A DNA stretch of 43,102 nucleotides from assembly GCA_009693105.1 (NCBI GenBank), contig SHXV01000007.1, positions 1-43,102 on the forward strand, read 5' to 3'. The notes beneath the pieces were generated by a model that saw nothing but the letters and a program-made list of their open reading frames with translations, did not search any database and was not told where the DNA came from. Source of the DNA: Dehalococcoidia bacterium (GTDB lineage: Bacteria; Chloroflexota; Dehalococcoidia; SHXV01). Made by a program: the position numbers and the translations under genes. Positions 1 to 43,102 of this stretch are shown here, one piece after another (within the stretch, counting starts at the first letter, position 1; each line of letters begins with the position of its first letter).

Positions 1-31
1 AGCGAAGAGCCGCCGCGCTTCTAGCCCCGCG

Positions 32-61
32 TTGCCGCTAAAGTCGGTCCATTGCTATACT
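32..61 (+). promoter_or_regulatory. Promoter of tRNA-Ala
   Basis: A TTGCCG -35 element (32-37) and a TATACT -10 element (56-61) are separated by 18 bp. A TG one base before the -10 makes it an extended -10. The predicted start point near 68 lies just before the tRNA at 72. Confidence 0.6.
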
Positions 62-71
62 TGAGTCCCGT

Positions 72-147
72 GGGGCTGTAGCTCAATTGGTAGAGCGTTT
101 GTCTGGCAGACAAAAGGTAGAGGGTTCGAATCCCTCCAGCTCCACCA
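72..147 (+). tRNA. tRNA-Ala (GGC anticodon)
   Basis: The 76-nt cloverleaf has a seven-base-pair acceptor stem (72-78 with 137-143), discriminator A and an encoded CCA end (145-147). The anticodon loop CTGGCAG gives anticodon GGC. The G3:U70 wobble pair, the identity element for alanyl-tRNA synthetase, is present. It has its own promoter upstream and a hairpin terminator downstream. Confidence 0.95.
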
Positions 148-164
148 CTTACATACCCCCAGAA

Positions 165-185
165 AAGCGGCCTCCCCGGCCGCTT
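165..185 (+). terminator. Hairpin terminator after tRNA-Ala
   Basis: A perfect 8-bp stem (AAGCGGCC, loop TCCCC, GGCCGCTT) is followed by a T-rich stretch (cattgttgt). It lies 18 bases past the tRNA end, so it probably ends the tRNA transcript. Confidence 0.65.
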
Positions 186-322
186 CATTGTTGTCCAACA
201 CCCCCAAATGGCCCGGACATTCCGTGCCGTTCGGCCCTAGGGACGCGCCGCTGCATTGCGTAGAACAGAACGGATGCGGTAATAGGAGCGCCCGGAGGGC
301 GGCTGAAACACGGAGGATCAAC

Positions 323-798
323 ATGGCGCGGTACTATCAGGCGATCTCAGCGGACGGCAACCTGGAAAATCCCCCGGAGGCGTGGGTGAAGTACGTTCCG
401 GAAAAGTACCGGGACCGCTCCCCGCGCCTGATCAAGCTGGAAGGCGATGGCGAAGGCTGGATCGTGGAAGGGCGCCCGCTCCTCCACAACGGTCGCAACA
501 TCAACGGCGCCCGCACGCTGGCCCCCGGCGCCACTACCTCAGGGGTGCGCTCTGAACACGAGCCTAATACAACCCGGACGGCACGCCGGCCCCCGGCGCG
601 GGGGATGCCGTCCAGCGCCTGCAGGAACAGGACCTGGACGGCATCGATGCGGAAGTGCTGTACCCGCCCGTGTTCGCCGTCGGCTTTGTCGAAGGCATCA
701 CGGACAAAAACGTCTACCTCTCCCTGGTCAAGGCCTACAACACCTTCCTGGCAAAGGATTACTGCGCAGTGGCCCCGGACCAGCTCATCGGCACCTAC
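323..798 (+). pseudogene. Amidohydrolase-family N-terminal fragment, frameshifted
   Basis: The start is intact: ATG at 323 with GGAGG six bases upstream. The first ~70 residues (MARYYQAISADG..., then a KYVPEKYRDR segment) resemble the opening of metal-dependent amidohydrolases whose N-terminus is typically SADGH; here the His position reads Asn (SADGN). Around 555-575 the frame shifts by one. Amidohydrolase-like sequence resumes (PDGTPAPGAGDAVQRLQEQD, later EVLYPPVFAVGFVEG) and runs to about 798 (AVAPDQLIGT), where it joins an unrelated dehydrogenase fragment. The C-terminal two thirds of the enzyme are missing. Non-functional; the family call is from motif memory. Confidence 0.7.
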
Positions 799-1052
799 AC
801 ATGCTCACGCGCTACCTGGCGAAGGAATGCGCGCCGGAGGTGCGGGTGAATGCGATCAGCCCCGGCGGCATGCGCCCGGAGCCTCCCGCGGAAGGCATCG
901 TCCTGAACCCGCAGAGCAGAAACCCGATGCAGCGCACCGGCTACGCCGACGACATCGTGGGAGCGCCGCTGTACCTGGCCTCCGGCGCATCCAGCTACGT
1001 CACCGGTACGGTGCTCTTTGTCGATGGCGGGCACACGGCCACGGTGACTTGA
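799..1052 (+). pseudogene. Short-chain dehydrogenase (SDR) C-terminal fragment
   Basis: About 84 codons in the third frame, ending at the TGA at 1050-1052, match the end of a classical SDR. They hold the VRVNAISPGG segment that follows the catalytic YxxxK helix, a DDIVGAPLYLAS segment and the terminal SSYVTGTVLFVDGG motif. The Rossmann fold and catalytic Tyr/Lys are absent. The fragment begins exactly where the amidohydrolase homology stops, so one deletion or recombination event joined the two. It immediately precedes the leuS promoter. Confidence 0.75.
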
Positions 1053-1080
1053 GGCACGAAGCCGCCGCTGCCTGTATAAT
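1049..1080 (+). promoter_or_regulatory. Promoter of leuS
   Basis: A consensus -10 (TATAAT, 1075-1080) lies 41 bases upstream of the leuS start. The best -35 is TTGAGG at 1049-1054 with a long 20-bp spacer, so only the -10 is convincing. The -35 candidate overlaps the stop codon of the SDR relic. Confidence 0.5.
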
Positions 1081-1121
1081 TTCCCCACACCTATCGCCTA
1101 GCCCAGACAAGGAGAGCGGCC

Positions 1122-3563
1122 TTGGCCGACCGCTACGACCCCACCGAGATCGAACCGAAGTGGCAGGAACGCTGGGAGCGCGATGCGCTCTACCACGCCG
1201 ACGACGATGATCCGCGCCCGAAGTGGTACGCCCTCACAATGTTCCCCTACACTTCCGGCAACCTGCACATCGGCCACTGGTTCGCGATCGCCCCTTCCGA
1301 TGTCCAGGCTCGCTTCATGCGCATGCGCGGCCACAATGTGATGTTCCCCATCGGCTTCGACGCTTTCGGGCTGCCGGCGGAGAACGCGGCGCTCAAGCAG
1401 GGCATCCACCCGGCCAAGTGGACCTGGGACAACGTCGCCACCATGCGCGGCCAGCTCAAGTCGATGGGGGCGTCCTTCGACTGGCAGCGGGAGATCGTCA
1501 CCTGTGACCCTGCCTACTACCGCTGGACCCAGTGGTGGTTCCTTAAGCTGTTTGAGACGGGCCTGGCCTACCGCGCGGAGGCCCCTGCGAACTGGTGCCC
1601 CGGCTGCCAGACCGTACTGGCGAACGAGCAGGTGAAGGACGGTGCCTGCGAGCGCTGCGGCTCCGTCGTGAGCCGGCGCAGCCTGGAGCAGTGGTTCTTC
1701 CGCATCACGAAGTACGCGGAGGAACTGCTGGACTTCGGCAAGCTGCAGTGGCCGGAGCAGGTCATGACGATGCAGCGCAACTGGATCGGCCGGAGCGAGG
1801 GCGCGGAGCTGTCCTTCGCCCTGGAGCAGCCCGCTGGCGAAACGCAGGAAATCCGCGTGTTCACCACCCGCCCGGACACCGTCTACGGCGTCACTTTCAT
1901 GGTGGTCGCGCCGGAGCACCCGCTCGTCGCGGCGCTGACCACGCCGGACCACCGCGCTGAGGTCGACGCCTACGTCGCCGCCGCTGCCCGCGCCACCGAG
2001 ATCGATCGGCTCTCCACCGAGGGGGAGAAGACGGGCGTGTTCACCGGCGCCTACTGCGTCAACCGGCTGAGCGGCAACCGCGTACCCATCTATATCGCGG
2101 ATTATGTCCTATACAGCTACGGAACCGGCGCCGTCATGGGCGTTCCCGCCCATGATCAGCGCGATTTCGAGTTCGCACGGAAGTACGGCATCCCGATCGT
2201 CCAGGTGATCACGCCGGTCAAGGGCGAAACGCAGGCGCTGGACGCCGCCTATGTCGAGCCCGGCTCGATGATCGACTCCGGCCCCTTCGATGGCCAGACG
2301 AACGCCGAGGGCTGGCAGGGCATCGCCGATAAGGCGGAGCGGGAGGGCATCGGCAGGCGCACGATCACCTATCGCCTGCGCGATTGGCTGATCTCCCGTC
2401 AGCGCTACTGGGGGGCGCCCATCCCCATCGTCTATTGCGAGAAGGACGGCATCGTCCCCCTGCGGGAGGACCAGCTTCCCGTGCTCCTGCCGGACGACGC
2501 GGAGTTCCTCCCCACGGGCCAATCGCCGCTGGCGCTGCACCAGGGCTTCCTCCACACCACCTGCCCGAAGTGCGATGGCCCCGCCCGCCGGGAGACGGAC
2601 ACGATGGACACGTTCATGTGCTCCAACTGGTATTACCTGCGCTACGTCTCGCCCCATTTCGATGGCGGCCCCATCGACCCGGCGCTGGCCCCCAAATGGC
2701 TGCCCGTCGATCAGTACACCGGCGGCGCGGAGCACGCGGTCATGCACCTGCTCTACGCCCGCTTCTTCACCAAGGCGGCGCGAGACATCGGCGTCGTCGC
2801 CATCGATGAGCCGTTCACACGGCTGTTCAACCAGGGGCAGATCATGGGGCCGGACGGCCAGCGTATGAGCAAGTCCCGCGGCAACGTCGTCGCGCCAGAT
2901 CAGCAGGTGAGCCGTTACGGCGCCGACGCCTTCCGCTGCTACCTCATGTTCCTCGGCCCCTGGGACCAGGGCGGCCCCTACGACGATAGCGGCTTTGCCG
3001 GGCTCTCCCGCTGGCTGCACCGCGCCTGGACCATTGCCACCGAAGAGACGCCGACCACCCGCGACGGCGAATCAGCGCGGGCCGTGCGCAGCCTGGCCCA
3101 CCGCACGATCCAGCGGGTGACGGAGGACATCGAAAAGTTCCGCTTCAACACCATGCTGGCGGCGCTGATGGAGTACACCAACGGGCTGGCCCGCCTTCGC
3201 GATGCCGGCCCCGTGGACGGCGCCGCCTGGACCGAAGCCATCGAATCGCTGATCCTGATGCTCGCGCCCGCCGCGCCGCACATCGCGGAGGAGCTGTGGG
3301 AGCGCAGCGGGCACAGCTACAGCGTGCACACGCAGGCGTGGCCGCGCTGGGACACCCGCTACACTACCGTGGAGGCCGTCACCATTGTCGTGCAGGTGAA
3401 CGGCAAGCTGCGCGACCGCATCCAGGCGCCGACGGGGCTGTCCGAGGCTCAGGCGATGGCGCAGGCGATGGCGAGCGGCAAGGTACGCCCCTTCCTCGAT
3501 GGCAAGGCGGTGGGCCGCACCATCTACGTGCCGGACAAGCTGCTGAACATTGTCATTGGCTAG
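1122..3563 (+). CDS. leuS: Leucyl-tRNA synthetase
   Basis: Class Ia aminoacyl-tRNA synthetase charging tRNA-Leu in the cytoplasm. The 813-residue protein has the usual bacterial length. The HIGH signature is at residues 49-52 (SGNLHIGH), followed by a zinc-type CPGC...CERC pair near 165-185, the CP1 editing domain (TTRPDTVYGVTF and GVPAHDQRD segments), and the KMSKS loop as RMSKS near residue 582. The anticodon-binding and C-terminal domain follows. The start is TTG at 1122, chosen because AAGGAG lies seven bases upstream and the N-terminus (ADRYDPTEIEPKWQ) is typical. It is the first gene of a + strand run with proC and yggT. Confidence 0.97.
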   Translation: MADRYDPTEIEPKWQERWERDALYHADDDDPRPKWYALTMFPYTSGNLHIGHWFAIAPSDVQARFMRMRGHNVMFPIGFDAFGLPAENAALKQGIHPAKWTWDNVATMRGQLKSMGASFDWQREIVTCDPAYYRWTQWWFLKLFETGLAYRAEAPANWCPGCQTVLANEQVKDGACERCGSVVSRRSLEQWFFRITKYAEELLDFGKLQWPEQVMTMQRNWIGRSEGAELSFALEQPAGETQEIRVFTTRPDTVYGVTFMVVAPEHPLVAALTTPDHRAEVDAYVAAAARATEIDRLSTEGEKTGVFTGAYCVNRLSGNRVPIYIADYVLYSYGTGAVMGVPAHDQRDFEFARKYGIPIVQVITPVKGETQALDAAYVEPGSMIDSGPFDGQTNAEGWQGIADKAEREGIGRRTITYRLRDWLISRQRYWGAPIPIVYCEKDGIVPLREDQLPVLLPDDAEFLPTGQSPLALHQGFLHTTCPKCDGPARRETDTMDTFMCSNWYYLRYVSPHFDGGPIDPALAPKWLPVDQYTGGAEHAVMHLLYARFFTKAARDIGVVAIDEPFTRLFNQGQIMGPDGQRMSKSRGNVVAPDQQVSRYGADAFRCYLMFLGPWDQGGPYDDSGFAGLSRWLHRAWTIATEETPTTRDGESARAVRSLAHRTIQRVTEDIEKFRFNTMLAALMEYTNGLARLRDAGPVDGAAWTEAIESLILMLAPAAPHIAEELWERSGHSYSVHTQAWPRWDTRYTTVEAVTIVVQVNGKLRDRIQAPTGLSEAQAMAQAMASGKVRPFLDGKAVGRTIYVPDKLLNIVIG

Positions 3564-3620
3564 CCGCCAGGCCGTGACCCCGCCCTTGCGATTTGCTATG
3601 CTCGACGCACGAGGTCTCCT

Positions 3621-4421
3621 CTGACGAAGATCACATTCATCGGCGCCGGAACCATGGGAGAAGCGATGATCGCGTCGCTGCTCCGGGGCGGCACGGCGCC
3701 CGCCGAGATCACCGCCTGCGAGAAGGTGGCGGCACGGCGGGAGCAAATCGCCGCGACCCACGGCGTCGCCATCAGCGACGACGCGCGCTCAGCCGCGGCA
3801 GGGGCCCCACTCATCGTGCTGGCCGTGAAGCCGCAGGACTTCGCGGCGGCGGCCAAACCGCTGAACGGCAGCCTGACCGAGGACCAAACGGTCGTCTCCA
3901 TCATGGCGGGCGTGAGTCTGCGGGAGATGGAGCGCGTGTTGGGACACGATCGTCTGGTACGGGCCATGCCCAACACGCCCGGCCAGATCGGCGCCGGCTT
4001 CGTGGCCTGGACGGCCACGGCCAAGGTGAACGCGAAGGCGCGCACCGCCGTCGGCGCGCTGCTGGCAGCACTGGGCAGCGCCGTGGAAGTGACGGACGAA
4101 AAGCAGGTCGACATGGCGACGGCCGTAAGCGGCAGCGGGCCGGGGTTCGTCTACCTGATCATCGAAGCGTTCATCGATGCGGGCGTGCGCATCGGCCTGA
4201 GCCGGGAGCTGGCGACCCGGATGGTGGTGGAGACGGTGCTGGGCAGCGCCCTGCTCATGCAGGCCACGGGGGAACATCCGGCAGTACTGCGCAACAGGGT
4301 CACCTCCCCGGGCGGCACCACGGCCGCCGGGCTGGAGGAAATGGAAGCGCATGGAGTGCGGGCGGCGCTGGAGGCGGCGGTGATCCAGTCTTACCAGCGG
4401 GCGCGCGATTTAGGAGCATAA
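3621..4421 (+). CDS. proC: Pyrroline-5-carboxylate reductase
   Basis: Last step of proline synthesis: NAD(P)H-dependent reduction of pyrroline-5-carboxylate. The N-terminal Rossmann motif TFIGAGTMGEA and the C-terminal family signature (SPGGTTAAGLEEME) are both clear, with SGSGPGFVYLIIEA in the dimerisation domain. No ATG, GTG or TTG precedes the first beta strand. The first ATG (3654) would delete the GxGxxG nucleotide loop, so the start is most likely CTG at 3621, with GAGGT about five bases upstream. This gives 266 residues, the normal length. It is closely followed by yggT. Confidence 0.93.
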   Translation: MTKITFIGAGTMGEAMIASLLRGGTAPAEITACEKVAARREQIAATHGVAISDDARSAAAGAPLIVLAVKPQDFAAAAKPLNGSLTEDQTVVSIMAGVSLREMERVLGHDRLVRAMPNTPGQIGAGFVAWTATAKVNAKARTAVGALLAALGSAVEVTDEKQVDMATAVSGSGPGFVYLIIEAFIDAGVRIGLSRELATRMVVETVLGSALLMQATGEHPAVLRNRVTSPGGTTAAGLEEMEAHGVRAALEAAVIQSYQRARDLGA

Positions 4422-4423
4422 TC

Positions 4424-4684
4424 ATTAACACGTTCATCATCCAGTTCGTCGATATCCTCACCACGGTGCTTACCGTCGGGATATTCCTGCGGGCGATCGT
4501 CTCCTGGTTCCCGATCGATCCGAACAACCCCTTGATGCAGATCCTGATCCAGCTCACGGAGCCCGTACTGGCGCCCATCCGAAGGATCATGCCCCGCATC
4601 GGCATGATCGACCTGACCCCCATGGCGGCGATCATCCTGCTGCAGGTGCTGTCCAGCGCGGTCACGCGGGGTATCGCCACCTAG
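4424..4684 (+). CDS. yggT: YggT family membrane protein
   Basis: Small membrane protein of the YggT family, of unsettled biochemical role (linked to envelope and osmotic functions). Two hydrophobic segments flank the family motif (VSWFPIDPNNPLMQ, then EPVLAPIRRIMP). The reading frame has no ATG, GTG or TTG at its head. The Shine-Dalgarno AGGAG (4412-4416) sits seven bases before ATT (4424) and four before ATC (4421), so translation probably begins at one of these rare starts. The alternative, GTG inside the first membrane helix, would remove most of that helix. The proC stop is within three bases, indicating coupling. Its stop interlocks with the opposed DUF167 gene in CTAG. Confidence 0.8.
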   Translation: MNTFIIQFVDILTTVLTVGIFLRAIVSWFPIDPNNPLMQILIQLTEPVLAPIRRIMPRIGMIDLTPMAAIILLQVLSSAVTRGIAT

Positions 4685-4938
4685 CTCAGCCTCGCCCGCA
4701 GCGCTGCATCGTCCATCCCCGCCACCTCGATCGTCTTATCCCGCGACGTCGCCCCCGCGGCCAGGGTTACGTCCCCGCGCGGCAGGCCCAGCGCCTCCGC
4801 CAGTAGCCGCAGCAGCGCCTCGTTCGCCCGCCCATCCACCGGCGGCGCCATGACCCGCACGCGCAGCACACCGTCCCGCCACCCGGCGATGCCCTCCCGC
4901 TTCGCCCGCGGCGTCAGATGCACCCGTAAGCGCGCCAC
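4681..4938 (-). CDS. DUF167 family protein (YggU-like)
   Basis: An 85-residue DUF167/YggU protein of unknown function. Visible family features are the N-terminal [14 protein letters not shown] strand, the central [20 protein letters not shown] motif, and the [19 protein letters not shown] segment. The start is ATG at 4938. YggT and YggU proteins are often encoded side by side; here they are opposed, with both stop codons read from the same CTAG (4681-4684). Confidence 0.88.
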
Positions 4939-4980
4939 ATTACTTCTCCCCTACATTCAAAAACAGCCCCGAGCATACCA

Positions 4981-5009
4981 TTGCAGAACACGCGTTCGTG
5001 TGCTACGAT
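4981..5009 (+). promoter_or_regulatory. recA promoter
   Basis: TTGCAG (4981-4986) and TACGAT (5004-5009) are separated by 17 bp, a good sigma-70-type promoter. Its spacer is occupied by the SOS operator. Predicted transcription starts near 5016, about 48 bases before the recA ATG. Confidence 0.75.
4986..4997 (+). promoter_or_regulatory. LexA (SOS) operator of recA
   Basis: GAAC-ACGC-GTTC is a perfect dyad matching the Bacillus/actinobacterial-type LexA box (core GAACRNRYGTTY). It lies within the recA promoter spacer, where bound LexA would block RNA polymerase. No lexA gene is in the window. Confidence 0.8.
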
Positions 5010-5063
5010 GCCGCCGATACACGTAAGGAATGTGCGAAAGAGACGACACGGAAAGGACTTCCC

Positions 5064-6158
5064 ATGGTAGCAGCAGCGAACAACAACACCACCCTAGACG
5101 CGACGATTGCGGACATCGAGAAGCGCTTCGGGCGCGGCGCCATCATGCGGCTGGGCGAAGCACAAATGGTCGCGGTGGAGGCCATCCCCACCGGATCGCT
5201 ATCCCTAGACATCGCCCTCGGCATCGGCGGCATCCCGCGCGGGCGCGTCAGCGAGATCTACGGCCCGGAGTCCGCCGGGAAATCGACGCTGGCACAGCAC
5301 ATCATCGCGGAGGCGCAGAAGGGCGGCGGCATGGCAGCCTACATCGACGTGGAGCACGCCATGGACCCCGTCTACGCAGCGGCCTGCGGCGTCAACATCA
5401 AGGAACTGCTCGTCTCCCAGCCGGATACCGGCGAGCAGGCACTGGAGATCGTGGAGGCGCTGACCCGCAGCAACGCGCTCGACATCATCGTCATCGATAG
5501 CGTCGCCGCCCTCGTCCCCCGCGCCGAAATCGAAGGCGACATGGGCGATTCCCTCCCCGGCCTGCAAGCGCGGTTGATGTCGCAGGCGCTGCGCAAGCTG
5601 ACCGCGGCGATCAGCCGCTCTAACACCGCCGTCCTCTTCATCAACCAGATGCGCGAGAAGATCGGCATCGTCTTCGGCAACCCGGAGACCACCCCCGGCG
5701 GACGCGCCCTCAAGTTCTACAGCTCCGTCCGTATCGATATCCGGCGGGTGGAAGGGATCAAGCAGGGCACGACGATCGTCGGCAACCGCGTACGGGCGAA
5801 GGTAGTGAAGAACAAGGTCGCGCCACCCTTCCGCCAGGCCGAGTTCGACATCATGTTCGGCACCGGCATCAGCAAGGAGGGCGACATCGTCGACCTGGGC
5901 GTGGACTACGGCGTGGTCCAGAAGCTGGGCGCGTTCTACACCTACAACGAAACGCGCATCGGCCAGGGACGGGAGAACGCCAAGGAGTTCCTGCGCAACA
6001 ACGGGGAGATGGCAAAGGAGATCGAGACCGAGATCCGCTCCCGCGCCGACGCCGCCCGCCTGGCCGGCCTGAGCACGAACGGGGCGAAGCCCGCCACCAA
6101 CGGCGCCAAGCCGGCCCCGGCCCTCGCCGACGACGACGACGCTGCGGCCGAGGAGTAG
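5064..6158 (+). CDS. recA: Recombinase RecA
   Basis: ATP-dependent strand-exchange protein for homologous recombination and coprotease for LexA cleavage. The 364-residue protein has Walker [10 protein letters not shown] near residues 69-77, the [22 protein letters not shown] Walker B/L1 region (cited in part), loop L2 [21 protein letters not shown] and a C-terminal acidic tail ([10 protein letters not shown]). The ATG at 5064 is preferred to an upstream in-frame start at 4998: AAAGGA lies just upstream, and the earlier start would fall inside the promoter/operator. recX follows after 12 bases, in the usual order. Confidence 0.98.
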
Positions 6159-6170
6159 CCGCCGCACCCC

Positions 6171-6797
6171 ATGCGCATCGAACGCATCGACAGGCTGCCG
6201 CGCACCCGCCGACACGAGATCGGGGCGGGCGGCGACGTCGTCCTCACGCTCTCGACCGATACGCTACAGCTCGCAGGGCTGCAGGTCGGCGACGAGCTGA
6301 CCGAGGGCGACGTCGCCCGCCTCCGCTACCAGGACGACCGCTCCCGCGCTCTCACCCGCGCCCTGGCCGCCATCGCCCGCCGCCCCCACAGCGAGGCGGA
6401 GCTGCGCGATACGCTGCGGCGCAAGGGATTCGGGCGCGTCCTCATCGATGAAGTGCTGGGGCGGATGCGCGAGCTAGGCTACGTCAATGACGCCGCCTTC
6501 GCCGAGTTCTGGATGGAGACGCGACAGGCCGCCGCCCCCCGCTCCCGCCGGATGCTGCGCTGGGAGCTGGCGAGGAAGGGCATCAGCACGGAGGTCACGC
6601 AGACCGTCGTCGAGCCTCTGGATGATGGCGACTCCGCCTACCGCATCGGCATGCGGCGGGCCCGTGCCCTGGACCGCGGCGATGAGGCGGCCTACCGTCG
6701 CCGGCTGGCCAGCTTCTTGCAGCGGCGCGGCTTCAGTTGGGAGGTCACCCGGCGCGCCGTAGAGCGCTGCTGGGCCGAAGATCAGCCGCCTCCGTAG
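6171..6797 (+). CDS. recX: Regulatory protein RecX
   Basis: RecX binds RecA filaments and limits RecA activity. The 208 residues contain the characteristic three-helix repeats, beginning with ALTRALAAIARRPHSEAELR and RRKGFGRVLIDEVLGRMRELGYVNDAAFAEFW (cited in part). Its position 12 bases after recA suggests co-transcription and shared SOS control, as in many bacteria. Start ATG at 6171. The N-terminal ~55 residues (beta-rich, VLTLSTDTLQLAGLQVGDEL) precede the RecX repeats, as in several Gram-positive and Chloroflexota versions. Confidence 0.93.
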   Translation: MRIERIDRLPRTRRHEIGAGGDVVLTLSTDTLQLAGLQVGDELTEGDVARLRYQDDRSRALTRALAAIARRPHSEAELRDTLRRKGFGRVLIDEVLGRMRELGYVNDAAFAEFWMETRQAAAPRSRRMLRWELARKGISTEVTQTVVEPLDDGDSAYRIGMRRARALDRGDEAAYRRRLASFLQRRGFSWEVTRRAVERCWAEDQPPP

Positions 6798-6819
6798 ATT
6801 CAGCGATACCGCCGATTCC

Positions 6820-6849
6820 TTGACACCGCCTTCCTACGAAAACTATGAT
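6820..6849 (+). promoter_or_regulatory. Promoter of rny
   Basis: A consensus -35 TTGACA (6820-6825) and TATGAT -10 (6844-6849) have an 18-bp spacer. They lie 57 bases upstream of the rny ATG, so rny has its own promoter apart from recA-recX. Confidence 0.75.
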
Positions 6850-6905
6850 GGGGATCAATAGCTCATCGAGCTAGAACCTAAATCGTATTAAGCGGGGTAC
6901 TCGCG

Positions 6906-8426
6906 ATGATCGAAATCGTCATCGGCCTCGCTGCCCTCATCATCGGTAGCGCCGCCGGTTTCCTGGTGCGGCGCAACACCGGTCGGGAACAACAGCAAGT
7001 GGCGACGGCGGAAGCCGAGCGCCTTGTTCGCGAAGCTGAGCGGCAGCAAAAGGAAACCCTCCTTGAGGCCAAGGAGGAAGCCATGCGCATCCGCACTCAG
7101 GCTGAAGCGGAGTTCAAGAGCCGGCGCGATGAGGTCCAGAACATGGAGCGCCGGGTCGCCGGGAAGGAAGAATCGCTCGACCGCAAGGTGGAGACGCTGG
7201 AGCAGCGCCAGGCGACGCTAGAGCAACGCCAGGCCGAACTCCAACAGCGCAGCGAGGAGGTCGAGCACCTCCGCCAGCAAAAGCTCGCCGAAGTCGAGCG
7301 CGTCGCCGGGCTGACCCAGGCTGAAGCCAAGGGCGAGCTGATCAAGGAGATCGAGGGCGAAGTTCAGGAAGACGCGAACCGGCGGGTCCGGGCGGCAGAC
7401 TCCTGGGCCAAGCAGGAATCCGATCGCCGCGCCCGTGAGATCCTCTCCACCATCATCCAGCGCGTCTCATCGGAAGTGGTGCATGAAAGCACCGTTACCG
7501 TCGTCCCCATCCCCTCGGAGGAGACGAAGGGCCGCATCATCGGGCGGGAAGGGCGCAACATTCGCGCCTTGGAGGCGGCCACGGGCGTCGACCTCATCAT
7601 CGACGACACCCCGGACGCCGTCACCCTCTCCGCCTTCGACCCGGTGCGCCGGGAAGTGGCGCGGCTGGCGCTGACCAAGCTGATCCAGGACGGCCGCATC
7701 CACCCGGCGCGCATCGAGGAGATCGTGGCCAAGGCGCGACAGGAGCTGGACGCCACCATCGCCGAAGCGGGGGAACAGGCCGCCATCGATGCGGACGTGC
7801 CGGGCATGCACCCCGACCTGATCAAGTACTTCGGGCGGCTCAAGTTCCGCACCAGCTACGGCCAGAACCAGCTCCGCCACGCCGTGGAGAGCGCTCACCT
7901 CGGCGCCATGATCGCGATGGAGTTCGGAGCGGACATTGATGTGAGCCGGCGCGGCTCCCTCTTGCACGACCTCGGCAAGGCCATCGACCACGAAGTGGAG
8001 GGCACCCATGCCGCCCTCGGCGCGGAGCTGGCCCGGCGCTACGGCGTCAAGGAGCCGGTTGCCCACACGATCGAGGCGCACCACGAAGAGGTCGAGCCCA
8101 GCACGATCGAATCTCACATCGTCATCGTCGCCGATGCGATCAGCGGCAGCCGCCCGGGCGCGCGGCGAGAGTCGTTGGAGCGCTACATCCAGCGGCTGGA
8201 AGCGCTGGAGAGCATCGCGGGCAGCTTCGTTGGCGTGGACAAGGCATTCGCCATCCAGGCCGGGCGCGAAGTCCGCGTCCTCGTCGACCCGGGGACCATC
8301 GACGACCTCGGTTCCATGCGGCTGGCGCGCGACATCAGCAAGAAGATCGAGGAAAGTCTGCAGTACCCGGGCCAAATCAAGGTGACCGTGCTCCGGGAAA
8401 CGCGGGCCTCCGACTACGCGAAGTAG
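6906..8426 (+). CDS. rny: Ribonuclease Y
   Basis: Membrane-anchored endoribonuclease that starts mRNA decay. Domains in order: a single N-terminal membrane helix (residues ~3-22), a long charged coiled coil (~28-190, with QRQATLEQRQAEL-type heptads), a KH RNA-binding domain (~200-270, with the GRIIGREGRNIRALE loop), an HD phosphohydrolase domain (metal motif LLHDLGKAID near 350) and a conserved C-terminal region. The 506-residue length is normal. The order recA-recX-rny is common. A strong hairpin terminator follows 22 bases after the stop. Confidence 0.97.
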   Translation: MIEIVIGLAALIIGSAAGFLVRRNTGREQQQVATAEAERLVREAERQQKETLLEAKEEAMRIRTQAEAEFKSRRDEVQNMERRVAGKEESLDRKVETLEQRQATLEQRQAELQQRSEEVEHLRQQKLAEVERVAGLTQAEAKGELIKEIEGEVQEDANRRVRAADSWAKQESDRRAREILSTIIQRVSSEVVHESTVTVVPIPSEETKGRIIGREGRNIRALEAATGVDLIIDDTPDAVTLSAFDPVRREVARLALTKLIQDGRIHPARIEEIVAKARQELDATIAEAGEQAAIDADVPGMHPDLIKYFGRLKFRTSYGQNQLRHAVESAHLGAMIAMEFGADIDVSRRGSLLHDLGKAIDHEVEGTHAALGAELARRYGVKEPVAHTIEAHHEEVEPSTIESHIVIVADAISGSRPGARRESLERYIQRLEALESIAGSFVGVDKAFAIQAGREVRVLVDPGTIDDLGSMRLARDISKKIEESLQYPGQIKVTVLRETRASDYAK

Positions 8427-8448
8427 GCGCCCGACGTAAACCCGTCAC

Positions 8449-8474
8449 GCAGGGGCGTCGCTCGACGCCCCTGC
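8449..8474 (+). terminator. Terminator after rny
   Basis: A perfect inverted repeat: GCAGGGGCGTCG, two bases, then CGACGCCCCTGC, followed by ctcgttta. It lies between rny and the PHP gene. Confidence 0.75.
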
Positions 8475-8521
8475 CTCGTTTATGCTGGTCCAGTCACGGC
8501 ATGGTGAGAGGTTTCGCCCCT

Positions 8522-9397
8522 ATGAGCATCGCCGATTTCCATTCCCACTCCATCCGGTCCGATGGAGTACTCACGCCCACGGAATTGGTACGCCTGGCCG
8601 CCGGCAACGGCGTCCGCCTGCTCGCCCTCACGGACCACGACTCCATGGAGGGCATCCCGGAAGCGGTGGCCGCCGCAAGCGAGGCCGGCATCCAGATCAT
8701 CCCCAGCATCGAGATGAGCACCGATATCCCCGGCGACGAAGCGCACGTGCTGGGCTACTTCCTGGACCCTGAGGACGCCGATCTGCAGCGGACGCTCGCC
8801 GGCATGCGCGACTCCCGCGTCGCCCGGGGGGAGGGAATGGTGCGCAAGCTCCATTCCCTCGGCGTTGAAATCAGCTGGGAGCGCGTAAAAGAGATCGCCG
8901 GCGACGCTTCCGTCGGCCGTCCCCACGTGGCGAAGGCGCTGATCGAAGCCGGGCACGTCGCCACGTTCGACGAGGCGTTCGAGCGCTACCTGGCCAAGGG
9001 CAAGCCCGCCTACGTGGAGCGTGACAAGCTCACCCCGGAGGATGCCGTCCGGTTCATCATCGACCACGGCGGCGTCCCTGTACTGGCTCACCCGCGAGAG
9101 ATCGACAACCTGGACGCGGTGCTGGATAGCGCTGTTCCGGCAGGGCTAGCCGCCCTGGAAGTGTATTACCGCAGCTACACCCCCGCTGATATCCAGCGAC
9201 TGCTCCAGTTCGCCCGGACGCGGGGCATCCTCCCCCTGGGCGGGAGCGATTTCCACGGCCACGGCAGTGATGGGGAGCGGAAGCCGGGCGATATCCCCCT
9301 CACGGAGGAGACCATCGCCCGCTTCCTGGACGCCAGCGGACAGCGGATCGGCGAGGCGCGCATCCGCCCCTACCGGCACTCCCTCACCGTAAGCTGA
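8522..9397 (+). CDS. PHP-domain metal-dependent phosphoesterase
   Basis: A PHP-superfamily protein of the TrpH/YciV/RNase AM type, which uses a trinuclear metal site on phosphodiesters such as short oligonucleotides or 3',5'-nucleotides. The metal ligands are visible: DFHSHSIRSDG at the N-terminus, ALTDHDSMEG, the EMSTD glutamate, VLAHPRE and GSDFHG near the C-terminus. The start at 8522 is preferred over ATG 8501 because GAGAGG lies about eight bases upstream and MSIADFHSHS fits the family. The exact substrate cannot be read from sequence. Confidence 0.85.
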   Translation: MSIADFHSHSIRSDGVLTPTELVRLAAGNGVRLLALTDHDSMEGIPEAVAAASEAGIQIIPSIEMSTDIPGDEAHVLGYFLDPEDADLQRTLAGMRDSRVARGEGMVRKLHSLGVEISWERVKEIAGDASVGRPHVAKALIEAGHVATFDEAFERYLAKGKPAYVERDKLTPEDAVRFIIDHGGVPVLAHPREIDNLDAVLDSAVPAGLAALEVYYRSYTPADIQRLLQFARTRGILPLGGSDFHGHGSDGERKPGDIPLTEETIARFLDASGQRIGEARIRPYRHSLTVS

Positions 9398-9424
9398 CCG
9401 GCTTCCGCCATAGGACGAGCGATT

Positions 9425-9925
9425 ATGGACGCTTCCGAAGAACCACCCCTGTACTGCGCCCGGCACTCCTCCACGGAGACGCTGCTGCACTGCGGCCGCT
9501 GTGACACCCCCATCTGCCCACGCTGCATGGTACAGACGCCCGTCGGGGGCCGCTGCCCGGACTGCGCGCAGGTGCGCAAGCCGCCGATGTACATCATCGG
9601 CGCGCAGCACTACCTCCGTGCGCTGGCGGCGGCGTCCTTCGTGGGCGTGGTTGCGGGATACGCCTGGGCGCAGTTCCTCCCCGGTCGGATGGGCATCTTC
9701 TTCGCCGCCATTATTGGTCTCGGCCTGGGCTGGGCCAACGCGAAAGCGAGCGAACTCGCCACCGGAAGGAAACGTGGCGGCGGGATGCAGCTCTTCGCCG
9801 CCTCGGGCGTGGTGCTAGCCTACGCCGTGCGGAGCGCGCTGCTGGGAAGCCCCATCGGGAACAGCCTGGACGATCTGATCGTGATCACCGTCGCCGTGCT
9901 CGTGGCGACGACCCAGCTGCGCTAG
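9425..9925 (+). CDS. B-box-like zinc-finger membrane protein
   Basis: A 166-residue protein of unknown function. Residues ~8-50 carry regularly spaced Cys/His pairs (CARH, CGRCDTPICPRC, CPDC) resembling a B-box-type zinc finger. At least three hydrophobic segments follow (around ALAAASFVGVVAGYAWAQFL, MGIFFAAIIGLGLGWA and the C-terminal DLIVITVAVLVATT). A cytoplasmic zinc module on a membrane anchor is a recurrent bacterial architecture, but no function is assigned here. The stop interlocks with the opposed downstream gene in CTAG (9922-9925). Confidence 0.75.
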   Translation: MDASEEPPLYCARHSSTETLLHCGRCDTPICPRCMVQTPVGGRCPDCAQVRKPPMYIIGAQHYLRALAAASFVGVVAGYAWAQFLPGRMGIFFAAIIGLGLGWANAKASELATGRKRGGGMQLFAASGVVLAYAVRSALLGSPIGNSLDDLIVITVAVLVATTQLR

Positions 9926-10218
9926 GGCCAGGTGACCGCTAACGCGCCAATGGCGGAGAAGATGATGATCGCCAGCACGGCGATGCGCACCAGCTCCCCC
10001 CGCACATGGCCGTAATCGCGGGTGAGCCGCGCGGAGGCGGGCACGGCCGCCCCAGCGGCGCGCACCACGCGCAGCTTTCCGGCGCCAGCATCCGGGGCCG
10101 CAGGCGCGGGAGCCGCCGCCTCAAGTTGCGCCTGGGCCGGGCGCAGCGCGGGCGTCCGGCGGTTTTGCGGAGCGCGCCGGGGACGGTTGCTGCCGCCAGG
10201 GTTCGCTGTGGAGGGCAC
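9922..10218 (-). CDS. Small tail-anchored membrane protein, unknown function
   Basis: 98 residues from a GTG at 10218, chosen because GGAAGGA lies about six bases upstream; ATG 10299 would place the N-terminus upstream of that site. The first ~65 residues are Ala/Pro/Arg-rich and probably disordered. The C-terminus is one membrane helix (GELVRIAVLAIIIFSAIGAL), so a C-terminal anchor with a cytoplasmic tail is inferred. The domain is not recognised. The stop codon shares CTAG with the convergent zinc-finger gene. Confidence 0.6.
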   Translation of the reverse strand: MPSTANPGGSNRPRRAPQNRRTPALRPAQAQLEAAAPAPAAPDAGAGKLRVVRAAGAAVPASARLTRDYGHVRGELVRIAVLAIIIFSAIGALAVTWP

Positions 10219-10282
10219 GGCGTATCCTTCCGTCGTCGGGGATGAGGCCAGTATACCGTATCGGTCAGCAATGGGGCGCGCA

Positions 10283-10312
10283 TTGACACCATTCTCCAAG
10301 CGACTCTATAGT
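10283..10312 (+). promoter_or_regulatory. Promoter of tRNA-Asp
   Basis: TTGACA (10283-10288) and TATAGT (10307-10312) with an 18-bp spacer, about 43 bases before the mature tRNA 5' end. Confidence 0.75.
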
Positions 10313-10354
10313 GAAGAGGTACAGGGCCCAACCGGGGCCCTCGTCACGTCCTGC

Positions 10355-10431
10355 GGCCCCGTGGTGTAGCGGTCAAACATGCCACCCTGTCACGGTGGAG
10401 ATCGTCGGTTCGAATCCGATCGGGGTCGCCA
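10355..10431 (+). tRNA. tRNA-Asp (GTC anticodon)
   Basis: The cloverleaf has acceptor GGCCCCG paired with CGGGGTC, anticodon stem CCACC/GGTGG and loop CTGTCAC giving anticodon GTC. The T-arm is GTTCGAATC, the discriminator is G73 (typical of tRNA-Asp) and CCA is encoded (10429-10431). Confidence 0.95.
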
Positions 10432-10445
10432 TCACCGCACCGGCC

Positions 10446-10486
10446 AAAGCCCGCTCTCCTCACCGCCCGGGAGGACAGCGGGCTTT
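10446..10486 (+). terminator. Terminator after tRNA-Asp
   Basis: AAAGCCCGCT (10446-10455) and AGCGGGCTTT (10477-10486) form a 10-bp stem with a 21-base loop, followed by cgtttcc. Confidence 0.65.
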
Positions 10487-10567
10487 CGTTTCCGACCGAC
10501 ACGGCAGCCATGAAAGCACAAACCGAAGCATGTCCGGCAAAGTACCGGCGAGAATAGGCCACTGATC

Positions 10568-11428
10568 ATGCGTTACGGAGCTATCTTCCCCACCACCGAG
10601 ATCGGCAACGACCCAGCCCAGATTCGCGCCTACGCCCAGGCCGTTGAGGGCATGGGGTACGACCACCTCCTCGTCTACGATCACATCGTGGGAGCGGACC
10701 CGGACCGCCCGGGCGGCTGGACCAACCGCCCCTACGATGTCGATACGCCCTTCCATGAGCCGTTCGTCCTGTTCGGCTACCTCGCCGCCCTGACGACCCG
10801 GGTGGAGCTGGCGACCGGACTGATCATCCTGCCCCAGCGCCAAACGGTCCTCGTCGCCAAACAGGCCGCCGCACTCGACGTGCTCAGCGGGGGCAGACTC
10901 CGCCTCGGCATCGGGCTGGGCTGGAATGAGGTGGAGTACGAGGCGCTGGGGGAAAACTTCCACAACCGAGGGCGGCGCATGGAAGAGCAGGTGGAGGTGA
11001 TGCGCGCCCTCTGGACCCAGCGCACGGTGGACTTCAGCGGGCAGTGGCATCGGATCGACCGCGCCGGCATCAACCCCCTGCCGATACAGCGGCCCATCCC
11101 CATCTGGATCGGGGGCGGCGCGGAGCCCGTACTGGAGCGCATCGGCCGCATCGGGGACGGATGGCTCGCGCTGGCCCGCCCAGAAGCCGCAGCGCCCATG
11201 GTGGAGAAGCTGCACACCGTTGCGCGGGCGGCGGGGCGCGATCCTGCCGCCATCGGCATCGAGGGACGAGTGAGCGCGGCCGGCTCCCCCGACGACTGGG
11301 CGGCCTCCGCGGAGGCGTGGCGGAAGATTGGCGCCACCCATCTCACGTTCGGCACGATGGGCTCGGGCTACACCACCACCGATCAGCACATCGATGCGCT
11401 GCGGCGGTTCAAGGCGGCCGTCGGCTAG
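10568..11428 (+). CDS. LLM-class F420-dependent oxidoreductase
   Basis: A luciferase-like monooxygenase-fold flavin/F420 enzyme of 286 residues. Family features are the N-terminal strand RYGAIFPTTEIG, EGMGYDHLLVYDHIVG, VELATGLIILPQRQTVLVAKQ (cited in part), GGRLRLGIGLGWNEVEYEALG and the PIPIWIGGGAEPVLERIGR cofactor-phosphate region. The pattern fits the subfamily usually annotated as probable F420-dependent oxidoreductases. The substrate is unknown, and F420 rather than FMN use is inferred from the subfamily. Start ATG 10568; no strong Shine-Dalgarno is visible. Confidence 0.85.
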   Translation: MRYGAIFPTTEIGNDPAQIRAYAQAVEGMGYDHLLVYDHIVGADPDRPGGWTNRPYDVDTPFHEPFVLFGYLAALTTRVELATGLIILPQRQTVLVAKQAAALDVLSGGRLRLGIGLGWNEVEYEALGENFHNRGRRMEEQVEVMRALWTQRTVDFSGQWHRIDRAGINPLPIQRPIPIWIGGGAEPVLERIGRIGDGWLALARPEAAAPMVEKLHTVARAAGRDPAAIGIEGRVSAAGSPDDWAASAEAWRKIGATHLTFGTMGSGYTTTDQHIDALRRFKAAVG

Positions 11429-11434
11429 CCTCTT

Positions 11435-12091
11435 CTACAGCGCGTCGAAGAAGCCGGACACCGCGTCCGCGATGTTGAGGAAGGCGTCCTTCGCCGATTC
11501 CATAGCAAAGAAGCCGGGCGCATAGCTGTGATTTTCAGAGGCCAGCAGCCCCAGGACAAGCGAGAGCACGGTGAACCCGGCCAGGTTCGCCGCCATCGCC
11601 TGGCCCGGCGTCGCGCTGGTGGTCTCCTGAAGGGCGATGTTGACCAGCAGGACCGCCGCCACCACGCTGAGCAGCCCGATGGAGAAATCGACCATGGGGA
11701 TGAACATGATCGCCGCCAGGGCGATAGGGGCAAACGCCAGCCCCATGACCCGCATCATCTGCGCCAGGTCCGCCGCGGAGCGGAAGCCGTAGCTGAGCAC
11801 GGCGTAGGCAACCAGCACCCAGACAAACCAGAGCCCGAACTGGGCCAGGCTCCCCACAATGAAGCTGTCGATGAACATTTGGCCGACGTCCATGCCCTGG
11901 ACATCGATCGCTCCCCAGAGGAAGGATCCCAGCCCGGAAAGCAGGCTCAGCACGGCGACGAGGGCGATGATCGGCAGGGTAGCGGTGGTGTCCCGACGCG
12001 CTTCCTCAAACGGCGAAAAGTCCAGCCGGACAACCCTGAGCACCCAGTCGATAATCCCCTCGTACTGCTGAAATACACCACGATTTGGCAT
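11435..12091 (-). CDS. Yip1-like polytopic membrane protein
   Basis: 218 residues with about five membrane segments (around LPIIALVAVLSLLSGLGSFL, FIVGSLAQFGLWFVWVLVAY, MGLAFAPIALAAIMFIP, IGLLSVVAAVLLVNIAL and AGFTVLSLVLGLLA). The N-terminus (GIIDWVLRVVRLDFSPFEEARRD) and overall plan resemble Yip1/YIF1-like bacterial membrane proteins of unknown role. Its stop lies six bases from the stop of the convergent oxidoreductase gene. Confidence 0.65.
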   Translation of the reverse strand: MPNRGVFQQYEGIIDWVLRVVRLDFSPFEEARRDTTATLPIIALVAVLSLLSGLGSFLWGAIDVQGMDVGQMFIDSFIVGSLAQFGLWFVWVLVAYAVLSYGFRSAADLAQMMRVMGLAFAPIALAAIMFIPMVDFSIGLLSVVAAVLLVNIALQETTSATPGQAMAANLAGFTVLSLVLGLLASENHSYAPGFFAMESAKDAFLNIADAVSGFFDAL

Positions 12092-12141
12092 TCGGCCCCC
12101 TTTTGGTTACCGGGCTGATTCTAACACAAAGCCCCGTTACG

Positions 12142-12918
12142 TTAACCTCTGCTCCCCAGAGGCCTTCGCCGGGGGATACCCGCCCGCCGGGGATAACGCG
12201 CCGGCGTGGGCCGCTCCTTGCGCACCAGCACGACCGATGGCGCCGAGGCCCCCTCCCCCGGCAGTGCCGGCAGCGCCAACACCTCCGCCGCTCCCCCTCC
12301 CAGCTCCCGAAGCGCCAACTCCGCGCTCGCGATCTCCTCACGCGCGCGGCTGCCCTTTATCGTCGCCAGGACGCCGCCTACGCGGAGGAAGGGAAGCGCC
12401 AGCTCCGCCAGCACCGGCAGCGGCGCCAGCGCGCGGGCGAAGGCGATATCGTGCTGTTCGCGCTCCTCCGGCAGGCGGGCGGCATCCTCCGCCCGGGCGT
12501 TCACCACGCGCAGGCGCGGATGCAGCCCCAGATCGTTGACCAATCTCAGGAGGAAGCCGGCCCGCCGCCCGTGACTCTCCACCAGGGCGATGCGCAGCGT
12601 CGGCGTCGCTATCGCCAGCGGAACGCCCGGAAAGCCAGCGCCGCTCCCCAGGTCGACCGCACTCGCCCCCTCCAGTGAGACGCCGGCCCGCGCCAGGACC
12701 GGTGCCAGGGCGAGCGACTCCAGAAAGTGGCGCCCCTGCACCGCCGATGGCTCCACAACCGTGGTCAGACCGGCCGACTCGTTCTCCTCCACCAGCAGCG
12801 CGTAGTAGCGCGCAAAGGCACCACGCTGCTTCTCCGTCAGCGCGATCCCCAGCGCGGCGGCCCCTTCCCGCAAAACAGTACCGTCGTATTGAATAGATCC
12901 GATGGAACAGCCCTTCAC
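12142..12918 (-). CDS. rsmG: 16S rRNA (guanine-527-N7) methyltransferase
   Basis: SAM-dependent methyltransferase modifying G527 in the 530 loop of 16S rRNA. Motif I DLGSGAGFPGVPLAI, the VESHGRRAGFL helix, the NARAED segment and FARALAPLPVL are all visible in 258 residues. The start is uncertain: GTG at 12918 is given, but the first ~15 residues (KGCSIGSIQYDGTV) are not typical and a start nearer LREGAAALG is possible. The C-terminal tail is Arg/Pro-rich. It is a single gene here, not next to gidA/parA. Confidence 0.92.
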   Translation of the reverse strand: MKGCSIGSIQYDGTVLREGAAALGIALTEKQRGAFARYYALLVEENESAGLTTVVEPSAVQGRHFLESLALAPVLARAGVSLEGASAVDLGSGAGFPGVPLAIATPTLRIALVESHGRRAGFLLRLVNDLGLHPRLRVVNARAEDAARLPEEREQHDIAFARALAPLPVLAELALPFLRVGGVLATIKGSRAREEIASAELALRELGGGAAEVLALPALPGEGASAPSVVLVRKERPTPARYPRRAGIPRRRPLGSRG

Positions 12919-13060
12919 GCGTACTACCCGTTGATGCTACAATAAATATCGCATTACGTTCTCGCCGCAGTTCACCGAAGCGTCCAGCCCACGACGCCGG
13001 CCCGCCCTTGCGGAAGCTGAGACGTAGAATCGCGGATGAACCCAGCAGCGGAGGGGCCAC

Positions 13061-13867
13061 TTGCTCGACCCGAACATTGTCACGGTCAATGACGCCGCGG
13101 AGCGCTTTCTCCATTCCCTGGATGCGGAGACGCGAGCCACAACGCAGTCGGAGATTCAGCGATTCATGCGCTGGTACGGCAGCGACAGACCGCTTGGTGC
13201 CCTCCGCCCCCATGAACTGGAAAGCTACAGCATCACCGTCACATCCACCACCACCGATGGCCGTCACCGCCTGGAAGCGCTGCGGGCATTCCTCGCCTAC
13301 ACCAAGCGCACCGGGCTCATCCAGGAAAACCTGAGCACCCACGTCCGCCTTGCCCGCACCGGGACCAAGGAACGGGCCCTGGCGGCTGCCGCGACGATGA
13401 TCCGTCTCACCCCTGAGGGCTTTGTGCATCTGGAGGAAGAGTTAGACTCGCTCCGTAACCAGCGCGGCCAGATTGCCGAAGACCTCAAGCTCGCAATGGC
13501 GGACAAAGACTTCCGCGAAAACGCCCCCCTCGATGCCGCCCGTGAACAGCAGGCGCACGTAGAGGCGCGCATCCGGGAGATCGAGAACACGCTGCGCCAC
13601 GCCACCCTGATGGACAGGTCCGACCGCAAAGGCGGAAAGCTCATCGTTCAGCTGGGATCGACGGTGCGGCTGACCAGCCTTGCCGATGGCAAAGAGCTAC
13701 GCTACACGCTGGTGGAGCGCTCCGAGGTCAATCCCCAGCAGGGCAAGATCTCGATTGAGTCCCCGGTGGGGCGAGCGCTCCTGGGCCATGCCCCGGGCCA
13801 GGAGATCGAAGTCGTCACCCCCGGCGGGGCCCGCAAACTCCGTGTCGAGAAGATCGAGGAAATCTAG
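13061..13867 (+). CDS. greA: GreA-family elongation factor with N-terminal recombinase-like (SAM-like) domain
   Basis: A two-part 268-residue protein. Residues ~112-268 form a complete GreA: RLTPEGFVHLEEELDSLR opens the coiled coil, the acidic tip DFREN (D150, E153, matching GreA D41/E44) is kept, and a C-terminal FKBP-like domain follows (GKISIESPVGRALLGHAPGQ). Residues ~1-100 look like the SAM-like core-binding domain of tyrosine recombinases (VNDAAERFLHSL, TTQSEIQRFMRWYG, LEALRAFLAYTKRTGLIQEN), without the catalytic domain. The known role of the GreA part is stimulating transcript cleavage by backtracked RNA polymerase; the role of the extra domain is unknown. Start TTG 13061 with GGAGG six bases upstream. 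Confidence 0.85.
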   Translation: MLDPNIVTVNDAAERFLHSLDAETRATTQSEIQRFMRWYGSDRPLGALRPHELESYSITVTSTTTDGRHRLEALRAFLAYTKRTGLIQENLSTHVRLARTGTKERALAAAATMIRLTPEGFVHLEEELDSLRNQRGQIAEDLKLAMADKDFRENAPLDAAREQQAHVEARIREIENTLRHATLMDRSDRKGGKLIVQLGSTVRLTSLADGKELRYTLVERSEVNPQQGKISIESPVGRALLGHAPGQEIEVVTPGGARKLRVEKIEEI

Positions 13868-13952
13868 CAATCCGTCCACGACTTCCCGCCCCGTACTCAC
13901 TTTGGGCGGTTATGCCGTCTGTGGGGCCGGCCGAAGCTGTTGTGCGGTACTG

Positions 13953-13976
13953 AGGGGCTGCCGCCCCCTTCCTCTT
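13953..13976 (+). terminator. Possible terminator after the greA-type gene
   Basis: AGGGG and CCCCT (13953-13957, 13965-13969) can pair around a seven-base loop, followed by a pyrimidine run (tcctcttctt). The stem is short, so this is tentative. The rest of the 203-base gap 13868-14070 holds only this and the ctaA promoter. Confidence 0.4.
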
Positions 13977-13986
13977 CTTCGCCGGT

Positions 13987-14015
13987 TTGACTGGCTGCCT
14001 CGCTCGTGATAGAAA
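13987..14015 (+). promoter_or_regulatory. Promoter of ctaA-ctaB
   Basis: TTGACT (13987-13992) with TAGAAA (14010-14015) at 17 bp spacing, about 55 bases upstream of the ctaA ATG. Confidence 0.5.
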
Positions 14016-14070
14016 GATCGAACGGGCGCGCCTGCTCCCGCTACTTCATCACCCCACGAGCTCCAATGCT

Positions 14071-15003
14071 ATGACTCGCGCCCAGAAGCTCGCTGTCGTC
14101 ACCTGCGTTGCCACATACGTGCTCATCGTCATCGGTGGGATCGTGCGCATCACCGACTCCGGCCTCGGCTGCCCGGACTGGCCCCTCTGCCACGGACAGA
14201 TCATCCCCCCACGGGAGAAAGCCGTCCTTATCGAGTTCAGCCACCGCAGCGCCGCCACCATCGTCGGATTCCTCATCGTCGGTATGGGAATCGGGATCTG
14301 GCACCAGCATCGGGAGCGGCTGATGCGGGGCCTCATGCTGGCGGTCTACCCGCTGCTCGCCCTCCAGGTGGTCCTGGGCGGCATCACGGTGAAGCGTGAG
14401 CTGCCCGCCTCCATCGTCGCCACCCACCACGGCACGGCGATGCTCCTGCTCGGGCTGCTCATCCTCATCACCTCCCTCAGCATCCTGGGGAGTCGCGGCC
14501 GGATGCCGGACGCCGCGGCGGCCTACGCCCGCTGGGCGTTGGCCGCCGCGTTCGCCGTACTGGCGCTCATGGTCACCGGCTCGTACGTCGCCGCCAGCGG
14601 CGCGAGCCTGGCCTTCCCGGGCTGGCCGCTCTTCGATGGGCGGCTCCTGCCCGCCGGTGGCAACCGCTATCAGGATATTCATGCCCTCCACCGGATCACG
14701 GCGGCGGCGGTAGGGGTTATCATCGTAGCGTTCGCGACCTACACCGTGCGGACCGCGCCCCGCGTGCAACTGCTGGTACGGCTGTCCGTCGCAGCCGTGT
14801 GGCTCTACGCCGCGCAGGTAATCATCGGCGCGGCCAACATCTGGACCACGCGCAGCGCCGGTGTCGCCGCGGCACACCTCGCCGTGGGGGTATTGCTCTG
14901 GATCACCTTCGTCCTCATCTCGATCGTAGCGCTCCACTATGCTGAGCCGGCGGCTAAGTCGACGCGCGCAGAAGCGGGCAGACCAGGCCTCGTCCGTGAG
15001 TAG
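14071..15003 (+). CDS. ctaA: Heme A synthase (COX15/CtaA)
   Basis: Membrane enzyme converting heme O to heme A for cytochrome oxidases. The 310-residue protein has about eight membrane helices in two related halves. The first half has GIVRITDSGLGCPDWPLCHG and EFSHRSAATIVGFL; the second has YVAASGASLAFPGWPLFDG and DIHALHRITAAAVG, carrying the conserved heme-ligand His pairs. The start is ATG 14071 (MTRAQKLAVVTCVATYVLI); an upstream in-frame start at 13987 lies in the promoter. It overlaps ctaB, so the two heme steps are co-expressed. No oxidase subunit genes are nearby. Confidence 0.93.
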   Translation: MTRAQKLAVVTCVATYVLIVIGGIVRITDSGLGCPDWPLCHGQIIPPREKAVLIEFSHRSAATIVGFLIVGMGIGIWHQHRERLMRGLMLAVYPLLALQVVLGGITVKRELPASIVATHHGTAMLLLGLLILITSLSILGSRGRMPDAAAAYARWALAAAFAVLALMVTGSYVAASGASLAFPGWPLFDGRLLPAGGNRYQDIHALHRITAAAVGVIIVAFATYTVRTAPRVQLLVRLSVAAVWLYAAQVIIGAANIWTTRSAGVAAAHLAVGVLLWITFVLISIVALHYAEPAAKSTRAEAGRPGLVRE

Positions 15004-15892
15004 CGCCACCACGTTGGCCCCCGCCCACGGCATACGGGAGACCATCGCCGGGTATTACACCCTGACGAAACCGGGCATCGTCCTGGAGCTGCTGGTCACC
15101 ACCGTGCCGGCCATGGTGCTGGCCGCCGGTGGTGTGCCGAGCCTGTGGCTGGTGTTCGTCACCCTGTTCGGCGGCTCGCTGGCAGCGGGCGGTGCCGGTG
15201 CGGTGAACTCCTACGTAGACCGCGAGCGCGACGGGGTGATGCAGCGGACGCAGGATCGTCCGCTGCCGCGAGGGGACGTCGCCCCGCGGCAGGCCCTCGT
15301 GTTCGGGCTGGTGCTGGGCGTCATCGCCTTCGCCTGGCTGGTGGCGACGGTGAACCTGCTGACGGCGGGGCTGGCGGTGGGGGCCATGGCGTTCTACGTC
15401 GTCGTTTACACCATATGGCTGAAGCCAGCCACCCCCCAGAACATCGTCATCGGCGGGGCGGCGGGCGCGGTGCCCCCCCTCTGCGGCTGGGCCGCCGTCA
15501 CGGGGGACATCGGGACGCCCGCCCTGGTGATGGCGCTGATCATCTTCCTCTGGACGCCGCCCCACTTCTGGGCGCTGGCGCTACGCTACTCCGACGACTA
15601 CGCCCGCGCCCGCGTGCCCATGCTGCCGGTGGTGAAGGGAGAGCGGGAGACGAAGCGGCAGATCCTGCTCTACAGCCTGGTGCTGGTGGCCAGCACGTTC
15701 CTCCTGACGCTCTACACCGGGGCGATCTACGCGCTGGCGGCGCTGGCGCTGGGTGGGGGCTTCCTCTGGCTGACCTGGCGGCTGTACCGCAGCGAGGGCC
15801 GCGCCGGGGCGATGCGGCTGTTCGGCTACTCGATAACGTACCTCACGCTGCTCTTCACCGCCGTCGCCGTCGACGTGCTGGTTCAATCCTGA
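14996..15892 (+). CDS. ctaB: Protoheme IX farnesyltransferase (heme O synthase)
   Basis: UbiA-type prenyltransferase adding farnesyl to heme B to make heme O, the substrate of CtaA. Two Asp-rich motifs are visible: NSYVDRERDGVMQRTQDRPL, and RYSDDYARARVPMLPV in the second half. YTIWLKPATPQNIVIGG and WTPPHFWALALRY are also present, along with about eight or nine membrane helices. The start is GTG 14996 (MSSATTLAPAHGIRETIAGY), overlapping the end of ctaA by eight bases; ATG 14939 is an alternative adding a basic 19-residue leader. Confidence 0.93.
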   Translation: MSSATTLAPAHGIRETIAGYYTLTKPGIVLELLVTTVPAMVLAAGGVPSLWLVFVTLFGGSLAAGGAGAVNSYVDRERDGVMQRTQDRPLPRGDVAPRQALVFGLVLGVIAFAWLVATVNLLTAGLAVGAMAFYVVVYTIWLKPATPQNIVIGGAAGAVPPLCGWAAVTGDIGTPALVMALIIFLWTPPHFWALALRYSDDYARARVPMLPVVKGERETKRQILLYSLVLVASTFLLTLYTGAIYALAALALGGGFLWLTWRLYRSEGRAGAMRLFGYSITYLTLLFTAVAVDVLVQS

Positions 15893-15900
15893 AGGCGTAA

Positions 15901-16014
15901 ATGCTGGTTGAATGCGCATCCTGCGAAGCACGGGTGGAAGCGAAGATCCTCGGTGAACTCTCTTCGTTGGATGACGAGACGAGCTTTAGCGATTGGAAAA
16001 TCCGACCATCTTAA
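15901..16014 (+). CDS. 37-residue CxxC mini-protein, probably a truncated remnant
   Basis: A short frame eight bases after ctaB, with GAAGG five bases before the ATG. It encodes MLVECASCEARVEAKILGEL and ends ...SDWKIRPS. The opening resembles small zinc-ribbon proteins that start MLVEC-x-x-C and carry a second CxxC pair about 40 residues later. That second pair is missing, so this is either a degenerate end or a translated mini-protein. The stop is two bases from the stop of the convergent permease gene. Confidence 0.4.
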   Translation: MLVECASCEARVEAKILGELSSLDDETSFSDWKIRPS

Positions 16015-16016
16015 AG

Positions 16017-16811
16017 CTACCGCAAGTTGCGCCGGAAGGCGCCGCTGCGCACCCCCAGCGCGAACATGAGCACCGCCAGCACCGCCAGCACCGGCAGGTC
16101 GATCGCCAGGCCGTAGTAGCCGCTGCCGCTCTCCGCGTAGATGGCCAGGTGCAACAGGTCCACCGGGTACGTCACCGGGTTCACCGCCCCGAGCAGCCGC
16201 AGCCACCACGGCAGGTCGACAAGGGGAAAGAACGCCCCGCTGAAGAACAGCAGCGGGAACAGCACCAGGTTCATCAGCAGGTGGAAGCCGTGCATCGTGG
16301 CGATGCGGGAGGCGAACGCCTGGGCGATGCCCGCCAGCATCACGTTCATCAGCAGCACGGCACCCACCGCCAGCAACACCCCTTGCGCCACGCCGTACTG
16401 CCACTGCAGATCGATGGTGGGCAGGGCGATGGCAAGCAGCAGCACGATCGTCGCCTGGATGGAGCCGATCGCTACGCTGCCCAGCGCCTTGCCGAACATG
16501 ATCGAGCGCTGAGAGTGCGGCGAGGTGAGCAGCACCTTGAGGATGCCGGAATCGCGGTCCTGGTAGAACGATGCTCCGGCGAAGGTGGAGCTGAACAGCG
16601 CTGTCATCGCGATCAGGCCGGGGGCAAGGTAGCTCGTATAGTCGCTGTCCCGCACCTTCTGCGGGTCCAGCCCGGACGATACGCCCGTACCCAGGATGGC
16701 GAGCAGCATCAGCGGCAGCAGCAGCGATGAGCCCAGCTGCGACCGGGAGCGGGAGAACTCCCGCAGGTCGCGGCGGAGCAGCGCCCCCCAGGCCAGCAGC
16801 GCCCCGCTCAC
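16017..16811 (-). CDS. ABC-2 type transporter permease
   Basis: The 264-residue permease of an exporter, in the DrrB/NodJ-like ABC-2 family. About six membrane segments are visible (LLLPLMLLAILGTGV, APGLIAMTALFSSTFAG, IQATIVLLLAIALP, and so on). Conserved family segments are SFYQDRDSGILKVLLTSPHS and FPLLFFSGAFFPLVDLPWWL, followed by the NPVTYPVDLLHLAI motif. The GTG start at 16811 overlaps the TGA of the ATPase gene (GTGA), so the two are translationally coupled. The cargo is unknown; drug or lipid efflux is typical. Confidence 0.9.
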   Translation of the reverse strand: MSGALLAWGALLRRDLREFSRSRSQLGSSLLLPLMLLAILGTGVSSGLDPQKVRDSDYTSYLAPGLIAMTALFSSTFAGASFYQDRDSGILKVLLTSPHSQRSIMFGKALGSVAIGSIQATIVLLLAIALPTIDLQWQYGVAQGVLLAVGAVLLMNVMLAGIAQAFASRIATMHGFHLLMNLVLFPLLFFSGAFFPLVDLPWWLRLLGAVNPVTYPVDLLHLAIYAESGSGYYGLAIDLPVLAVLAVLMFALGVRSGAFRRNLR

Positions 16812-17788
16812 CGCTCCGCCACCGGCTCACGCACCAGCCGCGAGCCCGCTTTCTCGAAGTAGGCGTCCTCCAGCGTCGACCGCTCGATCCGGATGCCGCG
16901 CACGTACTGCCCCGCCGTGTGGAACAGCGCCGGGACGAAGCCCATCGCATCGTCGACCATCACGTGCAGGTGCGGCTCCTCCGGGAACGGCCCGCTCACC
17001 GCACCCACGCCCGGCAGCGCGGCGATGGCGGCGATGGCCTCCGCTGGCAGGTCCGGCGCTGCCATCCACACGGCGTCCCGCTTGAGGCCGCGCTTCAACT
17101 CCTCCGGCGTTCCCTGCGCCACGACGACGCCGTGCTTGATGAACGCCACGTCCGTCGCGAAGTGGTCCGCCTCCGCCACGTCGTTGGTGGCGATCAGCAG
17201 CGTCGTGCCCTGCCGGTTGATCTCGATCAGGTGATCCCAGAGGCGGCGACGCGAATCGGGGTCGAGCCCCACCGTGGGCTCGTCCAGGAGGAGCAGGCGC
17301 GGCTCGTGCAGCATCGCCCGGGCCAGCTCCAGCCGTCGCTTCAGCCCGCCGGAGAGCTGGCCGGACGGCTGGTCCGCCCGATCCTCCAGCCCCATCGTCG
17401 CCAGCACCGCCGCGATGGGCGTGGACAACCGGTCGCCGCGTAGGCCGAACAGCCGCCCCTGCATCACCAGCGTCTCCCGCACGGTCATCGCCGGGTCCAG
17501 GCAGCTCTCCTGGAAGACCACGCCCACCTGCCGGCGCGCCGCAACGTCCGGCCCGGCCCCAAACAGCCGCAACGCACCCGCTTCCGGCGTGCGCAGGCCG
17601 TTCACCATGGACAGCAGCGTGCTCTTGCCCGCGCCGTTCGGCCCCAGCAGGGCGAAGCGCGAGCCCGCGGGCACGGCCAGCGTCAGCCCGTCCAGCGCGC
17701 GCGGGCCGCCCTCCGCGTAGGCGAAGACAAGCCCCTCCGCGGAGACGGCAGGGGCCGCGACGTGGCCGGCGGAGGGGGATGAAGACAT
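16808..17788 (-). CDS. ABC transporter ATP-binding protein (DrrA-like)
   Basis: ATPase partner of the adjacent permease. Walker A GPNGAGKST, Q-loop VGVVFQESCLDP, signature LSGGLKRRLELARAM, Walker B LLLLDEPTVGLD and the switch region (LLIATNDVAEAD) are all present. The C-terminal ~100 residues match the DrrA-type extension (DUF4162-like). One deviation is the H-loop position: family members usually read TH, here TN (LIATNDVAEAD). The start at 17788 is preferred over GTG 17800 because GGGAG lies five bases upstream of it. Confidence 0.92.
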   Translation of the reverse strand: MSSSPSAGHVAAPAVSAEGLVFAYAEGGPRALDGLTLAVPAGSRFALLGPNGAGKSTLLSMVNGLRTPEAGALRLFGAGPDVAARRQVGVVFQESCLDPAMTVRETLVMQGRLFGLRGDRLSTPIAAVLATMGLEDRADQPSGQLSGGLKRRLELARAMLHEPRLLLLDEPTVGLDPDSRRRLWDHLIEINRQGTTLLIATNDVAEADHFATDVAFIKHGVVVAQGTPEELKRGLKRDAVWMAAPDLPAEAIAAIAALPGVGAVSGPFPEEPHLHVMVDDAMGFVPALFHTAGQYVRGIRIERSTLEDAYFEKAGSRLVREPVAER

Positions 17789-17853
17789 GAGGGCTCCCAC
17801 GCCATCTTAGCCCCGCCTGCGCGATCGTGAAAGCTGCCACGGCACAACCATCC

Positions 17854-17882
17854 TTGACCGCCACAGCGCGCCTGCCGATAAT
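17854..17882 (+). promoter_or_regulatory. Promoter of nadE (and mrr)
   Basis: TTGACC (17854-17859) and GATAAT (17877-17882) with a 17-bp spacer. The predicted start near 17889 immediately precedes the AGGAG at 17891-17895, so the leader is very short. Confidence 0.7.
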
Positions 17883-17906
17883 GGCTGCACAGGAGTTAGT
17901 GTAGAA

Positions 17907-19640
17907 GTGACACTACAGCCGCTGCGGGTCGTGCTGGCCCAGCTCAACACCACCGTCGGCGACATCGACGGCAACGTGCGCAAGATCTGCGACGCGATCG
18001 CGCGGGCGCGCGACCTGGGCGCCGACATCGTGGCTGTGCCGGAGCTGGCGATCACCGGCTACCCCCCGGAGGACCTGCTGCTCCGGCGCAGCTTCATCGA
18101 CGATAACCTGGCGGCGCTGCAGCGCATCCTGCCGCAGTGCGGCGGCATCACCGCCATCATCGGCTTTGTCGATGCGACGGACGACATCTACAACGCCGCC
18201 GCCATCATCCACGACGGCGCGCTCATCGACGTGTACCACAAGCACTACCTGCCGAACTACGGCGTGTTCGATGAGAACCGCTACTTCCAGCGGGGCCAGC
18301 GCAACCAGGTCTACCGCATCGGCGGCGTCCTCGTCGGCGTCAGCATCTGCGAAGACGTCTGGTACCCCGGCGACCCGCTGCAAGCGCAGGCGCTGGCCGG
18401 GGCGCAGGTCTCGATCAACCTCAACGCCTCGCCCTATTCCATGGGCAAGCACGCCGTGCGGGAGCACATGCTGGCCACGCGCGCCACGGACCACTCCGTC
18501 GCTGTGTGTTACGTCAACCAGGTCGGCGGCCAGGACGAGCTCGTGTTCGATGGCGGCAGCATGGTCCTGAGCGAGCGCGGAGAGCGGCTGGCCATGGCCC
18601 GCCAGTTTGAGGAAGACCTGCTGGTGGCGGACATCGACGTGCAGGCCGTGCTCCAGACCCGCCTGCACGACCCCCGGCGGCGCAAGGAGCAGGCGGAGCG
18701 CAGCGCGCCGCTCCACCCGCCGATCGACGTGTCCGGCCCGTCCAGCACGCCCCGCCCGGCCCTGCCCCCATCCGACATCGCCCCCCTTGCGGACCCGGAC
18801 GAGGCATACGCCGCCCTCGTGCTGGGCACGCGCGATTACGTGCGCAAGAACGGCTTCCACAAGGTCATCATCGGGCTGTCCGGCGGCATCGATTCCAGCA
18901 TGGTCGCCGCCATCGCCGTGGACGCGCTGGGCAAGGAGAACGTGCTGGGCATCTCCATGCCTTCCCGCTATTCCTCCGAAGGCAGTATCTCCGACTCCCA
19001 GCGGCTGGCGGAGAACCTCGGCATGGAGTTCACAGTGATCCCGATCGAGGACGGCTTCGCCACGATGCTGAAGACGATGGAGCCGACCTTCGCCGGCACA
19101 GAGCCGAACGTGGCGGAGGAGAACATGCAGGCGCGGCTGCGCGGGCTGGTGGCCATGAGCATCGCCAACAAGTTTGGCCGGATGGTGCTAACCACCGGCA
19201 ACAAGAGCGAGATGGCCACGGGCTACGCCACGCTGTACGGGGACATGGCGGGCGGATTCGCCGTGATCAAGGACGTGCCGAAGACGCTGGTCTACCGGCT
19301 GGCGCACTACGTCAACGCTCGCGCGGGCCGGGAGGTTATCCCGGAGAGCGTGCTCAGGAAGCCGCCCTCCGCCGAACTTCGCCCCAACCAGCTGGACCAG
19401 GACAGCCTGCCCGCCTACGAGGTGCTCGATCCGATCCTGCAGGCGTACGTGGAGGAGGACCGCAGCTTCGACGAGATCGTGCGCATGGGCTACGACGCGG
19501 CGACGGTGCGGCGGGTGATCGACCTGGTGAACCGGAGCGAGTACAAGCGCCGGCAGTCCCCGCCCTGCATCAAGATAACGCCGCGCGCCTTCGGGCGTGA
19601 CCGCCGCTTCCCCATCGCCAGCAAGTACGCGGGGTACTAG
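17907..19640 (+). CDS. nadE: Glutamine-dependent NAD+ synthetase
   Basis: Final step of NAD synthesis: deamido-NAD to NAD using glutamine-derived ammonia. Domain 1 (residues ~5-270) is a nitrilase-type glutaminase with the catalytic Glu (VPELAITGYPPEDLL), Lys (YHKHYLPNYGVFDE) and Cys (VGVSICEDVWYPGDP). Domain 2 (~295-577) is the ATP-pyrophosphatase synthetase with P-loop GLSGGIDSSMVA, LTTGNKSEMATGY and KITPRAFGRDRRFPI. The length of 577 fits the fused form. The start is GTG at 17907, with AGGAG 11 bases upstream. The mrr-like gene starts two bases after its stop. Confidence 0.95.
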   Translation: MTLQPLRVVLAQLNTTVGDIDGNVRKICDAIARARDLGADIVAVPELAITGYPPEDLLLRRSFIDDNLAALQRILPQCGGITAIIGFVDATDDIYNAAAIIHDGALIDVYHKHYLPNYGVFDENRYFQRGQRNQVYRIGGVLVGVSICEDVWYPGDPLQAQALAGAQVSINLNASPYSMGKHAVREHMLATRATDHSVAVCYVNQVGGQDELVFDGGSMVLSERGERLAMARQFEEDLLVADIDVQAVLQTRLHDPRRRKEQAERSAPLHPPIDVSGPSSTPRPALPPSDIAPLADPDEAYAALVLGTRDYVRKNGFHKVIIGLSGGIDSSMVAAIAVDALGKENVLGISMPSRYSSEGSISDSQRLAENLGMEFTVIPIEDGFATMLKTMEPTFAGTEPNVAEENMQARLRGLVAMSIANKFGRMVLTTGNKSEMATGYATLYGDMAGGFAVIKDVPKTLVYRLAHYVNARAGREVIPESVLRKPPSAELRPNQLDQDSLPAYEVLDPILQAYVEEDRSFDEIVRMGYDAATVRRVIDLVNRSEYKRRQSPPCIKITPRAFGRDRRFPIASKYAGY

Positions 19641-19642
19641 CG

Positions 19643-20554
19643 ATGCCCGTTCCAGACTTTCAAACCCTCATGCTCCCAGTACTAAGGCTCCACCGGGATG
19701 GAAGCGAGCACCCCCTCCGGGAACTCAATGACTTGCCTGCGAAGGAATTTAGGCTCACGGAAGACGAACTAGCCGAAAGCCTGCCCTCAGGGAGGCAGTC
19801 CCGCTTCGCAAATCGAGTTGGATGGGCCCGCACCTATCTGGCAAAAGCGGGATTACTTAATCTCCCAAGTCGCGGGCTGTCGCAGCTTACGGAGCGTGGT
19901 CGAACCGTGTTAGACAGCAATCCGCCCAGGATAGATATCGGCTTCTCGGAGCGATTCGATGAGTTCCTCGTCTTCCGGTGCTCCCAGAGAGACGGCGCCA
20001 CACCGATCTCGGAGATCGCGCAGCAGACCGCGCTGGATCCGTATGAATTACTTGAACAAAGTGATAACGCGTTGCGCCTGACCGTACTCGACGATCTGCT
20101 TACCCGAGTGAAAACGATGCACCCCTCAAAGTTCGAACAATTGGTTGTGGACTTGCTAGTCGAGATGGGCTATGGAGGGACGAGAGAAGACGCAGGTAGA
20201 GCGGTCGGTCGATCTGGTGACGGTGGCATAGACGGCACAATCAATGAGGATCCGCTGGGCCTCGACATTATCTATATCCAGGCTAAGCGGTGGCAGGGAA
20301 CGGTCGGTAGACCTAAAGTGCAGGCATTCGCAGGTAGCCTGGAAGGGCAACGTGCCGGAAAGGGGGTCTTCATAACGACATCGCGGTTCTCGCCCGATGC
20401 CGAAGAATACGTTACGCGAATCGAGAAGAAGATCGTCTTGGTGGACGGTCAACGTCTAGCAGCACTAATGCTTGAACACGGAATCGGCGTGACGACGCTT
20501 TATGACATAGCCGTACAGCGGGTTGACCAAGACTTTTTCTCCATCGAAGAGTAA
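19643..20554 (+). CDS. mrr: Mrr-type restriction endonuclease (type IV)
   Basis: A 303-residue homologue of Mrr, a nuclease that cleaves modified foreign DNA. Residues ~3-95 are the winged-helix Mrr N-terminal domain (LPVLRLHRDGSEHPLREL, ...WARTYLAKAGLLNLPSRG). Residues ~155-290 are the Mrr catalytic domain of PD-(D/E)XK fold: FEQLVVDLLVEMGYGG, then GRSGDGGIDG (Asp) and DIIYIQAKRW (QxK), and GVFITTSRFSPDAEEY. The gene is visibly less GC-rich than its neighbours and uses rare codons (TTA, CTA, AGA), suggesting horizontal gain. It sits two bases after nadE and is followed by a hairpin terminator. No methylase or McrBC partner is nearby. Confidence 0.9.
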   Translation: MPVPDFQTLMLPVLRLHRDGSEHPLRELNDLPAKEFRLTEDELAESLPSGRQSRFANRVGWARTYLAKAGLLNLPSRGLSQLTERGRTVLDSNPPRIDIGFSERFDEFLVFRCSQRDGATPISEIAQQTALDPYELLEQSDNALRLTVLDDLLTRVKTMHPSKFEQLVVDLLVEMGYGGTREDAGRAVGRSGDGGIDGTINEDPLGLDIIYIQAKRWQGTVGRPKVQAFAGSLEGQRAGKGVFITTSRFSPDAEEYVTRIEKKIVLVDGQRLAALMLEHGIGVTTLYDIAVQRVDQDFFSIEE

Positions 20555-20581
20555 GCGAGGGCGAGCCCAACAGCGTCCTCC

Positions 20582-20610
20582 TTGACACCTCTCTCTGTCC
20601 GAACAACAAT
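20582..20610 (+). promoter_or_regulatory. Possible promoter of nitroreductase
   Basis: TTGACA (20582-20587) with AACAAT (20605-20610) at 17 bp. The -35 is perfect and the -10 is weak. The hairpin at 20609-20633 overlaps the expected start point, so its activity is uncertain. Confidence 0.35.
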
Positions 20611-20633
20611 GACCCCGCCTTTAGCGGGGTCAT
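20609..20633 (+). terminator. Terminator after mrr
   Basis: A perfect 10-bp stem ATGACCCCGC / GCGGGGTCAT with loop CTTTA, followed by ctgttcgt. It separates mrr from the nitroreductase gene. Confidence 0.65.
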
Positions 20634-20653
20634 CTGTTCGTCAGGAGGATGTC

Positions 20654-21331
20654 ATGGAACTATTCGAAGCCATCTACACCCAGCGGGCCATGCGGCGGCT
20701 GAAGCCGGACCCCGTGCCCGATGAGCTGATCTGGCAGATCATCGATGCCGCCATCCACGCCCCCAACGGCGGCAACTTGCAGCCGTGGAACTTCCTCGTC
20801 ATCAAGGACTACGCGACGAAGCTCCAGCTCCAGGAGTACTACATCGATGGGCTGAACAGCGTCACCCGGCCCAACCAGCAGCTCGCCTCCAACGCCCCGC
20901 GCACGCCGGAGGAGATGGAGCGGGCGAAGCAAAGCCCGGCCCGCTACCTCGCCGATCACCTGGCTGAGGTGCCCGTCCTCATCCTCTGCAGCGTCCGTCT
21001 GGAGGACGTCGCCTCCACCACGCCGCCGGGCGCCTGCATCTTCCCCGCCGTGCAGAACCTCATGCTGGCGGCGCGCGCCCTCGGACTCGGCACCGTGCTC
21101 ACCACCGTCATCCGGCACCGGGAGGCGGACGTACGCAAGTTCCTCGGCATCCCGGACGGCGTCTGGATCGGCACGCTTATCCCGGTGGGCTGGCCGGTGG
21201 GCAAGTTCGGCCCCAACGTGCGCAAGCCGGCGGAACAGGTGACCTTCCTCGACCGCTGGGGCCAAGGCATGCCGCGGGACGCGGGCGCCCCGGCGAAGAA
21301 TCGAGAGCTTGCGGGAGCGGGCCGGCGCTAG
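20654..21331 (+). CDS. Nitroreductase-family protein
   Basis: An FMN-dependent NAD(P)H oxidoreductase of the nitroreductase fold, 225 residues. Conserved parts are the N-terminal FMN-binding AIYTQRAMRRLKPDPVPDE, the APNGGNLQPWNFLVIKD motif, FPAVQNLMLAARALGLGTVLTT (cited in part) and the C-terminal VGKFGPNVRKPAEQV. The start at 20654 is firm, with AGGAGG at 20643-20648. The last ~18 residues (after FLDRWGQGMPRD) look unlike the family. They may be read-through into the first codons of the decayed DUF559 gene that follows. Confidence 0.9.
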   Translation: MELFEAIYTQRAMRRLKPDPVPDELIWQIIDAAIHAPNGGNLQPWNFLVIKDYATKLQLQEYYIDGLNSVTRPNQQLASNAPRTPEEMERAKQSPARYLADHLAEVPVLILCSVRLEDVASTTPPGACIFPAVQNLMLAARALGLGTVLTTVIRHREADVRKFLGIPDGVWIGTLIPVGWPVGKFGPNVRKPAEQVTFLDRWGQGMPRDAGAPAKNRELAGAGRR

Positions 21332-21630
21332 CGGATACCTCCGAGAAGCTCCTGTGGGAAGCGCTGCGTGGCCGCGCTCTCCACGGCTGCAAATTCAGAC
21401 GACAGTATCCCATCGATTCATTCGTCGCTGATTTCTGCTGCGTAAAGGCGCGCCTAATCGTGGATTTAGACGGCGGGGCACATCTCGGCCGTCGCTCCGC
21501 TGATGAGGAGCGGGACCGACGATTAGGCTTACTCGGATATCGCGTACTGCGAATTTCGAATGACGATGTGTCGAATGACATCAGCGCCGTGTTGGCTCGG
21601 ATTGCGGAGGCGTTAACCTCACAGGGGTGA
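21331..21630 (+). pseudogene. DUF559 endonuclease-like domain lacking a start codon
   Basis: From 21331 the frame encodes a well-preserved DUF559 domain (Vsr/PD-(D/E)XK-like): SEKLLWEALRGRALHGCKFR, then RRQYPIDSFVADFCCVKARL, LIVDLDGGAHLG, DRRLGLLGYRVLRISNDDV, ending with TGA at 21628-21630. No ATG, GTG or TTG lies in frame ahead of the domain. The usual N-terminal lead-in seems to continue in the nitroreductase frame (AKNRELAGAGRR), which points to a one-base frameshift. The catalytic-type residues (DF, DLDG, H) are intact, so the damage is recent or a rare start is used. Base composition resembles the nearby mrr gene. Confidence 0.65.
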
Positions 21631-21646
21631 GGTCGGTACCCCTCCC

Positions 21647-22570
21647 TTACTCCATCGCGTTCCGGAACGCCTCCACCGTGAGGCCCAACCCCCCGTCCAG
21701 CGGAGTCACCGGGGCCCAGCCCAGCTCACGCTCCGCCTTGGAGGCGTCCAGCGAGATGCGGAACACTTCGCCCGGGATCGCCGGCGTGTACTGCGGCGCG
21801 CGGTCGTAGCCGGTAGCCACCGCCAGCGCGGAGAACAGCTCGTTGACGCTGGTCAGCCTGCCCGTGCCGATGTTGTAGGCACCGGTTAGGTGCGAGCTGC
21901 TGGCCAGCAGCGCCGCCTCCACCACATCACCCACGTAGACGAAATCGCGCTGCTGGTCGCCGCTGCCGAAGATGCGCACCGGCTCACCGCGCAGCATCCG
22001 CTCCGCGAAGATGGCGACGACGCCCGCCTCCCCATGGGGATCCTGCCGCGGCCCGTAGATGTTGGCCGGGCGCAGGATCACCCGCTCCAGCTCCCCCGTC
22101 GTGGCCATATCGAGATAACGTTCGAAGGTGTGCTTGCTCAACCCGTAGGGCGCAAGCGGGAAGACGGGACAGAGCTCGTCGGCGGGCAGCGCCATCGGCT
22201 CCCCATACAGCGCGCCGCCGGTAGAGGTGTAGACCATCCGCCGCACGCCCGTCGCCAGGCAAGCGGCAAGCAGCCGTAACGCCCCGACCACGTTGACGTC
22301 CGCATCGAAGTCCGGCCGCTCGATGGAGACGCGCACCGCCGATTGCGCCGCCAGGTGATACACCACCTCCGGCCGCCAATCGCCCAGGACGGCGGTGACG
22401 GCGTCCGCATCCCGGATATCGACCTGGTAAAGGTGAGCGCCGGAAGGCAGGTTCTCCCGCCGACCGGTGGCGAAGTTATCCAGCGCCGCGACATCGTGCC
22501 CCGCCGCCAGCAACCCTTCGACGAGGTGCGAGCCGACAAAGCCAGCGCCGCCGGTGACCAGTACACGCAT
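21647..22570 (-). CDS. NAD-dependent sugar-nucleotide epimerase/dehydratase
   Basis: An extended-SDR enzyme of the UDP-glucose 4-epimerase/RmlB type, 307 residues. It has the N-terminal NAD motif VTGGAGFVGSHLV, the VVYHLAAQSAVRVS segment, the TSTGGALYG serine region, catalytic YGLSKHTFE (YxxxK), and RPANIYGPRQDP. The C-terminal PLDGGLGLTVEAF is family-typical. The start at 22570 is preferred over ATG 22591 because GGGAGG lies upstream of it. Substrate specificity is not determined; UDP-glucose/galactose or a related sugar is likely. It is divergent from the DUF457 gene. Confidence 0.88.
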   Translation of the reverse strand: MRVLVTGGAGFVGSHLVEGLLAAGHDVAALDNFATGRRENLPSGAHLYQVDIRDADAVTAVLGDWRPEVVYHLAAQSAVRVSIERPDFDADVNVVGALRLLAACLATGVRRMVYTSTGGALYGEPMALPADELCPVFPLAPYGLSKHTFERYLDMATTGELERVILRPANIYGPRQDPHGEAGVVAIFAERMLRGEPVRIFGSGDQQRDFVYVGDVVEAALLASSSHLTGAYNIGTGRLTSVNELFSALAVATGYDRAPQYTPAIPGEVFRISLDASKAERELGWAPVTPLDGGLGLTVEAFRNAME

Positions 22571-22662
22571 AACCAACGCCTCCCGCGTCATTCTACGGCC
22601 CGCGGCAGGCGGCGGCTACCGGCGCCCGCCCCCCGGGGCGTACGATGGCACAGGAGGGATCG

Positions 22663-23121
22663 GTGGCCACCGCCGTCGCTCACGCAATCGTTGGGTACGC
22701 CACGGGCCGATCGCTGCGCCTCAGCGGGCGCGGCATCCTCGCAGCCATCATCTTCTCCAACCTGCCCGATCTCGACAGCATCCCTGGCCTCGTCCTCTAC
22801 GAAGACGCCGGCCGAACGCACCACGCCATCGGCATGCATAGGCCGTGGTTCGCCCTGGTGACGGGTATCCTCGTGGCGATCGGCTATCGCTGGCGGCGGA
22901 AGGAGCGGGGCCGGGCGAACGCGGCGCGCTGGGGCCTGCTGGCGCTCGCTCTCGCCCATCTCGTCATCGATGCCCTCCATCCGCCCTACTGGAAGCAGGA
23001 CGGCGCGATGGCGATCGTCTCCTACGTGGCGAACTCAGTGCTTGACGCACTCGTCTTCGGCGGGGCGGTGCTGGCGGGGTGGTGGGCGGGGCGGTGCCTG
23101 AGGCGGCGACGTGGGGCGTAG
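22663..23121 (+). CDS. DUF457/YdjM-type membrane-bound metal-dependent hydrolase
   Basis: 152 residues with several membrane helices and the conserved His/Asp pattern of the family: AHAIVGYATG at the N-terminus, SNLPDLDSIPG, THHAIGMHRPWF and LALAHLVIDALHPPYW. The family is annotated as membrane-bound metal-dependent hydrolase; its substrate is not established. The start is GTG 22663, chosen because AGGAGG (22652-22657) is five to six bases upstream; ATG 22645 is in frame but lies before that site. A TACGAT -10-like hexamer sits at 22641-22646. Confidence 0.78.
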   Translation: MATAVAHAIVGYATGRSLRLSGRGILAAIIFSNLPDLDSIPGLVLYEDAGRTHHAIGMHRPWFALVTGILVAIGYRWRRKERGRANAARWGLLALALAHLVIDALHPPYWKQDGAMAIVSYVANSVLDALVFGGAVLAGWWAGRCLRRRRGA

Positions 23122-23143
23122 CGCCCACGGCCGGCGATAGGGG

Positions 23144-23974
23144 CTACGCGGTCGCTTCGTCCGAGGCGTCGCTAGCGGGGGCCGGCGACTCGACGGCGGC
23201 AAGCTTCGGCGTCAGCAGCTCGATATCGGAGAACAGCGCATCCTGGCGCGCCACCACCTCCGCGGCCTTGATCAGCTCCAGCACCGCCATGAACTGGACG
23301 ATGACCTCGACGCGGGAACGGCACTCCTCGATCAACGCCCGGAAGCTAACCCGGTCCCGCCGGCGCAGCGCCCGACGCAGCGCATCGATCTTGTCCCGCA
23401 GCCGAATATGGTCGTTCTGCAGCACCCGGATCGGCAGCGGCGGCTCCCGGTCCTTGCGGGACAGCGCTTCCTGGAACAGGCGCGTCAGCATGTCCAGCGT
23501 GACGCTATCCAGCCCGGAGCCGGGCGGAAGCGCCGGTGCTGGTGCCTGGCGCGGATACGCCCGCAGCCCCTGCTGTTCGCGCTCCCGAAAGAGGCGAGCG
23601 GCCTCCTTGTACTGGCGGTACTCCCGCAACGCCTCCGTCAAGTCGATGGCGATCTCATCCTGATCCGCCTCGTCCGCGGCGGCCTCCGGTCGCGGAAGCA
23701 GCGCGCGCGACTTCAAGTACAGCAGCTTGCTGCCGATGAAGATGAACTCCGCCAACGCGGCGGCGTTCATCTCCTCCTCCGCGCGCAGCAACGCCAGGTA
23801 CTGATCGGTCACCTGGACCAGGGAGATGGTCGTGATATCGAGGTTATCCTTCTCGATGAAGTGAAGGAGGACGTCCAGCGGCCCCTCGAACGCAGCTAAC
23901 TTAAGCGCCCGCGTTGTTCCCGCGCTTTCCGGTGGCACCGTCGCCGTAATCGCAGGGGCCATCTCCGTCGCCAT
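23144..23974 (-). CDS. scpA: Segregation and condensation protein A
   Basis: Kleisin subunit of the SMC-ScpAB condensin. The N-terminal SMC-neck-binding region contains AFEGPLDVLLHFIEKDNLDI, followed by AEFIFIGSKLLYLKSRALLP, a variable acidic linker (~95-115) and the C-terminal winged helix (FRALIEECRSRVEVIVQFMAVLELIK, cited in part; ...ARQDALFSDIEL). The 276-residue length is normal. Its ATG overlaps the TGA of aroF (ATGA at 23971-23976), so it appears to be the last gene of the trp/aro transcription unit. No scpB follows. Confidence 0.93.
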   Translation of the reverse strand: MATEMAPAITATVPPESAGTTRALKLAAFEGPLDVLLHFIEKDNLDITTISLVQVTDQYLALLRAEEEMNAAALAEFIFIGSKLLYLKSRALLPRPEAAADEADQDEIAIDLTEALREYRQYKEAARLFREREQQGLRAYPRQAPAPALPPGSGLDSVTLDMLTRLFQEALSRKDREPPLPIRVLQNDHIRLRDKIDALRRALRRRDRVSFRALIEECRSRVEVIVQFMAVLELIKAAEVVARQDALFSDIELLTPKLAAVESPAPASDASDEATA

Positions 23975-25032
23975 CAGCCGGCGACCGCCCCCTGGGAAGC
24001 CGGCACGGGAAGCGCGGGGGCCAGCGGGTGGCCGACGGCGTTCCCGACGCGCGTGACGTTCGCCATCAACTTCGCGAAGTTCTCAAACGTGAGGGACTGA
24101 GCGCCATCGGAGAGCGCGTGTTCCGGGCTGGGGTGCACCTCGATGATGAGGCCGTCCGCGCCCGCCGCGATCGAAGCCATCGCCATCGGCTCCACCAGCT
24201 TCCACTTGCCCGTGCCATGGCTCGGGTCCGAGACGATAGGGAGATGGCTTAACTCCTTCACCATTGGGATGGCGCTCAGGTCCATCGTGTTCCGGGTAGC
24301 GGTCTCAAAGGTGCGGATACCGCGCTCGCAGAGGATCACCTGGCGGTTGCCCCGCGCAAGGATGTACTCCGCGCAAAGAAGCCACTCCTCGATCTCCCCG
24401 GCAAGCCCCCGCTTGAGCATGATCGGCTTGCCCGTGTCCGCCGCTTCCTCCAGCAGGTAGAAGTTCTGCATATTGCGCGCGCCTATCTGGAGAATATCGG
24501 TGTAGCGGGCGACCAGTTCAACGTCCCGGATCGTCATCACTTCCGTGATCACCGGCATACCGGTCTCCGCCCGCGCCGTGGCCAGGTGGCGAAGCCCCTC
24601 CTCGCCCAGGCCGCGGAAGCTGTAGGGGGACGTACGCGGCTTGAAGGCGCCGCCGCGCAGGATGTGCGCGCCCGCCGCCTTCACCGCCCGCGCGGTCTGC
24701 ACCATCTGATCTTCGTTTTCAATGGAGCACGGCCCCGCCATCACCACGATGCTGCCATCGCCGATCTTCACCCCGTTGACATCGATGATCGTAGAGTTCT
24801 GGCGGAACTCCCGGGATGCCAGCTTGTAGGGGCGGCTGATCTTCACCGTATGGTCGACGCCGGGCAGCGTCTCCAGCATCGTCCCCAGTTCCGGGAAGGT
24901 CTTGCCGACCACCCCGATGATGCTCCGCTCCACGCCCGCCGTGATTTCTCCGGACAGCCCTACCTCGCCCAGACGCTCAAGCACCTGGTCAATGTCCTGC
25001 TGCGTGGAGCCGACTTTCATTACTACGATCAT
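23974..25032 (-). CDS. aroF: 3-deoxy-7-phosphoheptulonate synthase (type I-beta)
   Basis: First step of the shikimate pathway: PEP + erythrose-4-phosphate to DAHP. Residues ~1-70 form the small ferredoxin-like regulatory domain typical of the AroF/Thermotoga type ([20 protein letters not shown]). The barrel follows, with [71 protein letters not shown] and [15 protein letters not shown]. The ATG at 25032 gives the family N-terminus. It lies 28 bases after aroH and overlaps scpA. Placing the aro genes behind trp puts flux into chorismate under the same tRNA-Trp sensor. Confidence 0.95.
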
Positions 25033-25060
25033 GTTCTCTCCGTTCCTCCGGGTTCCGCGG

Positions 25061-25474
25061 TCAGCGCCCTGCGCTTGTCTTGGCGGGCGCCGCTTCCGCC
25101 GCAGCGACGAGATCGGGCCGGAGCGCTTTCGCGCCCCGCAGGTAGATATGCCTGATCTCATCCGCGCGCTTCGCCGTATTCACATGCATCAGTACGCGGA
25201 GGCACCGTTGCAGGCTGCCGGGAACGGCCATCTCCTGCGCCCCCATGAGGGCCACGCCGGTCCAGCCGATCTGCCGCGCCGCCAGCGCCGGGAACTCCGC
25301 CGTCAGATCCGGCGTAGTGGTGAAGAAGGCGCTGGCGATCTCCCCCACCTCAACCTCATTCGCTTCCACGATGGCGTTGAGCATCTCAATCGTCGCCGCG
25401 ATGATCGCCTCACGGCTGTCCGCTTCGACGGTCGTCGCACCCCGTATGCCCCGGCAGCGGATCGCGTTGCTCAC
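25061..25474 (-). CDS. aroH: Chorismate mutase, AroH class
   Basis: Monofunctional chorismate mutase (chorismate to prephenate) of the trimeric AroH fold, 137 residues. Conserved: [16 protein letters not shown] (Arg in the active site), [40 protein letters not shown] (catalytic Cys/Arg) and [16 protein letters not shown]. The start is GTG 25474 with AAGGGA upstream. It is six bases from the trpA stop. It makes prephenate for Phe/Tyr, although the operon sensor reads Trp-tRNA. Confidence 0.93.
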
Positions 25475-25480
25475 TTTCCC

Positions 25481-26302
25481 TTACCCCTGGACATGGGCGC
25501 TTTCACGGCCGGTAACCTGTTCCACATACGCCCTTACCCTCGCATACCGTTCCGCTGGCGGCGCATCCGCCAGGATTCGAACGATGGCGCTCCCGATAAC
25601 GGCGGCATCGGAGTAGCGCCCCACCGCCTCCACGTGTTCCCGCCGGGAGATGCCGAACCCCACGGCTGTGGGAAGCCCGGCGTGCCGGCAAACCCGCCTC
25701 ACAAACGCCTCAAGGTCCGCTGGCAACTGCTCGCGGACCCCGGTCACTCCCCGCACACTCACGCAGTAGACGAACCCTGAGCCCGACTGTCCGGCCAGCT
25801 TCAGCCGCTCATCGCTGCTGGTCGGCGCCACCAGCGGGATGAAGTCCAGCCCCGCAGCGGCACATGCGGCCCGCGTTTCGCCCGCTTCTTCCGGCGGCAG
25901 GTCGACCACGATCAGGCCGTCTATCCCCGCCTCCGCGGCATCCCGCGTGAATCGCGTTACCCCGTAGGCCAGCAACGGGTTGTAGTATCCCATGAGGACA
26001 AGGGGCGTCGCAACATTGTTATGCCGAATCTCGCGCACTATGTCAAGACACAGCTTCGGCGTGACCCCCTGTTCCAGCGCCGCGTGGCTGGAAAGCTGGA
26101 TCACCGGCCCCTCCGCCAGCGGATCGCTGAACGGGACGCCCAGCTCGACGATGTCCGCCCCGCCATCGACCAGCGCCCGGACGATTTCCGGCGTGGCGGT
26201 CCGCTCCGGGTATCCCGCGGTCACGAACGTGATCAGGCCGGTCCGCCCCTCCGCCTTGAGCCGGGCGAACGTTGCCGTGATCCGGCCTTTGCCCGCGGGC
26301 AC
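25481..26302 (-). CDS. trpA: Tryptophan synthase alpha subunit
   Basis: Cleaves indole-3-glycerol phosphate to indole, which is channelled to TrpB. The 273-residue barrel contains GLITFVTAGYP, the catalytic-Glu segment IVELGVPFSDPLAEGP, LVLMGYYNPLLAYG, GLIVVDLPPEEA, FIPLVAPTSSDERL, CVSVRGVTGVR and VGFGISRREHV. The residue equivalent to catalytic Asp60 of the Salmonella enzyme is Glu here (PLAEGP instead of PLADGP), a conservative change. The start is GTG 26302, only two bases after the stop of the J-domain/CPBP gene, so translation is probably coupled to it. Confidence 0.95.
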   Translation of the reverse strand: MPAGKGRITATFARLKAEGRTGLITFVTAGYPERTATPEIVRALVDGGADIVELGVPFSDPLAEGPVIQLSSHAALEQGVTPKLCLDIVREIRHNNVATPLVLMGYYNPLLAYGVTRFTRDAAEAGIDGLIVVDLPPEEAGETRAACAAAGLDFIPLVAPTSSDERLKLAGQSGSGFVYCVSVRGVTGVREQLPADLEAFVRRVCRHAGLPTAVGFGISRREHVEAVGRYSDAAVIGSAIVRILADAPPAERYARVRAYVEQVTGRESAHVQG

Positions 26303-26304
26303 GG

Positions 26305-27633
26305 CTACGCCCCGTCCGCAAGCAGGGTGACGAGGAAGCTCGCCAGGTTAAACGTGAAATGCATCGCTACCGCCGTCCACAGGCTGTTTGTCCGATAGTA
26401 TAACCACGCCAGCACCACGCCGACGAGAGCAAAGGGAATGACGCTCCCGGGATCCCAGTGCGCGACGGAAAACAGGGCGCTGCTCACGCCCGCCGCCGGC
26501 CAGAACCCCCCGCGGGTAAGCCCGGCAAACACAAAGCCGCGGAAGAACGCCTCTTCCAGCAAGGGGGCGGCCACCACGCTGATCGCGCCCGCGGCGATGA
26601 TCGTGGCCACGCTATCGAACACGTCCTCCCCCAGGGTGCTCTCCGGGAGGAGTCGATCCGCCCCCAGCGCCTCAATAGCGATGCCATAGACGATAAGGAT
26701 CGCCCACGCGCTGAGCACCCCCACCAGCGCGTAGCGAAGCTCTCGCCGCCCTAGCTGGCGTAACCCGAAGCCACGCCGCCAGCCTAGGCCGTGCCGGCGC
26801 AGCGCCAGCCGGTACGCCAGCAGGACCACCGCCGCATCGGCGATAGCGGTGGCGACAAGCCCGGTAAGGAGCACGCTGTTATCGGCCGGGTTCCCGCCCT
26901 CCACAAGATAGAGGACGCCGCTGCTAATCAGGAGAACGGCCACGATAGTGGCAAACGCCAGCGCGATGCCAAGAGCGACGGCGCGCGGGCCCCACGGGGT
27001 GCGATGCGGCGGCATCCCGATCATGCGCGGCTCCCGGACCGGTCGCTGCTGCCAGCGCCGGCGGCGAATGTGCGGGCGGGGGATGCCGGGCAGCCGCAGG
27101 TGCCAAAGCGGCAGCACCGGCAGCGCCGGGAGAGCCGGCCACTCCATCGAGGGGAGAGCGCGCGGCCACGCCCAGGGCCGGCGGAAGCAGACGCGCAGTG
27201 GCCAGCGCCATTCTTGGCGAGGGCGAGGGCGCGGGGGGCGTGGGCGCGGCGCGGGGGGCGGGACCGCCGCAGCCCACGGGGGGGCGGGGGCGGGCGGTGG
27301 CGATTGCGCCAGATGCCCATCGTGCCGGAGGTCATCGATGTCCAGAACGCCGGCGGGCCGCGGACGGGGAGGCCGCCAGGTCACCATTTGCAGCAGGTGC
27401 AAGGTACGCTGCCGGTCGTATTGCAGCCGCCGGCTCGCGTCGTTCAGCGCCTGCCACGCCTCGTTGATCTCCGGGATGCGGCGGGTTGCCTGAACCAACC
27501 GCTCCTTGCCCTGAGCGGTCCAGCGGTCCGGATGGTGCTGTTCGATCAGCGCGCGCCAGGCGGAGCGCAGTTCTTCCGCGCTCGCCGGTGGCTCTACGCC
27601 CAGTACGGCGTAATAGTCCTTCTTCGGATCCAT
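26305..27633 (-). CDS. J-domain protein fused to CPBP intramembrane metalloprotease
   Basis: A 442-residue fusion. Residues ~5-75 are a DnaJ J-domain (DYYAVLGVEPPASAEELRSA, with HPD at 34-36), which in known proteins stimulates Hsp70 ATPase. Residues ~84-215 are a Pro/Arg/Trp-rich low-complexity linker with no DnaJ-type G/F or zinc region. Residues ~220-442 are a polytopic CPBP (CAAX/Rce1-like, ABI) domain with all three motifs: EEAFFRG (~360), FSVAH (~388-392) and HFTFN (~425-429). It lies between trpB and trpA, 29 and 2 bases away. Start ATG 27633 with GAGGG upstream. A chaperone-guided membrane protease is an inference; no tryptophan-pathway role is evident. Confidence 0.85.
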   Translation of the reverse strand: MDPKKDYYAVLGVEPPASAEELRSAWRALIEQHHPDRWTAQGKERLVQATRRIPEINEAWQALNDASRRLQYDRQRTLHLLQMVTWRPPRPRPAGVLDIDDLRHDGHLAQSPPPAPAPPWAAAVPPPAPRPRPPRPRPRQEWRWPLRVCFRRPWAWPRALPSMEWPALPALPVLPLWHLRLPGIPRPHIRRRRWQQRPVREPRMIGMPPHRTPWGPRAVALGIALAFATIVAVLLISSGVLYLVEGGNPADNSVLLTGLVATAIADAAVVLLAYRLALRRHGLGWRRGFGLRQLGRRELRYALVGVLSAWAILIVYGIAIEALGADRLLPESTLGEDVFDSVATIIAAGAISVVAAPLLEEAFFRGFVFAGLTRGGFWPAAGVSSALFSVAHWDPGSVIPFALVGVVLAWLYYRTNSLWTAVAMHFTFNLASFLVTLLADGA

Positions 27634-27641
27634 GCGCCCTC

Positions 27642-27664
27642 AGGAGTGCCAGTTGCGCACTCCT
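27642..27664 (-). other. Hairpin at the trpB / J-domain gene junction
   Basis: AGGAGTGC and GCACTCCT form a perfect 8-bp stem with a seven-base loop. It overlaps the trpB stop codon and lies just before the ribosome site of the next gene. No T-run follows on the transcribed strand, so it is more likely an mRNA-processing or translation-tuning hairpin than a terminator. Confidence 0.5.
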
Positions 27665-28880
27665 AATGACGATCATCGACAGCTTTAGCTGAATCGGCCA
27701 ACCCCAGGGCGGCGATCACGGTGTTCATATCTTTATCGCCCCGGCCGGAGAGGTTGACCAGAAGCGTCTTCCCCTCCTCCATCTCCCCCGCCATGCGGGC
27801 GGCGTAGGCCACGGCGTGCGCGGACTCCAACGCCGGGACGATGCCCTCCGTCTCGCAGAGGAGGCGAAAGCCGGCCAGCGCCTCCGCATCGGTCACGGCG
27901 ACGTACTCCGCCCGCCCGCTGTCCTTCAGGTAGCTGTGCTCCGGGCCGACACCGGGGTAATCGAGCCCGGCAGAAATGCTTTCCGTCTCCTCCACCTGCC
28001 CGAACGCATCCTGGAGCAGGTATGACTTCGCGCCGTGCAGCACCCCAGGCGTCCCGGAGAGCAGGCTGGCCGCGCCGTGGCCGTCGCCCTTCCCCGCCGC
28101 CTCTACCCCCACCAGCCTGACCGCGGCGTCATCGAGAAAGGCGCTGAACATGCCGATGGCGTTGCTGCCGCCGCCCACACAGGCGACGACGACATCGGGC
28201 AAGCGCCCGTCCCGCTCCAGCATCTGGGCGCGCGCCTCCCGGCCGATCACGGACTGGAAGTCCCGGACGATGCGCGGATACGGGTGCGGCCCCACGGCGC
28301 TGCCCAGCAGATAGTGACTGCTCTCCACGTTGGTCACCCAGTCCCGGATCGCCTCGTTGATCGCGTCCTTCAGTGTGCGGCTGCCGCTGTCCACGGGCCG
28401 AACTTCGGCGCCCAGCAGCCGCATGCGGTAGACATTCAGGCTCTGCCGCCGGATGTCCTCCGTCCCCATGTAGACCACGCACTCCAACCCCAGCATCGCA
28501 CAGACGCTGGCCGTGGCGACGCCGTGCTGCCCCGCGCCCGTCTCCGCGATGATGCGGCGCTTGCCCAGCCGCTTCGCCAGCAGCCCCTGGCCCAGGGCGT
28601 TGTTGATCTTGTGGGCACCCGTGTGCGCCAAGTCTTCCCGCTTGAGGTAGATACGCGCCCTCCCGCTGCGCTCGCTCAGGTTGGCCGCGTAAGTGATGGG
28701 TGTCGGGCGGCCGACGTAGTCGCGGTTGAGCCGCTCCAACTCCGCCCCGAACGTGGGATCGAGGCGGACCTCCTCGTAGGCGGCGGTCAGCTCCTCCAGG
28801 GCGCTCATCAGCGTCTCCGGAACGTAGCGGCCGCCGTAATCGCCGAAATAGCCCCGCTCGTCCGGCAGAATCGTCGTCAT
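27663..28880 (-). CDS. trpB: Tryptophan synthase beta subunit
   Basis: PLP enzyme condensing indole with serine, 405 residues. The N-terminal [20 protein letters not shown], the PLP-lysine motif [30 protein letters not shown], the phosphate-binding [12 protein letters not shown] and [11 protein letters not shown] are all intact. It is the classical TrpB1 type. Start ATG 28880; GAGAGAGG lies upstream. A REP-like palindrome occupies the 40-base gap to the preceding trpF-RAYT fusion. Confidence 0.97.
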
Positions 28881-28910
28881 TGATCGATACCTCTCTCCCC
28901 TCGTCCGTAG

Positions 28911-28932
28911 GGACAGGCCTTCAGGCCTGTCC
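28911..28932. repeat. REP-like palindrome 1
   Basis: GGACAGGCCT and its reverse complement are separated by TC, with GTAG directly 5' (28907-28910). A GTAG-type tetranucleotide at the foot of the hairpin is the known signature of REPs linked to RAYT transposases. The stop codon of the trpF-RAYT fusion (28921-28923) lies inside it. Confidence 0.85.
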
Positions 28933-29379
28933 TAACCGCTCCGGTGGGCCCATAAACGGATATTGTTCCCGAGTACTGGTAAGCCCTGCGTTCACCGGAT
29001 TATTCCAGATGTAGTCGGCGGCGACCCTGATATCCTCATCTCGCCTCAAGACATGGTCGTAGTAACTTCGCTGCCACAGTGGTCGACCGAACCGGCGCCG
29101 AAATCTATATCCCGTCCCCTGCTTGAACTGCTTCATAAAGGCTGGGAGTGAAGAGCCGTCGCTCCCCTTCACCAGCAGGTGCAGATGACTCGGCATAAAA
29201 CAGTAGGCCAGCACATCGAAGCCGTGCTTGGCGGATATCGTTCCTAATAACTGGGTACAGTCGTCGACAAACGAGGCCATGCGAAAGTCATCTCGGGCAG
29301 CCGTGCTGATGGTCAGGCTATAGACGTACGGGCCGAGATAGTCGAAATTGGACAGTCGCGGCGAAGAGCGACGCGGGTT
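28921..29379 (-). mobile_element. RAYT (Y1 transposase) portion of the trpF fusion
   Basis: The transposase-like moiety with its associated REP palindromes at 28911-28932, 29383-29404, 29437-29458 and 29485-29506. RAYTs are IS200-related but usually single-copy and domesticated. No IS200-type left/right ends or target duplication were recognised beyond the palindromes. Confidence 0.75.
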
Positions 29380-30177
29380 GAAGGACAGACCTGAAGGTCT
29401 GTCCGTACGGTCTACTGTCCTTTCACCGCCCTGCAGGGACAGGCCTTCAGGCCTGTCCCTCTGCCCTGTGGCCTTAACTTGTACGGACAGGCCTAAAGGC
29501 CTGTCCGCCTGCCTTACGGCCGCGACGAAGGCACGAATCTTTTCGTGGTCCTTGGCCCCGTCCGTCTCCACGCCGCCGCTCACATCCACCCCCCACGGCC
29601 GCACGGCGGCGATCGCCTCCGCCACGTCCTCCGCCGTTAGCCCTCCCGCCAGCATCGACGGTCGTGCTGCAGCGTAGCGGGCGGCGGCGGCGGCATCGAC
29701 CCGCTCCCCCGTGCCGCCAAGCTTCGTCGCGTGGCTCGCCTCCAGCAGCGGCAGCATCGTCAGCGGAAGCGCATCCGGGTCGTCCCCCTCGTCCGGCCGC
29801 ACCGCCACGATGAGCGGCCAGCCGTCCAGCGCCACCGCCTGCGCTAACGCGCTGCGGCCGGAAAGCTGGATCGCGTCCAGCCCGATGCTCCGGGCGGCCT
29901 GCGCGATCTCCTCCCCCGCCTCCTCGCCGAACACGCCGACGACGAGCGGCCGGCGCGCCGTCAGCGCCAACTCGAACCACTCCGCGCCGGAAGGGGGGAT
30001 GACCGACATCATAGCCGGCCGCTCCCCCAGCTCCGCGACGATGGCGCGCGCCATCTCCGGGCCGGCGCGACGGCGGGACTGCGTCAGCACCATACCGATG
30101 AAGTCTGCGCCCGCGTCCGCCGCCGCGCGAGCGGCCTCTATGGTTCGAACACCGCAAATCTTGATCCGAACGCTCAT
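28921..30177 (-). CDS. trpF: Phosphoribosylanthranilate isomerase fused to a REP-associated tyrosine transposase
   Basis: 418 continuous codons. Residues 1-224 are TrpF (phosphoribosylanthranilate isomerase): catalytic Cys in [18 protein letters not shown], and catalytic Asp in GVDVSGGVE. Residues 225-266 are a linker made by three REP-like palindromes, each read as DRPxGLS. Residues ~267-418 are a Y1/[23 protein letters not shown] opening, HLH metal motif at 331-333 (MPSHLHLLV), [18 protein letters not shown], and the likely nucleophile Tyr389 in [13 protein letters not shown]. No ATG, GTG or TTG lies between TrpF and the transposase fold, so the latter can be made only as a fusion unless CTG is used. 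The start overlaps trpC (ATGA). Bifunctionality is untested. Confidence 0.9.
29383..29404. repeat. REP-like palindrome 2 (within trpF-RAYT)
   Basis: GGACAGACCT / AGGTCTGTCC around GA, flanked by GTAC when read on the minus strand. It encodes residues ~258-265 (DRPSGLS) of the fusion. Confidence 0.85.
29437..29458. repeat. REP-like palindrome 3 (within trpF-RAYT)
   Basis: GGACAGGCCT / AGGCCTGTCC around TC, preceded by GCAG (with one extra G). It encodes DRPEGLS (residues 241-247). It is identical in core to palindrome 1. Confidence 0.85.
29485..29506. repeat. REP-like palindrome 4 (within trpF-RAYT)
   Basis: GGACAGGCCT / AGGCCTGTCC around AA, preceded by GTAC on the plus strand. It encodes DRPLGLS (residues 225-231), exactly where TrpF homology ends. 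It is in inverted orientation to palindrome 2, as in bipartite REP elements. Confidence 0.85.
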
Positions 30178-31019
30178 CGCCCGTGCAGCTCCTTCATCTT
30201 CGCCACCACATCGCCCGCCGTCACCAGCGCTTCCCCCACCAGGATGACGTCCGCCCCGGCGGCGGCGACACGCGCCACATCGGCGGCGGTGCGGATGCCG
30301 CTCTCCGCCACCAGCAGGCAGTGCTCCGGCACGAACTTCGCCAGCCGCTCCGTCGTGCCCAGGTCCTCCTGGAACGTGCGCAGGTCGCGGTTGTTCACGC
30401 CGATGACTGTCGCGCCCGCGTTCACGGCCTTCGCCATCTCGTCCTCGTCGTGCACCTCCACCAGCGTGCCCATGCCCAGCGCCTCCGCCTCCGCCAGCAG
30501 ATCGTAGAGCTGCTCACCATCCAGCAGCGCCGCGATGAGCAGGATGGCGTCCGCCCCGAAGGCGCGCGCCTCCTCCACGTGGTAGGAGTCGAAGAGGAAA
30601 TCCTTGCGCAAAAGCGGCGGCCGCCCGTGAGAGAACTCGCCGTCCAGCCCCACGCGAATGTCGTGCAGCATGCCGATGCTGCCCTGGAAGTGCTTTTCCT
30701 CCGTCACCACGGAGATGGCGTTCGCGCCGCTGAGGGTGTAGTCGCTGGCCAGGTGAACCGGGTCCATGCCCTCCGGCATGAGCCTGCCCTTCGATGGCGA
30801 AGCGCGCTTCACCTCCGCGATCACGGCGACACGGCCACCCTGGGGCAGTCCCGTGGAGCCGCCGCGCAGCGCACCCTCGAAGTCGAGGGCGGACGGCTCC
30901 GCCCGCATCCGCTCCCGCAGCTCCTCGAGGGGGCGCTCACGGCGCAGCCGCTCCAGCTCCTCGCGCTTGTCGGCGATGATGCGATCGAGATAGGTGCCGG
31001 TGGAGCGTGGACCTGTCAT
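30174..31019 (-). CDS. trpC: Indole-3-glycerol phosphate synthase
   Basis: Ring-closing step of tryptophan synthesis, a 281-residue barrel. It shows TYLDRIIADKREELERLRRE at the N-terminus, VIAEVKRASPSKGRL (catalytic Lys), ANAISVVTEEKHFQGS, LLRKDFLFDSYHVEEARAFG, GVNNRDLRTFQ and VAESGIRTAADV. The ATG at 31019 overlaps the trpD stop (ATGA), and its own TGA overlaps the trpF ATG, so trpD-C-F are tightly coupled. Confidence 0.96.
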   Translation of the reverse strand: MTGPRSTGTYLDRIIADKREELERLRRERPLEELRERMRAEPSALDFEGALRGGSTGLPQGGRVAVIAEVKRASPSKGRLMPEGMDPVHLASDYTLSGANAISVVTEEKHFQGSIGMLHDIRVGLDGEFSHGRPPLLRKDFLFDSYHVEEARAFGADAILLIAALLDGEQLYDLLAEAEALGMGTLVEVHDEDEMAKAVNAGATVIGVNNRDLRTFQEDLGTTERLAKFVPEHCLLVAESGIRTAADVARVAAAGADVILVGEALVTAGDVVAKMKELHGR

Positions 31020-32032
31020 CGCCGGTTCGTGACCTCCACAAAGCGCTCCATCGCCCGCTGCGCCGCGCCCGAATCGAGCGCTTCCCGCGCCTTGCGCAGC
31101 CCCTCCGCCAGGTTGGGGGCGATGTCCGCCGCCAGCAGCGCCGCCGCCGCGTTCAGCAGCACGATGTCGCGCAGGGCGGCCGGTCCCCCTCCCGCCAGCA
31201 GCGCGCGCATGGCGCTGGCGTTGGCCGCCGCGTCTGCGCCCTTCAGCGCTTCCGGCGTGGCGACGGCCAGCCCGAGGTCGCCGGGGGTGATGCGATAGTG
31301 GCGCACCGCGCCATTCTGCAGCTCCCACACCAGTGTCCCCGCCGTCGTCGTCAGCTCATCCAGCCCGTCCTCGCCGTGGACGACGAGCGCGTGCTTCGAC
31401 CCCAGCCGTCGCAGCGTGTGGGCGATGCGCTCCCCCAGGTCCGGTGCCGGTACGCCGACGACCTGCGCCTTCGCGTGGGCGGGGTTAGTCAGCGGACCGA
31501 GGATGTTGAACACGGTGCGCACGCCAATCTCCCGGCGGGGCCCGGCGGCGTGCTTCATCGCCGGGTGGTACGCCGGGGCGAACATGAACCCCACGCCCGC
31601 CTCCGTGATCGCCCGCGCCACCTGCTCCGGTGACTGCTCCACCTTCGCCCCCAGCGCCTCCAGCACATCGGCGGAACCGGCCTTGCTGGAGAGGGCACGG
31701 TTGCCGTGCTTGGCCACCTTCGCCCCCGCCCCCGCCGCCACGAACGCCGCCGCCGTGGAGACGTTGAAGGAGCCGCTGCCGTCGCCGCCGGTGCCGCAGG
31801 TGTCGAGCAGCGGGCCGTCGTAGGGGACGCGCACGGCCATGTCCCGCATCACGCCCGCCATGCCTGCGATCTCGGCGTCTGTCTCCCCCTTCACCCGCAG
31901 GGCGATGAGGAACGCGCCGAGCTGCGCCTCCGTGGCGGTGCCGGTCATGATCTCCGTCATGACGTCGGCGGCCTCCTCCTCCGTCAGGTCGTGGCGGTCC
32001 AGCACCCGCGCGATCGCGTCACGTATGGTCAT
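31016..32032 (-). CDS. trpD: Anthranilate phosphoribosyltransferase
   Basis: Adds PRPP to anthranilate. The glycine-rich PRPP loop CGTGGDGSGSFNVST is present, along with KHGNRALSSKAGSADVLEALG, FMFAPAYHPAMKHAAGPRRE, FNILGPLTNPA, and the VVHGEDGLDELTTT signature. About 338 residues. The start at 32032 (MTIRDAIARVLDRHDLTEEE) is chosen over ATGs at 32041/32038 because AAGGG is then about eight bases upstream. It is followed by trpC with an ATGA overlap. Confidence 0.96.
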   Translation of the reverse strand: MTIRDAIARVLDRHDLTEEEAADVMTEIMTGTATEAQLGAFLIALRVKGETDAEIAGMAGVMRDMAVRVPYDGPLLDTCGTGGDGSGSFNVSTAAAFVAAGAGAKVAKHGNRALSSKAGSADVLEALGAKVEQSPEQVARAITEAGVGFMFAPAYHPAMKHAAGPRREIGVRTVFNILGPLTNPAHAKAQVVGVPAPDLGERIAHTLRRLGSKHALVVHGEDGLDELTTTAGTLVWELQNGAVRHYRITPGDLGLAVATPEALKGADAAANASAMRALLAGGGPAALRDIVLLNAAAALLAADIAPNLAEGLRKAREALDSGAAQRAMERFVEVTNRR

Positions 32033-32044
32033 TGTCATCATCCC

Positions 32045-32239
32045 TTACAGGCTTCGCTGCTCCCGCATCTCCTTCGCCATCGCTTCGCTGGCTTCGGCCT
32101 GCTTACGCGTAGCGCCGACAATGCGCCAGGTAACGAACGCGTACACGGCCGTGACCACGATGAGCGCCAGCGACGCAAAAAGCGTGACGCTCGCATCATG
32201 GTGTTCAATCCAACTGATGAAGTCCAGCCACCAGTCCAT
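32045..32239 (-). CDS. Small single-pass membrane protein
   Basis: 64 residues: an N-terminal acidic/aromatic lead (MDWWLDFISWIEHHDASV), one membrane helix (TLFASLALIVVTAVYAFVTW) and a charged, probably helical tail (TRKQAEASEAMAKEMREQRS). It lies in the trp transcription unit between the REP pair and trpD, ending a few bases before the trpD ribosome site. No known domain is recognised; similar short membrane-plus-coil proteins are common hypothetical proteins. Confidence 0.55.
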   Translation of the reverse strand: MDWWLDFISWIEHHDASVTLFASLALIVVTAVYAFVTWRIVGATRKQAEASEAMAKEMREQRSL

Positions 32240-32247
32240 TTTGGTAC

Positions 32248-32304
32248 GGACAGACCTTTAGGCCTGTCCCTCCCCTTCACCCGGACAGACCTGAAGGTCT
32301 GTCC
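32248..32304. repeat. Pair of REP-like palindromes (5 and 6) between trpG and trpD
   Basis: Palindrome 5 (32248-32269: GGACAGACCT, TT, AGGCCTGTCC; one G:T-type mismatch) is preceded by GTAC on the plus strand. Palindrome 6 (32283-32304: GGACAGACCT, GA, AGGTCTGTCC) is preceded by GTAG on the minus strand. The two face each other, 13 bases apart, forming a BIME-like unit. It lies in the 86-base gap after trpG. Confidence 0.85.
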
Positions 32305-32325
32305 CTACGTTGCAGGTATGTCTGG

Positions 32326-32910
32326 TTACCTTGCCGGAGCCACTTCCTGCATTGCGAGGAAGTTGCGGAGGATGTCCTTCCCCACCGGCGTCATGATGCT
32401 CTCCGGGTGAAACTGAACCCCCTCGATGGCGTACGTCCGGTGGCGCAACCCCATCACTACCCCGCTCTCGCTGCGGGCACTGATCTCCAACTCCGGCGGG
32501 CAGCTCTCCGGCGTCATCGCCAGCGAATGATAGCGCACCGCCGGGAACGGGTTGGGCAGATGGCCGAACACGCCCTTGCCGTCGTGGGTGATCTGCGACA
32601 CCTTGCCGTGCCGGATCTCGCCCGCGTTCGTCACCACCCCCCCAAACGCCTCCGCGATGCACTGGTGCCCCAGACACACGCCCAGGATCGGCACGCGCCC
32701 GGCGAAGCGGCGCACGAGCTCCGTGCTCACGCCCGCCTCCACCGGTGTGCACGGTCCCGGCGAGATGACGATCTGCCCCGGCGCCATCGCCTCGACCTCT
32801 TCCAGCGTCACCTCGTCGTTGCGGACGACGCGAACGTCGGCTCCAAGCTCCCCCAGGTACTGGTAGAGGTTGTAGGTGAAGCTATCGTAGTTGTCGATCA
32901 GCAGCAGCAT
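32326..32910 (-). CDS. trpG: Anthranilate synthase glutaminase component
   Basis: Class I glutamine amidotransferase supplying ammonia to TrpE; such subunits can also serve aminodeoxychorismate synthase. Its 194 residues contain LLLIDNYDSFTYNLYQYLGE, VISPGPCTP, the nucleophile Cys in GVCLGHQCIAEAFGG, and the His-Glu pair in GVQFHPESIMTP. Start ATG 32910. It is separated from trpE by a 160-base repeat-containing gap and from trpD by REPs and a small ORF. Confidence 0.95.
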   Translation of the reverse strand: MLLLIDNYDSFTYNLYQYLGELGADVRVVRNDEVTLEEVEAMAPGQIVISPGPCTPVEAGVSTELVRRFAGRVPILGVCLGHQCIAEAFGGVVTNAGEIRHGKVSQITHDGKGVFGHLPNPFPAVRYHSLAMTPESCPPELEISARSESGVVMGLRHRTYAIEGVQFHPESIMTPVGKDILRNFLAMQEVAPAR

Positions 32911-32959
32911 TTGTTCTCCGATCCTTGGGATCCGTTCCCGCTTGAAGGCTGGGGCCGCA

Positions 32960-33062
32960 CCCTCTCCCTGCCCTCTCCCTCCCGAGGGCGAGGGGACTGT
33001 TGTCGCAATCCCCTCGCCTCCGCGATCCCCTCGCCTCTCCGGGGAGAGGGTTAGGGAGAGGG
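32960..33062. repeat. Large CCCTCTCCC-type inverted repeat between trpE and trpG
   Basis: The left arm (32960-32979, two CCCTCTCCC units) and right arm (33042-33062, two GGGAGAGGG units) are near-perfect reverse complements. Inside are direct repeats of CCCCTCGCCTC (33010-33020, 33027-33037). Similar CCCTCTCCC repeats recur in many high-GC genomes as intergenic elements. In the trp mRNA it would fold into a long hairpin just after the trpE stop. Confidence 0.65.
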
Positions 33063-33070
33063 GTTACGCC

Positions 33071-34540
33071 CTAGTACCCCCTCTCCCCTGTGGGGCCGGT
33101 CCGCTCGCCCACCTCGGCCTCCGCCTTCTCCAGCGCCCGCAGCAGCGCCCCCGCCTTGTTCAGACTCTCCTGGTGCTCCGTCTCCGGCACGCTGTCGTAC
33201 ACCAGCCCGCCGCCCGCCTGCACGTGGGCCATGCCGTCCTTCACCACCATCGTGCGGATGGCGATCGCCGTGTCGATGTTGCCGGAGAAATCGACGTAGC
33301 CCACCGCCCCCGCGTACAGCCCGCGCCGGTCCGTCTCCAGCTCCGCGATGATCTCCATCGCCCGTACTTTCGGCGCGCCGGAGACCGTGCCCGCCGGGAA
33401 GCAGGAGCGCAGCGCGTCCAGCGCCGTCACGTCGTCCCGGAGCCGGCCGGTGACGTGGGAGACCAGGTGCATCACGTGGGAGTAACGCTCGATCTCCATC
33501 ATCTGCGTTACCCGCACCGTGCCGGGGACGCTGACCTTCCCTACATCGTTACGGCCCAGGTCCAGCAGCATCGTGTGCTCCGCCAGCTCCTTCTCATCGG
33601 CCGCCAGCTCCCGCGCCAGCGCGTCGTCCTCCTCCGGCGTCGCGCCGCGTGGCCGCGTCCCGGCGATGGGGTGCGTCTCCACCAGCCCATCCTCCACCCG
33701 CACCAGCATCTCCGGGGATGCGCCGACGATCTGGAAATCGCCGAGGTCCAGGTAGTACATGTAGGGGGAGGGGTTCACCGTTCGCAGCGCCCGGTAGATA
33801 TCGAACGCGGGCACGCCCACCTCGCGGGACAGCCGCTGGGACAGCACCGCCTGGATGATGTCGCCCGCGATGATGTACTCCCTGGTGCGAGCGACGAAGC
33901 CTAGGTACGCCTCCTTGCCCACGTTGGAGCGCACCGTCTTCGACGCGACCGGCGTGGCCCCTATCTCCTGCTGGGGCACCGGCCCCGTCAGCCGGTCCGC
34001 CAGCTCATCGATGCGGCGGATGGCGGCGCGGTAGGCAGCGTCGATATCGCCGTCCAGCCGCACGTGGGAGACGACCTTGATCGCGTGCGCCACGTGGTCG
34101 AACACCAGAAGCGAATCGGTGAACATGAACAGCGCCTCCGGCAGGCCCAGGGCGTCGTTGGGGGCCATGGGGACACGCGGCTCGAAGTGGCGCACCGCTT
34201 CATAGGCGAGATAGCCGACGGCCCCGCCGGTGAAGCGCGGCAGCGCAGGTGGGTGGATGACCTTGTACCGCTTCAACTCCTCCTCCACCGCCAGCAGCGG
34301 GTCAGCGGAGCCATCGGAGACGTACACCCGGTACGGCTCCGTGCCGATGAAGCTGTACCGCGCGATCCGCTCGCCCCCCTCAACACTCTCCAGCAGGAAG
34401 GAGTAGCGGCCATGGGCCACCTTCAGGTAGGCGGACACGGGCGTTTCCAGATCGGCCCGCACCTCCCGGTATACCGGCACGATGTTGCCGCGCCCGCTGG
34501 CCGCCAGCTGCTTCACCTCTTCGAGTCCCGGTGAGTACAT
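33071..34540 (-). CDS. trpE: Anthranilate synthase component I
   Basis: Converts chorismate to anthranilate with TrpG; first gene of the operon. About 489 residues. Near the N-terminus is the tryptophan feedback-site motif LLES (in RYSFLLESVEGG). The catalytic C-terminal half has QAVLSQRLSREV, NPSPYMYYLDLGDFQIVGAS, ETHPIAGTRPRG, DLGRNDVGKVS, HLVSHVTGRL and FPAGTVSGAPKVRAMEII. The ATG at 34540 (MYSPGLEEVKQLA) is chosen over 34546 because AGGAG is then seven bases upstream and the N-terminus matches the family. The last residues (TGERGY) are encoded by the edge of the downstream repeat. Confidence 0.96.
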   Translation of the reverse strand: MYSPGLEEVKQLAASGRGNIVPVYREVRADLETPVSAYLKVAHGRYSFLLESVEGGERIARYSFIGTEPYRVYVSDGSADPLLAVEEELKRYKVIHPPALPRFTGGAVGYLAYEAVRHFEPRVPMAPNDALGLPEALFMFTDSLLVFDHVAHAIKVVSHVRLDGDIDAAYRAAIRRIDELADRLTGPVPQQEIGATPVASKTVRSNVGKEAYLGFVARTREYIIAGDIIQAVLSQRLSREVGVPAFDIYRALRTVNPSPYMYYLDLGDFQIVGASPEMLVRVEDGLVETHPIAGTRPRGATPEEDDALARELAADEKELAEHTMLLDLGRNDVGKVSVPGTVRVTQMMEIERYSHVMHLVSHVTGRLRDDVTALDALRSCFPAGTVSGAPKVRAMEIIAELETDRRGLYAGAVGYVDFSGNIDTAIAIRTMVVKDGMAHVQAGGGLVYDSVPETEHQESLNKAGALLRALEKAEAEVGERTGPTGERGY

Positions 34541-34559
34541 GGCCATGCTCCTCGTCCGG

Positions 34560-34576
34560 CCCCGCTTGAGGCGGGG
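34560..34576 (-). other. Hairpin between the T-box terminator and trpE
   Basis: CCCCGC / GCGGGG around a five-base loop, about 20 bases upstream of the trpE start codon. It may affect ribosome access or stabilise the processed 5' end. No function can be read directly. Confidence 0.4.
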
Positions 34577-34581
34577 ATCAC

Positions 34582-34617
34582 AAAACCCCTCGGTCCCATA
34601 CGTAAGGGACGAGGGGT
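34582..34617 (-). terminator. T-box-regulated intrinsic terminator
   Basis: On the minus strand CCCCTCG-TCCC pairs with GGGA-C-CGAGGGG and is followed by TTTTG. The 5' arm overlaps the region after the T-box antiterminator, giving the usual mutually exclusive terminator/antiterminator pair. Confidence 0.85.
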
Positions 34618-34897
34618 ACTCGCGGTGCCACCCTTGTTGACGCCCCACAGCGGGAGCGCCCACTTCAATGTCGAGACACGGCCACGCAGGACGCGGGCGA
34701 TGCTCCAGGCTTCGATAACGGGGCCATCCCGGCGGTGCCTACTTGCCATCCGGCTCGGGCCATCTGGCGTTCGGGCCGCGGCTCCCAGGGCCATTCGGCT
34801 GCTGCGCTGGCGCCGGGCTTCCACCACGCTCCGGCTCTCTGTAGCCCCGCTTCGCGGCGTACTCTTCCTGTTCGCAGCGATTCGGTATTCGGTTGTA
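34582..34897 (-). ncRNA. T-box riboswitch (tRNA-Trp sensing) of the trp operon
   Basis: The minus-strand leader holds the canonical T-box AAGGGTGGCACCGCG (34621-34635), whose bulge pairs with uncharged tRNA NCCA ends. Stem I shows AGAGTA on the 5' side, a distal GAGAGCC...GTGGAAG region, and lower-stem pairing of GCTGCG and CAGG with CCTG and CGCGGC. In the matching internal loop, GAATGGCC places TGG (34791-34793) as the specifier codon, that is, Trp. Uncharged tRNA-Trp would favour antitermination and expression of trpE and everything downstream. The specifier assignment is from hand folding. Confidence 0.9.
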
Positions 34898-34903
34898 GGC
34901 ACC

Positions 34904-34932
34904 AGCCTAGAACCGCGCCGATGCTATGTCAA
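34904..34932 (-). promoter_or_regulatory. Promoter of the trp operon leader
   Basis: On the minus strand TTGACA (34927-34932) and TAGGCT (34904-34909) are 17 bp apart. The predicted start near 34897 gives a leader of about 357 bases. The -35 box contains the TGA stop codon of the upstream DUF1003 gene. Confidence 0.7.
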
Positions 34933-35393
34933 GCGCCGGGGGGCGGGTCACCCGGCCGCACCACGTTGCGGTGAATCTGCTCCGTCAGCCCCTTGATCTG
35001 GGTCGATAGCTCCGCTACCTGCCGGGTGAGGTCCGTGTTCAGTTCCAGCAGCTTCATCTGGTTGCTGGCCAGCACCTCCCGGTGCCGCGCATCCGCATCG
35101 GACCAGGTGCGGTCGCGGTCGGCCTGCCGCGTCTGCGCCAGAAGAATGAGCGGCGCGGCGTAGGCCGCCTGCGTGCTGAACGCCAGGTTAAGCAGGATGA
35201 ACGGGTAGGGGTCGAAATGCGTAAGCGCCACCGCGTTCCCCGCGATCCAGAGCAGGACCAGGCTGGTCTGCACGATGAGGAATCGCGGTGTCCCAAACGA
35301 CCGCGCGAACCTCGCCGCAAGCTGCCCGAACGCGTCCGCTCCGAACGGGGTTCCAAGATGCGCATGCGTTTGGTGGAACCGTAGATGAAGCAT
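34929..35393 (-). CDS. DUF1003 family membrane protein
   Basis: A 154-residue DUF1003 protein of unknown function. Two adjacent membrane helices (FLIVQTSLVLLWIAGNAVAL and PFILLNLAFSTQAAYAAPLI) form the core. The family motif is QTRQADRDR, with a C-terminal coiled-coil-like tail (ELNTDLTRQVAELSTQIKGL). The ATG at 35393 has GAGAGGG five bases upstream. Its stop codon is embedded in the -35 box of the trp promoter, so its transcription would run into the T-box leader. Confidence 0.87.
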   Translation of the reverse strand: MLHLRFHQTHAHLGTPFGADAFGQLAARFARSFGTPRFLIVQTSLVLLWIAGNAVALTHFDPYPFILLNLAFSTQAAYAAPLILLAQTRQADRDRTWSDADARHREVLASNQMKLLELNTDLTRQVAELSTQIKGLTEQIHRNVVRPGDPPPGA

Positions 35394-35462
35394 GAACCCT
35401 CTCTTCCAACGGGCGTGCGTCGCCGTTGCGCGCCGCGAAGGCAGTGTACGCGGACAGATTCC

Positions 35463-35491
35463 TTGACACCATTAGAGGCCATTGATACGAT
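35463..35491 (+). promoter_or_regulatory. Promoter of the enoyl-CoA hydratase cluster
   Basis: TTGACA (35463-35468) and TACGAT (35486-35491) with a 17-bp spacer. It is about 80 bases upstream of the first gene at 35572. Confidence 0.7.
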
Positions 35492-35571
35492 CCCCGCGCT
35501 CTCGGCATCCCGTGTGCTCTGCGGCTGCGCGGCGCTGTACGCGGGCCTAGACTGGTCAAGAAGAGGCCGGA

Positions 35572-36327
35572 ATGAGCGAACGCAGCGTTGTTCTCCGCAA
35601 GCGCGGTCCCGTAGCCCGGCTCACGCTTGCCCGCCCGTCCCAGGCGAACCGGCTCAGCCCGGAGTTGCTGCGGGAGCTAGCGGACGCCGCGGCGAGCATC
35701 GCCGAGGACGACGCTGTCCGGGTCGTTATCCTGCGGGCGGAGGGCGCCGACTTCTGCGCCGGATGGACACCGGAGGCCATTGAGCAGGCGAGGGGGGGAC
35801 TCACGGCCGCGTTCGAAGCGATCGCCACGCTGCCCCAGTCGGTCATCGCCGCCATCCAGGGCAACGCCCTGAGCGGAGGGCTGGAACTGGCGCTTTCTTG
35901 CGATGTCCGCATCGCCGGGGAGGACGCACGCTTCGGGTTTCCGGAGACGGAGCACGGGCTGATCCCGCTGGCGGGGGGAAGCGCCCGCCTGCCCAGGATC
36001 GTCGGACGGGGCGCCGCCATCGAACTGCTGCTGACCGGCCGCAGCGTGGAGGCGGCGGAGGCGCGGCGCATCGGTCTGGTGAGCCGGGTCGTCGCCACGG
36101 CGGATCTGGCGGCGGAGGTGGAGGCCATCGCCGCCAGGATCGCCGAGCGCGGCCCCATCGCCGCCCGCCTCGCCAAAGAAGCGGTGCGCCGGGGAATGGA
36201 CCTTCCCCTGGACCAGGCGCTCCGAATGGAGACCGACCTGACCATCCTGCTTCAAACAACGAAAGACCGCGCGGAGGGGGTCCGCGCATTCAAGGAGAAG
36301 CGACCACCGCGATTTCGCGGGCGCTAA
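35572..36327 (+). CDS. Enoyl-CoA hydratase/isomerase family protein (copy 1)
   Basis: A crotonase-fold protein of 251 residues acting on acyl-CoA substrates. The oxyanion-hole segment ADFCAGWTPEAI and the GNALSGGLELALSCDVRIAG segment are present. Both positions equivalent to the hydratase catalytic glutamates are Glu (GGLE and FGFPE). The Trp in FCAGWT is unusual, since most members have AGAD or AGGD there, so substrate or activity may differ. It is the first gene of a + strand cluster with two small unknown genes, a second hydratase and an acyl-CoA ligase. Start ATG 35572. Confidence 0.87.
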   Translation: MSERSVVLRKRGPVARLTLARPSQANRLSPELLRELADAAASIAEDDAVRVVILRAEGADFCAGWTPEAIEQARGGLTAAFEAIATLPQSVIAAIQGNALSGGLELALSCDVRIAGEDARFGFPETEHGLIPLAGGSARLPRIVGRGAAIELLLTGRSVEAAEARRIGLVSRVVATADLAAEVEAIAARIAERGPIAARLAKEAVRRGMDLPLDQALRMETDLTILLQTTKDRAEGVRAFKEKRPPRFRGR

Positions 36328-36344
36328 TACGGAAGGAGACAGGA

Positions 36345-36608
36345 GTGCAGATCATCCTCAACAAAGAGGAAGCATGGGCGCTCATGATGTTGCTCTCGTC
36401 CCAGGTCATGGACGGGGCGGAGCTTTCGGAGGACGGCAAGGCCGCAATCCGGCGCTGGCGCAGCAACCGCAACATGGGCGATTCCGAGATGGACGACCTC
36501 ACCATCGAGTTCAACGAGGCGCTTGGCACCGTACTCGATGACCGCATGCGCAAACTGCTGCGGCGGGGAAGCATGTACATCTCGAGCGATGACGAACTGC
36601 GGAGGTAG
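36345..36608 (+). CDS. Small conserved protein A, paralogue of the next gene
   Basis: 87 residues from GTG 36345, with AAGGAG six bases upstream. It begins with VQIILNKEEAWALMMLLSSQ and continues with DGKAAIRRWRSNRNMGDSEM. It is clearly related to the following gene: I-L-x-x-x-E-x-WAL near the N-terminus, a charged turn, then IRxWRS near residue 38. It looks all-helical, with no signal peptide or membrane segment. No known domain is recognised. Tandem placement between two crotonase genes suggests a role tied to acyl-CoA metabolism, but this is only contextual. Confidence 0.75.
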   Translation: MQIILNKEEAWALMMLLSSQVMDGAELSEDGKAAIRRWRSNRNMGDSEMDDLTIEFNEALGTVLDDRMRKLLRRGSMYISSDDELRR

Positions 36609-36612
36609 GACA

Positions 36613-36852
36613 ATGCATATCGAACTGGACGCCGACGAAACCTGGGCGCTGCTTTCCGCACTGGTCAAGCGGGTGGCGGAAGAACCATCCCTGACCGATA
36701 AGGATCGCGCCAGCATCCGCCAATGGCGAAGCGCGAAGATGAAGCCGGGAAGCGAATTGACCCGGGCCCTCACGGCCAAGGTGAATGAGGACCTTGCCCG
36801 CACGATGAAGAACCAGGCACGGAGCCAGATTCAGAAGTCGGACTGGCGCTGA
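36613..36852 (+). CDS. Small conserved protein B, paralogue of the previous gene
   Basis: 79 residues from ATG 36613, with GGAGG seven bases upstream, four bases after its paralogue. It begins MHIELDADETWALLSALVKR and has KDRASIRQWRSAKMKPGSEL. The shared pattern with protein A (WAL...L, D-x-x-x-IRxWRS, then a Met-rich turn and a helical tail) implies tandem duplication. It has a more basic C-terminus (KNQARSQIQKSDWR) than protein A. Unknown function; heterodimer formation would be plausible but is speculation. Confidence 0.75.
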   Translation: MHIELDADETWALLSALVKRVAEEPSLTDKDRASIRQWRSAKMKPGSELTRALTAKVNEDLARTMKNQARSQIQKSDWR

Positions 36853-36870
36853 GCCGCCGAAGGCAGGCCG

Positions 36871-37620
36871 GTGGAATCACTCGTCCTCTACGATAAACGG
36901 GACAGCGTCGCCTGGATCACCCTCAACCGTCCCCGTGCGCTCAACGCGGTCAACTTGGCCATGCGCGACGAGCTCTGGGACGCCTTCCTCGCCGTGCGCG
37001 ATGACCCGGATGTGCGCGTCGCCGTCATCACCGGCGCGGGGGAGCGCGCATTCAGCGCCGGCGCCGATGTCACGGAGTTTGGCACGGCGCCGTCCTACAT
37101 CGCGGCGCGACGCTCCCGGCAGGAGCGCGATGTCTGGAAGCTGATGCTCTCCCTGGACAAGCCGCTCATCGCCGCCATCCACGGCTACGCCCTGGGCGCC
37201 GGCTGCGAGATGAGCCTCTGCTGCGATATCCGCATCGCCGCAGAAGACGCGCGCTTTGGCCTGCCGGAGACGACGCTGGGATACATCCCATCGGCAGGTG
37301 GAACACAAACGTTCCCGCGGCATGCCCTCCCCGGCCTGGCGCTGGACGTGATCCTGACCGCCGAGCCGATCGACGCGGCGCGGGCGCTGGAGGCCGGGCT
37401 GATCCAGCGGGTGGTTCCGCGGGAACAATTACTCCCGGAAGCGGAAGCGCTCGCGCTCGCGCTCGCAGGGCGTCCGGCCGCGGCCCTCGCCGGGGCGAAA
37501 CGCGCCGCCTACGGCGGGCTGGATCTGACCATGGATGACGCGCTCGCCCTGGGCGATCGAATCAGCGCCCTGCTGCTGCGGGCCGCGGGTCGCGACGCCA
37601 TCGCCGGCTTGTGCGGGTAA
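36871..37620 (+). CDS. Enoyl-CoA hydratase/isomerase family protein (copy 2)
   Basis: A 249-residue crotonase. Conserved segments are WITLNRPRALNAVN, the oxyanion-hole AFSAGADVTEF, and HGYALGAGCEMSLCCDIRIA with the first catalytic Glu. FGLPETTLGYIPSAGGTQ provides the second Glu, followed by LEAGLIQRVVP. It is more canonical than copy 1, so true hydratase activity is likely. The start is GTG 36871; AAGG lies upstream but is weak. It is 18 bases after the small paralogue pair, probably in the same operon. Confidence 0.9.
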   Translation: MESLVLYDKRDSVAWITLNRPRALNAVNLAMRDELWDAFLAVRDDPDVRVAVITGAGERAFSAGADVTEFGTAPSYIAARRSRQERDVWKLMLSLDKPLIAAIHGYALGAGCEMSLCCDIRIAAEDARFGLPETTLGYIPSAGGTQTFPRHALPGLALDVILTAEPIDAARALEAGLIQRVVPREQLLPEAEALALALAGRPAAALAGAKRAAYGGLDLTMDDALALGDRISALLLRAAGRDAIAGLCG

Positions 37621-37652
37621 GGGCCGCCAGATACCAGATATGGGGGGCAATG

Positions 37653-37661
37653 TGATACGAT
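37653..37661 (+). promoter_or_regulatory. Extended -10 promoter of the acyl-CoA ligase
   Basis: TGATACGAT, an extended -10 (TG-N-TACGAT, hexamer 37656-37661), lies 33 bases upstream of the ligase ATG. No good -35 is seen, as is common for extended -10 promoters. Confidence 0.45.
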
Positions 37662-37694
37662 GCGCTTGAATCTGCGCCAGCGGGAGGAACAGGC

Positions 37695-39287
37695 ATGAAC
37701 ACCTTCGAATTCTTACAGATCAGCTCCATGGTGGTGCCCGATCGGGTCGCGCTCGGGCAGGAGGGCCGAAGGGTTACCTTTACAGAGCTATCCGAGCGTG
37801 TAACGAAGCTTTCAAACGTCCTCCAATCGCTCGGTGTCGGGAACAAGGACAACGTCGCCATCATGGCTATGAACTCGCCGGAGTACATCACCGTGTACTA
37901 CGCCTGCGCCAAGCTGGGCGCGACCTTCGTCCCCCTGAACTTCCGCGCCAAGCAGGAAGAGCTGGTGTACATGGTGAACCAGGCGGAAGCGAAGGTGCTG
38001 TTCATTGGGGAGCGCTACCTCCCCCTGGTCGAGGCAATCCGTGACCAGCTCACGACGGTCCGGCACTACGTCAGCATCGATGCGAAGGTCGATGGCCTGC
38101 CCTTCGCCGAAGAACTGATGGCCACCGCCGGCGATGAGGAGATTTACACGGAAGTGGACGACAGCCAGTCGTCCATCCTCATGTACACCAGCGGCACCAC
38201 CGCCATGCCCAAGGGTGTGGTCCTCACCTACCTGACCCTCTCCGTCTACGTCACCAACACGATGGCCCCCGCCAACCCGGAGGAACATCACCACGAGGTC
38301 ACGCTCCTCTCCGTCCCGCTGTACCACGTGGCCGGCGCGACGACGATGCTGTCCTCCATCTGGGGCGGGCGCACGTTGGTCATCCTGCCGCAGTTCGATC
38401 CGGAGGTATGGATGAAGTCGGTGCAGGAGTACGGGGTGACGCACAGCTTTGTCGTGCCGACGATGCTCAAGCGCATCATGGAGCACCCGGACTTCAACAA
38501 GTACGACCTGTCCACCCTCCAGCTCATCACCTACGGCGCGGCACCCATGCCGTATGAGGTGGTCCGGCGGGCCGTCGACATCTTCAAGTGCGGGTTGATG
38601 AACGCCTACGGGCAGACGGAGAGCACATCCACCCTCACCTTCCTCGGGCCGGACGACCACAAGATCGAAGGAACGCCGGCGGAGCAGGAGAAGAAGCTGA
38701 AACGGCTGCGTTCCGTCGGCCGGCCGATGGACGACATCGAGATCAGCATCCGGGACGATAACGGGGTCCCGCTGGGCCCGGGCGAAGAAGGCGAAATCTG
38801 CGTCACCGGCTCGCGCATCATGCGGGAGTACCACAAGCAGGCCGAAGCCACGAACGACGCCATTCGGGACGGCTGGCTGCACACCGGCGACGTCGGCTAC
38901 CTGGATGAAGATAACTACATGTTCATCACCGGCCGCAAGAAGGACCTGATCATCCGCGGCGGAGAGAACATCTCCTCCGGGGAGATCGAGGCAGTGCTGG
39001 AATCGCACCCCGCCGTCGATGAAGCAGCGGTGATCGGCGTGGCGGACCAGGACTGGGGCGAGGTGGTGAAGGGCATCGTGGTGCTGGCCAAGGGCGCCAC
39101 CGCCACCATCGAAGAACTGCAGCAGTTCTGCAAGGGCCGGCTGGCGTCCTACAAGGCCCCAGCCTACATCGCCTTCGTCGATGAACTGCCGCGCAACCAC
39201 CTGGGCAAGGTGCTGAAGACGGAGCTGCGTAAGACGCTGGCCACCGGCGCCAGCGAAGACCTGCGGGCGGGGGCGGCGACGCGCTAG
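37695..39287 (+). CDS. AMP-dependent acyl-CoA synthetase/ligase
   Basis: An ANL-superfamily adenylating enzyme (530 residues) that activates a carboxylic acid as acyl-AMP and then acyl-CoA. The P-loop is SSILMYTSGTTAMPKGVVLT, followed by GAAPMPYEVV, the adenine-binding YGQTEST, WLHTGDVGYLDEDNYMFITG (D and hinge), GRKKDLIIRGGENIS and the catalytic Lys in RNHLGKVLKTELR. The substrate is not determined; long- or medium-chain fatty acid, or an aromatic acid, is possible. With the two hydratases it suggests beta-oxidation-type catabolism. Start ATG 37695 with GGAGG upstream. Confidence 0.93.
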   Translation: MNTFEFLQISSMVVPDRVALGQEGRRVTFTELSERVTKLSNVLQSLGVGNKDNVAIMAMNSPEYITVYYACAKLGATFVPLNFRAKQEELVYMVNQAEAKVLFIGERYLPLVEAIRDQLTTVRHYVSIDAKVDGLPFAEELMATAGDEEIYTEVDDSQSSILMYTSGTTAMPKGVVLTYLTLSVYVTNTMAPANPEEHHHEVTLLSVPLYHVAGATTMLSSIWGGRTLVILPQFDPEVWMKSVQEYGVTHSFVVPTMLKRIMEHPDFNKYDLSTLQLITYGAAPMPYEVVRRAVDIFKCGLMNAYGQTESTSTLTFLGPDDHKIEGTPAEQEKKLKRLRSVGRPMDDIEISIRDDNGVPLGPGEEGEICVTGSRIMREYHKQAEATNDAIRDGWLHTGDVGYLDEDNYMFITGRKKDLIIRGGENISSGEIEAVLESHPAVDEAAVIGVADQDWGEVVKGIVVLAKGATATIEELQQFCKGRLASYKAPAYIAFVDELPRNHLGKVLKTELRKTLATGASEDLRAGAATR

Positions 39288-39298
39288 ACGGCGCACGG

Positions 39299-39372
39299 GC
39301 GCCCAAAGTGTTGTGGTGGCACACTTGCTTCCCAAGCAAGGAGCGCGGGTTCGATTCCCGCTGGGCGCTCCA
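39299..39372 (+). tRNA. tRNA-Gly (CCC anticodon)
   Basis: The 74-nt cloverleaf has acceptor GCGCCCA paired with TGGGCGC, anticodon stem CTTGC/GCAAG and loop TTCCCAA giving anticodon CCC. The T-arm is GTTCGATTC, the discriminator is U73 (typical of tRNA-Gly) and CCA is encoded (39370-39372). It begins 11 bases after the ligase stop. Confidence 0.93.
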
Positions 39373-39385
39373 CCAACGCATCGAA

Positions 39386-39417
39386 AAGAGAGCAGGCCCC
39401 GCAAGGCCTTCTCTCTT
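39386..39417 (+). terminator. Terminator after tRNA-Gly
   Basis: AAGAGAG-C-AGGCC pairs with GGCCT-T-CTCTCTT around a six-base loop (12 pairs with one internal mismatch), followed by cgtgttg. Confidence 0.75.
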
Positions 39418-39421
39418 CGTG

Positions 39422-39450
39422 TTGCCAGCGCCCGGCGGCAGGCGTACAGT
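39422..39450 (+). promoter_or_regulatory. Promoter of the gene at 39457 (leaderless)
   Basis: TTGCCA (39422-39427) and TACAGT (39445-39450) with a 17-bp spacer. The predicted start point coincides with the ATG at 39457. Confidence 0.6.
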
Positions 39451-39456
39451 GCAGGC

Positions 39457-39891
39457 ATGATGAACACGCACGATATGGATATGCACGACAGTCCCGACTG
39501 GCGGACCGTGGAGACGGACGCCTTTCGCTTCCGCTACAAGTTTCGCACCAACGCCAACGACCGCGGCCCCACGCTTGAGGTGTACGGCCTGCTGGACGAC
39601 GGCGAGTGGAAAGAAGTGCTGAAGTTCGATTGCTTTGAGAGCGGGCCGCACTGGCACCGCTGCTACCCCGGCCGCGCGGACGATGTGTTCAATCAGGAGC
39701 CGGCCGGCTTCGACGCCGTCATCGCCTTCGCCTCCACCCAGCTCAGCGGCGACAGCCTGCCCACGATGCTGCGGGAGCAGGGCTACGCCGCCCTGACGAC
39801 CCCGGAGCGGATCGCGGCGGCGCAGGCGGCCGTCCCCACCGTTATCGCCGCGATGCGACAGGTCGTGGCTGAACACGCGGGCGTAAGCTAG
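39457..39891 (+). CDS. Small soluble protein, unknown function (DUF7700-like architecture)
   Basis: 144 residues. An N-terminal acidic lead (MNTHDMDMHDSPDWRTVE) is followed by a beta-rich core (FRFRYKFRTNANDRGPTLEV, WKEVLKFDCFESGPHWHRCY) with a conspicuous CFESGPHWHRC cluster. A helical C-terminus follows (ERIAAAQAAVPTVIAAMRQVVAE). I do not recognise the family with confidence; the DUF label in the call is only a tentative analogy. ATG 39457 or 39460 is possible. There is no Shine-Dalgarno and the promoter predicts a leaderless mRNA. The stop interlocks with the opposed HAD gene in CTAG. Confidence 0.65.
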   Translation: MMNTHDMDMHDSPDWRTVETDAFRFRYKFRTNANDRGPTLEVYGLLDDGEWKEVLKFDCFESGPHWHRCYPGRADDVFNQEPAGFDAVIAFASTQLSGDSLPTMLREQGYAALTTPERIAAAQAAVPTVIAAMRQVVAEHAGVS

Positions 39892-40553
39892 CCCGGCAGC
39901 CCCCAGTCGCCCGGGTCAAACTCAGTAAGAGAGCCCAGAACCGCGGTCGCGTTCGTGAACGAGGCAGCATCCGTCCCCGCGGTAGGAACCGCGATAACCC
40001 GGAGCCCCGCCGCAACCACTGCCTCGACTCCGGATGGCGCGTCCTCAAACGCAAGGCACAACCCCGGCACCACGCCCATTCCCTCCGAAGCCCGCAGAAA
40101 CAGATCGGGCGCCGGCTTTCCGTTCTTCACATCGCTTCGCGTAATAACGCAGTGAAAATGCGCCAGCCACTCCGCGTGCCGCCGTGCCTTCAACTCGTAG
40201 CCCTCTCGGCTGGAGCTCGTGGCGATCGATATCGGCACGCCGGTCCGGGAGAGGTGCTCTACCAGTGCGACCGCGCCCGGAATCGGCTCCGCGTTGCCCA
40301 GCATGGTGCTCAGCAGATGTTCACGCTCGGCGTGAAACTCCGCCGCGCTGACCGGCAAACCGTGATGCTCAACGATCATCTGCGTCACGACCGGGCTCGG
40401 CCGTCCGATGTAGCTCATCCACAGCGCCCGGTCCAGTATCCGACCGTAGCGATCAATCAGTTGCTGCGTCGCCGCCAGATACAGCGGCTCCGTATCGAGT
40501 CGCAACCCATCCAGGTCGAAGATGACGGCGGGTACGGGGACGTGGAGGGCCAT
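39888..40553 (-). CDS. HAD-superfamily hydrolase (beta-phosphoglucomutase/phosphatase-like)
   Basis: A 221-residue HAD subfamily IA protein. Motif I FDLDGLRLDTEP carries both aspartates. A helical cap follows (IGRPSPVVTQMIVEHHGLPV), then motif II (ISIATSSSREGYELK), motif III Lys (GKPAPDLFLRASEGMG) and motif IV acidic residues (CLAFEDAPSGVEAV). Such proteins are sugar-phosphate phosphatases or mutases; the substrate is not readable. Start ATG 40553, seven bases after argG, so it may belong to the argD-argG group. Confidence 0.88.
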   Translation of the reverse strand: MALHVPVPAVIFDLDGLRLDTEPLYLAATQQLIDRYGRILDRALWMSYIGRPSPVVTQMIVEHHGLPVSAAEFHAEREHLLSTMLGNAEPIPGAVALVEHLSRTGVPISIATSSSREGYELKARRHAEWLAHFHCVITRSDVKNGKPAPDLFLRASEGMGVVPGLCLAFEDAPSGVEAVVAAGLRVIAVPTAGTDAASFTNATAVLGSLTEFDPGDWGLPG

Positions 40554-40560
40554 CCTGCCC

Positions 40561-41799
40561 CTACTCCTCCGGCGCCGTGATCCGCAGGGGCGAGCCCGGC
40601 TCCGTCAGCAGTTGCGCCTCCGCCTGCACCCGCACCGGCAGCCCCCACAGGTCGATGAAGCCCGGTGCGGAGCCCTGGTCGAACTGATCGCCCCGGTCGT
40701 ACGTCGCCAGCGCGTAGCTGTACAGGCTGTGCTCCGCCTTGCGCCCCACCGGCGTCGGCGTCCCCTTGTGCAGCCGCATCCGCACCTCGCCCGTGACATA
40801 GCGCTGCGTGCTGCGCACGTAGGCCGCCATGTCCTGGTGGTGCGCCGTGAACCACAGCCCGTTGTAGATGAGGTCCGCGTACTCCTGGGCGATGCGCTCC
40901 TTTAGCCGCATCTGCGGCTTGGACAGCGTCATCTGCTCCAGCGCCTCATGCGCCGCCAGTAGCGTCACCGCCGCCGGCGATTCGTAGATCTCCCGCGACT
41001 TGATGCCGACCAGCCGGTCCTCCACCATATCGATCCGGCCGATGCCGTGCAGCCCCGCCAGCTCGTTCACATGGCGCACCAGCGTCTCCCCGTCCAGCTC
41101 CTTACCGTCGATAGAGACGGGCATCCCCTGGCGAAAGCCGATCGTGATCGTGGCGGGCTCATCGGGCGCGTTAGCGACGGAGCGCGTCCAGCTGTAGATG
41201 TCCTCCGGCGGCTCGTTCCATGGGTCCTCCAGCACGCCCGCCTCGATGCTGCGCCCCCACAGGTTCTCATCGGTCGAGTACGGGTTCGCCCGCGTCACGG
41301 AGCCGATCGACAACTTGCGCTCCTCCGCGTAGGCGATCTCGTCCTCCCGGCTCATCTTCCACTCCCGCATGGGCGCCACGATCTTCAGCTTCGGCCCCAG
41401 CGACCGCACGCCCACGTCGAACCGCACCTGGTCGTTGCCCTTGCCCGTGCAGCCGTGCGCCACGGCGGAGGCCCCCACCTCCTCCGCCACGTCCACCAGC
41501 AGCTTCGCCATGAGCGGACGAGAGAGCGCCGTCGCCAGCGGGTAGTGCCGCTGGTACACCGCACCCGCCGCCAGCGCCGGGAACGCGAAGTAACGGATGA
41601 AGTCCTCTTTCCCATCCCGCACGAACACCTTCGATGCGCCCGCGGCAAGCGCGCGCTCCCGCACGGCCGTGAAGTCCTTCTCGTTGCCCACGTCGATCGT
41701 GCAGGCGATGACGTCGTAGCCGTAGGTTTCGATCAGCCAGGGGATGGCGACGGTCGTGTCCAGCCCGCCGGAATAGGCGAGGACGATCTTTTCGGCCAT
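40561..41799 (-). CDS. argG: Argininosuccinate synthase
   Basis: Condenses citrulline and aspartate with ATP in arginine synthesis. It is 412 residues long. The ATP-pyrophosphatase P-loop is VLAYSGGLDTTVAIPWL, followed by VAHGCTGKGNDQVRF, WKMSREDEIAYAEE, IGRIDMVEDRLVGIKSREIY and YVTGEVRMRLHKGTPTPVG. Start ATG 41799 with AAAGGAG about ten bases upstream. It follows argD after 72 bases; no argH, argF, argB, argC or argJ is in the window. Confidence 0.96.
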   Translation of the reverse strand: MAEKIVLAYSGGLDTTVAIPWLIETYGYDVIACTIDVGNEKDFTAVRERALAAGASKVFVRDGKEDFIRYFAFPALAAGAVYQRHYPLATALSRPLMAKLLVDVAEEVGASAVAHGCTGKGNDQVRFDVGVRSLGPKLKIVAPMREWKMSREDEIAYAEERKLSIGSVTRANPYSTDENLWGRSIEAGVLEDPWNEPPEDIYSWTRSVANAPDEPATITIGFRQGMPVSIDGKELDGETLVRHVNELAGLHGIGRIDMVEDRLVGIKSREIYESPAAVTLLAAHEALEQMTLSKPQMRLKERIAQEYADLIYNGLWFTAHHQDMAAYVRSTQRYVTGEVRMRLHKGTPTPVGRKAEHSLYSYALATYDRGDQFDQGSAPGFIDLWGLPVRVQAEAQLLTEPGSPLRITAPEE

Positions 41800-41871
41800 G
41801 GTGGATGCGCTCCTTTACGGGGTGCCCCTATTGTCGCCGCCCGGCGATAACCGGACAAGAGCGCGGTACGA

Positions 41872-43074
41872 TTAGCCCTGCTTCAGCCCGGCCAGCGCTT
41901 CCGTGAGCGAGCGCTCCAGGAGCGTCGCCGCCTCATCGACCTCCGCCTCCGATACATTGAGCGGCGGCATCAGCCGGAGCGCCGTGGGCTTGACCACATT
42001 CACCAGCAGCCCGTTAGCGATGCAGCGCAGGTTCACCGCGTCCGCTATCGCCTCGTGGAACTCGATGGCGCGGAGCAGCCCCATGCCGCGCGTCTCCTTT
42101 ACTTCCGGGTGCCGATCTTCGATGCCGCGCAGGCCGGCCATGAGCCGCTCCCCCTGGCGCTCCGCATTCGCCGGGATGTCGTGTTCGATGATATAGCGCA
42201 GCACGTCCCGGCCCACGGCGGTCATCAGCGGATTGCCGCCGAACGTATTGCCGTGGTCGCCCGGCTCAAACACACTAGCGTGCTCCTTCGCCAGCACCGC
42301 GCCGATGGGGACACCGGAGCCCAGCCCTTTGGCCAGCGTCATGATGTCCGGCTCCACGCCCGCCCGCTCGTAGCCGAAGAGTGCGCCCACCCTGCCGATG
42401 CCGGTCTGCACTTCGTCCAAGATGAGCAGCAGGTTGCGCTCATCACACCAGTGGCGCACCTGGCGCAGGTAATCGGGCGCAGGGACGTTAACGCCGCCCT
42501 CCCCCTGGAGCGGCTCCAGGATGATGGCGCAGGTGCGCTCGTTCGTCGCCGCCCGGATGGCCTCGACGTCGTTGTAGGGGACGAACGGGAAGCCCGGCAT
42601 GAGCGGCGTGAACGGCTCCCGGTAGCGGGCGGTACCCGTGGCACTCACCGCCGCCAGCGTCCGGCCGTGGAAGCTGTTCTCCGCCGCGATGATCTCGAAC
42701 GCGCCGTCCTTGTGCAGCTTGCCCCACTTCCGGGCCAGCTTAAACGCCGTCTCATTCGCTTCCGCACCGCTGTTGACGAAGTACACGCGGTCCAAACAGG
42801 AGTGCTCCACCAGCAGTTCCGCCAACTCCACCTGTGGCACGGAGTAGAACACGTTGGAGACCTGGAGCAGCGTCGCGGCCTGCTTCGCCAGCGCCGCCAC
42901 CACCACGGGCGGGCAGTGGCCGAGACTATCGACGGCGAAACCGGCGGTAAAGTCCAGGTAGGGGCATCCCTCCTCGTCCCAGACACGCACTCCCTCGCCG
43001 CGGACCAGGGTCAGGGGCTGCCGCTTGCCGGCGCGCATGAACACGCGCGCTTCCCGTTCAGGAATATCACTCAC
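41872..43074 (-). CDS. argD: Acetylornithine aminotransferase
   Basis: A PLP class III aminotransferase, 400 residues, making N-acetylornithine; it could also act in lysine synthesis. It has YLDFTAGFAVDSLGHCPPVV, VYFVNSGAEANETAFKLARK, NSFHGRTLAAVSATGTARYR, EPLQGEGGVNVP, the LILDEVQTGIGRVG Asp, the PLP lysine in MTLAKGLGSGVPIGAVLA, and GNTFGGNPLMTAVG. The start is GTG 43074, chosen because GAGGT is six bases upstream and MSDIPERE fits. Related 4-aminobutyrate or succinylornithine transaminase activity cannot be excluded. The neighbouring argG supports arginine synthesis. Confidence 0.9.
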   Translation of the reverse strand: MSDIPEREARVFMRAGKRQPLTLVRGEGVRVWDEEGCPYLDFTAGFAVDSLGHCPPVVVAALAKQAATLLQVSNVFYSVPQVELAELLVEHSCLDRVYFVNSGAEANETAFKLARKWGKLHKDGAFEIIAAENSFHGRTLAAVSATGTARYREPFTPLMPGFPFVPYNDVEAIRAATNERTCAIILEPLQGEGGVNVPAPDYLRQVRHWCDERNLLLILDEVQTGIGRVGALFGYERAGVEPDIMTLAKGLGSGVPIGAVLAKEHASVFEPGDHGNTFGGNPLMTAVGRDVLRYIIEHDIPANAERQGERLMAGLRGIEDRHPEVKETRGMGLLRAIEFHEAIADAVNLRCIANGLLVNVVKPTALRLMPPLNVSEAEVDEAATLLERSLTEALAGLKQG

Positions 43075-43102
43075 GTTCGTACCTCGCCTTATTCGCCTAG
43101 CG

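Follow-up and report, generated by a model that had tools for sequence, protein, structure and literature searches.

Can a REP-associated tyrosine transposase (RAYT) be made as the tail of a tryptophan-biosynthesis enzyme, and is such a fusion an accident of a single genome or part of something that these elements do more widely? The question is raised by positions 1 to 43,102 of contig SHXV01000007.1 from Dehalococcoidia bacterium (assembly GCA_009693105.1), a stretch of 43,102 nucleotides that we call the window, in which trpF runs without interruption into a RAYT. In the literature, RAYTs are described as always flanked by two inverted REPs (PMC2817692) and as domesticated, single-copy and vertically inherited (PMC8049555), with a role that has yet to be settled (PMC6006769). 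Our analysis indicates that the fusion is best seen as one form of a wider RAYT habit, a real and unusual variant of the known REPtron. The explanation that we regard as probable is a translation-compatible REPtron located at the trpF/trpB junction of a T-box-led operon, giving a single TrpF-linker-RAYT chain of approximately 45 kDa and recurring in the class.

A single open frame joins TrpF to a RAYT

The initial annotation of this DNA described one uninterrupted frame of 418 codons leading from TrpF into a RAYT, with no strand given; our ORF and domain searches recover that frame on the minus strand, with a 41-residue linker between its two domains (Table 1). A codon scan of the fused frame agrees with the accompanying statement that no ATG, GTG or TTG lies in frame between them: there is none between GTG203 and ATG300, and a chain begun at ATG300 would be missing the initial strand of the RAYT as modelled.

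The TrpF part matches PF00697 (E 1e-31, 110.6 bits, above the gathering score of 22.7) and is covered from residue 2 to residue 225 by the NCBIfam TrpF models, with a score of 134.5 that is below their full-length cut-off of 215. Both catalytic residues, Cys and Asp, had been described as kept, which is correct for the first and incorrect for the second. Cys8 is present in all 57 aligned TrpF rows; at the catalytic Asp position, 52 of the 57 rows have Asp and five, including the window, have Glu (one genome is represented twice in this alignment, and Glu is found in 4 of the 56 rows other than the window's). The residue concerned, Glu146 (codon at 29740-29742), aligns with Asp126 of the T. maritima PRAI (1lbm), which we take to be the catalytic Asp, and it may still do that residue's job. 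The other four Glu-bearing TrpF loci had no RAYT match, and one of them (L045) ends right after trpF.

The RAYT part matches NF047646 (REP-associated tyrosine transposase) over residues 284-408 with 87.9 bits, and with 91.3 bits when searched alone, against a cut-off of 80; it also matches PF01797 (E 1.1e-10). In a profile search, its best PDB match is the E. coli TnpAREP (4er8, E 9.8e-15). The HLH at 331-333 represents the HUH motif, and in the alignment with 4er8 Tyr389 and Asn393 take the places of Tyr115 and Asn119, which supports the metal motif and the Tyr389 proposed initially. Y115F is a catalytic mutant of TnpAREP (PMC8266576) and N119 a metal ligand (PMC6006769). Judged by alignment, the HUH, Tyr and Asn residues of the window's RAYT are intact. 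It is the only RAYT found in its genome, and its closest relatives, at 56-57% identity, are too distant for a dN/dS test.

An AlphaFold2 model of the fusion with 14 TrpF relatives, whose alignment held TrpF rows only and no RAYT rows, gave a mostly confident TrpF (block means of 64-98 across residues 1-220), an unordered stretch at residues 228-283 (pLDDT <50) and a weak RAYT. The RAYT modelled alone with one relative (two sequences) had a mean pLDDT of 55. The models thus support a predicted flexible linker, and not RAYT function.

Table 1. Features of the trp operon and of the fused frame in the window.
Feature	Position	Strand	Description
T-box leader	34602..34884	-	ahead of trpE; UGG at specifier position
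REP pair, REPIN-like	32248..32304	.	GTAG and GTAC ends; between trpG and trpD
trpC (IGPS)	30174..31025	-	start inferred; stop overlaps trpF start by 4 nt
Fused trpF-RAYT frame	28921..30177	-	418 codons and stop; 45.2 kDa
TrpF part	29503..30177	-	residues 1-225; Cys8 kept, Glu146 at the catalytic Asp position
Linker	29380..29502	-	residues 226-266; three translated REPs; no stop, no start; predicted unordered
REP 1	29485..29506	-	end of trpF, in frame; no GTAG tag
REP 2	29437..29458	-	in frame; 48 nt after REP 1
REP 3	29383..29404	-	in frame; 54 nt after REP 2; 5' GTAC tag
ATG300	29278..29280	-	first in-frame start past GTG203
RAYT part	28921..29379	-	residues 267-418 and stop; HLH 331-333, Tyr389, Asn393
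REP 4	28911..28932	+	downstream of RAYT, inverted; GTAG tag on the plus strand; contains the TGA stop of the fused frame
trpB (PALP)	27663..28880	-	starts 40 nt past the fused stop; purine-rich GGGGAGAGAGG upstream

REPs flank the RAYT and encode the linker

The REPs at this locus are perfect 22-nt palindromes, with short spacers between the three upstream copies, and as RNA they form hairpins of -16.8 to -23.6 kcal/mol. REPs 1-3 are read in frame as DRPLGLS, DRPEGLS and DRPSGLS, the first Asp being residue 225, and REP 4 ends, in the sense of the RAYT, with CTAC, the inverted GTAG. The window holds six REP sites against 0.07 expected, four at the fusion locus and two elsewhere in the operon, and the whole genome (83.6% complete) holds seven, six of them inside the trp operon. 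The sole REP-pattern match of this genome outside the operon is a REPIN-type REP pair on contig 41, after ftsZ (L023:1321-1391), with GTAG ends and one imperfect arm.

By its sequence, the fusion locus has the makings of a REPtron, that is, a RAYT between inverted REPs. Inverted REPs are found on both sides, the upstream ones with the GTAG tag only in part (GTAC at REP 3 and none at REP 1); the RAYT has no start of its own after the REP, and the locus is therefore classed as a variant REPtron. With a GTAC tag, one RAYT still cuts, at other sites (PMC8266576). Canonical GTAG...CTAC flanks occur in three other genomes of our study (G230, G190 and G113).

The locus resembles the REPtrons of the literature (PMC2817692, PMC6006769, PMC8266576) in that its RAYT belongs to NF047646, carries the HUH, Tyr and Asn residues and has 4er8 as best PDB match, that REPs stand inverted on either side of it and that a single RAYT was found in the genome; unlike them, it has a frame that continues without a stop from TrpF across the upstream REPs, its RAYT lacks the usual start and its REPs are coding. 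In-frame RPEs and intragenic REPs have also been described, and GTAG REPs are known in Chloroflexi as well (PMC3733652); the window shares with these cases GTAG REPs and palindromic repeats that serve as in-frame coding sequence, but differs from them in that the transposase itself would be translated as part of the host protein. TrpF accepts other partners, as in the TrpC-TrpF (NF006945) and TrpF-TrpB (NF010376) fusions, whose partners are enzymes of the same pathway, whereas the partner in the window is a transposase-like nuclease. An in-frame TrpF-TrpB reading was also observed in a Dehalococcoidales genome (L014:3998-5727), and together with NF010376 it provides a precedent for a TrpF with a C-terminal partner.

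The initial annotation knew of no described RAYT-TrpF fusion, and neither do the sources that we searched: in mainly open-access literature, preprints being outside, a search for RAYT together with trpF returned nothing. A search combining phosphoribosylanthranilate isomerase, transposase and fusion protein returned only a paper that appears to deal with cyanobacterial indole alkaloid clusters.

The fused frame belongs to a T-box-led trp operon

Read along the minus strand, the operon has the order T-box, trpE, trpG, REP pair, trpD, trpC, trpF-RAYT, trpB, a DnaJ-CAAX protease gene and trpA, the family assignments of trpA, B, C, D, G and E having been checked by domain search. The Trp T-box claimed ahead of the operon is supported by a match to RF00230 (E 2.8e-18), whose 83.4 bits do not reach the gathering score of 93; as read by eye from the covariance alignment, the specifier position holds UGG. 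Between trpB and trpA, positions 26305-27633 (minus strand) encode a protein that combines an Rce1-like CAAX protease with a DnaJ domain, and a similar CAAX protease sequence precedes trpA in L002, L004 and L146.

We propose that a REPtron entered at the last codons of trpF and removed the trpF stop, the element sitting in the DRPxGLS phase of the REP palindrome. As this phase is free of stops, ribosomes finishing TrpF would go on to translate the three REPs and the RAYT and terminate within the fourth REP, 40 nt ahead of trpB, which would be served by its own purine-rich leader. The product would be a single protein of about 45 kDa in which a flexible linker encoded by the REPs connects TrpF to a RAYT with HUH and Tyr residues; both halves would be working, and the RAYT would process these same REPs. 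Since the RAYT lacks the usual start of its own, its supply would follow the translation of trpF and the T-box of the operon, and tryptophan starvation would be expected to raise it; a RAYT that can be produced only along with a biosynthetic enzyme would give a direct handle on the timing of RAYT production. As an alternative to a tie between the RAYT and amino-acid supply, the initial annotation suggested a recent insertion that left trpF working: the structure of the locus fits an insertion of this kind, but this TrpF carries Glu in place of the catalytic Asp.

RAYTs recur at the trpF/trpB junction

A search for the same fusion in related genomes had been named beforehand as a check. Among the 393 genomes of the class we found 61 RAYT matches (E <= 1e-12) in 41 genomes, and the surrounding DNA was examined for all of them (30 loci first, 31 later). 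In seven of the 61, the RAYT lies between trpF and trpB (the window, G190, G230, G113, G239, G147 and G221), so the join can be rejected as a lone curiosity. These seven represent four families (f1, f66, f50 and f17), the carriers being three of the eight genomes of f17, two of six in f66, one of two in f50 and the sole genome in the order to which the window belongs; such a distribution offers a handle on how an element enters a compact operon without breaking it. In another class of the phylum (158 genomes), none of 26 RAYT matches is located beside trpF or trpB.

One of the seven loci, L073 of G221, contains a second in-frame fusion, a stretch of 451 residues with matches to TrpF (E 3.6e-35) and to the RAYT (82.0 bits). 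Its join is a REP of another type, read as DRSLDLS, and an ATG is present after this REP. Among the matches listed for 60 relatives, and likewise among those listed for 400 genomes of the phylum, the window was the only case with TrpF and RAYT in one match; a scan of named genomes gave at least 15 TrpF relatives, with no fusion among the matches listed. G221 carries another RAYT (L193:14-3352, contig C162) between a TrpB-like PALP gene (33%) and a W/Y-type tRNA synthetase, and a trpE-like sequence directly follows this region, which means that this second RAYT is also among tryptophan genes.

This recurrence bears on whether the fusion could be an assembly or sequencing artefact, in which repeats joined unrelated pieces or an error erased a stop. 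The genome is indeed in 55 contigs and 83.6% complete, and REPs are repeats; however, an independent genome, G221, has the same in-frame join with a different type of REP, five more genomes have a RAYT between trpF and trpB, and repeats of 22 nt are short for a misassembly. We consider an artefact of this kind scarcely credible.

In four of the unfused cases, an in-frame RAYT start overlaps the trpF stop (ATGA in G113, GTGA in G230, and TGATG in both G239 and G147). It is the only start between the trpF stop and the RAYT core in G113 and G239, and it stands ahead of the REP; additional starts exist in G230, ahead of the REP, and in G147, a GTG after the REP. Because of these, and of the ATG in G221, the RAYTs of G221, G147 and G230 could start elsewhere. 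In G190 trpF and the RAYT are not adjacent, another gene standing between them. Towards trpB, five of the seven (G221, G230, G113, G239 and G147) have a RAYT stop that overlaps the trpB start; in G190 the overlap is with a short and partial copy of this start, and in the window the stop does not reach trpB. The partial copy (L140) lies about 110 nt ahead of trpB and has its own REP, as if the junction had been duplicated. Across the class, the RAYTs at trpF/trpB are fused to TrpF or able to start on its stop codon, and most of the seven run through the downstream REP to the trpB start.

These arrangements also concern the idea that one frame yields two proteins, by a non-standard start in the linker or by clipping there, the fusion being only an intermediate. 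CTG codons at 230, 246, 248 and 264, the low pLDDT (<50) of residues 228-283 and the normal starts after the REP in G221 and G147 are consistent with it. Against it, the window's linker has no ATG, GTG or TTG, the REP hairpins would mask much of the start region, and the unfused RAYTs of G113 and G239 have their sole start on the trpF stop, ahead of the REP. Two separate proteins therefore seem to us distinctly unlikely, and a single chain is the reading that we retain.

Six trpF/trpB junctions without a RAYT were read by eye. All of them are tight, with an ATGA overlap in G157, G069, G248 and G050 and a gap of <20 nt in G136 and G179, and no REP was seen by eye at any of the six. Overlaps between trpF and trpB in these empty relatives suggest a coupling that an insert would disturb, and the message of the window would contain three hairpins of -17 to -24 kcal/mol; the point of the locus could then be RNA, the hairpins between trpF and trpB tuning TrpB output and the RAYT being kept as their supplier. 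This is improbable in our judgement, given that the hairpins of the window fall within the coding frame and would be unfolded by the ribosomes translating it, and that the six empty junctions have no REP by eye. A translated element remains our preferred explanation.

Reading frame, REP phase and selection

Taken alone, the open linker of 41 codons is unremarkable: when the window's linker is shuffled with its dinucleotides kept, 17% of the shuffles are also open, and 4% are open and without a start. What gives it weight is the recurrence of the junction in other genomes. We compared reading frames in the 30 loci of the first batch, the 31 later loci being outside this set, and an automatic search found REP pairs, not each confirmed as true REPs, at 6 of 7 trp RAYTs and at 11 of the 23 located elsewhere. 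Across the upstream REP, the frame of the RAYT stays open in 6/6 trp cases versus 3/11 others (Fisher 0.009), or 7/7 versus 3/11 when G113 is judged by eye (Fisher 0.004), and a start is missing after the REP in 4/6 versus 1/11 (p 0.028), or in 5/7 with G113 (p 0.013); since related genomes share ancestry, all these p-values are optimistic.

Nine of ten upstream REPs are in one phase, G113 being the exception, and the spacings of extra REPs (48 and 54 nt in the window, 51 nt in G239) are all multiples of three; G147 has one REP unit fewer than G239. It is important to note that, by direct codon reading, the DRPxGLS frame of the palindrome has no stop with any loop dinucleotide seen, whereas the other two frames meet stops with some loops. 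For this reason, the common phase may be a mere survivor effect.

In two close pairs, from families f17 and f66, the RAYT cores are under purifying selection, with dN/dS values of 0.21 (G239/G147) and 0.154 (G230/G190). The N-terminal extensions evolve almost neutrally (0.81 and 0.53, respectively), and the C-terminal values are 0.25 and 0.69. The translated REP regions are therefore less constrained, clearly so in three of these four values, yet their frame stays open.

A REP census with one pattern (<=2 mismatches) in 20 genomes was positive in 16, the reversed pattern, used as a control, giving 0 matches everywhere except for one in G113. The counts for the trp carriers were 37 in G221, 20 in G147, nine in G190, seven in G239, seven in the window's genome and three in G230; G113, which has another type of REP, gave none. 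G211, with 51 REPs, and G248, with 50, have their RAYTs away from trpF/trpB, which indicates that the number of REPs does not track the trp location.

All of this has to be set against a passive accident, in which a REPtron removed the trpF stop, the frame was open by chance, TrpF tolerates its tail and the RAYT is an unused relic. The 17% of shuffled linkers that are equally open fit such an accident, as do the occurrence of this RAYT as the sole one found in a REP-poor genome and the absence of the element from the junction in G157, G069 and G179, near relatives of other carriers. The HUH, Tyr and Asn residues preserved in the window's RAYT, the purifying selection on cores at the same junction in f17 and f66, and the use of that junction in four families, with two fusions, argue in the opposite direction. 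We find a passive accident unlikely, and a translation-compatible REPtron describes the locus better.

A single origin or repeated arrivals

In a tree of 29 RAYTs, those of the trp junction form the groups {window, G190, G230} (92/82) and {G221, G239, G147} (100/99), with G113 apart, and the trp label needs three changes against 6.4 with shuffled labels; constraining the seven to one clade is not rejected (p-AU 0.13). In a TrpB tree of 47 rows, the label for a trp RAYT needs five changes, at least four of which strong branches make unavoidable. The window is placed there (94/94) together with f2, f21, f34 and others and not with f66, and G157, with its empty junction, is sister to G190 and G230. 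Near relatives of other carriers (G157, G069 and G179) lack the element at trpF/trpB. Several arrivals at one junction look likelier than the alternative, a single ancient insertion followed by descent and many losses, because of the five changes on the TrpB tree and of the tight empty junctions in near relatives of the carriers.

RAYTs at other sites in host genes

Outside the trp operon, RAYTs of the class are likewise neighbours of housekeeping genes: they follow an adenylosuccinate lyase gene in G242 and G277 (L057, L059), lie between ThiF/ThiS and PALP genes in G216, G195 and G224 (L058, L061, L062), and follow purH-type, PEP-utilising-enzyme and coaBC-type genes in G176, G050 and G051. 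The adenylosuccinate lyase and ThiF/ThiS-PALP sites are thus recurrent operon junctions besides trpF/trpB.

We also identified RAYTs in frame inside another host protein. In G044 (L151:1235-4570) a RAYT (90 bits) lies within a frame of 1112 codons of a DUF1156-type (anti-phage-associated) methyltransferase, and the same occurs in three genomes of another class, G574, G723 and G686 (L208, L211 and L213), with RAYT scores of 92.4, 91.7 and 76.3 bits, the last below the cut-off of 80. All four frames have NF042963 matches, with scores that fall far short of its full-length cut-off of 1000, and the methyltransferase part past the RAYT was recognised only by eye in G574. The position of the RAYT within the protein varies, and translated tandem repeats flank those of G574, G723 and G686; near these three, 16 of 16 repeat rows, many of which overlap, have periods that are multiples of three, and the 19 repeat rows of the three loci taken together include two exceptions, which lie in L213 well away from the guest. 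The tandem-repeat scan gave no row for the G044 locus, and a search of L211 for inverted repeats, at one setting, gave none. In mainly open-access literature, preprints being outside, nothing was found on DUF1156, transposase and in-frame together.

The related genomes suggest that elements of this sort are able to reside in host operons within sequence that is translated. A broader reading, which we offer tentatively and would hold somewhat short of probable, is that REPtrons are translated in-frame guests, whose REPs, read in their one always-open frame, would be both DNA targets and coding linkers, with arrays growing in multiples of three; trpF/trpB would be a preferred niche that couples the RAYT to a starvation-induced operon, and the DUF1156 methyltransferase gene another niche, with RAYTs inside the protein. 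Long proteins attributed to "gene fusions or annotation errors" were discarded from a RAYT survey (PMC6006769), and the RAYTs in frame with DUF1156 raise the possibility that guests of this type go unnoticed in surveys where long RAYT proteins are set aside as errors. The long frames of other RAYTs, considered as further fusions, looked by eye like empty readings of GC-rich DNA, except for the fusions named above. Finally, viral contigs contained one ordinary REP-flanked RAYT, which was found twice.
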